Of a stretch of 64,000 nt of DNA, positions 1-64,000 are shown piece by piece. A model generated the notes under the pieces. That model was not told the DNA's origin. It was given only the letters and a program-made list of their open reading frames with translations, and made no database searches. The translations under genes and the position numbers were made by a program. Where the stretch lies: contig JACAER010000017.1 in assembly GCA_013388745.1 (NCBI GenBank), positions 62,001-126,000 on the forward strand, read 5' to 3'. This DNA is from Chloroflexota bacterium. Lineage in GTDB: Bacteria > Chloroflexota > Anaerolineae > Aggregatilineales > Phototrophicaceae. The number at the start of each line of letters is the position of its first letter. Positions within the stretch are counted from its first letter, which is position 1.

Positions 1-1
1 G

Positions 2-325
2 GGTTATGGCAACAGCCTGTTTTTTCTGGCGCTGGCGTCCCTGTTTCACTGGCTGCTGTTTTTGCTGCCGCCGCTCTGGCTGGCGCTCGGCTGGCTCAGC
101 CCCACAGCCGACTACCCTCTCGCGCCGCTGCTGCTGACGACTATCGGCGTTTTGATCCGCGCGCTCACGGCGGCCAGCACGTGCCAGCGGATCGCCGACG
201 CGCTGCTGCTGCCGCTCTCAGTGCTGCTGATGACACGCATCGCGGCTCAGGCCGTTTACTGGCGTCTGCGCTACGGCGGCCCACAGTGGAAAGGCCGCAC
301 TTTTGCTGCCACCTCCCAGCAGTAA
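2..325 (+). CDS. C-terminal part of a family 2 glycosyltransferase (cut by window edge)
   Basis: Only the last ~107 residues are inside the window; the frame is open from base 2 to a TAA at 323-325. The visible part has two or three hydrophobic segments and ends in a short basic tail with the motif WKGR, typical of the membrane-associated C-terminus of family 2 glycosyltransferases that modify carotenoids or lipids. The next gene, 35 bases on, is a carotenoid-type desaturase, so a carotenoid glycosyltransferase (CrtQ-like) is an attractive but unproven reading. The catalytic GT-A domain is not visible, so substrate and mechanism cannot be judged. Confidence 0.55.
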   Translation, partial: GYGNSLFFLALASLFHWLLFLLPPLWLALGWLSPTADYPLAPLLLTTIGVLIRALTAASTCQRIADALLLPLSVLLMTRIAAQAVYWRLRYGGPQWKGRTFAATSQQ

Positions 326-360
326 TTTTCGCATGAACACCGGATATTGTGGTGATAAGC

Positions 361-1827
361 ATGACTGATCCTATCGTGATTATTGGCGCAGGAATCGGCG
401 GACTCAGCGCCGCGATTCGGCTGGCCACCGCTGGCAAGCGTGTGATTGTCGTCGAAAAAAACGCCCAGGTTGGCGGCAAAATGGCGGAAATCCACGCCGA
501 CGGTTTTCGCTGGGACACCGGTCCCTCAGTGATTACCATGCGCCATGTTTTCGAAGATTTGTTCGCTGCCGCCGGGCGCGATCTCGCCGATTATTTGACA
601 CTGCTGCCCGTCGAACCGCTGACGCGCTATTTTTATCCCGATGGCACGCGGTTGGACGCAACACGCGATCTGGCGGCGATGGCGCAGCAGATCGCGCGCC
701 TCGATGAACGCGATGTCGAAGGCTATCTGGCGTATCTGGCCTATGCCGCGCGTATTCACCGCATCACCGGTCCCGTGTTCATCTACGACCAGCCGCCGAC
801 TCCCGCCAGTTTCGCGCGCGTGCCCGTGCCCGATTGGCTGCGCGTCGATGCGCTGCGCACCATGCAGCAGGCCATCGAAGGCTTTGTGCGTGCGCCGCAT
901 CTGCGCCAACTGTTGGGACGCTTCGCCACCTATGTCGGCGGCAGCCCGTATCTCGCGCCGGCCACGCTCAATGTCATCGCGCATGTCGAACTCACAGGCG
1001 GCGTTTGGTATCCGCGGGGCGGCGTCTACAGTATCGCGCGCGCGCTGGAAAAACTGGCGCGCGAACTCGACGTTGAGATTCGCCCTGGCTGCCCGGTCAG
1101 GCAGATTCGCGTGCAAAATGGCCGTGTGACAGGGGTTGCGCTGGAAAACGGCACATCCCTTTCTGCTGCCGCCGTCATCGCCAACGTAGACGTGACCACC
1201 GTCTATCAGTATTTGCTGCCCCCAGACACAGGGGCGCGGCACGCTCAGCCGCTTGAGCCGTCGTGCTCTGGCTACATTTTGTTGTTGGGGGTGGAAAAAT
1301 CGTTCGCCGGTCTGGCGCATCACAACATCTTTTTTTCGCGTGATTACCGCCACGAGTTCCGGCAGATTTTCCGCGATGGCCATATGCCCGATGATCCGAC
1401 GATTTACCTGGCGATCACGAGTAAGACCGACGCCGCCCATGCGCCTGTCGGGTGCGAAAACTGGTTCGTGCTCGTTAATGCCCCGCCAATCTCCGACAAG
1501 TATGATTGGCAGCAGCACGCCCTGCCCTACCGCGACGAAATTCTGGCGCGGCTGGCGGAGTACGGCTTCGACGCCCGCGGCCATATCCGCAGCGAAACGC
1601 GGCTCACGCCGCACGACTTGCAGCGCTTGACCGGAGCGTATCGCGGCGCATTGTACGGCGCATCGCCCAATGACCGCTTCAGCGCCTTCCGCCGTCCGCA
1701 CAACCGCGCGCGCGGCGTGCGCGGCCTGTACTTCGCCGGTGGGACAACGCATCCCGGCGGGGGCGTGCCGATGGTCACGCTTTCCGGCAAGGTCGCCGCA
1801 CAGCTTTTGCTTGACGATTTATCATAA
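361..1827 (+). CDS. Phytoene desaturase-family FAD oxidoreductase (CrtI/CrtD-like)
   Basis: The 488-residue protein is a complete member of the CrtI/CrtN/CrtD family of FAD-dependent carotenoid desaturases and isomerases. The N-terminus carries the dinucleotide-binding signature VIIGAGIGGLSAA followed by an acidic strand end and GGK. The C-terminus has the family flavin motif FAGGTTHPGGGVP, with the TTHPGGG form more common in CrtD/CrtO-like members than in classical CrtI. The ATG at 361 is preferred because the dinucleotide fold begins immediately after it; an in-frame GTG at 349 would add only four residues, and neither has a strong ribosome binding site. It probably forms an operon with the preceding glycosyltransferase. 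The exact desaturation or hydroxylation step cannot be assigned from sequence alone. Confidence 0.88.
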   Translation: MTDPIVIIGAGIGGLSAAIRLATAGKRVIVVEKNAQVGGKMAEIHADGFRWDTGPSVITMRHVFEDLFAAAGRDLADYLTLLPVEPLTRYFYPDGTRLDATRDLAAMAQQIARLDERDVEGYLAYLAYAARIHRITGPVFIYDQPPTPASFARVPVPDWLRVDALRTMQQAIEGFVRAPHLRQLLGRFATYVGGSPYLAPATLNVIAHVELTGGVWYPRGGVYSIARALEKLARELDVEIRPGCPVRQIRVQNGRVTGVALENGTSLSAAAVIANVDVTTVYQYLLPPDTGARHAQPLEPSCSGYILLLGVEKSFAGLAHHNIFFSRDYRHEFRQIFRDGHMPDDPTIYLAITSKTDAAHAPVGCENWFVLVNAPPISDKYDWQQHALPYRDEILARLAEYGFDARGHIRSETRLTPHDLQRLTGAYRGALYGASPNDRFSAFRRPHNRARGVRGLYFAGGTTHPGGGVPMVTLSGKVAAQLLLDDLS

Positions 1828-1857
1828 TTGTGTAAAAACAGATTTCCAGGATAGTGT

Positions 1858-2556
1858 ATGATCGCCGAACAGGAAAAAATCTCGCTCAAAGCGCTGCTGC
1901 CCGCGCTGCTCTCGTTCATCGCCATTACGCTGCTGCTCACTGTTGCTGTCAGCGCCATCGGGCTGGAACGTCTGCGCGAGATCATCGCCGGCGCGGGCTT
2001 GCTTGCGCCGCTGCTGTATATCGCCGTGCGCGCGCTGACGTTCGTGGCCGCGCCGCTCAACAGCGGACCGCTGCAATTCGCGGCGGGCATCCTCTTCGGT
2101 TTTGTGCCCGGCACGCTGCTCTCGCTGATCGGCGAGATCATCGGCGGCAGCCTCAATTTCTGGATTGCGCGCAAGCTGGGGCGTCCTGTGGTGCAGCGCT
2201 TAGCGGGCGCGGACGGAATGCAGCGCATCGACCGGTTTTACCACCGCGTCGGCGAAGTCTGGACATTGGTCTACGCGCGTCTGTTTTTCTTCGCTTTTTA
2301 CGATTTTGTCAGCTACGCCGCCGGCCTCACGCCGCTCAAATATCGCCAATATCTGCTGGTGACGGCTATCGCGGGCATTCTGCCCACCGCCGCCGCCGTC
2401 GGCATCGGCACGACCATCACGGGCGATTCCAGCCAACTGATTTTTCTGTACGCGGCGCTGGGTGTATTATGCGTCATCCCGCTGCTGTTTTATCCACACA
2501 TCCGCCGCTGGTTCGGTACAGACAAGGCGCAGCAGAACGAATCTTCGGCGATTTAA
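1858..2556 (+). CDS. TVP38/TMEM64 (VTT domain) family membrane protein
   Basis: The 232-residue protein has about five to six hydrophobic segments. It carries the conserved VTT/SNARE-associated core: a re-entrant stretch near residues 60-90 with a proline-rich PLNSGPLQFAAG element, then a glycine-rich GEIIGGSLNFWIARKLGR motif, and later an aromatic FFFAFYDFVSYAAG segment. Members of this DedA-related family are linked to lipid scrambling or transport at the cytoplasmic membrane. The C-terminal tail is short and charged. It starts 30 bases after the desaturase and ends nine bases before the next gene, so co-transcription with 361-3462 is likely. The substrate is unknown. Confidence 0.8.
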   Translation: MIAEQEKISLKALLPALLSFIAITLLLTVAVSAIGLERLREIIAGAGLLAPLLYIAVRALTFVAAPLNSGPLQFAAGILFGFVPGTLLSLIGEIIGGSLNFWIARKLGRPVVQRLAGADGMQRIDRFYHRVGEVWTLVYARLFFFAFYDFVSYAAGLTPLKYRQYLLVTAIAGILPTAAAVGIGTTITGDSSQLIFLYAALGVLCVIPLLFYPHIRRWFGTDKAQQNESSAI

Positions 2557-2565
2557 CCAGGCCCC

Positions 2566-3462
2566 ATGAAAGCCTACTACACCGATCACTACGTGCTGCC
2601 GCTGCCGCCCGGCCATCGTTTCCCGATGAGCAAATACGCACGCCTGCGCCAGGCCGTCGCCGAAGCGCAAATCGCCGAACTGCTCGTGCCCGATGCGGCC
2701 AGCGACGAACAGCTTCTGCGCGTCCACGACGCCGCCTATGTCCAGCGCATGGCCGCCGGGCAGATCACGCCGCAGGAAATGCGCCGCATTGGTTTTCCCT
2801 GGAGTCCGCAAACGGTGGAACGCTCGCGCCGCAGTTCCGGCGGGACGATCGCCGCCTGCCGCGCAGCCCTCAGCGAAGGCATCGCCGTTAACCTCGCGGG
2901 CGGCACGCATCACGCCTGTCGTGATCACGGCGAAGGCTTCTGCATTTTCAACGACAGCGCCGTCGCCGCGCGCGCCATGCAGGCCGAAGGTCGCGCACAG
3001 CGCGTGCTTATCATCGACTGCGATGTGCATCAGGGCAACGGCACCGCCGACTGTCTGCAAGGCGATGCCAGTGTCTTCACCTTTTCCATCCACGCCGAAA
3101 AAAATTTCCCCTTCCGCAAAATTCCCGGCGATCTGGACATTGGCCTGCCCAACGGCACAGAGGACGCCGTATATCTGGAAACGCTGGACGAAGCGCTGCG
3201 CCGCATTTTCGCCGTCTTTTACGCCGATCTGGCGATTTATCTGGCGGGCGCAGACCCCTATGTCGGTGATCGTTTGGGCTATCTGGCGCTGAGCATGAAG
3301 GGGCTGGCGCAGCGCGATTCGCTGGTCTTCGAACGCTGCCGCGCCGCTGGCCTGCCCGTCGCCGTCGCGATGGCCAGCGGCTACGCGCCCGCCATCGACG
3401 ACATCGTCGCCATTCATCTGCAAACGGTGAAACTGGCAGCGCACTGGGCGTCACAGGCTTAA
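2566..3462 (+). CDS. Histone deacetylase-family metal-dependent deacetylase (AcuC/HDAC-like)
   Basis: The 298-residue protein has the full arginase/deacetylase-fold signature of bacterial histone deacetylase homologues. GGTHHA lies at 112-117, DCDVHQGNGT at 151-160 supplies zinc ligands D153 and H155, and GADPYVGD at 228-235 supplies D230. A C-terminal SGY (271-273) is placed like the transition-state tyrosine of the family. It is therefore probably an active zinc hydrolase removing acyl groups from lysine side chains or small amines. The length is normal for the short bacterial class. It is the last gene of a likely four-gene plus-strand run. The physiological substrate is not deducible. Confidence 0.9.
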   Translation: MKAYYTDHYVLPLPPGHRFPMSKYARLRQAVAEAQIAELLVPDAASDEQLLRVHDAAYVQRMAAGQITPQEMRRIGFPWSPQTVERSRRSSGGTIAACRAALSEGIAVNLAGGTHHACRDHGEGFCIFNDSAVAARAMQAEGRAQRVLIIDCDVHQGNGTADCLQGDASVFTFSIHAEKNFPFRKIPGDLDIGLPNGTEDAVYLETLDEALRRIFAVFYADLAIYLAGADPYVGDRLGYLALSMKGLAQRDSLVFERCRAAGLPVAVAMASGYAPAIDDIVAIHLQTVKLAAHWASQA

Positions 3463-3557
3463 GGTGAGATTCTTCACAATTTGGCGCGCAGACTATATCC
3501 AAGCGTCCTATTTCTTGTTATGGTAAAAGAAAATATAGCTTTCGGGGGGGCACAACG

Positions 3558-5315
3558 ATGGCGAAGCTCACCGTACAGCAGGTACGCCAGCGCGCCGGCG
3601 ACCAGAATTTCGCGCGCGGGCAAAATTATTATTACGACGACGCCATTTACAACACCGTCCAGCGCGGGAATCAAATCGAAGCCTTGTGTCAGGGTTCCGC
3701 CGACGAACCTTACCGCGTTAAAGCCGTGATCGACGACAGCGGAATCGCCTCGACATCCTGCACCTGCCCTTATGACTACGGCGGCGACTGCAAACACATT
3801 GTCGCGCTGCTGCTCACCTACGTCAGCAACCCAGAGAAATTTACCCAGGTGCCCAAAGTGAAAGACGTGCTGCGCGAGCGTTCACGCGATGAACTCATCG
3901 TCCTGATTCAGCGCATGGTCGAGCGGCATCCTGATCTGGAACCGCTGCTGGAAATGCCGCTGCCGCGCAAAAAGCAAGCCAAAACGCCCATAAATGTCGA
4001 TACCTTTCGCCAACAAATACACAAAGTACTCAAACGCGCACCCCGCGGCTGGAATGATTCCGGCCTCTTCGACACGATGCAGTCCATCATTAACAGCGCC
4101 GAGTCGTTCAGCAAAGCCGGCGATTGGCGCAGCGCCAGCAGCATTTACAGCGTCGTCCTGGAAGAAGTCATTGCCGAGACCAACGCCTTTTTCATGCATG
4201 ACGACGATGGCCAACTCTACGAAGCGCTTGACGAGGTTATCAGTGCGCTCTACGAGTGTCTGGAACATCTGGCCGCCGATGCGCAGCAGCGCCCTTATCT
4301 CTTTAAGACCCTGCTCGCTGTCTGCCTCTGGGACAATACTGAAGGACGCGGCGCGGATCTCGCTGTGGACGCGCCAGAGATGATTCTGCGCTTGGTTCAG
4401 CCAGAAGACATCCCAGCCCTGCGCGCGCAGGTGTTGGCCGCCAAACCCGCGTTGCAGCGTCTCTACGGCAACTCATGGGACTTCTACGCCGAATTTCTGG
4501 CCGACCTCGATATGCTGGATCATGTCGATCCCGACATCGTCTTGCAGCGCTTGCGCGAGGACGAACGTTATGAAATCCTGTTCGAAAAACTGCTCGCCTT
4601 TGGCCGTGCCGATGAAGCCGTCACGGTGCTTGAAGAACACATCGACGGCACATACGAGCGGATGCGCCTGCTGCCTGCGCTCGTAGCCGCCGGTCGCGAA
4701 GACGACGCACTGCGGCTGGGACGCGCTACTATCCTCAAACGCTACGATGACGAAATGATGGCCTGGCTGATCGAACGCTATCAGGCACGCGGCGACCTGA
4801 ACACCGTCTTTGAATTGCAGCAGCAGCGTATGGACAGGAATCCGTCATCGCTGAATTATCAGGGTTTGAAAGCTGCCGCCAGCACATTGGGCCAATGGGA
4901 CGCCGTCCGCTCGCAGATTATCAACAAGCTCACGCAAGCCCAAAACTTCAACATGTTGGCGCGCATCTATCTGATTGATGAACAATGGGATCTGGCGTGG
5001 AGCACGCTGGAACAAGTCGATCCGAAACAATCTACGTGGTACGCCGGCCCTGCCCTTGATCTGGAAGTGGCCGAAGCCTCGCGCCACGCCCGCCCAGAAA
5101 AGGCCATTCCTGTCTACCTCAAACACGCCGAAGCGCAGATCGCCGTGCGCAAGCGCGAACACTATCAGATGGCCGCCTCTTATCTGGCCATCGTGCGCGA
5201 CCTGTATAAGCAAACGGGCGAAACCGCCGCGTGGAAAAAGGTAATCGCCCGCTTCCGTGACGAGTATCGCCGCCTGCCCGCGCTTCAGGAGGAACTCGAC
5301 CGCGCCAAAGTGTGA
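3558..5315 (+). CDS. SWIM zinc-finger protein with long helical repeat region
   Basis: The 585-residue protein has a SWIM-type zinc finger near the N-terminus: C68-x-C70-x7-C78-x-H80, in the context CTCPYDYGGDCKH. The remainder (about 150-585) is alpha-helical and tetratricopeptide-like, with many ALxxxG and YxxxGD helices. SWIM domains bind DNA or protein and are often found in proteins linked to DNA metabolism, but no catalytic domain is visible here. The ATG at 3558 follows a run of seven G bases (about eight bases upstream) that can serve as ribosome binding site. It is a stand-alone gene with convergent transcription from the hydrolase at 5321. The role is unknown. Confidence 0.78.
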   Translation: MAKLTVQQVRQRAGDQNFARGQNYYYDDAIYNTVQRGNQIEALCQGSADEPYRVKAVIDDSGIASTSCTCPYDYGGDCKHIVALLLTYVSNPEKFTQVPKVKDVLRERSRDELIVLIQRMVERHPDLEPLLEMPLPRKKQAKTPINVDTFRQQIHKVLKRAPRGWNDSGLFDTMQSIINSAESFSKAGDWRSASSIYSVVLEEVIAETNAFFMHDDDGQLYEALDEVISALYECLEHLAADAQQRPYLFKTLLAVCLWDNTEGRGADLAVDAPEMILRLVQPEDIPALRAQVLAAKPALQRLYGNSWDFYAEFLADLDMLDHVDPDIVLQRLREDERYEILFEKLLAFGRADEAVTVLEEHIDGTYERMRLLPALVAAGREDDALRLGRATILKRYDDEMMAWLIERYQARGDLNTVFELQQQRMDRNPSSLNYQGLKAAASTLGQWDAVRSQIINKLTQAQNFNMLARIYLIDEQWDLAWSTLEQVDPKQSTWYAGPALDLEVAEASRHARPEKAIPVYLKHAEAQIAVRKREHYQMAASYLAIVRDLYKQTGETAAWKKVIARFRDEYRRLPALQEELDRAKV

Positions 5316-5320
5316 AGTGT

Positions 5321-6127
5321 TTAGCGCGCCAGCTCGTCCAGAAACGCACTGATCGCCGCGTTCACCGCCGCTGGCTCTTCGATGCTGGACGAATGTCCCG
5401 CGCCGGGAATCACCACCAGCTTGGACCCCGCGATGCGCGCCTGCATCCGCTCAGATTTCGCCGGCACGGTCGCCACATCCTGATCGCCGACGATAATCAG
5501 TGTCGGCACAGTGATCTTGTCCAGTTCGTCGTACACGCCGCTGCGCGTGATGACGCCGGTCACGGCGCGGGTGATGCCAATACGGTGATTGCCGATAATG
5601 CGGCGCTTCCACAATTCGCGTTCGGCGGCGCGTGTCGAATCGTGGATGAACTTCTGCCCGAACATAATCGGCATCACCCGCCCGGCCACCAGACCCAACC
5701 CGAACCAGCGTGCGATCGTGTTCAACATCCTGTAGCGCGGCACGTTCTCGTCCGGCTCCGGGTCGGCGCTGGTTTCCATCAGAATCAGCGATTTAAGCAG
5801 ATGTGGGCGGCGCGCGGCCAGCCGCAGCCCCATAAACCCACCCATCGACAGCCCCACGAAATGGCAGGGGGCCGCATTCAGCGCTGTGATCAGCGCGCTG
5901 GCGTCTTCGTACAGCGTTTCCATGTCATAGCCGCTGGCCGTCACTTCACTCTGTCCCTGCCCGCGATGGTCATAAGCGATGCAGCGGTAGCGCCCTTTCA
6001 GCGCTTCCACCTGTTTTTCGAACATGCGCCCGCTCATCAGCAGCCCGTGCGAAAAAACGATGGTTTCCGCGCCGCTGCCAAACTCCTCATAATGCAGTTC
6101 CGCGCCGTTGACCCGTACTTTTGGCAT
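5321..6127 (-). CDS. Alpha/beta hydrolase
   Basis: The 268-residue protein has the classic alpha/beta hydrolase order. There is an oxyanion region SHGLLMSG near residue 26, a nucleophile elbow GLSMGG with S94, an acid in VGDQDVA (D217) and a histidine in GAGHSS (H245). A cap region lies between about 120 and 200. The ATG at 6127 is preferred because the domain begins right there (MPKVRVNGAELHYEEFG) and an AAGGGGAC ribosome binding site lies seven bases upstream; the open frame further upstream has no family-like sequence. The gene converges on the SWIM gene with only a five-base gap. Hydrolysed bond and substrate are not predictable. Confidence 0.88.
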   Translation of the reverse strand: MPKVRVNGAELHYEEFGSGAETIVFSHGLLMSGRMFEKQVEALKGRYRCIAYDHRGQGQSEVTASGYDMETLYEDASALITALNAAPCHFVGLSMGGFMGLRLAARRPHLLKSLILMETSADPEPDENVPRYRMLNTIARWFGLGLVAGRVMPIMFGQKFIHDSTRAAERELWKRRIIGNHRIGITRAVTGVITRSGVYDELDKITVPTLIIVGDQDVATVPAKSERMQARIAGSKLVVIPGAGHSSSIEEPAAVNAAISAFLDELAR

Positions 6128-6236
6128 GTTTTGTCCCCTTTCATAAGAAAAATTTTGTTCGCATACTTCATGCGTAGGCGTAAAACCGCCTTCGTGAATC
6201 TGGATTTTGCTGAAAACTGACGGCTGTGAACTTGTG

Positions 6237-7367
6237 TTAGCGCGCGCAGGGATTCTGCGCCAGATACGCGGCGATCGCCTGTCCGGCGAGATCGTGCCCG
6301 GCCTGATTCCAGTGGGTATCATAAGCATAGTACAGAATCTCGCCGCGCGCCGCCGCCGCTTGAAACGCAGGCACGAGATCAACGAACGCCAGCCCCAAAC
6401 GCTGCGCCAGCGCCGCCAGCGCGTCACGCTGGTTGTTCAGGCGCGTGATTGCTTCCTCATAAGCAATCGCGCCGCCGTACTCCAGCGGCGCGCCCGGCGC
6501 ACTGATCGTCATCGCGCGCACCGTCGCCATCATCTGCGCGCGATCTTGCGCCACGATATAGGGCGCGTAGATGTGCGGCGCTGTCGGGAAATAGGCGATC
6601 ACCAGACAGGCATCACCCACCGCCGCCTGCATCCCGCGCCAGACGGCTTCCAGCGCGCGCATATTGGCCGACTGTGCGAAATCCGCTACCGTTGCGTTCA
6701 GCCACGACCAGTAATCGTCCAGCAGCGCCATTTCCGTGATCGCTCCGTTAATACTGACGCGCACAGGCAGCGGAAACGGGCCGGCATTCTGCGTGCGCCA
6801 AATTTCCTGCGTCGGGTCGAAAGGCGCGAACTGCTGGCGCGCGACTCGCGGTTCGACATAGTCTGTGCTGTCAATCACGTTCGACAGGTCATTGCCCTCA
6901 AAATAGCCCACAACGATGGTCGCCGCGTTGTCGCGCAGTCCGTATTCCGACAGGACGCGCGCCTCCTGCACCGGTCCATAGCCGCGAAAGCCAAGATTGC
7001 GCACACTTAAGCCGCTGGCCGCCACCAGCACGTCCGGCCACGGACGCGCGGCATTGGTTGCTTCGGTAAACGAATCCCCCAGCGCGATGATGTCGTAGCG
7101 TTCGGCGGCGCGTTCCGGCATACGAAAGCCGTCGGCGTCATAGCGCACCACATGTTCGCTCAGGATGTCGTTGGGATTGGGCGGCGGGGCGATCAACCCC
7201 GGACGATTGAAGAACATATCACCAATGCCCACGGTGAAGCGCACGATCTGGCGGTTAGGATCGGGGCGGAGCTGCGGAAACAGCAGCAGCGCCAACCCCA
7301 ATAGCCCCAGCGCCATCACCACCCCGCAGCCCATCAGCGCTAAATTCGTTCGCCAGTTCGCTCGCAT
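6237..7367 (-). CDS. Membrane-anchored SGNH/GDSL-family hydrolase
   Basis: With the ATG at 7367 the product is 376 residues. An N-terminal signal anchor (about 9-33) is followed by an extracytoplasmic SGNH domain. The blocks are ALGDSFTE (S99), a glycine in FRGYG, an asparagine in YFEGND, and a terminal DTHWNQAGH with D350 and H352. This pattern suits an esterase or acyltransferase acting on cell-surface glycans; the DTHW form resembles AlgJ/AlgX acetyltransferases, although the serine block comes first here. The earlier in-frame start at 7439 would overlap the divergent yraN-like gene and was not chosen. The gene diverges from yraN/miaA. Confidence 0.78.
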   Translation of the reverse strand: MRANWRTNLALMGCGVVMALGLLGLALLLFPQLRPDPNRQIVRFTVGIGDMFFNRPGLIAPPPNPNDILSEHVVRYDADGFRMPERAAERYDIIALGDSFTEATNAARPWPDVLVAASGLSVRNLGFRGYGPVQEARVLSEYGLRDNAATIVVGYFEGNDLSNVIDSTDYVEPRVARQQFAPFDPTQEIWRTQNAGPFPLPVRVSINGAITEMALLDDYWSWLNATVADFAQSANMRALEAVWRGMQAAVGDACLVIAYFPTAPHIYAPYIVAQDRAQMMATVRAMTISAPGAPLEYGGAIAYEEAITRLNNQRDALAALAQRLGLAFVDLVPAFQAAAARGEILYYAYDTHWNQAGHDLAGQAIAAYLAQNPCAR

Positions 7368-7375
7368 CGCCCGCC

Positions 7376-7405
7376 TTCGCACACCCTGCCACGAAACGCT
7401 ATAAT
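7376..7405 (+). promoter_or_regulatory. Probable promoter for the yraN-miaA operon
   Basis: A perfect TATAAT -10 element lies at 7400-7405 in the context CGCTATAATCGCGC, with a weak -35 match TTCGCA at 7376-7381 and an 18-base spacer. Transcription would begin near 7412, about 30 bases before the GTG at 7442. The same context recurs upstream of other genes in this window. Confidence 0.55.
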
Positions 7406-7441
7406 CGCGCCGATTGTAATGCAAGCTTGACGAGTGCAACA

Positions 7442-7801
7442 GTGACGAAGCAAAGCACGGGACAATATGGCGAAGCGCTGGCCGCCGACTTTTTGCGACA
7501 GCGTGGTTGGCGTATCATCGCCACCAACTGGCGCTGTCCGCGCGGTGAAATCGACATCATCGCTCATGAAGGTCAGGCATGGGTGTTTGTTGAAGTGCGC
7601 ACGCGCCGAGCGGCCAGCACCGCCGCAGCCTTCGAAAGTGTCAACCCGCGCAAGCAAAGCCGCCTGCGCGCCGCCGTCCAGCTGTATCTCGCGCAGAAAA
7701 ATCTGGAAGAAGCCGCCTGGCGTATCGACGTGATCGCCGTCGCCCTGCCCCACGGCCAACCCCCGCTCATCGAACACGCGCAGGACGCCCTTGACTGGTA
7801 A
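7442..7801 (+). CDS. YraN/UPF0102-family nuclease-fold protein
   Basis: The 119-residue protein begins TKQSTGQYGEALAADFLRQ and continues with the UPF0102 hallmark NWRCPRGEIDIIA and FVEVRTR. These contain the restriction-endonuclease-like E-x-D...E-x-R pattern. The GTG at 7442 is chosen because homologues begin just before the TKQ...G..GE element; an in-frame TTG at 7427 is the alternative. Members are widespread and usually sit beside RNase HII or rRNA genes, with a proposed but unproven role in DNA or recombination intermediates. It overlaps miaA by 11 bases, so the two are translationally coupled. Confidence 0.85.
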   Translation: MTKQSTGQYGEALAADFLRQRGWRIIATNWRCPRGEIDIIAHEGQAWVFVEVRTRRAASTAAAFESVNPRKQSRLRAAVQLYLAQKNLEEAAWRIDVIAVALPHGQPPLIEHAQDALDW

Positions 7802-8717
7802 ACCGCTGCTCGTCATCCTGGGCCCCACCGGTATCGGCAAGACCGCGCTGGGCATCGCCATTGCGCGCGCGCTGGACGGCGAGATTGTCGGCGCGGACAG
7901 CCGCCAGATTTACCGCTACATGGACATCGGCACGGGCAAGCCCACCCCAGAGGAACGCGCCGCTGCGCCGCATCACCTCATCGACATCGTCAACCCCGAC
8001 GAGAATCTGGGGCTGGCGCAGTATCAACGCCTGGCCTATGCGGCGATCGACGATCTTCACCAGCGCGGCAAACTACCGCTGCTGGTCGGCGGCACAGGGC
8101 AGTACCTCAGCGCCGTCACCGAAGGCTGGTCGATTCCCGAAGTCGCGCCGGATCATACCCTACGCGCGGAATTGGAGGCTTTCGCTGCTGCCAACGGTTC
8201 GCTGGCGCTGCACGCGCGCCTCCAGCAGCTCGACCCCGCCGCAGCCGCCCAGATCGACCATCAAAATGTCCGTCGTGTGGTGCGTGCCTTAGAGGTCTGC
8301 CTGCTCACAGGCGAAAAAATCAGCGATTTGCAGCGCAAAAAGCCGCCGCCCTACCGCCTGCTGCACATCGGCCTGACACTGCCGGAACGCGCGCAGGTCT
8401 ACGCCCGTGCTGATGCGCGCGTCGATACGATGATCGCCGCCGGTTTTGTCGCCGAAGTGCGCCGCCTGCTTGATCTGGGCTACGCGCGCACGCTGCCCGC
8501 TATGAGTGGTCTGGGCTACGCGCATCTGGCGGCGCATCTGCTCGACGGCCTGCCCCTGACCGACGCTGTCGCCAAAACCAAAAACGACACGCACGACTTT
8601 ATCCGCCGCCAGTACACCTGGTTTCGCGGGCACGATCTGGGCACTTTGTGGCATAATGGAGAGGCTTTGTCTGTAGCTGTGCTGCTGCGCCAGCTTGAAG
8701 CCTTCCTGAAGGGCTGA
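7791..8717 (+). CDS. miaA: tRNA dimethylallyltransferase
   Basis: This 308-residue enzyme transfers a dimethylallyl group to N6 of A37 in tRNAs reading UNN codons. The P-loop GPTGIGKTAL is at residues 11-20, the tRNA-binding motif ADSRQIYR follows near 36, then VGGTGQYL, and the C-terminal QYTWFRG is characteristic. The length matches the family (about 300). The start is a TTG at 7791 inside the end of the yraN-like gene. Downstream, eight bases separate it from a small anchored protein. No partner gene (mutL, hfq) is adjacent. Confidence 0.96.
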   Translation: MTGKPLLVILGPTGIGKTALGIAIARALDGEIVGADSRQIYRYMDIGTGKPTPEERAAAPHHLIDIVNPDENLGLAQYQRLAYAAIDDLHQRGKLPLLVGGTGQYLSAVTEGWSIPEVAPDHTLRAELEAFAAANGSLALHARLQQLDPAAAAQIDHQNVRRVVRALEVCLLTGEKISDLQRKKPPPYRLLHIGLTLPERAQVYARADARVDTMIAAGFVAEVRRLLDLGYARTLPAMSGLGYAHLAAHLLDGLPLTDAVAKTKNDTHDFIRRQYTWFRGHDLGTLWHNGEALSVAVLLRQLEAFLKG

Positions 8718-8723
8718 TATTTT

Positions 8724-9395
8724 ATGCAGTTGATTCGCAATTCCGACAATCCCAACACCGTCGCCGGCATCATGCTGCTGGTGCTGCTGCTGGTGTTCGC
8801 CGGCCCCAACACGATCTATAATCTCGTCTCGCGCGCCGTGCCGGGACTAAGCATCGATACGCCCTGCGACTGGCTGCGCACCAGCCCCAATCGCGGCACG
8901 AATCAATCGCTGCTGGGGCGCGCCGCGACTAATCCGCTGCGCCTGGAAGTCTCTTCCAGCGCGGTGCCCAACGCACCCGGCGGCACACTCACTATCACCG
9001 TAATCGTCATTAACCGTTCCCTGGGCACAGTGCCGTTCCTGTTTAATCCCACCCAGGTGCGCGTCGGCGACGACGGCTCCAGCGGGCTGGGCATCATTTT
9101 CGACGCCACTACCGCGCTTAACAGTCCCGGCATCCGCCAGGACTCCGGCACGTATCCGCCGGGCGATGTGCGCGTGTTGGGGCCGCGCCAGCGCTGCCTG
9201 TACCGCGCGGAATTTACTTTTGAGCAGTTGCAGGCTGCCGGTTTCGCCGGTAACAGCAGTGTGCGCGCCTTCTACCGCATCAACAGCGCTGGCGTCGCGC
9301 CGCAGCAGGCCGGCGGCAGCATCTTCAGCGATCAGGGTTTCCGCCAGTTGTTCATCACTTCTGAGCCAGTCCTCATCCCGCTGGCTAGTCAATAA
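8724..9395 (+). CDS. Hypothetical membrane-anchored extracytoplasmic protein
   Basis: The 223-residue protein is of unrecognised family. A single N-terminal hydrophobic segment (about 14-34) would anchor it, with the rest outside. The exterior part contains a beta-rich module around residues 70-200, with a VSSSAVPNAPGG...ITVIVINRSLGTVPF region that looks like an Ig-like or DUF4352-like fold regulating intermolecular contacts. Two cysteines (near 48 and 152) could form a disulfide. It follows miaA closely and precedes the FHA gene by 62 bases. No function is assigned. Confidence 0.6.
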   Translation: MQLIRNSDNPNTVAGIMLLVLLLVFAGPNTIYNLVSRAVPGLSIDTPCDWLRTSPNRGTNQSLLGRAATNPLRLEVSSSAVPNAPGGTLTITVIVINRSLGTVPFLFNPTQVRVGDDGSSGLGIIFDATTALNSPGIRQDSGTYPPGDVRVLGPRQRCLYRAEFTFEQLQAAGFAGNSSVRAFYRINSAGVAPQQAGGSIFSDQGFRQLFITSEPVLIPLASQ

Positions 9396-9457
9396 ACGCA
9401 GCTTGTTATAAACTAAGTCACAAACGCAGCACTCATTTACACACAGGTAGCGCGCGC

Positions 9458-10141
9458 ATGACCGAGAAACAAGAGCATCCCATCCTCCATATGCTCGATG
9501 GCCCGCAAAAAGGCCAGCACTGGAGTCTGAACAAAGATGAAATCATTGTGGGACGAGACAGCGAGTGCGATGTCTCTGTGCCGGAACGCGCGATTTCTCG
9601 CCAGCACGTTCGCATCCGCCGCGAAGGCGATCATTATGTCATCACCGATCTCAACAGCCGCAACGGCACGTGGGTGCAGGGGCAGCGTCTTGAAGGCTCG
9701 CGTCCGCTCAACGATGGCGATGTGATCCAGCTTGCGGTTACGATCAAGCTGCAATTTCTCGGCTCGAGCACCACCGCGCCACTGCCCTTCGCCATCCCAG
9801 AGCAGATCGAAACCGGCGTGCCTATCAACGGCAAGCTGCGGCTCGATCTGGAAAGCCGGCGCGTCTTTGTGGGCGACACCGAGCTGGACCCGCCGCTCAG
9901 CCTGCCGCAGTACCGTCTGCTGGAACTGCTGTATATCCACACCGGACGCATCTGCACGCGCGAAACCGTGGTCGCCACTGTCTGGCCAGATGTCGCCAGT
10001 GAAGGCGTCAGCGAACAGGCCATCGACGCGCTGGTACGCCGTCTGCGCGACCGGCTTGGCGAGATCGACGCGGATAATCAATACATCGTGACGGTGCGCG
10101 GGCACGGCTTCCGCCTGGATAACCCCGAAGCAGACAGCTAG
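9458..10141 (+). CDS. FHA domain-winged helix (OmpR-type) fusion protein
   Basis: The 227-residue protein joins an N-terminal FHA phosphothreonine-binding domain to a C-terminal DNA-binding domain. The FHA core residues are all present: G32-R33, S47 and H50 in ISRQH, and N69-G70 in LNSRNGTW. Residues 125-222 match the Trans_reg_C winged helix of OmpR/PhoB regulators, ending VTVRGHGFRL. There is no receiver domain, so promoter binding is probably controlled by binding a Ser/Thr-kinase-phosphorylated partner rather than by phospho-aspartate. No kinase gene is in the window. The ATG at 9458 has no strong ribosome binding site. The target genes are unknown. Confidence 0.88.
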   Translation: MTEKQEHPILHMLDGPQKGQHWSLNKDEIIVGRDSECDVSVPERAISRQHVRIRREGDHYVITDLNSRNGTWVQGQRLEGSRPLNDGDVIQLAVTIKLQFLGSSTTAPLPFAIPEQIETGVPINGKLRLDLESRRVFVGDTELDPPLSLPQYRLLELLYIHTGRICTRETVVATVWPDVASEGVSEQAIDALVRRLRDRLGEIDADNQYIVTVRGHGFRLDNPEADS

Positions 10142-10144
10142 ACG

Positions 10145-10474
10145 ATGCCCGCCAAAGACCGCTATCACGATACCGTCAAACGCGCGCTTATCAAGGATGG
10201 GTGGCAGATTGCGGGTGAACAAACCACCCTTATTCTCGAAGGAGGGCAAAATTCAACTTGATCTCAGCATCTCGAAAACTGCCCAGCCCTAGGCTGTGCC
10301 AGCATTTGTCGAAATCAAGAGTTTTTGTGTCTGTCCCCAGTGGAAGATTTGGCGGTGGCCGTCGGCAAATTCAGCGTCTACCGCGCTGTACTTGACGAAG
10401 TGCGACTGGCTACAGTCCCGCTTTATCTAGCGGTGCCACAGTCAGCCTATCATGGTATTTTGAGTGAGCGTTGC
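10145..10474 (+). pseudogene. Degraded xisH (fdxN-element excision controlling factor family)
   Basis: The start MPAKDRYHDTVKRALIKDGW is a near-textbook XisH N-terminus but stops after 38 codons at 10259-10261. The remainder survives in other frames. KIQLDL near 10236 resembles the family YIDLGA segment, AFVEIKSF lies at 10302-10325, and after another frame change at a run of T bases, SPVEDLAVAVGKFSVY...LYLAVPQSAYHGILSE lies at 10337-10474. XisH proteins are normally ~138 residues and paired with XisI; no XisI is seen here. At least two frameshifts make it non-functional. It sits between the FHA gene and the convergent hydrogenase operon, so it marks a past insertion. Confidence 0.75.
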
Positions 10475-10485
10475 GCTGAGAAGCG

Positions 10486-10998
10486 CTACTCTTCCCACAG
10501 CGCGCAGAGCTGCTTAATCAGCGTATCCACCACATACTGCACGGCCAGCGAGAGCGGCGCACCCACCCGCATGTGCCTGGGCTGAATGCCTACGATCAAG
10601 ACCGCGCAGCCCAATTCGCGCAGCAAATAATCGGCCAGCAGGGACAGCGGCAGCGTGTGCGTCGATGCGCTCAAGCCTTCCACATCCTTGCAGTCCAGCA
10701 ACCGCACCGCGCCCGCCGTCTCGCCCATTTGCGCGCTGTCGATCAACAGCACGAACGCCGGCTGAAAACGACGCAGCGCGCCTGTGCAGTTCTCCGGCGC
10801 GACGCCCGCGTCAATCAGCAAAATCTGTGAGCTGTGCAGCCGCGCCCGCAGCGCGCGCGTCACCAGCACCCCCGCCCCATCGTCGCCGCGCATCTCATTG
10901 CCGATGCCGACGACGGCGATCCTATCCTTCTGCGGGTTCAGGTTTTGTAGATGCAGCCTGAGCACTTCTTGCCATTTCAATATCGTGTTCTTTGCCAT
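10486..10998 (-). CDS. hycI: HycI-type [NiFe] hydrogenase maturation endopeptidase
   Basis: This 170-residue protein is the protease that clips the C-terminal tail of the hydrogenase large subunit after nickel insertion. AVVGIGNEMRGDDGAG, IDAGVAPENCTG, LLIDSAQMG and STHTLPL align with the HycI family. D40, D87 and H114 correspond to the nickel-sensing ligands Asp16, Asp62 and His90 of E. coli HycI. HycI-type proteases serve group 4 hydrogenases, in agreement with the upstream genes. It is the last gene of the operon. The start used overlaps the NuoI-like gene by 77 bases; an in-frame TTG 18 bases later is an alternative, and neither has a clear ribosome binding site. Confidence 0.9.
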   Translation of the reverse strand: MAKNTILKWQEVLRLHLQNLNPQKDRIAVVGIGNEMRGDDGAGVLVTRALRARLHSSQILLIDAGVAPENCTGALRRFQPAFVLLIDSAQMGETAGAVRLLDCKDVEGLSASTHTLPLSLLADYLLRELGCAVLIVGIQPRHMRVGAPLSLAVQYVVDTLIKQLCALWEE

Positions 10999-11347
10999 AG
11001 TAAACCGTAAAGGCCGACTTATCTGCTGCCGCCAATTCCCAGTCTGTATTGGACATCTGCAAACAACCGAAACGGCAGTTTTCGACACACTGCGCGCAGA
11101 AGGTGCAGCGATATATGTGGTAGCGCATCACGAAGCGCTTGGCGGCTTTGTCCAGCGTGATAAGTTCAATCGCCAGCGCCGGGCATTCTTTGACACACAG
11201 CGCGCAGCCTGTGCATTTTTCGCCGTTCCATACCAATTTACCGCGCAGCCGTTCAGGATCGGGCTGACGTTCGGCGGGGTACTGCTGCGTGCTGTTGGGC
11301 CGCAGCAGCGAGCGCAGCACATCGCCCAGCATCGTCGTGATTTTCAT
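10922..11347 (-). CDS. Hydrogenase ferredoxin-like subunit, two [4Fe-4S] (NuoI/HycF/MbhN-like)
   Basis: The 141-residue protein has two complete 2x[4Fe-4S] motifs: C45-x2-C48-x2-C51-x3-C55 and C81-x2-C84-x2-C87-x3-C91. It would wire electrons from ferredoxin or another donor to the NuoB-like subunit. The N-terminus MKITTMLGDVLRSLLRP is the amphipathic membrane-docking helix of NuoI. The ATG at 11347 follows a GAAAGAGG ribosome binding site. The 40-residue tail after the second cluster overlaps the protease gene. The absence of NuoE/F/G genes in the operon argues for a ferredoxin-type donor rather than NADH. Confidence 0.9.
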   Translation of the reverse strand: MKITTMLGDVLRSLLRPNSTQQYPAERQPDPERLRGKLVWNGEKCTGCALCVKECPALAIELITLDKAAKRFVMRYHIYRCTFCAQCVENCRFGCLQMSNTDWELAAADKSAFTVYYGKEHDIEMARSAQAASTKPEPAEG

Positions 11348-11361
11348 AGCCTCTTTCCCCC

Positions 11362-12264
11362 TCAGCGCCACACGATCATCAGCAGCCATTGCAGCAGCAC
11401 CAGCAGCATTCCATAGCGCCACCACAGTCCCACAGTCTGATCAATCCGCAGCCGCGCGAACAGCGCTTGCAGCCCGGAAACCACGAGCAGCAGCAGCAGC
11501 GTTTTGCCGAAGAACCACAGCGGGTTCGCCATACCGCCCAGATAAAACGCCGCCACCAGCGTCAGCCCCACAACCAGCGCCACATCGCGGCTCAGATGAA
11601 ACAGCGCCAGCCCGCGCCCGCTGTATTCCGTCAGCGCGCCCGCCACGATCTCTGTCTCCGCTTCCGGCGCATCAAACGGCGAAAGCTCCAACTTGCCCAT
11701 CAGGCCGATCAGCGCCACGACAAAACCCAGCGGCTGCGTCAAAATCAGCCAGTGCGTCTCAGCATAGGCGCTGATTTCGGCGATCTGCCAGCTTCCCGCC
11801 GCCAGCGCCGGCCCCAGCAGCGCCAGCAAAAACGGCACTTCATACGAAAACAACTGCGTCAGCGCCCGCAGCGCGCCCATTAATGAGAAGCGATCCAGCG
11901 TGTTGGAACCCGCCAGGCTCATGCAGAAGGTCAGCAGCCCCAGCAGATAAATCGTGACGATCAGATCGCCGCGAAAACTGTACGACGGCGCCAACCCCAC
12001 CAGCGGCACATACAGTGCCGCCGTCAGTACGCTCGCCAATCCGACCAGCGGCAGACCGATAAACAGCAGCGGGTTGACACCGTTGGGCATCGTCTCCTGC
12101 TTCGCCAGCAGCTTGACCAGATCAGCGACGGGCTGATACCAGCGCGGCCCTACCCGATTTTGCATCTGCGCCATCAGCTTACGATCGAGCCACTCATAAG
12201 CCAGCCCCAACAGCAGCACACACAGCCCGCCGGGAAAGATCAACAGTGCGATCACCGCTTGCAT
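11362..12264 (-). CDS. Hydrogenase membrane anchor subunit (NuoH/MbhM-like)
   Basis: The 300-residue protein with about eight transmembrane helices is the subunit that couples the redox module to the ion-pumping arm. It keeps the NuoH loop signatures DRKLMAQMQNRVGPRW near residue 27 and the acidic loop PFDAPEAETEIVAGALTEYSG near residue 200. These line the chamber that is the quinone pocket in complex I and the E-channel entrance in membrane-bound hydrogenases. The ATG at 12264 overlaps the end of the large-subunit gene by 13 bases, indicating translational coupling; the NuoI-like gene follows 14 bases later. Confidence 0.92.
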   Translation of the reverse strand: MQAVIALLIFPGGLCVLLLGLAYEWLDRKLMAQMQNRVGPRWYQPVADLVKLLAKQETMPNGVNPLLFIGLPLVGLASVLTAALYVPLVGLAPSYSFRGDLIVTIYLLGLLTFCMSLAGSNTLDRFSLMGALRALTQLFSYEVPFLLALLGPALAAGSWQIAEISAYAETHWLILTQPLGFVVALIGLMGKLELSPFDAPEAETEIVAGALTEYSGRGLALFHLSRDVALVVGLTLVAAFYLGGMANPLWFFGKTLLLLLVVSGLQALFARLRIDQTVGLWWRYGMLLVLLQWLLMIVWR

Positions 12265-13433
12265 TTGTACACCTCGATACCATACCGCCGGAGCTGCTCC
12301 CATGTCCAGCGCGTTTCCGCTTCCTGCGCATTCCGTACCACGATGCTGCGATCATTGCACGAAAAACACGGGTCTACCCCTGCCAGCAGCATCGGCATGT
12401 CCGCCAGTTGATGCCCGATCGCTAATGTCATCATTGGCGCCAGGTTGCACAGCGTCGGCGTGCGCACTTTCACGCGCTCTGCCTTGTCTGTGCCATTGCT
12501 TTTGATGAAGTAGAATAATTCGCCGCGCGGCGCTTCCACCCGGCTCACCGTCTCGCCCTCGCGGACTTTCTTCGGCATCCGGCCTTTGATCTCGCCCGTC
12601 GGCAGCTTATCGAGAATCGTGCGAATCACGCGATAGCTTTCGAACAATTCTTTCAGCCGCACGCTCACTCGCGCTTCCAGATCACCCGCCGTTTCCAGCA
12701 CCATCTGCACCGGAAACAGGTCATACGCCGCATACGGCGACTCAACACGCAAATCGCGCGCCACGTTCGACGCCCGCGCTGCCGGCCCCACCAGGCCCAG
12801 CCATTCCGCCTGTTCCCTCGTCACCGTGCCGATTCCCCGTGTGCGCTGCACGAACACCGGATCATGCACCACCAGTTCCAGGTAATAATAGGTGCGCGCC
12901 TCCAGATAATCGACACCCTTGCGGATCGTCTCTGCGCGCGCCTCATCCAGATCGTATTTCACGCCGCCCAGCACGTTCGCCGAATAATTGACACGGTTGC
13001 CGGTCAGCCCCTCCAGCACATCCATCACCGTCTCGCGGTCGCGCCAACTGTACATAAAGAGTGTATCGAAACCCGCTTCATGCGCCGCCACGCCCAGCCA
13101 CAACAAATGGCTGTGGACGCGCTCCAGTTCTGCGATCAGTACGCGGATCGCCTGCGCGCGCGGCGGCACTTCTACACCGGCCAGCCGCTCTACACCCAGG
13201 CAGTAGGCCGTCGTATGGATATGCGAGCAGATGCCGCAAATGCGTTCCAGCAGGTACAGACTTTGTACCCAGTTGCGCTCCTCGCAGGCTTTTTCGATTC
13301 CGCGATGCGCATAGCCCAGCCGCACCGTCGCCCCTGTCACTCGTTCACCTTCGACGCTAAATTCAAAATGGCCGGGTTCTTTCAGCGCGGGGTGCTGCGG
13401 CCCAATCGGAATCACAAAGCGTTCACTCGGCAT
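12252..13433 (-). CDS. Group 4 [NiFe] hydrogenase large (catalytic) subunit
   Basis: The 393-residue homologue of NuoD/HycE/MbhL keeps both nickel-binding motifs that complex I has lost. ERICGICSHIH has C66, C69 and H73 (L1), and DPCFSCNDR has C356 and C359 (L2). It should therefore carry the Ni-Fe(CN)2CO centre and evolve or oxidise H2. A 31-residue tail follows R362 and begins SIVV, matching the place where HycI cleaves HycE, and the protease gene is in the same operon. The N-terminal GPQHPALKEPGHF element is the NuoD-type opening. It overlaps the NuoC-like gene by 11 bases. The hyp genes needed for the FeS-Ni centre are not in this window. Confidence 0.95.
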   Translation of the reverse strand: MPSERFVIPIGPQHPALKEPGHFEFSVEGERVTGATVRLGYAHRGIEKACEERNWVQSLYLLERICGICSHIHTTAYCLGVERLAGVEVPPRAQAIRVLIAELERVHSHLLWLGVAAHEAGFDTLFMYSWRDRETVMDVLEGLTGNRVNYSANVLGGVKYDLDEARAETIRKGVDYLEARTYYYLELVVHDPVFVQRTRGIGTVTREQAEWLGLVGPAARASNVARDLRVESPYAAYDLFPVQMVLETAGDLEARVSVRLKELFESYRVIRTILDKLPTGEIKGRMPKKVREGETVSRVEAPRGELFYFIKSNGTDKAERVKVRTPTLCNLAPMMTLAIGHQLADMPMLLAGVDPCFSCNDRSIVVRNAQEAETRWTWEQLRRYGIEVYKCKR

Positions 13434-13872
13434 GAGAAGCTTCCTCCGCGAAATCCTTGCGCAGCGGGTAAACGCCGTCCTGCCAATCGTCCGGCAGGAA
13501 CAAGCGCGACGGGTCAGGCGTGCCTACCACTGCTACGCCGAACATCTCCGCCAGTTCGCGCTCGAACATGCTCGCCGCCGGGATTACGCTGCAAATGCTG
13601 GCGATAGAGGGCTTTTCGCGCGCCAGAGCAATGCGCAGCGTCAGCACATAAGCCCCCGCGCAGAAGTGATACAGCACCTCGATCTGCCCGCTTTTCGGCG
13701 CGTCCAGCCCGGTGATGCCCGCCAGATACCCCCAGCGCGCGTCAAACAACGCCGTCGTCGCCGCCACCAGCTTCTCTGGCGCGATCACCACATCCAGCCG
13801 CCCGGCTTCGGGCGTGCGCGTTTCCTGCGCCCACGCCGCCAGCAGACCTTGCGCTTGTTCCAGCGCTGTCAT
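13423..13872 (-). CDS. Hydrogenase NuoC-like subunit (MbhK-like)
   Basis: The 149-residue protein corresponds to the 30-kDa NuoC/MbhK subunit. It has the ARWGYLAGITGLDAP strand, the central alternating beta-sheet and the signature SMFERELAEMFGV, followed by PDPSRLFLPDDW and a YPLRKDF end. In HycE and HyfG the NuoC and NuoD parts are fused; here they are separate genes, as in complex I and Mbh. The ATG at 13872 overlaps the NuoB-like stop as ATGA, which decides this start over longer upstream frames. Confidence 0.9.
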   Translation of the reverse strand: MTALEQAQGLLAAWAQETRTPEAGRLDVVIAPEKLVAATTALFDARWGYLAGITGLDAPKSGQIEVLYHFCAGAYVLTLRIALAREKPSIASICSVIPAASMFERELAEMFGVAVVGTPDPSRLFLPDDWQDGVYPLRKDFAEEASHAE

Positions 13873-14336
13873 GTCGCCACCCCCTCTGCCTGCGCCTTTT
13901 CCAGCAGTTTCAAAATCCCGTCGATAATCGCTTCCGGGCGCGGCGGGCAACCCGGCACATACATATCCACAGGGATCACGGCATCCACCCGCCCGACCAC
14001 GTTGTAGCAACCCTGAAACACGCCGCCGGAAATCGCGCAGGTGCCCACCGCCAGCACAAATTTCGGCGACGGCATCTGCTCATAAATCCGCAGCAGTCGT
14101 TCGCGTGCCTGCCGCGTCACCGGCCCCGTACACACCAGAATATCCGCATGACGTGGGCTGCCCTGAATTTTCACGCCGAAGCGTTCCAGATCGTAGCGCG
14201 GCGTAATCGTCGCCAGAATTTCGATGTCACAGCCGTTGCAGGAGCCGCTGTTAAAATGCACCGCCCAGGGTGAATGTGTCCGCCCCCAGGTTGCCAATCG
14301 CGCCTCAAGCTGTTCCCACAATTCCTCTAGTCGCAT
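13869..14336 (-). CDS. Hydrogenase small subunit, proximal [4Fe-4S] (NuoB/HycG/MbhJ-like)
   Basis: The 155-residue protein carries the single proximal cluster next to the NiFe site. The four ligands are C33 and C36 (GSCNGCDIEI), C100 (GTCAISGG) and C130 (VPGCPPRPE). In NuoB the first pair are adjacent cysteines; the CxxC spacing here is that of group 4 hydrogenase small subunits. The ATG at 14336 is chosen because the upstream frame is out of character and lies within the NuoA-like gene. It starts 17 bases after that gene ends. Confidence 0.94.
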   Translation of the reverse strand: MRLEELWEQLEARLATWGRTHSPWAVHFNSGSCNGCDIEILATITPRYDLERFGVKIQGSPRHADILVCTGPVTRQARERLLRIYEQMPSPKFVLAVGTCAISGGVFQGCYNVVGRVDAVIPVDMYVPGCPPRPEAIIDGILKLLEKAQAEGVAT

Positions 14337-14353
14337 AGCCCTTCTCGCTCTTA

Positions 14354-14656
14354 TCACCCCAGAATCAGCGCCAGCAGCGCCAACAGCATCCCCACCACGT
14401 ATATCCCCGCGATCCACGACTGCCCGCCGCTGCCCAGCATCAAAATGCCCATATGCAAAATCGCGAAAAACAGCGCCACGATAAAATAACCGCGATAACT
14501 CGGCAGCGCGCCGTCCTCCGGCAGTTCCTCGCCGCTGTGATAGGTCGTTGTCGCGCGCGGCCCGCCCGCCAGCACACGCCCAAACATCAGCAGTGCGCCT
14601 GCCAGAAGCCCATAGATCACGAATGCCAGCGGCGGCGTCAGCAATACTTCGCTCAT
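14354..14656 (-). CDS. NuoA-like membrane subunit (MbhI-like)
   Basis: The 100-residue protein has three transmembrane helices and a loop YHSGEELPEDG at residues 39-49. That loop matches the position of the cysteine loop of NuoA (YECG), with serine replacing the cysteine. Its place between the antiporter-like subunit and the NuoB-like subunit is the same as MbhI in archaeal membrane-bound hydrogenase operons. In both complexes this subunit connects the catalytic foot to the pumping arm. It has a nine-base gap from the upstream gene. Confidence 0.78.
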   Translation of the reverse strand: MSEVLLTPPLAFVIYGLLAGALLMFGRVLAGGPRATTTYHSGEELPEDGALPSYRGYFIVALFFAILHMGILMLGSGGQSWIAGIYVVGMLLALLALILG

Positions 14657-14665
14657 ATCCTGCTC

Positions 14666-16120
14666 CTACCACAAAGCCAGCGCTGCCGCTTGCGTCAGCC
14701 CGCGCGCCATATCCGGGAACACGCCGATCACCAGCACCGCCAGCGCCAGAATCCACAGCGGCACGCGCAGCGCCAGCGGAATCGCCCGCCCCGCTGCGGC
14801 GCGTTCGCCCGGCTGCGCGTCATACAGCGCTGTCGCCAGCCGCAGGTAATACAGCATTGACAGCATTACGTTCAGCAGTGCCAAAACCAGCAGCGCCAAA
14901 ATCAGGCCGTCGCCTGTCGCCACGCCCGCCGCGAAAATCTGCCACTTGCTCATGAAGCCCGCCAGCGGCGGTATGCCACCCAGCCCCAACAGCGCCACCA
15001 GCAGGGTCAGCGTGGTCAGTGGATAGCGCTGCGCTGCGCCTTTCACATCGCCCAGCGTCAGCGCATCACCGTCCGCCGCGCGCAGCCCATAAAACAGCGC
15101 GCCCAACGCCAGAAACGCCAACCCTTTCATCAGCGCGTGGTTAAACAGATGGAACAGGCCAGCCTGTGTGCCCGCCAGCGCGCCGCTGCTCAGGCCGATT
15201 CCCAGCCCCAACAGCATATAACCGATGTGGCTGATGCTGGAATAGGCCAACATGCGCTTGACATCGCGCTGACGCAGCGCCAGCAGCGTGCCTGACAGCA
15301 TATTCAGCGCCGCAAATGCCAGCAGCAGCCCGCCCCAAATGTTCGAAACTCCACTGAGCGCCGCCAGCGCACGCAGCAGCGCGATCAGGCCAACTTCCGT
15401 CACGACGCCCGCCAACAGCGCGGCCACAGGCGATGGCGACTGCGTGTAGGCGTCAGGCAGCCAGGTGTGCAGCGGCACCAGCGCCGCCTTCACACCAAAG
15501 CCCACCACAAACAGCGCCCCCGCCGCCCACAACGTGGGCGACGAACTCGCGTTCTGCCGGATCATGTCCAAACTCAGCGTGCCAACCTGCGCCAGCACCA
15601 GCGCCATCCCCAGCAGCGCCAGCGCTGAACCCACCGCGCTTTGCAGCAGATACTTCACCGCCGCTTCCAGCGCTGTGTCTCGTTCCCGCGCGAAGACCAC
15701 CAACAGGCACGACGCGATCGCCATGCCCTCGAACCACACCCACAGATTGAACAGATCGCGCGCACACACTAGCGCCAGGATTGTGCCCACCAGCGCCAGC
15801 GTCAGCGCGTAATATTTCTCCTCGCCCGCTTCGTTTTGCACCAGCGCACCGGAAAACAGGGTCGTCAGCGCCGCCAGTGCCACAATGATCCCTGCCAGCA
15901 GCAGACTCACACCGTCCACGCGCAGCGCAATCGCGCCGAACGCATATTCGGCGCTGCCTAGCACAGCCACCTCTTGCGCCGCCGCTGCCAGAAACAGCCC
16001 CACCAGCGCCAATCCGGCCAGCGTAACGATCTGCGCCGCGCAGCGCTGCACGTGCCCCGCAAGATACGCCAGCGGCGAAAAAGCCAGCGGCACTGCGATT
16101 AACCACCATGTCGCGTTCAT
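14666..16120 (-). CDS. Antiporter-like proton pump subunit (NuoN/NuoM/MbhH-like)
   Basis: The 484-residue protein of about 14 transmembrane helices belongs to the Mrp antiporter/NuoLMN family. Visible landmarks are FEGMAIASCLLV (conserved TM5 glutamate), VKAALVPLHTWLPDAYTQSP (TM7 lysine and following proline), the lysine-bearing RDVKRMLAYSSISHIGY and FNHALMKGLAFLALG. The ATG at 16120 overlaps the NuoL-like stop as ATGA, so the longer upstream frame is rejected. It should translocate H+ or Na+ in step with electron transfer in the hydrogenase. Confidence 0.93.
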   Translation of the reverse strand: MNATWWLIAVPLAFSPLAYLAGHVQRCAAQIVTLAGLALVGLFLAAAAQEVAVLGSAEYAFGAIALRVDGVSLLLAGIIVALAALTTLFSGALVQNEAGEEKYYALTLALVGTILALVCARDLFNLWVWFEGMAIASCLLVVFARERDTALEAAVKYLLQSAVGSALALLGMALVLAQVGTLSLDMIRQNASSSPTLWAAGALFVVGFGVKAALVPLHTWLPDAYTQSPSPVAALLAGVVTEVGLIALLRALAALSGVSNIWGGLLLAFAALNMLSGTLLALRQRDVKRMLAYSSISHIGYMLLGLGIGLSSGALAGTQAGLFHLFNHALMKGLAFLALGALFYGLRAADGDALTLGDVKGAAQRYPLTTLTLLVALLGLGGIPPLAGFMSKWQIFAAGVATGDGLILALLVLALLNVMLSMLYYLRLATALYDAQPGERAAAGRAIPLALRVPLWILALAVLVIGVFPDMARGLTQAAALALW

Positions 16121-17970
16121 GCGCCCCCTCCCAGCACCGCCGCCGCAAGCACCAGCGCCAGCGCCGCGACAATGCCGACACCGTTCCAGTTCAACTGTCC
16201 GGTTTGCGTTTTGCTCATCAGCCACGACGCGCCGCGCACACCAGCGGCCAGCCTTTGCTCCAGCCAGCCCAACCCACCGCGATCAAAGCGCGCCAACTGT
16301 CCGCCCAGCCATTGGAACGGGCGCACGATCAGCCAGCCGTACAGCGTGTCAATCCACCAGCCGTTTTGCAGCGCGCACGGCATCCTGCCCTTGACCAACG
16401 GCATGCGCCAGGCTAATCCTATCCCGGCCAGCGCCAGCAGCGTTGCGCCGCCCATCAGCCACACATTCGCTTCCGGTGTATGTTCGCCAAAAACGCCGCC
16501 TAACCAGGCCGCGATACCCATGAAACCGCCGAACGCTGTCAGCAGCGCCAGCCCCACCAGCGGCAGAGTCATCACCGCCGGGCTTTCATGCGCATGGGCC
16601 GCGCCTTCGCTGCGCGCCTCGCCCAAAAACACCGCCAGCGTTTGCCGTCCTACATAAAACGCCGTCAGCAGCACCGTCAGCGCCAGCAGCGCGCACACCA
16701 GGGTGTTCTCCGCCAGCGCTGCCGCCAGAATCTCGTCCTTAGAGAAAAAGCCCGCCAGTGGAGGCAGTCCGGCCAGCGCCAGCGCGCCGATCAAAAATGT
16801 GGCAAACGTGACCGGCATTCGCCGCCGCAAGCCGCCCAGCGCGCGCATATCCTGTGCGCTGTACAATCCCGTCGCGCTCTGTCCATGTTCCACACCGTGA
16901 ATCACCGAACCCGCCGCCAGAAACAGCAGCGCTTTGAAAAAGGCATGTGTGATCAAATGGAACAGCGCCGCCGCATACGCTCCCAATCCCGCCGCCGCCA
17001 CCATAAACCCCAATTGGCTGATGGTCGAATACGCCAGCACGCGCTTGATGTCATATTGGCCGACGGCAATCGTCGCCGCCAGGACTGCCGTCCCCGCGCC
17101 CACCAGCACCGCTACATTTTGCGCCAGCGGTGCCAGATCGAAGAACACTTGCGAGCGCGCCATCAGATACACGCCCGCTGTCACCATTGTTGCCGCGTGA
17201 ATCAACGCCGAAACTGGTGTCGGCCCGGCCATCGCGTCGGGCAGCCACACAAACAGCGGGATTTGCGCGCTTTTGCCGGTCACTGCCACGAACAGCAGCA
17301 GCGCGATCACGACAGCCAGCGGCGCGCCCGCGCTCAGCGTCGCGGCGGCTTGCGCGAACACCGCGTCAAAATTCAGCGAGCCAAGATTGACGTACAGCAG
17401 CAGCAGCGCCAGCAGCAGCCCGACGTCGCCAATACGGTTGACAACGAACGCCTTGCGCGCCGCGTCACTATTGCGCGTGCCGACCCCGTTCGCCTTATCG
17501 AACCAGAAGCCGATCAACAGATACGAACACAGGCCGACACCCTCCCAGCCAGCGAACAGCAGCACATAATTGTCCGCCATCACCAGCAGAAGCATCGCCA
17601 CCAGAAACAAATTCAAATATACAAAAAAGCGCGTGTAGCCCGCGTCGCCGCGCATATAGCCGCAGGCATAGACATGAATCAGCGTGCCCACGCCGGTGAC
17701 CAACAGCATCATCGTCACCGACAGCGCATCGACTTGCAGCGCCCACTGCACACCCAGCAGTGGCAGCCAATCGCCCAACACAACGATGGTGCCCTGCGGT
17801 TGTGTTTGCAGCGCAATCAATTGGCTGGCGGCAAAGAAAAACGATGCGGCAGCGGCAATACTAGCGATGATTCCGGCCATAGGCGCGCGCAGCCAGCGCG
17901 AACCCGCCAGATTCAAGCACAATCCTGCCAACGGGCAGAGAATCACAAAAAGCGCGAGGTTGAACATCAT
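16117..17970 (-). CDS. NuoL-like antiporter subunit with long C-terminal arm
   Basis: The 617-residue protein is a true NuoL/ND5-type subunit rather than a second NuoM copy. It has the ACGYMRGDAGYTRFF loop, FAGWEGVGLCSYLLIGFW, GKSAQIPLFVWLPDAMAGPTPVSALIHAATMV and LPPLAGFFSKDEIL. The C-terminal 130 residues (GWWIDTLYGWLIVRPFQWLG onwards, then a final helix) resemble the lateral helix of complex I that clamps the membrane arm. Mbh-type hydrogenases lack this subunit. The gene begins 22 bases after the NuoK-like stop. It implies two large ion channels in this hydrogenase. Confidence 0.93.
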   Translation of the reverse strand: MMFNLALFVILCPLAGLCLNLAGSRWLRAPMAGIIASIAAAASFFFAASQLIALQTQPQGTIVVLGDWLPLLGVQWALQVDALSVTMMLLVTGVGTLIHVYACGYMRGDAGYTRFFVYLNLFLVAMLLLVMADNYVLLFAGWEGVGLCSYLLIGFWFDKANGVGTRNSDAARKAFVVNRIGDVGLLLALLLLYVNLGSLNFDAVFAQAAATLSAGAPLAVVIALLLFVAVTGKSAQIPLFVWLPDAMAGPTPVSALIHAATMVTAGVYLMARSQVFFDLAPLAQNVAVLVGAGTAVLAATIAVGQYDIKRVLAYSTISQLGFMVAAAGLGAYAAALFHLITHAFFKALLFLAAGSVIHGVEHGQSATGLYSAQDMRALGGLRRRMPVTFATFLIGALALAGLPPLAGFFSKDEILAAALAENTLVCALLALTVLLTAFYVGRQTLAVFLGEARSEGAAHAHESPAVMTLPLVGLALLTAFGGFMGIAAWLGGVFGEHTPEANVWLMGGATLLALAGIGLAWRMPLVKGRMPCALQNGWWIDTLYGWLIVRPFQWLGGQLARFDRGGLGWLEQRLAAGVRGASWLMSKTQTGQLNWNGVGIVAALALVLAAAVLGGGA

Positions 17971-17992
17971 ACTTGACCTGAGCCATCAGGCC

Positions 17993-18298
17993 CTACTCCC
18001 GTAATCGCGAGAGCGCCTGCACATCGAGCGTGCCGCAGCGCTGCCGCACTTTGACTGCTAAAGCCAGCGCGACGGTGGCCAGAACGGTGTCTGCCACAAT
18101 AGCCGTCGCTGCCAGGCTTTGGCTTAATGCAAGCTGCCCGCTGCTCGCCCCGGCGGCGACCAATGCCAGAATCACCGCCTTCGCCAGCAGTTGCAGCACG
18201 ATAATCTGCTTAATCAGGTTGCGCACCGCCAACAGCCCGTACAGGCTCACGGCCAGCAGCCCCAACACCACCATCCACACCACCTGCGCGGCTGTCAT
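17993..18298 (-). CDS. NuoK/MnhC-like membrane subunit
   Basis: The 101-residue protein has three transmembrane helices of the NuoK/MnhC/MbhG type. The first helix is followed by LYGLLAVRNLIKQIIVLQLLAKAVILALV, and the third helix carries SLAATAIVADTVLATVALALAVKV in the pattern of the family ALVLTxIVIxxAxxAxxLA motif. The ATG at 18298 overlaps the stop of the upstream gene as ATGA. A histidine or glutamate normally placed in TM2 of NuoK is not obvious; K29 and K39 are the charged residues near the membrane. Confidence 0.82.
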   Translation of the reverse strand: MTAAQVVWMVVLGLLAVSLYGLLAVRNLIKQIIVLQLLAKAVILALVAAGASSGQLALSQSLAATAIVADTVLATVALALAVKVRQRCGTLDVQALSRLRE

Positions 18299-18828
18299 GC
18301 CGTCTCCCTCTCGCCGTACTGCGCGGGCTTCTCGTTCTCGGCGTTTTGCTTCGCGCCGCTGCTCGTTCGGCGCGTTTCGCTCAACAACGCCAGCACACCT
18401 ATGATTCCGGCAAACATCAACGCCACCTGCGCCAGCATATCCAGCCCGCGCTGCTGCCACACCACTGCGCTAAAATTGTTTTCTGCGGGGGTATAAAGCG
18501 TGTTCGCGCCGGGAATCAGCACGATTCCCAACAGCAGCACACTGATCAGCGCCAGCGCGGCAATCAGCGGCGCGGGGACAAGCGTGTTCGTTTGGCCGTC
18601 GTCGCGCCCCGTCACGGTGATGGCCAACACCAGTAACACCGTCACCAGTCCCGTGCCGACGCTCAGTTCGATCACGGCGACTTCGGGCGCGCCCAGCAAA
18701 TACAGCAGCAAGGCAGTAGCGGCGCTGGCCCCGGCCAGCCACAACGCATTCAACAGCAAACGTGGCGCGCGCAGAGCTTCTACAGCGCAGAGGAGTGTGA
18801 TGGCTGCTATCACCAGATAGAGCAACAT
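18295..18828 (-). CDS. MbhD/E- or NuoJ-like membrane subunit, first gene of the hydrogenase operon
   Basis: The 177-residue protein has five to six hydrophobic helices. The GAPEVAVIELSVGTGLVTVLLVLAI segment (about 46-70) is the DUF4040/MbhD signature, and is also the conserved TM3 of NuoJ with its pi-bulge glycines. The second half (QQRGLDMLAQVALMFAGIIGVLALL) fits MbhE or the end of NuoJ. A near-perfect ribosome binding site AAGGAGG lies six bases before the ATG at 18828. The hydrophilic tail after residue 155 is rich in charged residues and has no counterpart I recognise. Confidence 0.78.
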   Translation of the reverse strand: MLLYLVIAAITLLCAVEALRAPRLLLNALWLAGASAATALLLYLLGAPEVAVIELSVGTGLVTVLLVLAITVTGRDDGQTNTLVPAPLIAALALISVLLLGIVLIPGANTLYTPAENNFSAVVWQQRGLDMLAQVALMFAGIIGVLALLSETRRTSSGAKQNAENEKPAQYGERETA

Positions 18829-18878
18829 GCCCCACCTCCTTCTACCTTCATCCTAGCCCATCCCCCGCGCGCCAACTA

Positions 18879-18892
18879 GTGATAAACGTCAC
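18879..18892. promoter_or_regulatory. CRP/FNR-family operator candidate upstream of the hydrogenase operon
   Basis: GTGA-N6-TCAC forms a perfect two-fold site at 18879-18892. Read toward the hydrogenase operon it is TTTGTGACGTTTATCACTAG, matching nine of ten defined bases of the CRP consensus TGTGA-N6-TCACA. It lies about 51 bases upstream of the first ATG of the operon and about 55 bases upstream of the -35 of the rpoC promoter, so it could act on either. No cognate regulator gene is in the window. Confidence 0.45.
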
Positions 18893-18947
18893 AAACAAAT
18901 ACTGGCCTCGATCAATATTGCCACCCCTCTGCTGCCGCCGCGCTAAC

Positions 18948-18975
18948 TTGACAATTGCCCTATTCGCGTTATCAT
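18948..18975 (+). promoter_or_regulatory. rpoC promoter P1 (TTGACA-N16-TATCAT)
   Basis: A perfect -35 TTGACA is at 18948-18953 and TATCAT (five of six) at 18970-18975, with a 16-base spacer. It points toward rpoC and would give a leader of about 240 bases. Confidence 0.6.
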
Positions 18976-19035
18976 TTTATCTAAGCGCAGTGAGCGTTTT
19001 GTCTCGTTCAGTTTGACCACCTCATTTTTCCCATC

Positions 19036-19063
19036 TTGACGAATCTGCTCAAGGTGGTATACT
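19036..19063 (+). promoter_or_regulatory. rpoC promoter P2 (TTGACG-N16-TATACT)
   Basis: TTGACG at 19036-19041 and TATACT at 19058-19063 with a 16-base spacer form a second strong promoter. The start site would be near 19070, about 150 bases before the TTG start of rpoC. Together with P1 it shows that rpoC is transcribed independently here. Confidence 0.6.
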
Positions 19064-19223
19064 ATTATGTTCTATGAAAAAATCTTTCTCGCCCTTTTCG
19101 CGTTCAGCGGCGGAAGTCTTTCCGTTCGCTTTTTCTGCGTTTCCTGGCGAGAAGCATCTCTCTCCACCACACTGTGACATTCTGTGTTTGTAAAACATGC
19201 ATATAGGCCAGAGGAGGTAGCCG

Positions 19224-23834
<4,611 letters not shown>

Positions 23835-23883
23835 TCACCGCACACCTTAAGGCTCATTCTGATTTCTCAGAACCATAGCGCCC

Positions 23884-23923
23884 CTCCTGCTCCCTCTCCC
23901 TGAAATCGGGAAGGGGGCAGGAG
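23884..23923. repeat. Intergenic imperfect palindrome (AAATCGGG family), copy 1
   Basis: CTCCTGC at 23884-23890 pairs with GCAGGAG at 23917-23923. The inner arms CCCTCTCCC and GGGAAGGGG flank a TGAAATC loop, giving a long imperfect hairpin between rpoC and the asparaginase gene. The core CCCTGAAATCGGGAAGGG is closely matched at 32559-32579. There is no T-run, so it is probably a dispersed intergenic repeat, although it could also slow transcription after rpoC. Confidence 0.6.
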
Positions 23924-23951
23924 ATAGGGTCAAAACCAGAAGGCCACCCCC

Positions 23952-24944
23952 ATGATCGACGCCGAACTGCTGCATGTCCTACGCGAAGGCCACATCGACT
24001 GTGTGCATCGTGGCCGCGTGGTGCTGCTCAACGCCGCTGAAACCGTGCTCTACGAACGCGGCCAGAGCCACGGCGTCGTCTTCATGCGTTCGCTTGCCAA
24101 GCCCTTTCAGGCGCAGGCGGTCGTTGCCTCTGGCGCAGCCGACCATTTCGGCTTTTCCCCCGCCGAATTAGCGCTCATTTCCGGCTCGCACAACGGCAGC
24201 AGCGAACAGGCGCAAATCATCGCCGCGATGCTCGACAAAATCGGCCTGCCGTTGTCGGCGCTGGGCTGCGGCGCATCCACGCCGATTGATCGTAAAACCG
24301 CCGAGCAGCTTGTGCGCGACGGCCAAAAACCCACCGCCCTGCATCACCCCTGCTCTGGCAAACACACCGGGATGCTCGCCATCTGCCGCGCCAAAGGCTG
24401 GGACACCAGCGGCTACACACACGCCGATCATCCCGTGCAGCGCTATATCACTGATCTGATGAAAACGGTGCTGGCGCTCAGCGACGACCAATGCCTGCTG
24501 GCGCTCGACGGGTGCAGCGTGCCGACCTACGGCGTGCCGCTCTACAATGTCGCGCTCGGTTTCGCGCGTCTTGGTGTGGCCGTCCGCACCCAGGAAAACA
24601 CGCCCGCTGCGCGCATCGCCAGCGCTTTACAGGCCAATCCCCTGCTCTACAGCGGGCAGCGCCGCATGGATTCGGCGCTGATGATGACCACCCACAGCCG
24701 CCTCATCGCCAAAGACGGCACCGAGGGCATTCTCGCGCTGGCCGTGCCCGAAAAAAGCATCGGGCTTGCCATCAAAATCAGCGATGGCAGCAGCCGCGCC
24801 ATTATGCCCGTCGTGGTTCAACTCCTGCGCGCCTACGGCTGCCTCAGCGACGATGAAGCCAGTGCCCTACGCGCGCAGTTCCCCGAAGACCTCGCCATCC
24901 ATACCGGCGCCGTTGCCAGCCACCTGCACCCACTCACCGCGTAG
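23952..24944 (+). CDS. Asparaginase (AnsA/Rhizobium etli type, class 3)
   Basis: The 330-residue protein is of the thermolabile R. etli asparaginase-II family, unrelated to E. coli AnsB. Features are REGHIDCVHRGRVVLLNA, the catalytic SLAKPFQA (Ser-x-x-Lys), ALISGSHNG, the HHPCSGKHTGMLA motif with its cysteine and lysine, and DGCSVPTYGVPL. It hydrolyses L-asparagine to aspartate and ammonia in the family members characterised. The ATG at 23952 follows a weak ribosome binding site. It converges on the tyrosine phenol-lyase gene with a 47-base gap; both release ammonia from amino acids. Confidence 0.9.
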   Translation: MIDAELLHVLREGHIDCVHRGRVVLLNAAETVLYERGQSHGVVFMRSLAKPFQAQAVVASGAADHFGFSPAELALISGSHNGSSEQAQIIAAMLDKIGLPLSALGCGASTPIDRKTAEQLVRDGQKPTALHHPCSGKHTGMLAICRAKGWDTSGYTHADHPVQRYITDLMKTVLALSDDQCLLALDGCSVPTYGVPLYNVALGFARLGVAVRTQENTPAARIASALQANPLLYSGQRRMDSALMMTTHSRLIAKDGTEGILALAVPEKSIGLAIKISDGSSRAIMPVVVQLLRAYGCLSDDEASALRAQFPEDLAIHTGAVASHLHPLTA

Positions 24945-24991
24945 GGCGGCCATTCCTGGCGTCCAAAAGCTTTTTTCAGGCGTTCAAACGC

Positions 24992-26443
<1,452 letters not shown>

Positions 26444-26467
26444 TCATCGCCGCGCGCCAAACATCCT

Positions 26468-27565
26468 TCATGCCGGCGTCAGTGTGATCTTGCGCCGCAG
26501 ATACGCCTCCATGAACTCAGTCAGCCGCCCATCCAGCACAGCACTGGTGTTGCCCGTTTCGTATTCTGTGCGGTGATCTTTCACCATCTGGTACGGGTGG
26601 AGCACATAAGAACGAATCTGGTTGCCCCATTCCGCGCTGACATTTTCGCCCTTCATCGCCGCCAGTTCCGCCTCCTGCTTCTTGCGCTCCATTTCGAAGA
26701 TGCGCGCCTTCAGAATTTGCAGCGCGCGTTCGCGGTTCTGCGCCTGGCTGCGCTCGTTCTGGCAGGTGACGACAATCCCCGTCGGCAGATGCATGATGCG
26801 CACCGCCGTTTCGTTCTTCTGCACGTTCTGCCCGCCGGCCCCCGACGAACGGTAGGTGTCGATGCGCAGATCGCGCTCCATATTGATTTCGATGTCGATT
26901 TCGCCCTGGATATCCGGCCATAATTCGACTTTCGCGAACGATGTATGCCGCCGGTGCGCCGCGTCGAAGGGACTGAGCCGCACCAGGCGGTGAACGCCCT
27001 GTTCGCTCTGCAAGTAGCCATAGGCGAACGGCCCGCGAATGCTCATCATCATGCTCTTGAGACCCGCTTCTTCGCCCTCGCTGCGTTCCAGCACATCGAT
27101 CTTGTACTTATTTTCTTCCGCCCAGCGCAAATACATACGCTCCAGCATTTGCGCCCAATCCTGTGAATCGACGCCGCCCGCGCCCGCATGAATCGCCAGA
27201 ATCGCGTCTTCGTTGTCATACGGCCCGCTGAAGAGCGTTTCGATCTGCATCTTCTCGATGATCGTCGCCAGTTCTTTGGCTTCCGCGTCCAGTTCGGCTT
27301 GCAGCGTCGAATCGTCCAACTGCGACAGTTCCAGCGCGTCGTTGATACGCTGCGCCACACCGCGCCAGTGATCGACCTGCCCTTTCAGGCGCGCGATCTC
27401 CTGCATCGTCTTTTGAGCGGCTTCCGGGTTAGACCAAAAATCAGCGGCTGCCGCTTCGGCTTCCAGCGCTTGTGCCCGTTCTGCCTTTTCGGCGATGCCC
27501 AAGCGCGCCATCATGCCGTCGATTTCCTTTTTCATACTGTTCAGTTGTGTTGTCAGCGTATCCAT
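26468..27565 (-). CDS. prfB: Peptide chain release factor 2
   Basis: The 365-residue RF2 recognises UGA and UAA stop codons. The codon-reading SPF tripeptide sits in LVRLSPFDAAHRRHTSF, and the catalytic GGQ in YRSSGAGGQNVQK. RF2 rather than RF1 is shown by SPF in place of PxT. The reading frame is continuous from the ATG at 27565 with no in-frame stop near codon 25, so the autoregulatory +1 frameshift seen in many prfB genes is absent. It is likely co-transcribed after ftsY (167-base gap). Confidence 0.97.
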   Translation of the reverse strand: MDTLTTQLNSMKKEIDGMMARLGIAEKAERAQALEAEAAAADFWSNPEAAQKTMQEIARLKGQVDHWRGVAQRINDALELSQLDDSTLQAELDAEAKELATIIEKMQIETLFSGPYDNEDAILAIHAGAGGVDSQDWAQMLERMYLRWAEENKYKIDVLERSEGEEAGLKSMMMSIRGPFAYGYLQSEQGVHRLVRLSPFDAAHRRHTSFAKVELWPDIQGEIDIEINMERDLRIDTYRSSGAGGQNVQKNETAVRIMHLPTGIVVTCQNERSQAQNRERALQILKARIFEMERKKQEAELAAMKGENVSAEWGNQIRSYVLHPYQMVKDHRTEYETGNTSAVLDGRLTEFMEAYLRRKITLTPA

Positions 27566-27732
27566 CTCGTTTTATTTTTCTCGCGGGATCGACTTCCGCA
27601 CCCCCATTCTTCAACAGCACTTTCCTGGTCGCGTCTCTGGCCCGAAAGTGTTCGTCAAATTCGCTGCTGTGCCCGCAACCTACTCTGCGTAACCCTGCTC
27701 CCTTGTCGTATCGAGAAGGTGAACGATGGGCG

Positions 27733-28638
27733 TCAATCTTCAAACAGGCTGTCTACAAAATTGTCCGCACGGAACGGTACCAGGTCTTCCATGCCTTCGC
27801 CCAGTCCAAGATACTGCACCGGCAGCCCCAGTTCCTGGAACACCGCGAACACCATGCCGCCTTTCGCCGTACCATCCAATTTCGTGACAATGACGCCGGT
27901 GACCTCGACGGCCTCTTTGAATTTTTTCGCCTGCTGCAAGGCGTTTTGCCCTGTCGTGCCGTCGATCACCAGCCAGACTTCATGCGGCGCGTCGGCCACC
28001 ACCTTAGCCGTCACCGCCCGGATTTTGCGCAACTCTTCCATCAGATTGTAATTCGTGTGCAGCCGCCCCGCCGTATCCACAATCAGAATATCGCGGTTGC
28101 GTGCGCTGGCCGCCGCCGTCGCGTCATACACCAGCGCCGCCGGGTCGCTGCCCGGCTGGCCGGCCACCACCGGCACCCCCACCCGATCGCCCCACGTCTT
28201 TAGCTGCTCGATGGCCGCCGCGCGGAAGGTGTCGCCCGCCGCCAAAATCACGCGCCGGTTGTTCAGGTTGTTCAGGCGGTGCGCCAGCTTAGCGATCGAT
28301 GTCGTCTTGCCCGATCCATTCACGCCCACGATCAGAATCACCGACAGCCGGCGTCCGCTGATATTGGCCGCCGGCGGGTCGCTGATCAGCTTGCGCAAGC
28401 TCTGTTTCAGCGCTTTTTGCAGTTGTTCTGTGCGTTTTATGCTGTCGTCTGCGACCCGATCACGCAGGTCTTGCATGATTCGCTTCGTGGTTTCGACGCC
28501 CAGATCGGCCTGGATGAGGATGGCCTCCACGTCTTCCCACGTATCTTCGTCGATGTCACTCGTTCCGCTGATAATTGTCCCAAGCCGGCCCAAAAACGAC
28601 TGTCGTGTTTTGCTCAGGCCGCGGCTGAATATGCCCAA
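27733..28638 (-). CDS. ftsY: Signal recognition particle receptor FtsY
   Basis: The 301-residue SRP receptor GTPase targets membrane proteins to the translocon. The N domain (about 1-85) is followed by the G domain with GVNGSGKTTSIAKLA (G1), DTFRAAAIEQL, DTAGR (G3) and TKLDGTAKGG (G4); the end GLGEGMEDLVPF is typical. The TTG at 28638 is preferred because it gives the family-like start MGIFSRGLSKTRQSFLGRL and has GGAG seven bases upstream; an in-frame TTG at 28689 is the alternative. The acidic A domain of E. coli FtsY is missing, as in many bacteria. Confidence 0.96.
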   Translation of the reverse strand: MGIFSRGLSKTRQSFLGRLGTIISGTSDIDEDTWEDVEAILIQADLGVETTKRIMQDLRDRVADDSIKRTEQLQKALKQSLRKLISDPPAANISGRRLSVILIVGVNGSGKTTSIAKLAHRLNNLNNRRVILAAGDTFRAAAIEQLKTWGDRVGVPVVAGQPGSDPAALVYDATAAASARNRDILIVDTAGRLHTNYNLMEELRKIRAVTAKVVADAPHEVWLVIDGTTGQNALQQAKKFKEAVEVTGVIVTKLDGTAKGGMVFAVFQELGLPVQYLGLGEGMEDLVPFRADNFVDSLFED

Positions 28639-28822
28639 CGTGTTTCTCCAGTTCGTTATGGTATCTGCGCTGTTTTTCCGCTGGCGCAATTTGTTGACTG
28701 CTTTTCAGCCTTCCATTGTACAGATGGCCGATAGCCAAAACAAGACCGCCCCGCCCGATGTTAACAGGCGTTAAACTTGACATCTGTGCCCGCGTTAACG
28801 CCGATTCTATACGGCTATACGC

Positions 28823-28828
28823 TATAAT
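28823..28828 (+). promoter_or_regulatory. TATAAT -10 element upstream of the PAP2 remnant and moaC
   Basis: A perfect TATAAT lies in CGCTATAATCACAC, nearly the same 14-base context as at 7398 and 34909. No good -35 is at the expected distance. The 470-base gap between ftsY and moaC holds only this element and the remnant at 28865-29100. Confidence 0.4.
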
Positions 28829-28864
28829 CACACAATCGTTTCATAGTGTACCCAAGCGCCCACT

Positions 28865-29100
28865 ATGCCCGCATCGACCGCCGTACAGCGCCCGCCTGCC
28901 GCGCGTGTGGTGTTCAGTGCCGCCTTCTTTATCGTGGTTTTCATCACCGCGCACCGCGCCAGCGCGCCCCTCAACACGCTCGATTTTGACATCCCTGTCG
29001 CCGCTGTGCAGCGCTTCTGGCAGAGCGTGCGGCCATGCCACTTTGGGTTTTGCGCTGCTGGCCGCTATACTTGCGCCTATTGATTCGCTGCCAACTTCTG
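28865..29100 (+). pseudogene. Possible remnant of a PAP2-family phosphatase gene
   Basis: From the ATG at 28865 a frame encodes a hydrophobic first helix and [19 protein letters not shown], similar in style to the start of PAP2 phosphatases. It then loses sense. In another frame from about 29031, [16 protein letters not shown] resembles the family PSGHA motif followed by a helix. The middle of the protein is missing. This fits an internal deletion plus frameshift, but the match rests on short motifs only. It lies directly upstream of moaC. Confidence 0.3.
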
Positions 29101-29109
29101 GAAACAACC

Positions 29110-29601
29110 ATGAGCGACCAACTCTCACATCTTGACGAATACGGCGCGGCGCGCATGGTCGATGTCAGCGCCAAGCCTGATACCGAACGCACAGCAGTCG
29201 CCGCGGGCACGGTCTATATGCAGCGGCAAACGCTGCACCTGATCCGTGAAGGCGCGCTCAAAAAAGGCGATGTGCTCACTGTCGCCCGTCTGGCCGGCAT
29301 CATGGCCGCCAAACGCACCGCTGAACTCATCCCGCTCTGCCACCCGCTGCCGCTGACGCACATCGACATCGAACTCGCGCTTGACGACGAAAAAGCCGCC
29401 GTAACGATTCGCGCCGCCGCGCGCACTACAGGCAAAACCGGAGTCGAAATGGAAGCCCTCACCGCCGTCAGCATCACCGCCCTCACCATCTACGACATGG
29501 CGAAAGCCGTTGACCGTGCCATGCGCATCACTGACATCCGCCTGCTGGAAAAACGCGGCGGCGTGCATGGCGATTACAGCGCCGACGAAGGAGAACCATG
29601 A
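29110..29601 (+). CDS. moaC: Cyclic pyranopterin monophosphate synthase
   Basis: The 163-residue MoaC converts the MoaA product to cyclic pyranopterin monophosphate in molybdenum cofactor synthesis. Visible signatures are [51 protein letters not shown] and [11 protein letters not shown] with the active-site lysine and aspartate. The length is normal. The stop overlaps the start of the moaD-moaE fusion (ATGA), so the two are co-translated. moaA is not in the window; moeA is at 44866. Confidence 0.97.
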
Positions 29602-30314
29602 ACGTCACCATCCTGTTTTTTGCTACCCTCAAAGACCTCGCGGGCCAAAGCCGCCTCGTGCTGACTCTGCCTGATTCCGCCACGGTGGCCGATGTCAAGC
29701 GCGCGCTCATTGCCCAGCACCCGCAGCTTTCGCCCAATCTCGACAGCGCCATCGCCGCCATCAACCGCGAATATGCCTTTCCCGTCGATGCTGTCAAAGA
29801 GGGCGACGAAATCGCCTTTTTCCCGCCCGTCAGCGGCGGTCAATCGGTATACCCCGAAGTCTTTCGCCTGGCCGCCGAGCCGCTCGATCTGTACACGCTG
29901 CTGGCCGAAATCACGGTACCTGCCACCGGGGCCGTCTGCGTCTTCAGCGGCATGGTGCGCGGCGAAACCGCCAGAGACGGCAGCCTGATTTTGACCAATC
30001 GCCTGGAATACGAAGCCTACGAGCCGATGGCGCTGGCCAAAATGCAGCAGGTCGCCGCCGAAATCCGCGCCCGCTGGCCGCTGGTGCAGGGCATCGCCAT
30101 CGTCCAGCGCGTCGGCCAGCTTGCCGTCGGCCACAACACCATCCTCATCGCCTGCGCCGCCGGACACCGCGATCAGGGCTGCTTCGAAGCCGCGCGCTAC
30201 GGTATTGATCGTCTCAAAGAGATCGTGCCCGTCTGGAAAAAAGAAATCGCCCCCGATGGCGCTTCATGGGTCGAAGGCCACTACTTCCCAAAAGCGGAAG
30301 ATCGTCGCTCATAA
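29598..30314 (+). CDS. MoaD-MoaE fusion (molybdopterin synthase, both subunits)
   Basis: The 238-residue protein contains both halves of molybdopterin synthase. Residues 1-81 are the ubiquitin-like sulfur carrier MoaD, ending in the diglycine PPVSGG (G80-G81). Residues ~87-238 are MoaE, with [23 protein letters not shown]-like [10 protein letters not shown] and the C-terminal EIVPVWKKE active lysines. In separate MoaD the diglycine must be the free C-terminus to be thiocarboxylated, so this chain needs proteolysis after G81 (as reported for MoaX-type fusions) or works differently. It is tightly coupled to moaC. Confidence 0.93.
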
Positions 30315-30470
30315 AAATGCCTAACGACATGGCAATCTGTGACCGCTTATGGTACAACCCCTATCGTTAAAAATTTGGAAATCGTGCCGCACACAGAGCC
30401 TATCGCCCACTACTCGCACGCTGAAACTGCTGTGCCCGCCCGATTTCCCTAACCCAAAGGATTTGGTATC

Positions 30471-31712
30471 ATGACCAGACGGGTTGTGGTCACTGGTCTC
30501 GGCCTCGTGACCCCACAGGCTCATACGCGCGAGGAAAGCTGGCAGGCCTTGCTCGCGGGCAAATCTGGCGCCGATTACATTACCCGTTTTGACCCCAGCA
30601 ATTCCGCCGTCAAGATTGCCGCCGAAGTCAAAAACTGGAACGCCGATGTCTATATGGGCGCCAAAATGGCGCGCCGCCACGATCGCTATCAACAGTTCAT
30701 CTGGTTGGCCGCTCACGAAGCCATCCAGCACGCCGGCTTCGAAGTCAACGACGCCAACCGCCACCGCACCGGGATCATTGTCGGCTCGTCGGTCGGCGGC
30801 GTCGAAGGCTACTATCACGAAGCCAAACAGCTCATCGAAACCGACGACATGCGCCGGGTCACGCCCTTCGGCATCCCCATGCTGATGGTCAACGGCGGCG
30901 CGGATATGCTCAGTATCGAGCTGGGCGCGCAGGGGCCGACCTATACCCCCGCCTCGGCCTGTGCCACGGGCGCCGACTGTATTGGCCTGGCCTTCGACCT
31001 GATCCGTTCCGGGCGTATCGATCAAGCACTCGCCGGCGCGGGCGATGCGCCCATCATCCGCATCGGCATCGCCTCGTTTGACCGCACCGGCGCGCTTTCG
31101 CGTAACAACGACAACCCGCAGATGGCCTGCCGCCCCTTCGACAAAAATCGCGCCGGCCTGATCTTTGGCGAAGGCGCGGGCGTGCTGGTGCTGGAAGAAC
31201 TTGAATCCGCCCAAAAACGCGGCGCGCCGATTCTGGCCGAAATGATGGCCTACAGTTCGACCACCGACGGCTACCACATGACCGCGCCGCACCCCGAAGC
31301 GCTCGGCGCGCGCCGCGCTATGTCCGAAGCATTGGCCGACGCGCATCTCACCCCCGCCGACATCGACTACATCAACGCCCACGGCACAGGCACCGCGCTC
31401 AACGATGTTACCGAAACCAAAGCTGTTAAGATGGTCTTCGGCGAACATGCTTACTCGACAGCCATCAGTTCGACCAAGAGCATGACCGGGCACTGTATGG
31501 GCGCGACCGCCGCCATGGAAGCGGCCTTCGCCATTCTCGCGCTGCGCGATCAGGTCGTCCCGCCCACCATCAACCTCCACGAACCCGACCCCGAATGCGA
31601 TCTCGATTATGTCCCTCTTCAGGCGCGCCAATTAGCGCTACAATCAGTCATGAGCAACGCCTTTGGCTTCGGCGGTCATAACGCTGTGCTCATCTACAAA
31701 TCGTTCCCATAA
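30471..31712 (+). CDS. fabF: Beta-ketoacyl-ACP synthase II
   Basis: The 413-residue condensing enzyme elongates acyl-ACP with malonyl-ACP. The catalytic cysteine is C164 in PASACATGAD. The two histidines are in INAHGTGT and SSTKSMTGHCMGA, and the terminal SNAFGFGGHN is the family signature. The length fits FabF rather than FabB or FabH. acpP and other fab genes are not adjacent; rnc follows 51 bases downstream, a neighbourhood (fabF-rnc) common in many bacteria. Confidence 0.97.
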   Translation: MTRRVVVTGLGLVTPQAHTREESWQALLAGKSGADYITRFDPSNSAVKIAAEVKNWNADVYMGAKMARRHDRYQQFIWLAAHEAIQHAGFEVNDANRHRTGIIVGSSVGGVEGYYHEAKQLIETDDMRRVTPFGIPMLMVNGGADMLSIELGAQGPTYTPASACATGADCIGLAFDLIRSGRIDQALAGAGDAPIIRIGIASFDRTGALSRNNDNPQMACRPFDKNRAGLIFGEGAGVLVLEELESAQKRGAPILAEMMAYSSTTDGYHMTAPHPEALGARRAMSEALADAHLTPADIDYINAHGTGTALNDVTETKAVKMVFGEHAYSTAISSTKSMTGHCMGATAAMEAAFAILALRDQVVPPTINLHEPDPECDLDYVPLQARQLALQSVMSNAFGFGGHNAVLIYKSFP

Positions 31713-31722
31713 CCTACATAGC

Positions 31723-31745
31723 GGGGCAGGCCAAACACCTGCCCC
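31723..31745 (+). promoter_or_regulatory. Hairpin in the rnc leader
   Basis: GGGGCAGG at 31723-31730 pairs perfectly with CCTGCCCC at 31738-31745 around a seven-base loop. The ribosome binding site GAGGG of rnc begins two bases later. There is no T-run, so it is not an ordinary terminator. It may be a processing or regulatory stem. Confidence 0.5.
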
Positions 31746-31763
31746 TGAGGGATAAGCCGCATC

Positions 31764-32483
31764 GTGTCTATGACTCTTGACGAATTTCAGCAGTCTCTCG
31801 GTTTGTGTTTTCGCCAGCCCGACCTTTTGCAGCAGGCGCTCACCCATCGCTCCTTCGTCAACGAACACAGCGGCGAACCGCTGCGCGATAACGAGCGCCT
31901 CGAATTTCTGGGTGACGCCGTGCTCGATTTTATCGCCGGCGAAATGCTCTACGAACGCTTCCCGGAACTGCCGGAAGGCGATCTCACGCGCCTGCGTTCG
32001 GCGCTTGTCCGCACCGAAGCGCTGGCAGAGTTCGCCGGCCAATGTCACATCGGCGAAGTGCTGCGGGTCGGCAAAGGCGAAGAAACAACCGGCGGGCGCG
32101 TCCGCCGCAACAACCTCTGCCGCGCCTTTGAGGCGTTGATCGGCGCGCTGTATCTCGATCAGGGAATCGAGGCTGTCAGGAGCTTCATTCTGCCGCGTAT
32201 GCTCGACCTATTGGAGCGCGTCATGGTCGAAGCGCTGGAAAAAGACGCACGCAGCCGCCTGCAAGAGTATGTGCAGGCCGCCTTCAATACCACACCGACC
32301 TATCACAAAGTCTCCGCCAGCGGGCCCGATCATGACAAAGATTTTGTAGTCGAGGTCTTCGTCGGCGAAAACATGCTGGCGCAGGGTACGGGCAAAAGCA
32401 AACGCGCCGCCGCGCAGGCAGCAGCCAGCGCCGCGCTCGACCTGCTCCTGCCCCCCACGCCCGAAACCAACGAACAGGCCTAA
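31764..32483 (+). CDS. rnc: Ribonuclease III
   Basis: The 239-residue double-stranded RNA endonuclease processes rRNA precursors and structured mRNAs. The catalytic signature NERLEFLGDAVLDF and the downstream AFEALIGALYLDQG (metal-binding glutamate) are intact. A dsRNA-binding domain occupies about residues 155-228 (SRLQEYVQAAF...GTGKSKRAAAQAAA). The GTG at 31764 is preferred over the ATG six bases later because GAGGG at 31747 is better spaced. It follows fabF. Confidence 0.97.
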   Translation: MSMTLDEFQQSLGLCFRQPDLLQQALTHRSFVNEHSGEPLRDNERLEFLGDAVLDFIAGEMLYERFPELPEGDLTRLRSALVRTEALAEFAGQCHIGEVLRVGKGEETTGGRVRRNNLCRAFEALIGALYLDQGIEAVRSFILPRMLDLLERVMVEALEKDARSRLQEYVQAAFNTTPTYHKVSASGPDHDKDFVVEVFVGENMLAQGTGKSKRAAAQAAASAALDLLLPPTPETNEQA

Positions 32484-32544
32484 CGATGACAGATCTTTGG
32501 GGTCAGCGTCCCTATCCCACAAACACCCTTATAACCCACTCACG

Positions 32545-32593
32545 CCCCTCCTACTCCCCTTCCCTCAAATCGGGGAGGGCGCCGGTGGTGAGG
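32545..32593. repeat. Intergenic imperfect palindrome (AAATCGGG family), copy 2
   Basis: CCCCTTCCC and GGGGAGGG flank a TCAAATC loop, and the outer CCTCCTAC pairs imperfectly with GGTGGTGAGG. The core closely matches the palindrome at 23884-23923. It sits between the convergent rnc and EEP-protein genes. Confidence 0.6.
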
Positions 32594-32602
32594 ACGCCCC
32601 CC

Positions 32603-34810
32603 TTAGCGCTCCAAAAACACCCCCACCACCAGCAGCCCATGATCCGATGCCCGGCTGTCTACCACCAGCGACCCCCAGGGCACGAGGCTGCGCAGCCACA
32701 AATAATCAATGCGCGCTGCCTGCCGCGTGCGTAACAGCGTCGCCGCCAGCTCCAGCGGCAGCCCGGCGAACGGGTCGCTGAACTCGTTGTCGCGCATCCG
32801 CTGAATCAAGGGCGAGTCCGGCACATTGTTAAACGTCCCGCCCAGCACCATGCGCCCAAAATTGCCATCAGGATGATGCAGCCGGATCAGCGTAAAAATC
32901 TCGCTCAACTGGCGCTGCTGGTCTTGCTCCTGCTCGTTCAGCGCCGTTCCCGCTGTCTCCGTCAAAAAACCCAGCCAGGTATTGTACAGCGTGATCACGC
33001 CCTCATCAGGTCGAATCTGCACGCGCTGCACACCCGTCTGGCTGCCCTGACTCGTCAGCAGATTGCCATCGGCGAAGACAATTTCCACGTTCGACAGCAC
33101 CGCCAGCCCTTGCAGCCCCTCATTCGTTGAAAAAAAGCGCACATCCATACCCAGCCGCCGCGCCAGCCACAACGGTTGATCGACGCCGAAGCTCGTCATG
33201 CGCCCTGCCTCGATCATTTGCAGCAGCACCACGTTCGCGCCGCTCTGTTCAATCGTCTGCGCAATGGCTTCCAGATCATAATAATAAAACTCGTTGTAGC
33301 CCCAGTGAATGTTGTAGCTGCCGATACGGATGCTGTCCACGTTGCGCACGCCCTGTACCAGCGGCGGACGCGCAGCGAACGCCGCCAGCAGCGCGCACCC
33401 GGCCACAACGACCAGCGCCGCCAGCGAGCGCAGCGCTGATTTTTCGCCCCCCCACGCGATGCGCCGCTGCGTCTGTATCATCGGCACACCCGCCAGCAGA
33501 ATCGCCAGCAGCAGCACCAGCAGCCCCATCCCGCGAAAACCGCGCAGCAGTGGAATTACCGTGTTGTTCAGCAGATCAAACTGCGCCGGCAGATTGCGCA
33601 CATACGCATATTCATACGTAAACACGTCGAAAAACGCCAACGTCGCGAACACCAGCACACCCAGCACAATCCATAAGCCGCTCAGATTGCGTTCTTTTTC
33701 GGCCTGTGGCCTCGCCATCCACCACCACAGCAGACTCGCGCAAAATTGGCCGATCACCAGCAAAAACGCCCCGAAAAAATAAAACGCCGACTGGCGCACC
33801 GGCGGCAGCCCCAGCGCTGTCACCACATTCGACACCAGCGTGGCCAGATCCGCCGACACATACTGCACGCGCGTACCGAACACTAGCAAAAAGGCGATCA
33901 GCCCCGCCCACAGCCAACCGCGCCATTGATTGTCGAACAGGCCAATGAAACCGCGCGCCCAATTGCGCACGCCCGGCACTAGCGGCAGCAGCGTCGCTGC
34001 CAGCGTAAACGGCACCAGTGTCGTATAGTCGGCGTTCGCCCGCCCGGCGATAGCGTTCGGCAGCGCCAGCAGCGATAGTTGCAGGAACATCAGCGCGCCC
34101 ATACCTACCGCGCCCCATGCCGTCAATAGTCCGTAATCCGGCGCGATTTTCGCCTCGCCCTGCGGGCTGCTGGTCGTCCCGCGCCGCCCGCCCCACCAGT
34201 TCAGCAGGCTCAGCACAAGCGCCAGCACCGACAAAAACACCTGCACCTGGACATACGTGACCACAAGGCGTGTATCGGCAGTCAACAGCACGTCCACCAC
34301 GCGCGCCGCCGCCGACCACGAGGGATCGAGCGTGTTGCCAAAAGCGCGCAGCAGTTGGTCAACCCCCAGCGCCAGAATAAAAAACAGCGGCACAAGCTGC
34401 GCTCGCTGCCGGATCAGCAGTGCCAGATACAACAGCCCGCCGCCCACCGTGAGCGCCGAAGCCACCAGAGCCGGCAGCAGCGTGCCCTCCAGCATCAGCG
34501 CACGCCCCGCCGCCGTCAGCCCCGCCGCGATCACCAACGGCCAGCGTAAACGGCGCAGCACCAGCCCCAACAGCGGCAGCGCCAGCATATACAGCACGAA
34601 GGACGCCTGATTGCTGAACACTGCCGGATGCAGCGCTCCCGGTGTCCCCGCCGGGATCGTCGCCGGATCCAGCGCCGCCACCAGCGACGCGCTGCCAAAA
34701 CCGCTGTACAGCGCCGCAACAACATAGCGCAGCGCCTGCACAAAAAATAAGCCCACCAGTGCCGTTTCAACCGCCAGCGCTGCTTGCTTCCACGATAAGC
34801 GTTTGAGCAT
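32603..34810 (-). CDS. Polytopic membrane protein with C-terminal endonuclease/exonuclease/phosphatase-like domain
   Basis: The 735-residue protein has roughly 12-14 transmembrane segments in residues 1-480. A C-terminal domain from about 490 has the EEP fold order: IRIGSYNIHWG, then LLQMIEAG, LYNTWLGFL, VLGGTFNNVP, ARIDYLWLRS and ASDHGLLV. Two usually essential residues look replaced: the His of NTHL is Trp, and the Asp of GDFN is Thr. The domain may therefore be inactive or altered. The final Asp-His pair is kept. The ATG at 34810 is preceded by a GTG one codon earlier. The gene is divergent from the amidohydrolase-CYTH gene. Function is unknown. Confidence 0.75.
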   Translation of the reverse strand: MLKRLSWKQAALAVETALVGLFFVQALRYVVAALYSGFGSASLVAALDPATIPAGTPGALHPAVFSNQASFVLYMLALPLLGLVLRRLRWPLVIAAGLTAAGRALMLEGTLLPALVASALTVGGGLLYLALLIRQRAQLVPLFFILALGVDQLLRAFGNTLDPSWSAAARVVDVLLTADTRLVVTYVQVQVFLSVLALVLSLLNWWGGRRGTTSSPQGEAKIAPDYGLLTAWGAVGMGALMFLQLSLLALPNAIAGRANADYTTLVPFTLAATLLPLVPGVRNWARGFIGLFDNQWRGWLWAGLIAFLLVFGTRVQYVSADLATLVSNVVTALGLPPVRQSAFYFFGAFLLVIGQFCASLLWWWMARPQAEKERNLSGLWIVLGVLVFATLAFFDVFTYEYAYVRNLPAQFDLLNNTVIPLLRGFRGMGLLVLLLAILLAGVPMIQTQRRIAWGGEKSALRSLAALVVVAGCALLAAFAARPPLVQGVRNVDSIRIGSYNIHWGYNEFYYYDLEAIAQTIEQSGANVVLLQMIEAGRMTSFGVDQPLWLARRLGMDVRFFSTNEGLQGLAVLSNVEIVFADGNLLTSQGSQTGVQRVQIRPDEGVITLYNTWLGFLTETAGTALNEQEQDQQRQLSEIFTLIRLHHPDGNFGRMVLGGTFNNVPDSPLIQRMRDNEFSDPFAGLPLELAATLLRTRQAARIDYLWLRSLVPWGSLVVDSRASDHGLLVVGVFLER

Positions 34811-34911
34811 CACCTACTCCAAACCATGGGGGCTGCCGGGGCAAAGCTGCCCCGCGCTTCACTCATAAGACCACTTCACGCGGTCTCTCCACAAAGTTTA
34901 CACATTGCCGC

Positions 34912-34917
34912 TATAAT
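34912..34917 (+). promoter_or_regulatory. TATAAT -10 element before the amidohydrolase-CYTH gene
   Basis: A perfect TATAAT lies 24 bases upstream of the TTG start, in the context CGCTATAATCACGC shared with the elements at 7400 and 28823. No -35 hexamer is evident, so it may rely on extended -10 contacts. Confidence 0.45.
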
Positions 34918-34940
34918 CACGCAAACGAGAGGAGTCACCA

Positions 34941-36920
34941 TTGGAAAACGTAACCACGATCCTCACCGGCGGCACGCTTGTCACGATGGACGACAGCTAC
35001 ACACTCATCCACGACGGCGCTGTCGCCATCCGCGATGAACACATCGTCGCCGTTGGCAGCAGCGCCGAAATCAGCGCCCGCTATCGCGCCCCTCAGGTCA
35101 TCTCCTGTGCCGGACAAATCATCATGCCGGGACTCGTCAATGCCCATACACACGTCCCCATGACGCTGCTTCGCGGCATCGCCGACGATTTGCGCCTGGA
35201 TGTCTGGCTGATGGGCTACATCATGCCCACCGAACGCGAATTCGTCAGCCCAACATTTTGCCGCCTCGGCACTAGCCTGGCCTGCGCGGAAATGATCCGC
35301 GGCGGTGTCACCACCTTCGCCGAAATGTACTATTTTGAAGCCGATATTGCCGCCGCCACCGCCGCCGCCGGCCTGCGCGCCGTGCTCGGCCAGACAGTGC
35401 TCAAATTCCCCGCACCCGACGCCGAAACCTACGACGACAGTCTGCGTTACGCCCGCGAATTCATCGAGCTTTGGCGCGGCCACCCGCTCATCACGCCCGC
35501 CATCGCCCCCCACGCGCCCTATTCCAACACCGAAGAGACGCTGCGCCTCTGCACAGAACTCGCGCTCGAATACGATGTGCCGCTCATCATCCATCTGGCC
35601 GAAACCAAACTGGAAGTCGAAGACCATATCAAGGCCTACGGCCAGAGCGTCATCCGTTGGGCTGCGGCTATCGGCCTTTTCCGCGCGCGTGTGCTGGCCG
35701 CCCACTGCGTCGCCATCGACGCCGACGAAATTCGCCTGCTGCGCAAACACAAAGTCGCCGTCGCCCACAATCCCAGCGCTAACCTTAAGCTCGCCAGCGG
35801 CATTGCACCTGTGAATACCCTGCTCAAAGAAGGCGTCACCGTCAGCATCGGCACCGATGGCCCTGCCAGCAACAATGACCTCGATATGTTCGAAGAAATG
35901 CGCCTGGCCGCGCTGCTCGCCAAAATCCCCGCCGAAGACCCCACCGCCCTACCCGCCAAACGCGCCCTCACCCTTGCCACACGCATGGGTGCGCAGGCGC
36001 TGGGACTCGGCGCTATCACCGGCAGCCTCGAACCCGGCAAACGCGCCGACATCATTGTCATAGACGCCCACCCCACCCACAACGTCCCGCATTTCACCGT
36101 CTCGCCGGATGCTGTCTATTCACGAATCGTCTACGCCGGCAAAAGCACCGATGTCGCCCACGTCCTGTGCAACGGCCAGTGGCTCATGCGCGACCGCCAA
36201 CTGCTCACTCTCGATGAAACCGCGCTCAAAGCCGAAGCGGCCGACTACGCTGCGCGCATCAGCGCCTTCCTCAGCGCGCGCGAAGAAGACCTCGTCAGCA
36301 AACTGCTCGCTATCGGCGGCGAACTCGAACGCAGTGAAAGCTTCGAAGTGCAAGTGAAAGCTGTACTGCACAACGTCTCGATGATCGAAGAACTGCTCGA
36401 CCATCCCGAAATGAAGGTCATCAAATCCATTCACTACCGCCAGTACGACACCTATTTCCTCTTCGACGACCCCAAAAAAGGCCGCCTGCGCTACCGCGAA
36501 GACGACAACATCGACGAAAACGGCGTCGTGCGCTCTGTCCGCAGCCGCCTGACCTTCACCAGCGGCGACAAAGAACGCGAATACAACAACACCATCCTGC
36601 TCTCGCACTCGCGCTACATCAGCGACGCCAACCGCCCGCTGCGCTTCTACCGCGAATATTTCCAGCCCAGCGAAGAACGCGAACTGCACAAAGACCGCCG
36701 CCGCTGGCATGTCGAATACAAAGGCGTGCCCTTCTTCGTCAACGTCGATCGCGTCAGCCATCCCAAACTGCCCGACACCTACATTGAACTCAAAAGCCGC
36801 ACCTGGTCATCCAAAGACGCCGAACACAAAGCCGCCCTCATTCAGGAAATGCTCGACATCCTGCAAGTCCCCGCTACCGACATCCTCAAAGACGAATACG
36901 TCGAAATGCAGGAAAGCTAA
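34941..36920 (+). CDS. Amidohydrolase (MtaD/ATZ-TRZ-like) fused to a CYTH-like domain
   Basis: The 659-residue, two-part protein begins with a complete amidohydrolase (about 1-440) of the 5'-methylthioadenosine/S-adenosylhomocysteine deaminase-like group. The metal ligands are H69 and H71 (NAHTHVP), H218 with E221 (HLAE), H255 (AHC) and D306 (GTDGP). From about 447 a second domain has the look of a CYTH triphosphate tunnel enzyme: QYDTYFLFDD, GRLRYREDD, SRLTF, FVNVDRV and YIELKSRTW, with alternating charged strands. I infer CYTH from this pattern, not from a search. The TTG start has GAGGAG seven bases upstream. Linked deamination and nucleotide or polyphosphate sensing is a guess. Confidence 0.8.
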   Translation: MENVTTILTGGTLVTMDDSYTLIHDGAVAIRDEHIVAVGSSAEISARYRAPQVISCAGQIIMPGLVNAHTHVPMTLLRGIADDLRLDVWLMGYIMPTEREFVSPTFCRLGTSLACAEMIRGGVTTFAEMYYFEADIAAATAAAGLRAVLGQTVLKFPAPDAETYDDSLRYAREFIELWRGHPLITPAIAPHAPYSNTEETLRLCTELALEYDVPLIIHLAETKLEVEDHIKAYGQSVIRWAAAIGLFRARVLAAHCVAIDADEIRLLRKHKVAVAHNPSANLKLASGIAPVNTLLKEGVTVSIGTDGPASNNDLDMFEEMRLAALLAKIPAEDPTALPAKRALTLATRMGAQALGLGAITGSLEPGKRADIIVIDAHPTHNVPHFTVSPDAVYSRIVYAGKSTDVAHVLCNGQWLMRDRQLLTLDETALKAEAADYAARISAFLSAREEDLVSKLLAIGGELERSESFEVQVKAVLHNVSMIEELLDHPEMKVIKSIHYRQYDTYFLFDDPKKGRLRYREDDNIDENGVVRSVRSRLTFTSGDKEREYNNTILLSHSRYISDANRPLRFYREYFQPSEERELHKDRRRWHVEYKGVPFFVNVDRVSHPKLPDTYIELKSRTWSSKDAEHKAALIQEMLDILQVPATDILKDEYVEMQES

Positions 36921-36938
36921 CACGCCTGTCATCGCTCA

Positions 36939-36959
36939 GGGGCGGGTTCTGGCCCGCCC
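36939..36959. terminator. GC-rich hairpin between convergent genes
   Basis: GGGCGGG at 36940-36946 pairs with CCCGCCC at 36953-36959 around TTCTGG, followed on the plus strand by TCTTACT. It lies just after the amidohydrolase-CYTH stop and just beyond the convergent glycoside hydrolase. The T-tract is weak. Confidence 0.5.
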
Positions 36960-36980
36960 TCTTACTGACGACACCCGCCC

Positions 36981-38390
36981 CTACCCCGGCAAATCGTAGC
37001 GGTTCAAACGCTGCTCCGGCGGTCTCACCGCGTCATGCAGCATCCAGAACAATGGGCGTATCCCCGTCACATCCGGCATAATCGCATACGCCGCGATCTC
37101 ATCGCTGTTCTGCACGTTCAGCGCGTTGGCAAAATTCAGATTCCACAGCACCATCACGCGGATGTCCCCGCGCCCCAGCCCAAGCTCCAGCGCGCGTATG
37201 GCGTAGTGCCCCTGCTCCCAGTTATCGTTGTAGGCCATCCACTCCTGCGGCAGCGCCCCCGAAAACCCTTCCCACGACGCCCAGCCGAACTCCGTCACCC
37301 ACATCTGCACCGCGCCGTGCCCATTGCGGTTCATAAGGTCGCGGTACTCGTTCACATTGTGCGAGAAGAAAAAGTGCGGGTCATCGTCCCATCCCTGCCC
37401 CTCCACAGCATCGCAGCACACCGCGTCCGGCGGATTGCCCCAGCTAAACGGATGCGTGCCCACATAGACATCGCTGTACGCGCCCAGCCCCGCGTCGTAC
37501 ATTTCCTGTAAATAGCCGCGATCATCGCGTGAACCCTGCGAATCGCCCGTTGGTGCCAACCCCGCACTGATAATCGGCATCGTTGGCGCTGCAGCCCGAA
37601 TCGCGTCGTAAGCCGCCGTAAAATAGCGCATATATGACTGCCCGTTGAGCGGCTGCCCGCCCCATTCGCGCGCCAGATTCGGCTCGTTCCAGATTTCAAT
37701 CGCGTCCACCTGCTCCATCAGGTTGAACTCCTGTGGCCCGCCGCTGAACAAAAACGTGAAAAAGTTCGCCAGCATCGCCGGGTCATCGGGCGGCCCGTCG
37801 CCCACCGGGTTGGCGCGCGACCAGTTGGGCGCTTTCGCCACGCTGATAATCACGTTCATGCCGCGCCGGTTGGCCTCGAACAGGTACAGTTCGATGCGCC
37901 GCATGTCTTCGCTCCACTCGTCTGGCCCGTTCGGCTGGTAAAAATTCCAGTTGAACTGAATCTTGATCCAGCCCACGCCCAACTGACTCACGCGATCCAT
38001 CACATAGAACCAGGCATCGTTCGTCAAATTCGCGTCAATCTGCACACCAATGCGCGCCGCGTCGAGCTGCGGAATCGGCGTTGCGGTCGGGCCGGTGGGA
38101 GTCGCGGTGGGCATGGCTGTCGCCGGTGGTGCAGTCGTCGCTGTCGGCGGCGGCGAAGGCGGCGTATAGCTCGGCCCAACCACCGCGCCCAAAAAGGTCG
38201 GCGAGACCGTGGCGGCCTGGGCAGCAACCTGATCTGCAGTCATTTCTACGGTGGCCGAACTTGACGTGTCGGTCGCGCCGGGGGTCGGCGTCACCAGCAC
38301 ACGCACCGGGGGCTGCGGCCAACAGGCAATCGTTAGCCCTACGATACACACCATCACAATCTGGCTGAAGGTTGTTTTTACATTTTTCAT
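36981..38390 (-). CDS. Secreted lipoprotein with glycoside hydrolase clan A-like domain
   Basis: The 469-residue protein begins with a lipoprotein signal (VGLTIAC, modified Cys 23). A Pro/Thr-rich linker (about 72-107) is followed by a TIM-barrel domain from about 112. Acid/base E236 in IEIWNEPN and nucleophile candidate E367 in MWVTEFGW, at the ends of strands 4 and 7, are the clan GH-A arrangement (GH5/GH39-like). It would act on extracellular polysaccharide at the cell surface. The ATG at 38390 is chosen because the signal peptide begins there. The exact family and substrate are not determinable. Confidence 0.85.
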   Translation of the reverse strand: MKNVKTTFSQIVMVCIVGLTIACWPQPPVRVLVTPTPGATDTSSSATVEMTADQVAAQAATVSPTFLGAVVGPSYTPPSPPPTATTAPPATAMPTATPTGPTATPIPQLDAARIGVQIDANLTNDAWFYVMDRVSQLGVGWIKIQFNWNFYQPNGPDEWSEDMRRIELYLFEANRRGMNVIISVAKAPNWSRANPVGDGPPDDPAMLANFFTFLFSGGPQEFNLMEQVDAIEIWNEPNLAREWGGQPLNGQSYMRYFTAAYDAIRAAAPTMPIISAGLAPTGDSQGSRDDRGYLQEMYDAGLGAYSDVYVGTHPFSWGNPPDAVCCDAVEGQGWDDDPHFFFSHNVNEYRDLMNRNGHGAVQMWVTEFGWASWEGFSGALPQEWMAYNDNWEQGHYAIRALELGLGRGDIRVMVLWNLNFANALNVQNSDEIAAYAIMPDVTGIRPLFWMLHDAVRPPEQRLNRYDLPG

Positions 38391-38484
38391 GCCGTCATCA
38401 TAGCACAAAGCGCTTGCGCTTGAGAATGGCCCAAGTGTGGGGGGGAAACCGGCCTCTGGGCGTAGCGCCAGCCGCGTTTTGTGC

Positions 38485-38504
38485 TATAATTAGAACACAA
38501 GTTC
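38485..38504 (+). promoter_or_regulatory. Upstream gyrA promoter element overlapping a GAAC-N4-GTTC palindrome
   Basis: The extended -10 TGCTATAAT ends at 38490 and is followed at 38493-38504 by GAACACAAGTTC. That is the GAAC-N4-GTTC core of LexA boxes of the Bacillus type. A repressor bound there would block this promoter. Confidence 0.45.
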
Positions 38505-38515
38505 CTAACTCCTAT

Positions 38516-38544
38516 TTGACAGGCAGCGCTTCGGCTCATAGAAT
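38516..38544 (+). promoter_or_regulatory. gyrA proximal promoter (TTGACA-N17-TAGAAT)
   Basis: A perfect -35 TTGACA is at 38516-38521 and TAGAAT (five of six) at 38539-38544 with an optimal 17-base spacer. Transcription would begin near 38551, 28 bases before the gyrA ATG. Confidence 0.7.
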
Positions 38545-38578
38545 GTGACGGCAGGCACACAGCGGCAAAAGGTTAATC

Positions 38579-41065
38579 ATGGCAAATATTGGAACTGTTC
38601 AGCAGGTGAACATCGAACAGGAAATGCGCGATGCTTACCTGGATTATGCAATGAGTGTGATCGTGGCGCGCGCCCTGCCCGACGCGCGCGACGGTCTGAA
38701 GCCCGTACACCGGCGCATTCTTTTCGCCATGTACGACATGGGCGTGCGCGCCAACACCCCCTACAAAAAGAGCGCGCGTATTGTCGGTGAGGTGTTGGGC
38801 AAATATCACCCGCACGGCGACGCCGCCGTATACGAGACGATGGTACGGCTGGCGCAGGACTTCTCCATGCGTTACATGCTGGTCGCTGGCCAGGGCAACT
38901 TCGGCAGCCTCGACGGCGACAGCGCCGCTGCGATGCGCTATACCGAAGCGCGGATGGCGCAAATTGGCGAAGAACTGCTGTCCGATATTGATCGCGACAC
39001 GGTCGATTTTACCGAGAACTTCGACGGCAGCTTGACTGAACCCGCTGTCCTGCCGGCCAGCATCCCGAATCTGCTCATCAACGGCGCCTCTGGCATTGCT
39101 GTCGGCATGTCTACCAACATCCCGCCGCATAATCTCGGCGAAGTCTGCGACGCCCTGGCCTACATGCTCAAAAATTGGGAACGGCTAGACGACGTGGATG
39201 TGCGCGACCTGATGCAGTTCATCAAAGGCCCCGATTTTCCGACAGGCGGCCTGGTCTATCGCCACGTGGACGCGCTGGAGCATGAAGACGACTCGCTGGT
39301 GGCGGCCTACGCCACCGGACGCGGCAAAATCATTATGCGCGCCAAAGTGCATATCGAAGACATGGGGCGCGGCAAATCGCGCATCATCGTCAGCGAACTG
39401 CCCTATCAAACCAACAAATCCTCGCTCATTGAACGCATTGCAAACCTGGTGCGGGAAGGGCGGCTGGAAGGCATCGCCGACCTGCGCGACGAATCTGACC
39501 GGCAGGGCGTGCGTCTGGTCATCGAATTACAGCGCGGCGCAGAACCCACGCCGGTCGTCGCCAACCTGTTTAAACTCACCCCGCTGCAAGAAACCTTCAG
39601 CATCATCATGCTGGCGCTGGTCGATGGCGAACCGCGTTTCCTGACGCTTAAACAGGCGCTCAAAGTCTATCTCGATCATCGTCAGGATGTCGTGCGCCGC
39701 CGCAGCGAATATGATCTGGCGCGCGCTCGCGAACGCGCCCACATTCTACAGGGCTTGCTGGCCGCCCTCGACAAGCTCGACGCCGTCATTACGATCATTC
39801 GCGGCTCGCGCACAGCAGAAAGCGCGCGCGACAACCTGCGCAAAGCACTCTCGATCAGCGAGATTCAGGCACAGGCCATTCTAGACATGCAATTGCGCCG
39901 CCTGGCCGCGCTGGAACGCCAGAAAATCAAAGAGGAATTTGATGAAAAAATGGCGCAGATCAGCTACCTTGAAGGGCTGTTGGGCAGCGCTGCCCAAATG
40001 CGCGAGGTTGTCGGCGAAGAACTGAATGTTATCAAGCAGTCCTACAACGACCCGCGCCGCACAATCATCGTCGGCGACACCGCCACGCAGATCACCACAC
40101 AGTCGCTGCTGATTCCAGCGGAAAACACCTGGGTGACACTGACGGTCAAAGGCAAACTTGGACGCAGCTTTATCGACGCGCCGCCACAGGTCACCACCAA
40201 AATGGACGAGCCGCCACGTTTGATCGCGCACGCCACCACCGCCCAGGTGCTGCACCTCTTCACGACAGACGGCCAATGCGCGACGATTCCCGTCCAGCAG
40301 CTTCCACAGATCAACGAGCCAGGCGCGGGTGTGCCGTTTAATTCGCTGTGCGGGTTGAGCGAAAAAGCGTCCCTGTGTGCTATGCTGTGCCTGCCGAATG
40401 ATGCCCAAACTGGATTCTTGTTCCTCGCCACCGAAAACGGCGAGGTCAAACGCCTGCGGCTGGAAGACTTGCCCGGCATGACCGCCAACGTATTCACCGT
40501 GATGGATGTCGAAGACTCCGATCGGCTGGGATGGGTGTTCCCCACATCGGGCGAAGAAGAAGTGCTGCTGGTGAGCAAACAGGCGCAGGCCATTCGCTTC
40601 AAAGAAAGCGACGTGCGTCCCACCGGATTGCCCGCAGGCGGTATGCGCGGCATTAAGCTGGGCGAGCAGAACGACAAGGTGATCGGCGCAGCGCTGGCCA
40701 CCGCCAACAATAACGGCGCCTCACCGAAAGTGGTCTGGGTCATCACCGAAGACGGTATCGCCAAAAGCGCGCCGCTGGAAGAATACCCTTTGCAGGGACG
40801 CGCAGGCAGCGGTGTGATCACGATGAAACTACCACCGGGCAGCCGCGGGTTGGCGGCGGCCACTGTCGGCGCATTAGGGGATACCCTGCTGGTTATCAGC
40901 GATAAAGGGCGCGCCTGGCCAATGAAATTCAGCAAAGCGCCGCAAACCAAGCGCGCGGGCAAGGGTGACTTTATCTTATCGGTTCCCAGCAAAGAGCGCG
41001 TCAGTGCTGTCGCAACGCATCAGCCGCAGTATGCGCCCGTCGAACCGATGCCATCGGGCGAATAG
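38579..41065 (+). CDS. gyrA: DNA gyrase/topoisomerase subunit A
   Basis: The 828-residue type IIA topoisomerase A subunit has its catalytic tyrosine at Y121 in MRYTEARM. The quinolone region reads [11 protein letters not shown], with Ala at the Ser83 position and Glu at the Asp87 position of E. coli. The C-terminal beta-pinwheel (about 510-810) is present. The GyrA-box position reads QGRAGSG rather than QRRGGKG. gyrA is favoured over parC by the full pinwheel and single-gene context, but the weak box leaves some doubt. AAAGG precedes the ATG. gyrB is not adjacent. It ends nine bases from the convergent regulator. Confidence 0.93.
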
Positions 41066-41074
41066 AAGCAGACA

Positions 41075-42274
41075 TCAGGCATACCCCGCGTCTACTTCAC
41101 GCCGGATTTCCGCTGCCAGTTCTTGCACAAAAGCCGCCGGCTGCATATTGAGCGCGTTTACCAGCGTCTCGCGCAAGCGTTCATAGACCAGCAGAGCGTC
41201 CGCGCGCAGTTGCAGTTCGCGGTATAAGCGCATGACGGCAGCCGCCAAATCCTCACGCTGGCGGTTGGTCATAATGGCCCGCAGATAAAGACCCAACGCC
41301 TCATGCGGCTTGCCACCCTGTTCATAGAGCTTGGCGAGCGAAACAAGCGCTTCGCCATAAGTTTGCAGCAGTTCCTGCCGCCGCGCCTTCACCCAATCCA
41401 TCGTGATAGAGGTCAAAAACGGCCCTTTGTACAGGGCAACGGCTTGCCGCAGCGGCAGCAGCGCCTCTTCGGGGGAGAGCACTGCGCTGCGCTGCGCCAT
41501 CTCGTTAAAGGTGGCCGCGTCATAACTCAGTTCAATATTGGGGGAAATCCGATAAAATCCCGCCTGAAAAGTGGTTAAGTCGGTGCCCAGCACTTCGCTG
41601 ACTTTGCGCTTAGTTACGTGAAATACATTGGTGGCTTCGTGCGTGTTCAGTTTTGACCAAAATGTTTCAAAAATCTGATTGCGGGTCGCCATCCCCTGAT
41701 CAACCAAGTAAAAAAACAGCGCACGTGGCAGCACGCCGTCCCAATTGGTGATCGGCTGACCGTTGAGCAGCACGCCGCCGCTGCCAAAGGCGCGCACTTC
41801 TAACAACACCTGCGTAGTAGGCCGTTGAGCATAGTCCCAGAGCAGCAGTCCCGTCTCAGTCGGCAAAAACCGTGTCTGGCCGCGGAGTGTCTCGCTGCTG
41901 ATCACACACTGCGGAACTCGGCGTGTGATCACAAACACGCGCGCCGCGCCGACAGACACAGCCAACTGTGGCAAAAAAACATCAAACTCACTGCTGAGCA
42001 CCCGATCGCATTCGTCGAGCACAAGGGTATGCACGGTGTCAAGACGATTTTGCCCGGTTTGCTCGACTAACGCCGCCTGCAACTGGGTTTCCGCCTGGGC
42101 GTGCGCCAGACGGCTGCCCGTAAACCGAACATACACGACGGGTGCAAGCTGCAACAATTGCTCGATCAGTACATGCTGGTTCAGGTAATTTGGATGCAAA
42201 ATCACCAGTCGTGTAGCACCGTCCAGAGCTCCCAACTGCCTCAATGCGATTTGATGCGACAAATCAAGAAACAT
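41075..42274 (-). CDS. BTAD-family transcriptional regulator with degenerate ATPase-like N-terminus
   Basis: The 399-residue protein has three parts. Residues 1-150 resemble the core of a STAND/MalT-type ATPase with a Walker B-like LVLDECDR but no P-loop. Residues ~160-240 form a winged helix (VRAFGSGGVLLNG...HVTKRKVSEVLG). Residues ~250-395 form the helical bacterial transcriptional activator domain (EEALLPLRQAVALYKGPFL, LQTYGEALVSLAKLYEQ, VYERLRETLVNAL). Such SARP-like regulators activate nearby or dispersed genes. Missing ATP-binding residues suggest that control is by protein partners. Targets are unknown. Confidence 0.82.
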   Translation of the reverse strand: MFLDLSHQIALRQLGALDGATRLVILHPNYLNQHVLIEQLLQLAPVVYVRFTGSRLAHAQAETQLQAALVEQTGQNRLDTVHTLVLDECDRVLSSEFDVFLPQLAVSVGAARVFVITRRVPQCVISSETLRGQTRFLPTETGLLLWDYAQRPTTQVLLEVRAFGSGGVLLNGQPITNWDGVLPRALFFYLVDQGMATRNQIFETFWSKLNTHEATNVFHVTKRKVSEVLGTDLTTFQAGFYRISPNIELSYDAATFNEMAQRSAVLSPEEALLPLRQAVALYKGPFLTSITMDWVKARRQELLQTYGEALVSLAKLYEQGGKPHEALGLYLRAIMTNRQREDLAAAVMRLYRELQLRADALLVYERLRETLVNALNMQPAAFVQELAAEIRREVDAGYA

Positions 42275-42312
42275 CGCTCCCCCATTCTGCTGACGGCATA
42301 GTGCGCTATATA

Positions 42313-42341
42313 TTAATAGACACGAATTCGGTTATTGTCAA
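42313..42341 (-). promoter_or_regulatory. Promoter of the BTAD regulator (TTGACA-N17-TATTAA)
   Basis: On the minus strand TTGACA occupies 42341-42336 and TATTAA 42318-42313, with a 17-base spacer. The -10 lies 38 bases before the ATG at 42274. The surrounding 42275-42430 region is unusually AT-rich for this window. Confidence 0.65.
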
Positions 42342-42529
42342 TCTATTCTAATAATTACCATAACAGTTTTTGGTTAAGAGATCTCAACCCACATAATAAT
42401 ATGAGCCGTCGGACGCAGCTTACGGCGCAGCAGCGACGATAATGGAGTTGTTGGGAATGCCTGAGATGTTGTGGTTGCTATGTGGCAATAGCAGGGTTAT
42501 CGTCCTTGCCAGTAATGCTGCGGGAAGCG

Positions 42530-44746
42530 CTATTTTACGATATTGCGGCGGCGTGCCTCGACAACATTCGAGACACAAGAAATCTTGGCAAGAATGCGCG
42601 TCAACTGCTTGACATCGCCAATTTCCACCGTCACATGGAACACGGCGATGTCGTTGCGGGTATGAACGTTGACCGTAGACATATTCACTTTTTCATCAGC
42701 GATCACGGTACTGATGTCCCGCAGCAGCCCTTCGCGATCATAGGCGATCACTTCGACAGGCACAGAGTAACGCTGTTCTTTAGCGACATGTCCCCACGAC
42801 ACATCCAGCAGGCGTTCCGGTTCATTCAAGGACTGAAGCTGCACACAATCGCGGCGGTGTACGGTGACGCCGCGCCCGCGCGTCACGTATCCGATAATGG
42901 CGTCGCCCGGTGTCGGGTTGCAGCACTTGGCAAGGCCGACCATCAGCCCACCGGTGCCCATGATCTGCACACCCTGCGTGGAATCCAACACGGTGCCGGG
43001 CACCTTACTCTTGGGCTTGAGCAGTGCGCCGTTATCCAGTGCCTCTTGCTGGCGGCGCTGCTGTTCCGTTTCCAGCACGCGGTTGGCGATCTGCGCGCTG
43101 TTGATGTCGCCCGCGCCGACTGCCGCCAGAAAATCTTCTGTCTTGCTGTAACTGAAAAGCTGCGCCACCGACTCAAATGACATGCTTTCCAACAGCCCCA
43201 GCCGCCGCAGTTCGCGTTCCAGCGATTCGCGCCCCATCGCCACATGTTTTTCGCGGTTCTGCTTGCGGAACCAGTGGCGGATTTTCGCCAGTGCGCGCGC
43301 CGTCTTGACATAACCCAGATTGGGATTCAGCCAATCCATGCTGGGGCCGCCGCGTTTGTAGATCAGGATTTCGACCTGATCCCCTGTGCGCAGTTGGTAA
43401 TTGAGCGGCACCAGGCGGCCATGCACTTTTGCCCCGCGGCAGCGGTGGCCGATGTCGGTGTGGATGTGGTAGGCGAAATCAATCGGCGTCGCGCCCGAAG
43501 GCAGGTCGATAATGTCGCCTTTGGGGGTGAAGGCGTAGACACGATCCTGAAACACCTCCGATTTCATCGACTCAATGAACGTTTCGGGGTCTTCGACCTC
43601 CGGGCCAAACTCCATCAGGCGGCGCAAATAGTTCAGGCGGCGCTCAAAATTCTCGTCTTTGCCCTTGTGCCCCTCTTTGTAGCGCCAGTGCGCGGCGATA
43701 CCATATTCGGCGTGCTCGTGCATTTCCCATGTGCGAATCTGCACTTCGACCGTTTTGCCGTTGTTGTCCAGCACTGCTGTGTGCAGGCTCTGATAGAAAT
43801 TGTCTTTGGGCGCGGCGATATAGTCGTCGAACTCGCCAGGAATCGGGCGCCACAGGTTATGCACCTCGCCCAGCACAAGATAACACAGCGGAATCGTCGC
43901 CACAATCACACGCACAGCACGCACATCGTAAATCTGGTCGAGCGCAGCCTGCTTGCGTGACATTTTCTTGTAGATGCTGTAGATATGTTTCGGGCGTCCG
44001 GTGATGACGGCGTTGGTAATCAACGCTTCGTTCAATGCCTTGCGCAGCGAATCAATGATATCGTTCAGATAATCTTCGCGGTCAGCGCGGCGCTCATCCA
44101 GCGCGCTGGCGATCTGCTTATACGCTTCGGGGTCGAGATAGCGGAATGACAGGTCTTCCAATTCCCATTTGATCTGCCAGATGCCCAGACGATTGGCGAG
44201 CGGCGCGAAAATGTCCATCGTTTCCTGGGCGATGGCCTTCTGCTTATCGGGATTCATGTATCCGAGCGTGCGCATGTTATGCAGGCGATCCGCCAGTTTG
44301 ATCAGCACCACGCGCACATCGTCGCCCATCGTCAGCAGCATTTTACGGATGTATTCCAGTTCGCGATCTGCATTACGGCTGCGCGTGTTCTTTTCGACAT
44401 TGATCGGCAGTTTCTTCAGCTTGGTCACACCGGCCACCATGGACGACACGTTTTGCCCAAACTCCGCGCGCAGATCATCAATGGTGACGGGTGTATCTTC
44501 GACGATGTCATGCATCAAAGCCGCAGCAATGGCCTCCGCATCGAGGCGCATATCGGCCAAAATCTGGGCGACCGCAACACAGTGGATAAAATAGGGTTCT
44601 CCCGACTTGCGTACCTGCCCGGCGTGCGCCGTTTCGGCCTTATAGTAGGCGCGCTCGATTAACATGCGATCTCCCAGCGAAAGATCGGGGAAATTGGCGA
44701 GCAGCGATTGCAAATTGACCGGTGTCGAAGTCGTTGTAGAAACCAT
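42530..44746 (-). CDS. rel: Bifunctional (p)ppGpp synthetase/hydrolase
   Basis: The 738-residue Rel/SpoT protein makes and degrades the stringent alarmone. The hydrolase HD domain keeps H55, H79 and D80 (LMHDIVEDT) and KLADRLHNMRT. The synthetase part has GRPKHIYSIYKKM, YDVRAVRVIV and EVQIRTWEMHEHAEYG. It is followed by TGS (VYAFTPKGDIIDLPSGATPIDFAY), a helical domain, the CC motif AKCCNPTPGDAIIGYVTRGRGVTVHR and a C-terminal ACT domain. The ATG at 44746 is chosen over a GTG two codons earlier. Its upstream region is shared with the divergent moeA. Confidence 0.97.
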   Translation of the reverse strand: MVSTTTSTPVNLQSLLANFPDLSLGDRMLIERAYYKAETAHAGQVRKSGEPYFIHCVAVAQILADMRLDAEAIAAALMHDIVEDTPVTIDDLRAEFGQNVSSMVAGVTKLKKLPINVEKNTRSRNADRELEYIRKMLLTMGDDVRVVLIKLADRLHNMRTLGYMNPDKQKAIAQETMDIFAPLANRLGIWQIKWELEDLSFRYLDPEAYKQIASALDERRADREDYLNDIIDSLRKALNEALITNAVITGRPKHIYSIYKKMSRKQAALDQIYDVRAVRVIVATIPLCYLVLGEVHNLWRPIPGEFDDYIAAPKDNFYQSLHTAVLDNNGKTVEVQIRTWEMHEHAEYGIAAHWRYKEGHKGKDENFERRLNYLRRLMEFGPEVEDPETFIESMKSEVFQDRVYAFTPKGDIIDLPSGATPIDFAYHIHTDIGHRCRGAKVHGRLVPLNYQLRTGDQVEILIYKRGGPSMDWLNPNLGYVKTARALAKIRHWFRKQNREKHVAMGRESLERELRRLGLLESMSFESVAQLFSYSKTEDFLAAVGAGDINSAQIANRVLETEQQRRQQEALDNGALLKPKSKVPGTVLDSTQGVQIMGTGGLMVGLAKCCNPTPGDAIIGYVTRGRGVTVHRRDCVQLQSLNEPERLLDVSWGHVAKEQRYSVPVEVIAYDREGLLRDISTVIADEKVNMSTVNVHTRNDIAVFHVTVEIGDVKQLTRILAKISCVSNVVEARRRNIVK

Positions 44747-44865
44747 ACGCACAACCCAATGATTTGTGATGATTAACAGAATTTTACATCAAAATTGCGT
44801 TTCGGTTACAATTTGCTCTCGCATTTGTGATATGATTTACAAACCGCCTCGCGGCAGGTCAAACT

Positions 44866-46110
44866 ATGGCTGATTTACTGAACGTTGATACTGCGCTCGA
44901 ACAGATACTCGCGGGAATCGCCCCCTTAGACGCAGAGACGCTTGCGCTGCACAACGCGCTAGGGCGTGTCCTGGCCGCCGACATTGTCGCCGACGTGAAT
45001 ATCCCACCCTTCCCCAATTCCAGCATGGATGGTTATGCCGTGCGCGCGGCGGATGTGGCACAAGTGCCAACCGCTCTGCAATTGGTAATGGATATCCCGG
45101 CAGGCAGCGCCCCCGCCACGCCGCTGCTGGCGGGCCAGGCCGCGCGCATCATGACCGGCGCCCCCCTGCCCGCTGGTGCCGATGCGATCATCCCGGTGGA
45201 AAACACCGATACACGCTTCGTCCCCGGAGAAGAAAGCGCGCTGCCATCGCAGGTCACTGTGCTCAAAACGTCGAAAGCTGGCGATTATGTGCGCCCTGTT
45301 GGCGAAGATTTCCACGCCGGACACAGGCTGCTGGCGGCAGGGCGTGTGCTGCGTCCGCAGGACATCGGCGTTCTGGCGGCATTAGGGCGCGCGCTCGTCC
45401 CCGTTATCCGTCAGCCGCGAATTGTCGTCTTGAGCAGCGGCGATGAGCTGTTGGACGCCCATGAGCCGCTGACGCCGGGCAAAATTCACGATGTCAACGG
45501 CTATACCCTGGCGGCGTCTGTTGCCCAACTGGGCGCGATCCCGCTGCGGCTGCCGACGGCAAGCGACATGCTGGAAGCAATACGCGCCCTGTTCCACGCG
45601 GCGCTGGCGCAGCAGCCTAACGCCATTATCAGTTCGGCGGGGGTTTCTGTCGGGTCATTTGATCTGGTGCGCACGGTGTTAGCCGAGCTTGGGCAGGTGA
45701 ATTTCTGGAAAATCAATCTGCGTCCGGGCAAACCACTGGCTTTCGGGATGCTGCAAGGCGTTCCATTTTTCGGGCTGCCGGGCAATCCGGTTTCGGCGCT
45801 GGTCACGTTTGATGTGTTGGTACGCCCGGCGCTGTTGAAAATGAGCGGCAAACCCGTGTCCACTCCTACTGCGCTGGCGGTGGTTGCCGAGCCGCTGCGC
45901 TCTGATGGACGACGCAGCTATTTGCGTGTTACACTGGAACGACAGGGAGAAAAATTGGTCGCGCGCAGCACCGGCACGCAGAGTTCGGGCGCGCTGATGT
46001 CGATGGTACGCGCCGATGGTTTGTTAATCATCCCCGAAGATATATACGAGGTCGCGGCGGGAACAGAACTTCGCGTGCGGCTGTTCAAAAGCCTTGAGGA
46101 AATCGTATGA
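44866..46110 (+). CDS. moeA: Molybdopterin molybdenumtransferase
   Basis: The 414-residue MoeA/Glp inserts molybdate into adenylylated molybdopterin. It shows the PPFPNSSMDGYAVRAAD motif, MTGAPLPAGADAIIPVE, the MogA-like domain with SSGDEL and DVNGYTLAA, SSAGVSVGSFD and LRPGKPLAFG, FGLPGNPVSAL, and a C-terminal beta domain. The length is normal. Its TGA overlaps the start of the VKOR gene (ATGA). It works with moaC and moaDE at 29110-30314. Confidence 0.96.
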   Translation: MADLLNVDTALEQILAGIAPLDAETLALHNALGRVLAADIVADVNIPPFPNSSMDGYAVRAADVAQVPTALQLVMDIPAGSAPATPLLAGQAARIMTGAPLPAGADAIIPVENTDTRFVPGEESALPSQVTVLKTSKAGDYVRPVGEDFHAGHRLLAAGRVLRPQDIGVLAALGRALVPVIRQPRIVVLSSGDELLDAHEPLTPGKIHDVNGYTLAASVAQLGAIPLRLPTASDMLEAIRALFHAALAQQPNAIISSAGVSVGSFDLVRTVLAELGQVNFWKINLRPGKPLAFGMLQGVPFFGLPGNPVSALVTFDVLVRPALLKMSGKPVSTPTALAVVAEPLRSDGRRSYLRVTLERQGEKLVARSTGTQSSGALMSMVRADGLLIIPEDIYEVAAGTELRVRLFKSLEEIV

Positions 46111-46592
46111 CTACTAAAAATACGACTGAACACAACCCTGTTGTGTTACAACCGCGTCTGAACCTGACACTGCGCGGTGTGAGCTTGTTTCTGGTCGCGA
46201 TCGGCATTGCCATCAGTGGTTATCTCAGCATCGTCAAATTGACCGATTCCAGCCAAATCTGCATCGAAACCGGCCCCTTCAACTGTGATGTGGTACAAAG
46301 CAGCGTATACGCCGAGTTTATGGGCATCCCGATCGCTTATCTGGGGCTGGCAACCTATCTAACGCTGGGCTTTTTGATCGCCTTCGAAAACCGTATCGGC
46401 TTGCTGAAGGACTATGGCGTTACGCTGACCTTCGGCATCGCGCTTTTCGCCTTCATGTATTCCATGTGGCTGGTGTATTTGCAGGTCTTCCGGTTGGAAG
46501 CGCTGTGCATGTGGTGTCTGGCGCACGAAATCGTGATGACACTGCTGTTTATCGTTACGGCGCTGCGCCTGCGCAAAGTGCTGACCGCTTAA
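46107..46592 (+). CDS. Vitamin K epoxide reductase (VKOR) family protein
   Basis: The 161-residue, four-helix membrane protein reoxidises a periplasmic disulfide-forming thioredoxin partner using quinone. Loop cysteines C52 and C60 (CIETGPFNCDVV) and the active-site C134-x-x-C137 (LCMWCLAHE) are present, as is the conserved serine of VQSS. Many bacterial VKORs are fused to a thioredoxin domain; this one is not, so DsbA or Trx must be encoded elsewhere. It is translationally coupled to moeA, which is an unusual pairing. A strong terminator follows ten bases downstream. Confidence 0.9.
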   Translation: MTTKNTTEHNPVVLQPRLNLTLRGVSLFLVAIGIAISGYLSIVKLTDSSQICIETGPFNCDVVQSSVYAEFMGIPIAYLGLATYLTLGFLIAFENRIGLLKDYGVTLTFGIALFAFMYSMWLVYLQVFRLEALCMWCLAHEIVMTLLFIVTALRLRKVLTA

Positions 46593-46601
46593 CACAACAG
46601 C

Positions 46602-46630
46602 AAAAAGGGCGCGGTTCGCCGTGCCCTTTT
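46602..46630. terminator. Bidirectional intrinsic terminator
   Basis: AAAAAGGGCGCGG-TTCG-CCGTGCCCTTTT forms a long stem with a TTCG tetraloop and A/T flanks on both sides. It serves moeA-VKOR on the plus strand and the S1 gene on the minus strand (its stop is at 46711). Confidence 0.85.
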
Positions 46631-46710
46631 GTCATTTACTTGCCTCAAAAACAGATAGAAACAGGCTGCGTTTGAGACAAACAAACGCCTGATTGTTCCT
46701 GAGCGCGTGG

Positions 46711-47409
46711 CTAGCGTTTGCCGTGCTGTTTGAGCGTGCGTTCGATAATGTCGTACTGCTCGTCGCGCTGACGGCGCCGTTTGTCGTCCTCGCGGCGTTT
46801 AGCGGCAACTGCGGCTTTGTCTGTACTGCCCATCGCACGCCGGAAGGCCAATTCCATCGCCGTCGGCGCTTTTTCGCCCTCTTCTTCTTCACGCGGGAGT
46901 TCGATCTTCTCCTGATACGCCTTGAGCGTCATGTCGATCTGGCGCTTCTTGCGGTTGATCTTCAACACGCGCCCGGTGACATCTTCGCCCACCTTGACCA
47001 CATCGCCGGGAGACTTGACATAACCATCGGCCAATTCCGAGACATGAATCATGGCCGGGCGTTCTGCGCCGATGTCCACAAACACGCCGAATTTTTCAAT
47101 GCGCGTCACTTTGCCGGTCAGGGTTTGCCCTTCTTGCAGATCATCCCAGGCCATCGTCGGCGGTTTGACCAGCGAAAGGGCCACGCGCCCGGCAGTCTGA
47201 TCGACTTTGAGAATATAGACGGTGACTTCTTCGCCCGTCTTGACCACATCTTCGACATTGCGCACATTGGGCTTGCCAAGCTGCGAGACATGCAGCAGCG
47301 CGTCTTGCCCGGTGCCAATATCCACGAACGCGCCGTAAAGCTCGATCTTTTTGATTTTGCCTTTGAGTTCCATGCCTACTTTCAATTCGGCATTCGATTC
47401 GGGGGTCAT
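46711..47409 (-). CDS. S1 RNA-binding domain protein (two S1 domains)
   Basis: The 232-residue protein has two tandem S1 OB-fold domains. The first (about 10-78) contains GMELKGKIKKIELYGAFVDIG and ALLHVSQLG. The second (about 92-160) contains GKVTRIEKFGVFVDIG and AMIHVSELADGYV. A highly charged C-terminal tail (EREEEEGEK then Arg/Lys-rich) follows. Such short double-S1 proteins resemble fragments of ribosomal protein S1 and probably bind mRNA or ribosomes; this is not full-length RpsA. The ATG at 47409 is preferred over one four codons earlier on ribosome-site spacing. Confidence 0.86.
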   Translation of the reverse strand: MTPESNAELKVGMELKGKIKKIELYGAFVDIGTGQDALLHVSQLGKPNVRNVEDVVKTGEEVTVYILKVDQTAGRVALSLVKPPTMAWDDLQEGQTLTGKVTRIEKFGVFVDIGAERPAMIHVSELADGYVKSPGDVVKVGEDVTGRVLKINRKKRQIDMTLKAYQEKIELPREEEEGEKAPTAMELAFRRAMGSTDKAAVAAKRREDDKRRRQRDEQYDIIERTLKQHGKR

Positions 47410-47505
47410 GGTGCAGAACATCCTTCCATTACTTTGCCTGATTGTAACTGCCGCGCGGCCTGCGACGACAGGGATTCACTAACATGGACACGCCAGCGCA
47501 GGGCG

Positions 47506-48195
47506 CTACGAGCCAGGCGTGGGGGTCAGCGTCATGATGGGCGTGACCTCAAATTCGCTATCGCTGTAGTAGCTGTAGGTTTGATAACCGTCCCAGGCCT
47601 GCAAATTATTGGTGTTGACGATCAACTCCATGTCGTCGGGCTTGAGATACGAGACGGCGATGACTTCGCTGGTGGCACTTAACGCGCCTTCGGCAGCGCC
47701 GGCGACAAAGGCATAGATAATCATCGGCACATCGGGATAGAGCAGCAGCAGTACGGACTGGTCGGCGGAAAACTCCGCACCGACCACCACATAAGCCGGT
47801 TCACCCCGGACTTCGAACAATGCAGCGAGCGTGATATCGGGCGCAAGCTGAATCTGGATGTAATCGAGCGTCTCGCCAGTGGTCGATACGGCCTGGCAGC
47901 AGGCACGCTCGCCGTCGATAGTGCGCCAGGTGGCCCCGACTGCCCCATCCTGCTCCTGAATTTGCAGGTCAGCAATACCGGTCTGATCTTCGATGATGGT
48001 GCGCGCATCACGCCACAGCGTTTCGCCTGGCGTCATACCGTTCCAGCAGGGCGCGGCACACGGTTCGCTCGTCAGCAAGCTGGTATCGCGCAGCATATTG
48101 GGATCACGCAGATTGGGAGGCGGCGCGCAGGATGCCAAAACAACCACAAGCAGAACAGCAGGCAGCAAACGCAGTTTAGTCACGAGAAATTTCAT
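47506..48195 (-). CDS. Hypothetical lipoprotein
   Basis: The 229-residue protein has a lipoprotein signal ending VVLASC. The mature part has several cysteines (CAAPCWNG near 47 and a CC pair near 99). It has no family I recognise, although the CAAPCWNGMTPGET stretch recurs in small Chloroflexota lipoproteins as I remember them. It probably sits on the outer face of the membrane. No clear ribosome binding site precedes the ATG at 48195, and the terminator of the upstream gene lies just before it. Confidence 0.6.
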   Translation of the reverse strand: MKFLVTKLRLLPAVLLVVVLASCAPPPNLRDPNMLRDTSLLTSEPCAAPCWNGMTPGETLWRDARTIIEDQTGIADLQIQEQDGAVGATWRTIDGERACCQAVSTTGETLDYIQIQLAPDITLAALFEVRGEPAYVVVGAEFSADQSVLLLLYPDVPMIIYAFVAGAAEGALSATSEVIAVSYLKPDDMELIVNTNNLQAWDGYQTYSYYSDSEFEVTPIMTLTPTPGS

Positions 48196-48214
48196 GGAGA
48201 AAAAAGAATGATAA

Positions 48215-48232
48215 GCCCGGTTTTCACCGGGC
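48215..48232 (-). terminator. Intrinsic terminator after the PPC-repeat gene
   Basis: On the minus strand GCCCGG-TGAAAA-CCGGGC is followed by TTATCATTCTTTTTT. It lies about 50 bases past the stop of the 48283-50385 gene. Confidence 0.7.
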
Positions 48233-48282
48233 ATCTTCGAACGTCAGGTTTATTGTAGCGTGTTTTGGCGTTAGTTCAACGG

Positions 48283-50385
48283 TTAGTTAAGCGGGGAAAG
48301 CAGCAATCGGTATTGACCGACCGTGCCGCCGAACTGAATGCCATAGCGTGTGGCGATGACCACATAGCGGCCATCCTGCGGCAGTTCAAAACTGCTGATT
48401 ACGGAATTAGTATCTTCGCCCAGAACCACATCGTCGTTTTCGGCCACCTGCAAACCGCTGGGGGCGATCAGGAACAGTTTGGTGTCGAGCGTGCCGCTGA
48501 TCTGCGTCATGCCGATCGTGACGACATCGCCGGCTGTGCCATCAAATACGTAGACATCGTAAGCGTTGGCAGGTGTAATTTCGCCCGTGACCGGCTGTCC
48601 GGCGATCAGCGCAGGCGCGGTGGGCAGTTCGCCGAAGTAGTCAATCAGCTCGCTGCCGCCGATGATGCCCCCCTGCCCTGCCGACACGCTGCCATCCGGG
48701 TTGACCGTGAAGTTCGTGACATAGCGGTTGCCCTGACGCGGGTTGGCATTATCGCTGAAGACCATACGCCCGTTGACTTCAATCGTCAGTGTGAATTCCA
48801 CCGGAGCGGTCTGGCCACATTCGCTCTGATACCACACTTCGACTTCATAGGTGCCGACGCGCGCCAGGCCATCCGGCCAGTAGATGTAGGATACCGGCAC
48901 GGGCGTGGGCGAAGGCCGGCAGCCGACATTACCCGCCGCGATCAACTGTCCGCCGCTGGGAATGCTGGTAATGTCGTCATAAACCGACGCGCCCGACGGA
49001 TCGCGCACCAACAGTTGCATGTCGGCAGCGGTATTCCACACCATGCTGACTTCGATAGCCCCCTGCGGCAGCCCCAGATCGGTCACGGACTGCGGCACAG
49101 ACGCCGATTCGCCAAGTACCACCGTCAGGATGTAATTGCCTTCTGTGCCGCCGATTTCTTTGCCGTAGCGCGAAGCAATCAACGTATAGGTGCCTGTCGC
49201 CTGCAAACGGCGATCGCGAATTTCCGAATTCGTGTTACCAAATACCACATCATCGTTGAAATCGACGCGGTTGCCGTTGGGGTCGAGCAAGATAAGCAGC
49301 GTGTCGAGATTGCCGGCGGTGGCCGTCATGGTCGCCGTGACAAACTGGCCTTCGGTAGCGTTAAAAGCGTAGGTCTGGAAGGGCTGCTCGTTGACGATCG
49401 CGCCGTTGACAGGCACAGCGAGCGTGATAGGCTGCGCATTAGCGCGCAGTTCGTCCAGCGAGGCAGGGAGTGTCGTCAGATCATAGACCCCTGCCGGGCC
49501 GGCGGCGGCGCCATCGGTGGCGACATCGAAACTGGTGATAAACACGCTGTCCTGCCCGCTGACTGGCGGCGTCAGACTGCCTTCGACAGGAGGCAGCGCC
49601 TGCCCGTTGAAGTTAATGTTGACGGTAAAGGGCACGGGGGTGGTCGAGTTATCGCACGACTGGCGATAAAACACCAGCACCTCATAGCTGCCCGTTGCCA
49701 GGCCGCCAGCCGGCCATGTCGCACGCTCGGTGGGCGCCTGTGCCGTTGTTACCTGACACAGACCGTTGACATCAAAGTCGAATGTCCCGCCATTGGAAGT
49801 AGCACGCGAATCCCAGAACAGGGTCTCGCCGTTGGGGTCACGCACCTGCAAGTTCATATCCGCTGTCGTGTTCCATGTCAGCGCGATTTGCAGCCCGCTG
49901 GTGGTAATCACCTGCGTTGGCTGGACAAATACAGCACGTCCCGGCGCGGGAGTCGCAGCCGTCGTTTCGGGCGCAGGCCCGCCTTCCGTCACCAGCGCCA
50001 ATTGGAATGTGCCCTCGGTCAGCTCACTGCCCGCCAGCACAAACACGGTCACAAAATATGTGCCGCTGACCGGCAGAGTCGTTTCCGGTGTCGTATCCGG
50101 GCCAGAGGGTTCGGTATCGGCATATTGCAAAAGCTGTTGGCCGCTGGGATCCGTCAGCAGCAGCACCAATTGCAGCCCGGTTTCACCCGTCAGCACAAAA
50201 CTAACGACTTGCCCCTGCGCGCCGTTGAAGGTATACACTTGCGCGCGCGTTTCGGCGTCCAGCGTGCCTGTGACGGTTGTACCTGGCACGAGCGCATTCT
50301 CCTGCGCAAAGGCCACAGCAGCCACCACCAGCAGCAGACCACACAGCGCCAGGCGCTTCAGATTTTTCGTGTAAAAAGCAAACAT
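48283..50385 (-). CDS. Secreted PPC-domain repeat protein
   Basis: The 700-residue exported protein has a cleavable signal (AVAFA-QEN near residue 28). At least three pre-peptidase C-terminal (PPC) beta-sandwich domains lie at about 30-130, 320-420 and 595-700. They alternate with two copies of another module beginning WNTTADMNLQVRDPNGE and WNTAADMQLLVRDPSGA. The two PPC copies with DDVVFGNTNSEI and DDVVLGEDTNSVI are clearly duplicates. No protease or other catalytic domain is present, so it is likely structural or adhesive. GAGGATGAG precedes the ATG. Confidence 0.78.
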   Translation of the reverse strand: MFAFYTKNLKRLALCGLLLVVAAVAFAQENALVPGTTVTGTLDAETRAQVYTFNGAQGQVVSFVLTGETGLQLVLLLTDPSGQQLLQYADTEPSGPDTTPETTLPVSGTYFVTVFVLAGSELTEGTFQLALVTEGGPAPETTAATPAPGRAVFVQPTQVITTSGLQIALTWNTTADMNLQVRDPNGETLFWDSRATSNGGTFDFDVNGLCQVTTAQAPTERATWPAGGLATGSYEVLVFYRQSCDNSTTPVPFTVNINFNGQALPPVEGSLTPPVSGQDSVFITSFDVATDGAAAGPAGVYDLTTLPASLDELRANAQPITLAVPVNGAIVNEQPFQTYAFNATEGQFVTATMTATAGNLDTLLILLDPNGNRVDFNDDVVFGNTNSEIRDRRLQATGTYTLIASRYGKEIGGTEGNYILTVVLGESASVPQSVTDLGLPQGAIEVSMVWNTAADMQLLVRDPSGASVYDDITSIPSGGQLIAAGNVGCRPSPTPVPVSYIYWPDGLARVGTYEVEVWYQSECGQTAPVEFTLTIEVNGRMVFSDNANPRQGNRYVTNFTVNPDGSVSAGQGGIIGGSELIDYFGELPTAPALIAGQPVTGEITPANAYDVYVFDGTAGDVVTIGMTQISGTLDTKLFLIAPSGLQVAENDDVVLGEDTNSVISSFELPQDGRYVVIATRYGIQFGGTVGQYRLLLSPLN

Positions 50386-50500
50386 GACTCATCCTCGTTC
50401 ATTCGGCATAGGCCGAAAGGTACAAAGTCGTACAGCCAAGTGTAGCCGATATGGTGTCACCCTGCTATACGCTTTCCCACCGATCTCGTTCGAACGCCGC

Positions 50501-51793
50501 TCACGGAGCTGGCGCAGCCGCTTCCGGCGTGGGCGGCTGCGGCGTGGCGGCCAGCACAGGCTGCAATTCCACAAACGTCGTCGTGCCTTCCTCGACATTC
50601 ACCACCCGCGAGACCCGCTGACCGTCGATCGTCGCCACGACCTCATAGCGCCCCGCCGGAATATCGCCGAGCGCGAAATTCTCATTCCATTCGGGGTCAG
50701 AGTTTACGTCATCGATATTGTCGTAAAAAATGTAGGACGTGGTGACGCCAACCGTCAGGCCGGAATTGAAGCTGCGCACGGTGATTTCTTCGTCTTGCAG
50801 CCAGTTGCCGTTAACATCCAATACGCGACCGGCGATCACGCCCGTGCCGACGTAGGGCACCATCCACAACACCGGGTTATAGGTCGAACCATAACTGTTA
50901 TCGCCCATACGCACTTCAAAATGCACATGCGGCCCGCTGACACGCCCCGACTGACCCACCAATCCGATAGGGTCGCCCAGCCGCACATACTGTCCATTCT
51001 GCACCAGCACCGCGCTGAGATGCGCATAAAGGCTGTAGAGGGCTTGTCCGCGATAGCCGAAATCATGCTGGATCAGCACCACATTACCGTAGCTGTAGCT
51101 GTTCTGGAACACGCCATCGTTGACACGCAGCCCGTCCGAAGCCCAGATCACCGTACCGCTGCCGCCCGCGCGCACGGTTTCGCCCACAGGATTGGGCATA
51201 TCAATACCGTGATGCACGCGATAGGCGTTTTCCTGTTCCGGGCCATCCGAGCCGTAGGGATAATAGTACAGACCATAGTTGGTGGCGTTAGCATCAATCG
51301 GACGGCCAAACCAGTAGTGGTCGCGCCCCAGCGGATCGCGCGAGATGGGCGGCACAAGCGCCGGCGGATTCCAGTCCTGCGGCGGACGCGTGACAATCTG
51401 CGCTGTCACCTGCGCATCGCCGCTGGCAGCTACTGCCGTCGCCGCCGGGAGTGTCGGAGTTGCGCCAGCATCAAAAGGGATGGGAGTCGCCAACACATTA
51501 CCGCTGGCCTGTTCCACGGCGAGTGGTGTGGTATTGGCGGTAGGCAGCGCCAGCGTGGGCGCGACAAACTGCTGCGCGGGAATCGCCACGGTGGGCAGCG
51601 GTGTGCTGTTCAGGCCAAAACCTGCCTCCAACACATCTTGCCAGGCATTCGAGTTATCGACGGTCGCCACTTGTGTGGGCAAAATCACGACGACTGCGGG
51701 GGCAGGCCGAGCGTTCAGCCAGAGCATAAAAGCGAAACCGGCCACCACCAGCAGGACAATCAGCATGCTGAGAAAACTGCCTCCGCGCTGCAT
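50501..51793 (-). CDS. M23-family metallopeptidase (LytM-like), membrane anchored
   Basis: The 430-residue protein has an N-terminal transmembrane anchor (about 7-27) and a long Thr/Pro/Ala linker. The M23 domain (about 185-300) has zinc ligands H194-x3-D198 (HHGIDMP), H258 in SLYAHLS and H289-x-H291 (GPHVHFEV). A C-terminal module (about 315-410) looks like a carboxypeptidase regulatory-like fold. It should cleave peptidoglycan cross-links outside the membrane. It starts two bases after the upstream TolB gene stop, so the two are co-transcribed. Confidence 0.92.
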   Translation of the reverse strand: MQRGGSFLSMLIVLLVVAGFAFMLWLNARPAPAVVVILPTQVATVDNSNAWQDVLEAGFGLNSTPLPTVAIPAQQFVAPTLALPTANTTPLAVEQASGNVLATPIPFDAGATPTLPAATAVAASGDAQVTAQIVTRPPQDWNPPALVPPISRDPLGRDHYWFGRPIDANATNYGLYYYPYGSDGPEQENAYRVHHGIDMPNPVGETVRAGGSGTVIWASDGLRVNDGVFQNSYSYGNVVLIQHDFGYRGQALYSLYAHLSAVLVQNGQYVRLGDPIGLVGQSGRVSGPHVHFEVRMGDNSYGSTYNPVLWMVPYVGTGVIAGRVLDVNGNWLQDEEITVRSFNSGLTVGVTTSYIFYDNIDDVNSDPEWNENFALGDIPAGRYEVVATIDGQRVSRVVNVEEGTTTFVELQPVLAATPQPPTPEAAAPAP

Positions 51794-51795
51794 AT

Positions 51796-54024
51796 TTAGC
51801 CTCCGCCCTGTGTCGGCGTGATAATCGGGGTGGGCAGCGGCGTCGCCGTGGGGACAAAACCGCCCAACTGCGACTCGCTATAGAGTTCCAGCATAGCGTG
51901 ATACCAGTCCATGTCATCATTTTTGACGAAAATCCAGTAGTTCGCGGCGTTGATATTGGCGCGCCAATCCGCACCGGCAGGAATACGTTCCCAACCGTAA
52001 TCAGCAGCAAGCTGTGTCAAATCGATATAGTAGCCTTCGGGCATAGTCACGCGCAGCCGTCCGCCCTCGTCATAGGCCTGCACATCACCCTGCGCGCGGC
52101 TGGCGAAATCCCAGGGCATATGCCGCAGCGGTTCGCCCAATTCGCCCGACTGCGCGTCGTCAGTCACGCGCACGTAAATCCGCCAATAGGTGTAAATGCC
52201 GATGTCCTCGCGCACGATTTCGACGGGCGCGGGGAAACCGCCCAACGGCAGGCGGCGGTTAAAGGCAAAAGCGCGTCCGGTATAGTGCCAGTTGCGGATT
52301 TCCTCGCCTGGCTGCGGCAGCCGCTGCTGGGGAATCAGCGACCAAAGCGCATCTTCCAGCCGCCCCAAAAAGTCATAGCCGATGTGGCGGGCGGCGGCTT
52401 CGCGCAGCGCGTTAAAGGAGTCGTTGACACGATCGCTCAAGTAAGGCACCGGGGCATCAACGCCGGGCAGCGGGCCAAGATTGTAGAGATTCTGTGTGTT
52501 GCGCGCTTCTTGTTCGATGTACAAATCATCGAGCGCCGGCGCGCTCACCCCACCCTGATTGACCAGCGCGGCGGGCAGCGGTGTACCCGTCCAGACAGGC
52601 GTTGTCGCGCCAAAAGGCACAGGCACGATAAGCGTCGCGCTGCCCCCCAGCGCGAATGGGCTGGCAATCAACTGCGTACCCTCGATCGAATCGCTCACAA
52701 AAACAAGGCTGCCGCCATCGGGTGACCACGCGGGCATCCGTCCGCTGTTGGGTTGTACCTGCGCAGGCACGCCGGGATCAACCGGCTGGACAAAAACCTT
52801 ATACAGCCCTTCATCCAGCGCGCTGTAGGCCAGCGTTTCGCCATCGGGATTCCAGGCAGGCACATCTTCATAGCGCGTGGGCGTGTTGGTGATGTTGACG
52901 GGCGGATTGCCGGGTGTGTCAAAATCGTAGACATACACATCCTGATTGCCGTCACGCCACGAAACAAAGGCGATACGGCGGCCATCCGGTGACCACGCCG
53001 GCGCAAAATCCGGCGCGGGACTGTCCGTTAAACGCACGGGCGGCTGCGAAAAATCAATCGGCAGGGCATAAATATCGAGATTGCTGCCCTGATAGCTTTC
53101 ATACGCCAGCCACAGACCATCCGGCGACCATGTCGGCTTACCCTGAAACTCCAGACCATAGGTGACACGGGTCGTTTCGCCTGTGTTCAGATCGTAGATA
53201 TAGATGTCCCAGTTGCCGTCGCGGCGCGAGGCGAACGCCAACCGACGGCCATCGGGCGACCACGCCGGATCGCGGTCATCGGCTGAGCTGTTGGTCAAGC
53301 GCAGCGGTGTGCGCGTACCGACATTCACGGCCCAGATATCGGTTTGGCCACGATCACGCACCACATAAGCGAGGCTGCCGCGTACCTCCAACACTTCGGG
53401 CAGCGGTGTTGCCGTTGGGATGGTGGTCGGCAAGGCGCCGGCGGTGGGCTGCGGCGTATCATTCAGCAAATTCGTATCGGCGCTGTTTAGGCTAACCACT
53501 TCGGGCACGCTGCCCACGCCGCGTGTGGGATTGGTCGCCCACAACACCACGCCAATCAGCACAAACAACAGCGCAGCCGTAAGACCGCTCAAGGCACGAT
53601 TCTGGCGGCGCAGCGGATCTTCGACGACCACGGTGTCGATCTCCGCCTGCGCCTCTGAGCGGGCGGCACGCCGCGCCATCGCGTTGGCATTGACGGCGCC
53701 GGCAGAGGTGGCAACCGTGCGCGCAGCCTGGCCGGTAGCACGCAAGAACAGTCTTGAAATCAAGGCGAGCACGCCAAAAATCACGCCGCCAATTGCAACA
53801 AGCACATTCCACAAGTTGCGCAGCAGCCAGCGCAGCAGCCGCCAGATACCGCCGCCGAGCGTACTGACAACGCCCCACAGCGTGCCTAACACGCCGCCCG
53901 CACCCGCGCCCGCCAGATTCACAGCACTGCTGGCGCCATTCAGGGTGTAATGGGCGAGGGCGGCGCTGGTTTTGAGCAGCACGAGACCCAATCGATCGGT
54001 CAAACGATACGCACGTAGCAGCAT
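51796..54024 (-). CDS. Membrane-anchored TolB/WD40-like beta-propeller protein
   Basis: The 742-residue protein has hydrophobic and amphipathic segments in the first 110 residues and a clear transmembrane helix near 146-166. Outside, five TolB-type blades are recognisable by their W(S/N)PDG motifs, for example DPAWSPDGRRLAFAS and VPAWNPDGETLAYSA. The C-terminal 260 residues are conserved-looking but unrecognised and end in a Thr/Pro-rich tail. The ATG at 54024 is chosen because the preceding frame is Pro/Gly-rich and crosses the upstream gap. It is probably a cell-surface scaffold co-transcribed with the M23 peptidase. Confidence 0.78.
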   Translation of the reverse strand: MLLRAYRLTDRLGLVLLKTSAALAHYTLNGASSAVNLAGAGAGGVLGTLWGVVSTLGGGIWRLLRWLLRNLWNVLVAIGGVIFGVLALISRLFLRATGQAARTVATSAGAVNANAMARRAARSEAQAEIDTVVVEDPLRRQNRALSGLTAALLFVLIGVVLWATNPTRGVGSVPEVVSLNSADTNLLNDTPQPTAGALPTTIPTATPLPEVLEVRGSLAYVVRDRGQTDIWAVNVGTRTPLRLTNSSADDRDPAWSPDGRRLAFASRRDGNWDIYIYDLNTGETTRVTYGLEFQGKPTWSPDGLWLAYESYQGSNLDIYALPIDFSQPPVRLTDSPAPDFAPAWSPDGRRIAFVSWRDGNQDVYVYDFDTPGNPPVNITNTPTRYEDVPAWNPDGETLAYSALDEGLYKVFVQPVDPGVPAQVQPNSGRMPAWSPDGGSLVFVSDSIEGTQLIASPFALGGSATLIVPVPFGATTPVWTGTPLPAALVNQGGVSAPALDDLYIEQEARNTQNLYNLGPLPGVDAPVPYLSDRVNDSFNALREAAARHIGYDFLGRLEDALWSLIPQQRLPQPGEEIRNWHYTGRAFAFNRRLPLGGFPAPVEIVREDIGIYTYWRIYVRVTDDAQSGELGEPLRHMPWDFASRAQGDVQAYDEGGRLRVTMPEGYYIDLTQLAADYGWERIPAGADWRANINAANYWIFVKNDDMDWYHAMLELYSESQLGGFVPTATPLPTPIITPTQGGG

Positions 54025-54143
54025 GGGCGAAATCCCACTTGATCCACAAGACACAGGCCATTGTACTGGCAAACCGTAAGGGGAGCAATTGCCCATCGGC
54101 GCTGGAAGCCGCGCCGCCGGCTGGAATCTCAACTCAAATCCAT

Positions 54144-54172
54144 TTGACCGTCTACCGAAGACGGTGTATGGT
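54144..54172 (+). promoter_or_regulatory. Promoter with embedded operator before the LysM/L,D-transpeptidase gene
   Basis: TTGACC at 54144-54149 and TATGGT at 54167-54172 have a 17-base spacer. An inverted repeat ACCGTCT-N5-AGACGGT (54147-54165) runs from within the -35 to one base before the -10, so a bound protein would cover the promoter. Confidence 0.5.
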
Positions 54173-54208
54173 TAATAGTAAATCCAACGTCGAACAAGGA
54201 AGAGACAC

Positions 54209-55288
54209 ATGTCACACAGCCGCCTGCTTCGCGCATTTGTTTTATTCATTAACATTCTTCTTATTGCGCTTCCACTGACGGCTTTCGCCGATAACATCAC
54301 GCACACGGTTCAACCGGGCGAGAATTTGTTCCGTATCGCGCTGCGCTATGGCGTGAGCGTGGATGTGCTGGCCGCCGCCAACGGCATCAGCGATGTGCGC
54401 CTGATTTATGTCGGGCAAGTATTGATTATTCCCGACCCGGCTAATGTGCCTGTACAGGACTTGACACAGCCGGAGGTGAACAATGCGCTGGTGGCGGCTG
54501 ACACAGCCTACCATACTGTGCAGCGCGGCGAAACACTGGCGAGCATCGCGCGGCTGTATGGCATGACGTGGCAGGAATTGGCGACTCTGAACGGTATCGA
54601 CAACCCGAACCGTATCTACGCCGGGCAGCAGCTCTTAATTGTCCAACCGGCGGGCACACAGACCACGACTGATGCTGCGGCGGCCCCTGCCCCGGTTGAC
54701 AACAGTACCCCAGCGCCAGCCAGCGAGGCGGTCACGACGACACATGTGGTACAGCCGGGCGAATACCTAGCACAGATCGCGCGTATTTACGGTGTGGATT
54801 GGATGTCGATTGCGCGGGCGAACAACATCACCAATCCGAACACGGTTTATGCGGGACAAGCGCTGATTATCCCCGCGCCGGGCAGCTTCACGGACCTGGG
54901 GATTATCGAACAGGGGGCGCCGCCTGCCGTGACGATGGGCCGTTCGATTGTGGTTGACCTGAGCGACCAGCGGATTTACGCCTATGAAGACGGCGTGCTG
55001 GTGCGCAACGTGCTGGTGTCTACCGGGCTGCCGGCCACACCCACGGTACAGGGGGACTTTACGATTTATGTGCGGCATGTGGCGCAAACGATGTCCGGGC
55101 CGGGCTATTATCTGCCGGATGTGCCGTATGTCATGTACTTTTATCAGGGGTACGGCATACATGGCACGTACTGGCACAATAACTTCGGCAACCCGATGAG
55201 CCACGGCTGTGTGAACCTGCCAACGCCGGAAGCTGAGTGGTTTTTCAACTGGGCGAGCGTGGGCACGCCGGTGCATGTGCAGGCCTGA
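54209..55288 (+). CDS. LysM-L,D-transpeptidase (YkuD) protein
   Basis: The 359-residue exported protein has a signal peptide (about 1-27), then three LysM peptidoglycan-binding domains beginning HTVQPGENLFRIA, HTVQRGETLASIA and HVVQPGEYLAQIA. A C-terminal YkuD domain follows, with GIHGTYWHNNFG and the catalytic SHGCVNL (H332, C334). L,D-transpeptidases make 3-3 cross-links in peptidoglycan or attach proteins to it. Its presence supports a peptidoglycan-containing envelope in this organism. It is divergent from the TolB-propeller gene. Confidence 0.95.
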   Translation: MSHSRLLRAFVLFINILLIALPLTAFADNITHTVQPGENLFRIALRYGVSVDVLAAANGISDVRLIYVGQVLIIPDPANVPVQDLTQPEVNNALVAADTAYHTVQRGETLASIARLYGMTWQELATLNGIDNPNRIYAGQQLLIVQPAGTQTTTDAAAAPAPVDNSTPAPASEAVTTTHVVQPGEYLAQIARIYGVDWMSIARANNITNPNTVYAGQALIIPAPGSFTDLGIIEQGAPPAVTMGRSIVVDLSDQRIYAYEDGVLVRNVLVSTGLPATPTVQGDFTIYVRHVAQTMSGPGYYLPDVPYVMYFYQGYGIHGTYWHNNFGNPMSHGCVNLPTPEAEWFFNWASVGTPVHVQA

Positions 55289-55340
55289 GCAAGTGACGCT
55301 GTTACAAAATAGTTAGAGGGGTCAGGGAAAGGGTGTTTGT

Positions 55341-55460
55341 CGGCCACAAGGGAAAAGCGTGCGTGGATACGGCCAGGTCGGTGTCTGGCGTGGCGGCAAA
55401 CAGGCGAAAGCGACGGCAAGGTATTCGGCCAGGAGGGAAAGTCGTGCGTGGATACGGCCA
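55341..55460. repeat. Pair of 35-base direct repeats in the gap before the STAS-like gene
   Basis: The segments 55341-55375 and 55426-55460 share CGGCCA, then GGGAAA, then CGTGCGTGGATACGGCCA, with a few mismatches, 85 bases apart. The 339-base gap 55289-55627 holds no gene I can support. Confidence 0.6.
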
Positions 55461-55627
55461 CAAAATGGCACAAAATGGGCGGTTAGAAAGTTGTTAAGGC
55501 AAAAATAAGACGATAGAGAGAGAGGCGGCGGCAGCGGCCTCTTTTTTTCTGCAAACCTCAACGATTGCTCTTGCAACGTTTTGTTACAATGAAAGAGAGG
55601 AGATCGGCGCCATTCGGAGGGGGAATT

Positions 55628-56056
55628 ATGGCTATCGCAAAACCTGTGAGCGGCACCTATTGCACGGTTGAAAAATTGGACAACGGGGTCTATCAATTCG
55701 AGTTTTCGGAGAGAATGCGCACGGAGCATAAAGTGCGCGCCGGGCTGGATGAGTTCTTCGACCAAATCGCTGAAATTTATGAGCGGGAGTCGGGCGGTCA
55801 AGTACTGCGCTTCATGGTGCTGATCGAACATTCGCGGCTTCAGGAGATCAACTACTCGATCGAACGCGCCAAAGCGCTATACAAGGGGCACCCCCATCGG
55901 CCACCCACGCGCACGGCGATGGTGGTGCAGCAGGACAACATGGCGCGTCTGCTGGATACGTTTATCCAACTGCTGCATCAAAAACGCGACAAAGTGCGTT
56001 TCTTCGGGCTGTCGCAGCGGAACACAGCGATGGACTGGCTGCTGCGGGAGGATTAG
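55628..56056 (+). CDS. Small STAS/SpoIIAA-like protein
   Basis: The 142-residue protein has alternating beta/alpha character and a C-terminal DKVRFFGLSQRNTAMDWL, a pattern typical of SpoIIAA/STAS-like domains where a final strand-helix ends in A-x-x-WL. The phospho-acceptor serine of anti-sigma antagonists is not evident. A GGAGGGGG ribosome binding site precedes the ATG at 55628; the open frame upstream is not used. It could act in protein-protein regulation. It stands alone before the 32-base tandem repeats. Confidence 0.6.
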   Translation: MAIAKPVSGTYCTVEKLDNGVYQFEFSERMRTEHKVRAGLDEFFDQIAEIYERESGGQVLRFMVLIEHSRLQEINYSIERAKALYKGHPHRPPTRTAMVVQQDNMARLLDTFIQLLHQKRDKVRFFGLSQRNTAMDWLLRED

Positions 56057-56057
56057 G

Positions 56058-56185
56058 CGAGTGATAAAGTGGGGGTGATGCGCCGCCATTGAGTGATAAG
56101 GTGGGGGTGATGCGCCGCCATTGAGTGATAAAGTGGGGGCTATGCGCCGCGATTGAGTGATAAAGTGGGGGCTATGCGCCGCCAT
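56058..56185. repeat. Four tandem 32-base repeats
   Basis: Four head-to-tail copies of a unit starting GAGTGATAAAGTGGGGG and ending GCGCCGCCATT begin at 56058, 56090, 56122 and 56154, with exact 32-base periodicity and one to three mismatches. They fill the gap between convergent genes, and the fourth copy includes the last codons and stop of the HD gene. Confidence 0.9.
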
Positions 56186-56738
56186 TCAGTCCCAATTCTG
56201 CGGCGCACGCTTGCATGGCCTTAAGGACAAGCGGGACATGCAGTTCCCACAAATCCACGCCGAGCAGCGCCGCGCCCTGTTCGATGTCCTGGCGGTTGAC
56301 GCCGCGCGCAAAAGCTTTGTCGCGCCACTTTTTGCGCAGCGAGGCCACTTCGACATCACGCACATGCTTGGTGGGGCGCACGAGCGCGGCGGCAGTAATC
56401 AGGCCGGTGAGTTCGTCTACCGCGAACAGCGCTTTATCGCGCAGCGTTATCCGATCATGGGCGGCCAGAGGCCCGTGACTCAGAATCGTGCGGATGTCTT
56501 CTTCGGCCAGCCCACGCTGGCGCAAAATGGGGGCACCATCCATCGGATGCTGCTCCAACGAAGGATGAATCTCCCAATCGAAATCGTGGAGCAAGCCGAC
56601 CAGCCCCCAGGAGTCGGGGTCTTCGCCGTAGTGCTCGGCATAGGCGCGCATGGCACACTCCACCGCCAGCATATGCTTGCGCAAGCTATCGGATTTCACA
56701 AACTCGCATACAATTTCCCATGCTTGGCTGCGTTCCAT
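56172..56738 (-). CDS. HD-domain hydrolase
   Basis: The 188-residue protein of the HD superfamily has H22 (SLRKHMLAVECAM), the H51-D52 pair in GLLHDFDWE, and further histidines in EQHPMDG and LSHGPLAAHD. The pattern matches the HDIG-type hydrolases annotated near tRNA or nucleotide metabolism genes. The substrate may be a nucleotide or phosphate monoester. The C-terminal residues GLNGGA and the stop are contributed by the tandem repeat, so the natural end may have been remodelled. Confidence 0.85.
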   Translation of the reverse strand: MERSQAWEIVCEFVKSDSLRKHMLAVECAMRAYAEHYGEDPDSWGLVGLLHDFDWEIHPSLEQHPMDGAPILRQRGLAEEDIRTILSHGPLAAHDRITLRDKALFAVDELTGLITAAALVRPTKHVRDVEVASLRKKWRDKAFARGVNRQDIEQGAALLGVDLWELHVPLVLKAMQACAAELGLNGGA

Positions 56739-56768
56739 GGGGTCTCCTCTAGGCCGGCGAACTTCTGT

Positions 56769-56796
56769 CCCAACGCTCCTTCCCCCTGTCGTAGGG
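56769..56796. repeat. Imperfect inverted repeat downstream of CpXC gene
   Basis: CTCCTTCCCC pairs with GGGGAAAGGAG around a short CTGTCGTA loop, with one bulge. It sits in the 295-base gap between the HD and CpXC genes. It may be a distant member of the palindrome family at 23884 or a weak terminator. Confidence 0.4.
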
Positions 56797-57033
56797 GAAA
56801 GGAGAGTCGGGTGGGTTTTGTACTGAGATGAATCTAGCGAGCTGCGCCGCCAGCCACTGATGCAGTTTAAGAAAATAATCGGGCAACAACTGCTCTTTTA
56901 GGCCTGGCTGTTTTTGCCGCCAGGCACTGAAGTGGCCGGCTAGCGAAGTGCCAAGTCTCTGCGAGACACAATGACTCAGCCGATTCGGGATGCACGCGAG
57001 ACATCGCTGACGCGGACGAAAAAAATCTCGTCC

Positions 57034-58404
57034 CTACTGGTTCGGGACGGTGTCGAGCACCCGTTCGGCCATCGTGCGCAGGAAGACGAGCTTTTCGACA
57101 GCGGCACGTTCACCGCGCTGGGCGAGCATCTGCCCGACGGCGTTCATCACGTCAAGCAGCGGGCGGCCAAAGTGAACTGCCTGTTCGAGAACCATTTTCT
57201 GGGCGGTCTCATCGTCGCTGGCGGAAAGCAGTTGGTTGACAAAGCGCAGTTCGGGCTGCATATTGTCCTGCAAAACGACCAGCACGCGCTCATAAATGGC
57301 TTTCAGGCGGGCGCTGGCGGCGATGTCCTGCCGACGCTGCGCTTCTTCGATGTTGGCGGTAAGCACGGCCAGGAAGGTGTCGTCGATCAGCGGCAGATTG
57401 GCGCGAATGAGTTCGTCAGGATCATCGACATTGACCATGGCTTGCAGCAGGGAAACGGCCTGTTGGATAAGCGCCTGCGACTGGCGATCAACACGGGCAG
57501 TCAGCTCGACCAAACGATCGCGCAGCGTTTCGAGCGTTTCGCGTTCTGCGGCTGGCGACTGTCCGATTTTGAGCGTCAATTCCTGGAAAAACTCATAATC
57601 GAAGGCCGGACGCACTAAACCGACCAAGGCTTGCAAGCGGTCATCATCGGCAGCGTAACTGAGGGCCAGCGTCAGAAAATCGCTGCGCTGGGCCTGATCG
57701 CCCAGCGCGTTAATGGCGCTGACGACTTCGCGCACGGTGGCTTCCTGCACTTCCTGATTCTTGGCAAGCTGTTGACCGAAAGAGGAGAGTTCTACGAGCG
57801 CACCCTGCACAGCGAGAATATGTTCAGCGATCTGCTGCTGGCCGTCCTGGAGCATGCGCTGCGCCATGACGCTCATGGTCTGCAAGAAACGTTCGTCGAT
57901 TTTGGTGTCGTTCTGCCTGACGACATCGGGCAGCAGATCGGGGGGCGTCTGCAAGAATGTTTGAATGAGTTCGACGCGCGCTTTTTGTTCGGCCATGACT
58001 TCGGGCGTGATGCCATCGGCCTGTAGAATCTGGTCGATCATGCCCTGGATGGTGAGGGCGCGCCTGGGGTTAAAGAGATAGCCTTTACGCTGCTCGTTGG
58101 GCAGTTCGTTCATGAGGTCGCGGACGAGATCGCCGACGACACGCTCCTGATCTTCCTGCTTGAGACCAACCTGCATCGGGACAAAGGAAATGAGCAGTTC
58201 TTTGGCCGGGTCATGGTAGAGGAGGGGCGTGAGCACGGTGTTGACCGCGCCGCAGTTGGGGCAGGGCAGCGTGTTGAGCCGCCCGCTGACGAGGCGCATC
58301 TTGGCGTCGGGATCGGCTTTGGCGTCCACGACGTTTTGCACGGTGGCGTTAACCGGCTGGCGGCAGTTCTGGCATTGCAGGGCGACGCGGGTCGTTTTTG
58401 GCAT
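57034..58404 (-). CDS. CpXC-domain zinc-binding protein with long helical region
   Basis: The 456-residue protein opens with a zinc-ribbon-like CpXC domain: C11-x2-C14 and C48-x2-C51 (LPCPNCGAVN), followed by PLLYHDPAKELLISFVP. Residues ~150-450 are almost purely helical with many Leu/Ala/Glu heptads (for example LQDGQQQIAEHILAVQGALVEL), probably coiled coil. The function of CpXC proteins is unknown. It ends upstream of nothing co-directional and begins 15 bases after the histidine kinase stop, so it is likely expressed with that kinase. Confidence 0.8.
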   Translation of the reverse strand: MPKTTRVALQCQNCRQPVNATVQNVVDAKADPDAKMRLVSGRLNTLPCPNCGAVNTVLTPLLYHDPAKELLISFVPMQVGLKQEDQERVVGDLVRDLMNELPNEQRKGYLFNPRRALTIQGMIDQILQADGITPEVMAEQKARVELIQTFLQTPPDLLPDVVRQNDTKIDERFLQTMSVMAQRMLQDGQQQIAEHILAVQGALVELSSFGQQLAKNQEVQEATVREVVSAINALGDQAQRSDFLTLALSYAADDDRLQALVGLVRPAFDYEFFQELTLKIGQSPAAERETLETLRDRLVELTARVDRQSQALIQQAVSLLQAMVNVDDPDELIRANLPLIDDTFLAVLTANIEEAQRRQDIAASARLKAIYERVLVVLQDNMQPELRFVNQLLSASDDETAQKMVLEQAVHFGRPLLDVMNAVGQMLAQRGERAAVEKLVFLRTMAERVLDTVPNQ

Positions 58405-58418
58405 TGGGTGCTTCCTAA

Positions 58419-59990
58419 CTAATCGATGATTGGGATACTAAACGAGAAAGTCGAACCTTTGCCGGGGGCACTCTCTACAGCGATTTTGCCGCCGTGCGCC
58501 TCGACAATTGCTTTGGCAAGATATAATCCAAGCCCGGTTCCCTGGGTCTTGCGGCTGAGCGCACTATCGACACGATAGAAACGCTCGAAAAGGCGCTCCT
58601 GCTCGCTGTCGCTCATGCCAACGCCGTGATCTTTGACGTACAGCTTGAGCATACCGTCTTGCACCAGGCCGCCGATCTCGATCTTGCCGCCTTCGGGCGA
58701 GTATTTGATCGCGTTGCTCAACAGATTATCCAGCACCTGACGCAGACGCACTTCGTCGCCCTGGGTGACGGGAAACCTGGGCGGAAACCTGAGCGTGAAG
58801 CTGTGAATTTTGGTTTGTGTGCTAATTCGTTCGACCGCGCGTTTGGCGATTTCATCCAGGCGCACGTAGTCGAGGTCAAGTTTCATGCGTTCGGCACGCA
58901 GCTTGCTGGTCGCCAAGAGATTCTCGATCAACTCGGCCAGCCGGTCGGCTTCTTCTTCGATCACCGTCAGGCCGTTGGTGATCACGTGGGGATCCCACTG
59001 GGCGTCTTCGCGGCGGAGCGTGCCCGCGTAGCCTTTGATAAGCGCCACAGGCGTTTTCAGTTCGTGGGAGATGGTAGAGACAAAAGTGTCCTGCATCTCC
59101 TGCGCCTGGCGGAAATTGGTGATGTCGCGCACGTTGGCGATGATGTTCGCCAAACGGCCGTCGCTGGAAAGCAGGGGGGCGTAAATGATGGCGACACTCA
59201 GGGCCAATCCATCGCGGCGCAGCAAATCGCCTTCGACATACAACATGCGCGCGGGTGAATCGGGGGGCGTATTGAGCGGCCAACCGCTGGCGAGCGCGTC
59301 CTTGAGATCACCTTTGTCGCGGCGCTTCCAGACAAAGACGTCATCCTGATGCTGTTCGAGCGCTTCTTCGATGCGCCAGCCGGTCATGCGTTCCAGCGCG
59401 CGGTTAAAGCGCAGGATGTGCAAATTGGCGTCAAGAATCATCACGCCATCGGCGCTCTGGTCGAGAATTGCGGCCAGCCGCATCCGTTCCTCGTCGATTT
59501 TTTGGTACAACTGCGCGTTATGCACGGCAATCGCCGCTTGATCGGCGAAGCTCTGCAAGACCTGTATGTCGTTGGGGGTAAAACCTTCGCGGTAAGCGCG
59601 GAAAACGACGAGCAGCCCTAACAGCTCGTTGGCGAAAATCAGCGGGATGGCCACTGATTGGCGCAGGCTGCGGTTGATGCCGAGCGCCATTTTTTGCAGG
59701 CGGGTGTTGATGACTTCTGAGCGCAGGCCGTTAGAATCGGTGAACAGGTCGTCCAACTGCTGATTGAGCGCCGGCAGCAGCTCGTCGGGGACGCCGAGTG
59801 TGGCCTGAATGCGGTAGAGGTTTTCGTCCTGCTGGAGGGCGATCAGGCCGACTTCACCGGAAAGCATGACGACAGAGGCATTAAGAACACGGCGCAGCAC
59901 TTCGCTGAGGTCAAGGTGCGCTGTGATCGCGCGCGAAATTTCGAGCAAAAAATCGCGCTGGCGTACACGGAAATCGGGTAACATGAGCAT
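58419..59990 (-). CDS. GAF-PAS sensor histidine kinase
   Basis: The 523-residue protein is soluble, with no transmembrane helix. A GAF domain (about 15-165) is followed by a PAS domain (about 175-290), a HisKA dimerisation helix with the phospho-acceptor in [19 protein letters not shown], and a HATPase domain with [15 protein letters not shown] (N box), DHGVGMS (G1) and [18 protein letters not shown] (G2). No response regulator is adjacent. The start among three nearby ATG codons is uncertain; none has a clear ribosome binding site. The signal sensed by GAF/PAS is unknown. Confidence 0.93.
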
Positions 59991-60167
59991 AACGACGATT
60001 TTAACATGAGTGCCCACAGCTTGAACAGCGCGCTGTCATAGAGTCGTATAAAAAAGTTGGCCACTGGTGGAAGTTGGGCTATGGTAGAAGGCATGGGCGC
60101 TGCGTTTCCGCGCGCTGGATGAGGTGGGGAAATAAGCCACAGACCACACAAATGTTCTAAGCAGCGG

Positions 60168-60196
60168 TTGAAGGGCGGGCTGGCGGCTGTTACAAT
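60168..60196 (+). promoter_or_regulatory. mutS promoter (TTGAAG-N17-TACAAT)
   Basis: TTGAAG at 60168-60173 and TACAAT (five of six) at 60191-60196 have an optimal 17-base spacer. Transcription would start near 60203, 37 bases before the mutS ATG. Confidence 0.6.
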
Positions 60197-60239
60197 ACAC
60201 AGGACTCGATTTATCCCAAGCAAAGCGAATTGAAGTGCC

Positions 60240-62864
60240 ATGACCGCGCGTGTCACGCCGCTGCGCCAGCAGTATTTGGACATCAAACGAGAGTACCCCA
60301 ACTGTATCCTGTTTTTCCGGCTGGGGGATTTTTACGAGACCTTCGATCAGGACGCGGAAATTGCCGCGCGTGAGCTTGATCTGGTGCTGACCGGGCGTCC
60401 AGTCAGCCGCGATGAGCGCGTGCCGATGGCGGGCGTGCCGCACCATGCGCTGGATACGTATATCGCGCGGTTGATTGAAAAAGGCTTTCACGTCGCTGTC
60501 TGCGATCAGCTCAGCGAGCCGGATGGACGCGGCATCGTGGATCGCGCTGTGACGCGCGTTATTACGCCGGGCACTGTGACCGAGCCGGAAATGCTGGCCG
60601 AAGATCAGCCCAATTATCTGATGGCGATTCTGCCGGTGGGGCGCAGCGAGAGTGGGCAATGGCAGACGGCGGGCATCGCTTATGTGGACATCACGACGGG
60701 CGAATACTGCGCGACGCAGCTTGAGGGGGACAACGCGCCGGTGCTGGTACTGGAAGAACTGGCGCGACTGAAGCCGCGCGAAGTGCTGATGCCGCAGGAA
60801 TGGACAGCGCGCGGCGTTTCGCTGCTGCCCGGCATTCACCTGACGCCGGCGCAGGATTGGCGCTTTGAGCAGGCGACGGCCTATGAAGCGCTGACAGCGC
60901 ATTTTCAGACACGCACGCTGGAAGGCTTCGGGCTGGAAGAGATGCCGGCGGCCATTGGCGCGGCGGGGGCGCTGCTGCTGTATCTGCGCGAGACGCAAAA
61001 AGACAATCTGGCGCAGCTCACGGCCATCCGCCCCTACTGGACTTCGCAGTTTATGGTGCTGGATCAGTTCACGCGGCGCAATCTGGAACTGACAGAAACC
61101 ATCCGCAGCCGCAAAACACACGGCAGCCTGCTGGGCATCCTTGACCGCACGGTGACGGCGATGGGCGCGCGGCTGCTGCGCGCCTGGATCGGCCAACCGC
61201 TGCTGGAAATCAGCCGGCTGAACGCGCGGCTGGACGCCGTGAGCGCGCTGGCGCATGACGAAGTGCTGCGCGCCGAACTGCGCCAGCAATTGAAGCGCAT
61301 CTCGGACATCGAACGGCTGACGAACCGGCTGCTGATGGGCAAAGCGGGGCCGCGCGACCTGCTGGGACTGCGCGCCAGTTTGGAGGCCGTGCCGGATATT
61401 CTGGCGCTCATCACGCCGCTGGCGGCGCTGGAAGCGCTGAAAAACCGGCTGGATGGGTGTCAGGATGTGTGCGAAGTGATCGCCAGCGCTATCAACGACG
61501 ACGCGCCGGCCACGCTCAACAATTCCGGGGTGATTCGACCGGGTTATGCGGCGGAATTGGACGATATTCTGCACGCGACGCGCGACGCCCGCGAATGGAT
61601 CGCGAATCTTGAGCCGCAGGAGCGCCAGCGGACGGCGATTCCATCGCTGAAAGTCGGCTTTAACAAGGTGTTCGGCTATTATATCGAAGTCACGCACGCG
61701 CATGTCGAAAAAATCCCGGCCGATTACATCCGTAAACAAACGCTGGTCAATGCCGAGCGCTATATCACGCCGGAACTGAAGGAATACGAGACGCTGGTGT
61801 TGAACGCCGAAGAGCAGATTCTGGCGGTAGAAAAGCGGCTGTTCGAGGCGTTGTGCCGGGAGATCGGCAAGGCCGCGCCGCGATTATTACGCACGGCGCA
61901 AGCTGTGGCGCACCTGGACGCCTTTGTCTCGCTGGCAGAAGTAGCCGTGCGCGAAGGGTTCGCGCGGCCTACGCTGACCGAAGACGATCTGCTGATTATC
62001 CGCAGCGGGCGGCACCCGGTGGTGGAACAACTGCTGGAAGGCGGCGCGCGCTATGTGCCGAACGATACGCACTTCGACAGCATGTCGCGCGTGCATATCA
62101 TCACGGGGCCGAATATGTCGGGCAAATCCACCTACATCCGGCAGGTGGCGATCATCACGCTGCTGGCGCAGATCGGCAGTTTTGTGCCGGCGGACGAGGC
62201 CACAATCGGCCTGGTTGACCGCATTTTCGCGCGTATCGGCGCGCAGGATGAAATCCACGCCGGACAAAGCACGTTTATGGTGGAAATGATCGAAACGGCG
62301 CGCCTGCTTTCGGCGAGCACGCGGCGGTCATTACTGATTCTGGACGAAGTGGGGCGCGGCACATCGACCTATGACGGGCTGGCGATTGCGCGCGCGGTGA
62401 TCGAATACATCCACAACAGCCCGCGCCTGAACTGCCGCACGCTGTTCGCCACGCACTACCATGAACTAACAACGCTGCCGGAAATTCTGCCGCGCTGCCG
62501 CAACTTTAACGTGGCGGTGGACGAGCGCGAGGGCGAAATCGCGTTTTTGCACCGCGTCGTGCCCGGCGGGGCTGACCGCAGCTACGGCGTGCATGTGGCG
62601 CAGTTGGCGGGCATGCCGCGCCCGGTGGTGGAACGGGCCAAGCAGCTTTTGGAGCAGTTGGAGGCCGACGGCAGCGACTTCGCCATCAAGCGCCCGGCAG
62701 CGCGCGGACGAGTGATCAAACGCGCGCCGGGACAGATGGCGCTGTTTCAAGACGACGCGCCGCTGCATCCGGCGCTGGATATGCTGAAAAAACTGAAGGT
62801 CGATGAACTGAGCCCGATCGAAGCGCTGACCAAGCTGTATGAGCTGAAACGCACGGTGGAGTGA
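60240..62864 (+). CDS. mutS: DNA mismatch repair protein MutS
   Basis: The 874-residue MutS1 recognises mispairs. The mismatch-binding Phe-x-Glu is F31-Y-E33 in FFRLGDFYETF. The connector, lever and clamp domains follow. The ATPase has Walker A GPNMSGKSTYIRQV, the ABC-type signature and LLILDEVGRGTSTYDG (Walker B), with FATHYHELT near the end. The C-terminal 40 residues end in the helical tail typical of the beta-clamp and dimerisation region. mutL is not adjacent. A small toxin-antitoxin remnant follows. Confidence 0.98.
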   Translation: MTARVTPLRQQYLDIKREYPNCILFFRLGDFYETFDQDAEIAARELDLVLTGRPVSRDERVPMAGVPHHALDTYIARLIEKGFHVAVCDQLSEPDGRGIVDRAVTRVITPGTVTEPEMLAEDQPNYLMAILPVGRSESGQWQTAGIAYVDITTGEYCATQLEGDNAPVLVLEELARLKPREVLMPQEWTARGVSLLPGIHLTPAQDWRFEQATAYEALTAHFQTRTLEGFGLEEMPAAIGAAGALLLYLRETQKDNLAQLTAIRPYWTSQFMVLDQFTRRNLELTETIRSRKTHGSLLGILDRTVTAMGARLLRAWIGQPLLEISRLNARLDAVSALAHDEVLRAELRQQLKRISDIERLTNRLLMGKAGPRDLLGLRASLEAVPDILALITPLAALEALKNRLDGCQDVCEVIASAINDDAPATLNNSGVIRPGYAAELDDILHATRDAREWIANLEPQERQRTAIPSLKVGFNKVFGYYIEVTHAHVEKIPADYIRKQTLVNAERYITPELKEYETLVLNAEEQILAVEKRLFEALCREIGKAAPRLLRTAQAVAHLDAFVSLAEVAVREGFARPTLTEDDLLIIRSGRHPVVEQLLEGGARYVPNDTHFDSMSRVHIITGPNMSGKSTYIRQVAIITLLAQIGSFVPADEATIGLVDRIFARIGAQDEIHAGQSTFMVEMIETARLLSASTRRSLLILDEVGRGTSTYDGLAIARAVIEYIHNSPRLNCRTLFATHYHELTTLPEILPRCRNFNVAVDEREGEIAFLHRVVPGGADRSYGVHVAQLAGMPRPVVERAKQLLEQLEADGSDFAIKRPAARGRVIKRAPGQMALFQDDAPLHPALDMLKKLKVDELSPIEALTKLYELKRTVE

Positions 62865-62886
62865 ACTATGTTGAGGAGCAAGTGAT

Positions 62887-63114
62887 ATGGTAGACCTGCG
62901 AATACATATCAGCGATAGCACGCTCAGACAGTTAGAGGCCATCGCAAATGAGGAAGCGGCGACAATCGAGGAAGTGGCCTCGCGATGGATCGAAGAACGC
63001 GCCCAGAGCAAAACACAACGCGGCACACTGGCAGCACTAGCGGAGTCGGCGCTCGAAGCTGATTTAGCATCCGATGAAAATGTGAACAGCGCTCAACAGG
63101 CTGATCAAATATAG
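62887..63114 (+). CDS. VapB-like antitoxin (probably truncated)
   Basis: The 75-residue protein starts MVDLRIHISDSTLRQLEAIANEEAATIEEVASRWIEERAQ in pieces that look like a ribbon-helix-helix antitoxin: one basic strand and two helices. GAGGAG precedes the ATG by about nine bases. The out-of-frame VapC remnant overlaps its 3' end. The last 15 residues lie over the junction, so the C-terminal toxin-binding part may be lost. Confidence 0.6.
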   Translation: MVDLRIHISDSTLRQLEAIANEEAATIEEVASRWIEERAQSKTQRGTLAALAESALEADLASDENVNSAQQADQI

Positions 63115-63256
63115 CGACGCTCCGTTAGATTTTGTAGATTGCTGCATCGTCGCCCTGGCTGAAGGTCTGCAAATTACCCGCATTTGCACCTTTGATGGCC
63201 GGGATTTCAGCATTATCCGTCCAAAGCACTGTGAGGCTTTTGAACTCTTGCCCTAA
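63086..63256 (+). pseudogene. C-terminal fragment of a VapC PIN-domain toxin
   Basis: A frame from 63086 to the TAA at 63254-63256 encodes YSDAPLDFVDCCIVALAEGL, ITRICTFDGRDFSII and RPKHCEAFELLP. This is the second half of a VapC toxin, with the conserved central Asp and the LDxRDF-like motif as FDGRDF. A TGA lies just before it at 63083-63085, and the N-terminal half with the first catalytic Asp is missing. It is therefore inactive. It abuts the convergent DUF1385 gene. Confidence 0.7.
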
Positions 63257-63999
63257 TCCCCTGGCGCGGGCTGCGGCGCGGGCGACGGCGCGAGCGGCAG
63301 GCGCGCTTCCTCTTCGCTGATGAGGCCTTCGGAAAAGAGCACACGCTTAAAGGCCACGATCGCCACTTCGATCATCTGCAAATCGGGCGGGCGCGTCGTC
63401 AGGTGTTGCAGCGCCAGGTTCGGCACAACAATCAGGCGCACAAGCGGGCGGTGCATGTTCTTGGCTGTCCAGCGAATAACCTCGTAGGCGATGCCGGCGA
63501 TCACCGGGATCAGAATCAGGCGCGACAGAATCAGCAGCAGGAACGGCGGGCGTCCGAGCAGCGAAAAAACGATGAAGCTGATAAAGACTACGGTGAGCAA
63601 AAAGGCCGTGCCGCAGCGGGGATGTTCAATCGGATACTGGGCGACGACTTCTGGCGTCAGTTCCGCGCCGGCTTCGTAAGCGTTGATGGTCTTATGTTCC
63701 GCGCCATGATAACCGTAGAGGCGTTTGACATCGGGCAGATGACCGATGAGCCACATGTAGCCGACAATCAGCGCCAACTGAATGAGGTTTTCGATCAAAT
63801 TGACGATCATCGGCCCAAACGTGACCTGGAAGGGTGTTTGCAGCGGCAGGCTGGCCGCATCGACAGCCGCCGGATCGACATAGATGGGATTCAGATTCAG
63901 CAGGGCGCCGATTCCTGTGGACAGGGTGGTGGGCAGCAGGAAAAAGAGGCCAATGCCAAAGGCCAGGGAGACGGCCACCGTTCCCCAACCCAACGGGCC
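63253..63999 (-). CDS. DUF1385 family membrane protein (N-terminus beyond window)
   Basis: The visible 248 residues belong to the DUF1385 (YqhQ-like) metal-dependent membrane enzyme family, with RLYGYHGAEHKTINAYE and HPRCGTAFLL as hallmarks and five or so transmembrane helices. Family members are ~300-330 residues, and the frame stays open to the window edge, so the true start is outside. A Pro/Ala-rich tail APSPAPQPAPGD ends the protein. The physiological role is not established. It often neighbours prfA or rpmE, which would lie beyond this window. Confidence 0.88.
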   Translation of the reverse strand, partial: GPLGWGTVAVSLAFGIGLFFLLPTTLSTGIGALLNLNPIYVDPAAVDAASLPLQTPFQVTFGPMIVNLIENLIQLALIVGYMWLIGHLPDVKRLYGYHGAEHKTINAYEAGAELTPEVVAQYPIEHPRCGTAFLLTVVFISFIVFSLLGRPPFLLLILSRLILIPVIAGIAYEVIRWTAKNMHRPLVRLIVVPNLALQHLTTRPPDLQMIEVAIVAFKRVLFSEGLISEEEARLPLAPSPAPQPAPGD

Positions 64000-64000
64000 G

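Follow-up and report, generated by a model that had tools for sequence, protein, structure and literature searches.

What might a CYTH/TTM domain, a tunnel-shaped module that normally binds triphosphates, be doing at the end of a nucleoside deaminase? The question is raised by a gene in a 64,000-nucleotide stretch of DNA from a Chloroflexota bacterium (the whole of which we call the window) that appears to join the two in one protein. A preliminary description had recognized an intact MtaD-like amidohydrolase and a CYTH-type domain of ~210 residues in a single open reading frame (ORF), and this has been borne out: for the former by the profile PF01979, and for the latter by matches of homologous proteins to PF01928 and by AF2 modeling with Foldseek comparison.

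The gene and its surroundings

The ORF spans 34941..36920 on the plus strand, stop included, and runs as one uninterrupted frame of 659 codons, without internal stops, to encode a fusion protein of 659 aa. All the protein features described below lie on this same strand. Translation starts at a TTG preceded by a Shine-Dalgarno-like run, GAGAGGAG, and orthologues are full length in more than 140 loci. In the window the gene is on its own, flanked by a membrane protein gene that diverges from it and by a gene that converges on it. Upstream are genes for RNase III, FabF and molybdopterin synthesis; downstream come gyrase/topoisomerase-A-like and RelA/SpoT-like genes, all of these named by inspection.

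Two of the neighbors deserve a word of their own. The divergent gene (32603–34813, minus strand) encodes a 736-aa membrane protein whose C-terminal part looks, by eye, endonuclease/exonuclease/phosphatase-like; a homologue of it adjoins the fusion gene divergently in 19 related loci. Further upstream, a 238-aa ORF (29598–30314, plus strand) resembles, again by eye, a MoaD–MoaE (molybdopterin synthase) fusion, and is directly preceded by a MoaC-like ORF (29035–29601). Molybdopterin synthase fusions are known elsewhere.

The deaminase half

Residues 1–440 (34941..36260) are predicted—by profile, fold and catalytic residues alike—to form an amidohydrolase-superfamily domain of the MtaD-like kind, that is, an MTA/SAH/adenosine deaminase type. 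Amidohydro_1 (PF01979) matches residues 60–414 of the window protein at 4.5e-76, and the best solved relative is PDB 4f0r, annotated as an MTA/SAH deaminase (1.3e-98, 41% identity). The best NCBIfam model, PRK09045 (TRZ/ATZ family hydrolase), scores 466.5 bits, under its cut-off of 540, and PRK06038 scores 412.9 bits against a cut-off of 609; since neither of these equivalog thresholds is reached, this half is a relative of the families in question and takes the name of no equivalog. The (beta/alpha)8 fold of the predicted model superimposes with Foldseek TM scores of 0.96–0.97 on 4f0r, 4dyk, 4dzh and 4gbd. These MtaD-type MTA/SAH/adenosine deaminases, from Chromobacterium violaceum (4f0r/4f0s), Pseudomonas aeruginosa (4dyk/4gbd) and Xanthomonas (4dzh), share with the fusion 38–41% identity, that structural agreement over the whole N-terminal domain, and all of the catalytic His, Glu and Asp residues, but they stop after the deaminase, whereas the fusion adds 210 C-terminal residues.

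The full catalytic set is invariant among the 142 distinct full-length proteins that we compared. It comprises the HxH metal ligands, H69-T-H71 (35145..35153); the conserved active-site histidine of the PHAPYS motif, H191 (35511..35513); H218 and E221 of HLAE (35592..35603); H255 (35703..35705); and the catalytic aspartate of GTDG, D306 (35856..35858). H218 presumably acts as a metal ligand and E221 as the general acid/base, roles that we assign from subtype III amidohydrolases. The source genome encodes four more amidohydrolases of the same superfamily (C58:173717, C58:155049, C32:145675 and C32:163084), 30–38% identical to the fused deaminase and without the tunnel domain.

The tunnel half

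The C-terminal domain is less easily recognized. The preliminary description had proposed a profile search of residues 447–659 against CYTH, and the outcome was divided: the window copy's domain by itself matches no Pfam or NCBIfam model, but its homologues do match. Single-sequence phmmer with the window domain, and a profile of the homologue alignment (A1), found nothing among PDB sequences, and a search of PHROGs returned chance-level matches only. The homologues come from a scan of contigs that yielded 238 stretches encoding a relative, nearly all from Chloroflexota in the best 80 of the 238, which were the ones used. Scanned singly, 51 of 78 homologous C-terminal domains match PF01928 (best 2.4e-10) and 34 match the cyaB model TIGR00318 (best 2.8e-8); in the genome searches, 10 fused copies score above the gathering cut-off of PF01928, two of these only when neighboring in-frame matches are added. 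The 78 aligned domains have 28 invariant columns.

AF2, run on the C-terminal alignment, returns a strand-rich domain with a pLDDT of 86.4. Its best PDB match in Foldseek is PH1819 (2een; E 3.2e-8, TMt 0.78), and SaTTM (7ns9), CyaB (3n0z, 2fjt), AtTTM3 and thiamine triphosphatase are among the other best matches; structures of Med18/Med20 also appear. On this model the domain, residues ~466–640 (36336..36860), is a predicted eight-stranded beta tunnel of the TTM type. The preliminary description would have fallen with a fold other than a closed tunnel; the fold obtained instead matches TTM tunnels. With the window copy itself silent in Pfam and PDB sequence searches, the CYTH assignment rests on its homologues and on the fold.

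Modeled at full length, the protein gives a pLDDT of 91.7 and a pTM of 0.86. Linking helices at residues ~426–458 (36216..36314) connect the domains; the helix at 426–449 runs into the tunnel domain, and K454 is invariant (142/142). The best matches of this model are MTA/adenosine deaminases (TMt 0.95–0.97), and none of the best 50 PDB matches listed spans both domains.

An altered metal site

Working CYTH enzymes are diagnosed by ExExK, ExE, and either HF or W/YxRxR (PMC8233210). In YgiF, Glu4, Glu6 and Glu162, which belong to the ExExK and ExE motifs, hold metal 2, and Glu160 holds metal 1; it is metal 2 that positions the attacking water (PMC4641920). The second Glu of ExE is required for metal 2 (PMC8233210), and Glu-to-Ala changes at these sites strongly reduce or impair activity in AtTTM3 and YgiF (PMC4641920).

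The fused tunnels depart from this pattern uniformly, as counted in the same 142 proteins. The ExExK hallmark has become E469-V-Q471-V-K473 (36345..36359), with E, Q and K each in 142/142, and ExE has become E616-L-K618 (36786..36794), also 142/142 at both positions, so that the putative metal-1 Glu is kept and the metal-2 Glu is replaced by Lys. LTxK no longer has its Lys, position 540 being T, L, I, M or V. Other elements persist: the DxY water-placing motif, D503-T-Y505 (36447..36455; D 142/142, Y 138/142); the RxR triphosphate-binding pair, R517-Y-R519 (36489..36497; both 142/142); the basic tunnel strand, K584-x-R586-x-R588 (36690..36704; each 142/142); and D603 (142/142). Judged from these alignments, Gln and Lys have taken the place of two of the three metal-2 ligands, whereas the putative phosphate-binding side and the metal-1 Glu are fixed. 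The invariance of E469, Q471, K473, R517, R519, K584, R586, R588, D603, E616 and K618 speaks for a functional, if putative, binding site rather than for decay.

We mapped these motifs by using hhalign to compare the fused tunnels with CYTH proteins that stand alone in the same and related genomes (P 5.4e-4, probability 30%). The alignment pairs ExQxK with ExExK, LTFT with LTYK, and ExK with ExE; RxR falls in a gap region, where strand order was the only guide to its mapping. The standalone proteins of related genomes are canonical in ExExK, RxR, LTxK and ExE—the few that failed a simple pattern test comprise one truncated row and two spelling variants—and hence the change is specific to the fusion. 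Nearly every related genome encodes such a separate CYTH protein of ~205 aa, with canonical ExExK, LTxK and ExE (L160 in the source genome; L175–L203).

Measured against the known enzyme classes, the fused tunnel fits none. Class IV cyclases have HFxxxxExExK, a small residue in place of the first Arg of RxR, and ExA (PMC8233210); the fusion has no HF at positions 463–464 in the 142 proteins, R517 is invariant, and ExK stands in place of ExA. Thiamine triphosphatases need W/YxRxR, and triphosphatases need ExE (PMC8233210); position 515 of the fusion is R in 112/142 and Y or W in 14, and ExE is gone, although the RxR and DxY contacts of tripolyphosphatases are present. Canonical cyclase, thiamine triphosphatase or tripolyphosphatase activity is thus not predicted from the motifs. 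Compared with the CYTH/TTM tripolyphosphatases (SaTTM 7ns9, PH1819 2een, AtTTM3, YgiF), the fusion shares the fold, RxR, DxY, the basic strand and the metal-1 Glu, but differs in ExQxK, in ExK, in loss of the LTxK Lys, and in the amidohydrolase attached. By profile and predicted fold it is a divergent TTM-fold subfamily, a CYTH relative that lies outside the characterized CYTH enzyme classes.

Distribution and inheritance

The fusion occurs in 36 of 41 near relatives. In a sample of 400 Chloroflexota genomes, 89 are positive: 50 of the 55 in the window's class, and 39 from five families outside it. Only one of these genomes (G343) has more than a single copy. A split form was not found: in 89/89 positive genomes the gene is either one frame or truncated by the end of a contig, as with the short frames of G182 and G426. 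The possibility that the fusion is a recent artefact, which the preliminary description had allowed for in the form of a stop and start between the domains in relatives, is thereby rejected; none of these relatives has one. Ten genomes of the class that lack the fusion hold, at most, distant deaminase paralogues of 30–41% identity, so that neither half occurs without the other.

Beyond Chloroflexota, the fusion was found in two of 247 sampled genomes of Acidobacteriota. The copies from three Acidobacteriota MAGs cluster in a single clade (99 SH-aLRT) within a Chloroflexota group, which we read as one putative transfer. Records labelled cyanobacterium and Pleurocapsa minor (L039, L043) and Ozemobacteraceae (L073) also carry fusions that branch inside Chloroflexota; these are likely mislabelled or contaminated assemblies, to judge by that placement. 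Overall, the fusion gene belongs to the core genes of many Chloroflexota and has been inherited largely vertically.

Neighborhoods and metabolic setting

No constant operon partner emerged from 97 neighborhoods, and no defense context was seen around the gene. The gene cinA lies directly upstream in 19 of the 97; coaE is the next gene downstream in 10, these being loci outside the class; and glycogen synthase and an inositol-monophosphatase-like gene also recur. In two loci (L033, L035) a purine nucleoside phosphorylase (PNP) gene is directly downstream, which fits deamination to an inosine-type product.

The case for MTA as the only substrate, or an essential one, is weakened by the company the enzyme keeps. 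MTA phosphorylase (MTAP) and S-adenosylhomocysteine hydrolase (AhcY) each occur, over cut-off, in 38 of 41 relatives, so the deaminase is not the sole route for MTA or SAH, and we reject that candidate role. MTA/SAH nucleosidase is mostly absent from the relatives, and AhcY was not found in the source genome, which is 89% complete. Adenosine, arising from AhcY, or 5'-deoxyadenosine would be equally good candidate substrates.

What might the tunnel do?

A tunnel so constrained is no decaying remnant, and ligand binding coupled to regulation of the deaminase seems to us the best reading, although we put its chance, taken whole, a little short of even. The substrate of the metal-dependent deaminase would be adenosine or a 5'-substituted form of it, for example 5'-methylthioadenosine or 5'-deoxyadenosine. 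In the tunnel permanently attached to it, basic residues would grip a phosphate chain and the retained Glu would bind metal 1, with Gln and Lys replacing the metal-2 site that, in known tunnel triphosphatases, activates the attacking water. The tunnel would then most likely bind a phosphate-rich ligand—an NTP, tripolyphosphate, pyrophosphate or polyphosphate—without hydrolyzing it rapidly, and would tune the deaminase allosterically, making the removal of adenosine-type nucleosides depend on nucleotide or phosphate status. The invariant amidohydrolase residues, the TTM fold by profile and structure, the confident full-length model, and the fact that the halves never come apart all favor this. 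The rarity of the PNP neighbor and the lack of a constant partner count against it, as does the presence of MTAP and AhcY in most relatives, which leaves the need for a deaminase less than evident.

The invariant tunnel residues could equally serve a changed catalysis, and a bifunctional enzyme is a serious rival by analogy, possible if rather unlikely. Alongside the deaminase, the tunnel would be active with altered chemistry: either as a one-metal or Lys-assisted pyrophosphatase/phosphatase like plant TTM1/2, or in phosphate-chain transfer like the polyphosphate polymerase Vtc4. TTM1/TTM2 (PF01928 cluster 7; 7z67) likewise pair a nucleotide-metabolism enzyme with a degenerate tunnel that has neither ExExK nor ExE, and they are reported to act on pyrophosphate (PMC8233210); they differ in that their partner is of the kinase type rather than a deaminase, and in that the fusion has uniform ExQxK and ExK and does not conserve W/YxRxR. 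The acidic-patch positions of the tunnel are basic in Vtc4p (PMC4641920), and K618, the fusion's residue at the second position of ExE, is a step in that direction. Among the three positions compared, out of four, however, only K618 is basic; one is Gln, at the second Glu of ExExK, and one, the first Glu, is still Glu. DxY and RxR are kept, as an active enzyme would have it, but the strong loss of activity on Glu-to-Ala change in AtTTM3 and YgiF (PMC4641920) weighs on the other side. So does the structural comparison: the best matches are CYTH entries rather than VTC ones, and no VTC match arose by profile or among the top structures.

A TTM-like fold can also be kept as a scaffold, as in Med18 and Med20 of Mediator. 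That the fused tunnel is likewise catalytically dead and purely structural, serving oligomerization or stability, would agree with its loss of the metal-2 site, with the appearance of Med18/20 among its fold matches, and with the helix that joins both domains in the confident joint model; yet the residues that never vary include charged residues of the tunnel known to bind phosphate, which a pure scaffold need not keep, and we think this improbable. That the tunnel is a class IV cyclase making cAMP, or a thiamine triphosphatase hydrolyzing ThTP, is scarcely credible. The matches of 34 of 78 homologues to the cyaB model are to be expected of any CYTH relative, and the motifs are against it: no HF precedes ExQxK, the first Arg of RxR that cyclases lose is invariant, the second ExE residue is Lys where cyclases have Ala, and the aromatic residue of thiamine triphosphatases at 515 is Arg in 112/142. 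The preliminary description had suggested that the protein couples purine salvage to polyphosphate or to a cyclic-nucleotide signal. The motifs contradict the cyclic-nucleotide signal and, being altered or absent, make canonical hydrolysis of polyphosphate or ThTP unlikely; a link between purine nucleoside metabolism and a triphosphate ligand may still hold.

Ligand binding that regulates the deaminase would have a conceptual precedent in type III CRISPR systems, whose CARF-fused adenosine deaminase is under the control of the nucleotide-sensing domain attached to it (PMC12669630); that sensor is unrelated and its function is defense, whereas the present fusion is a core gene. Taken further, the fusions might form a class of ligand-gated deaminases, in which a charge-swapped, non-hydrolyzing tunnel peculiar to them reads the level of ATP, tripolyphosphate or polyphosphate and switches an adenosine-type deaminase on or off in the core metabolism of Anaerolineae and other Chloroflexota. 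This stronger proposal we regard as doubtful, if conceivable.

Significance

No characterized protein with this pairing, which the preliminary description had thought without precedent, came to light in the freely readable literature searched, and no paper there contained both 'CYTH' and 'amidohydrolase'. The architecture thus appears undescribed in that literature; InterPro or Pfam architecture listings may well already contain it, and what it joins are known kinds of domain, not a categorically new system. CYTH/TTM proteins are found in every domain of life, most have no known physiological role, and the function long suggested for them where nucleotide and phosphate metabolism meet has been without clear cases (PMC8233210). 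Here evolution has locked a predicted tunnel to one well understood type of enzyme, and has kept the two together across most Anaerolineae and in other classes of Chloroflexota. The uniform change in the metal site of these tunnels is testable, and makes of the fusion a case in which to ask whether CYTH domains can work as sensors.
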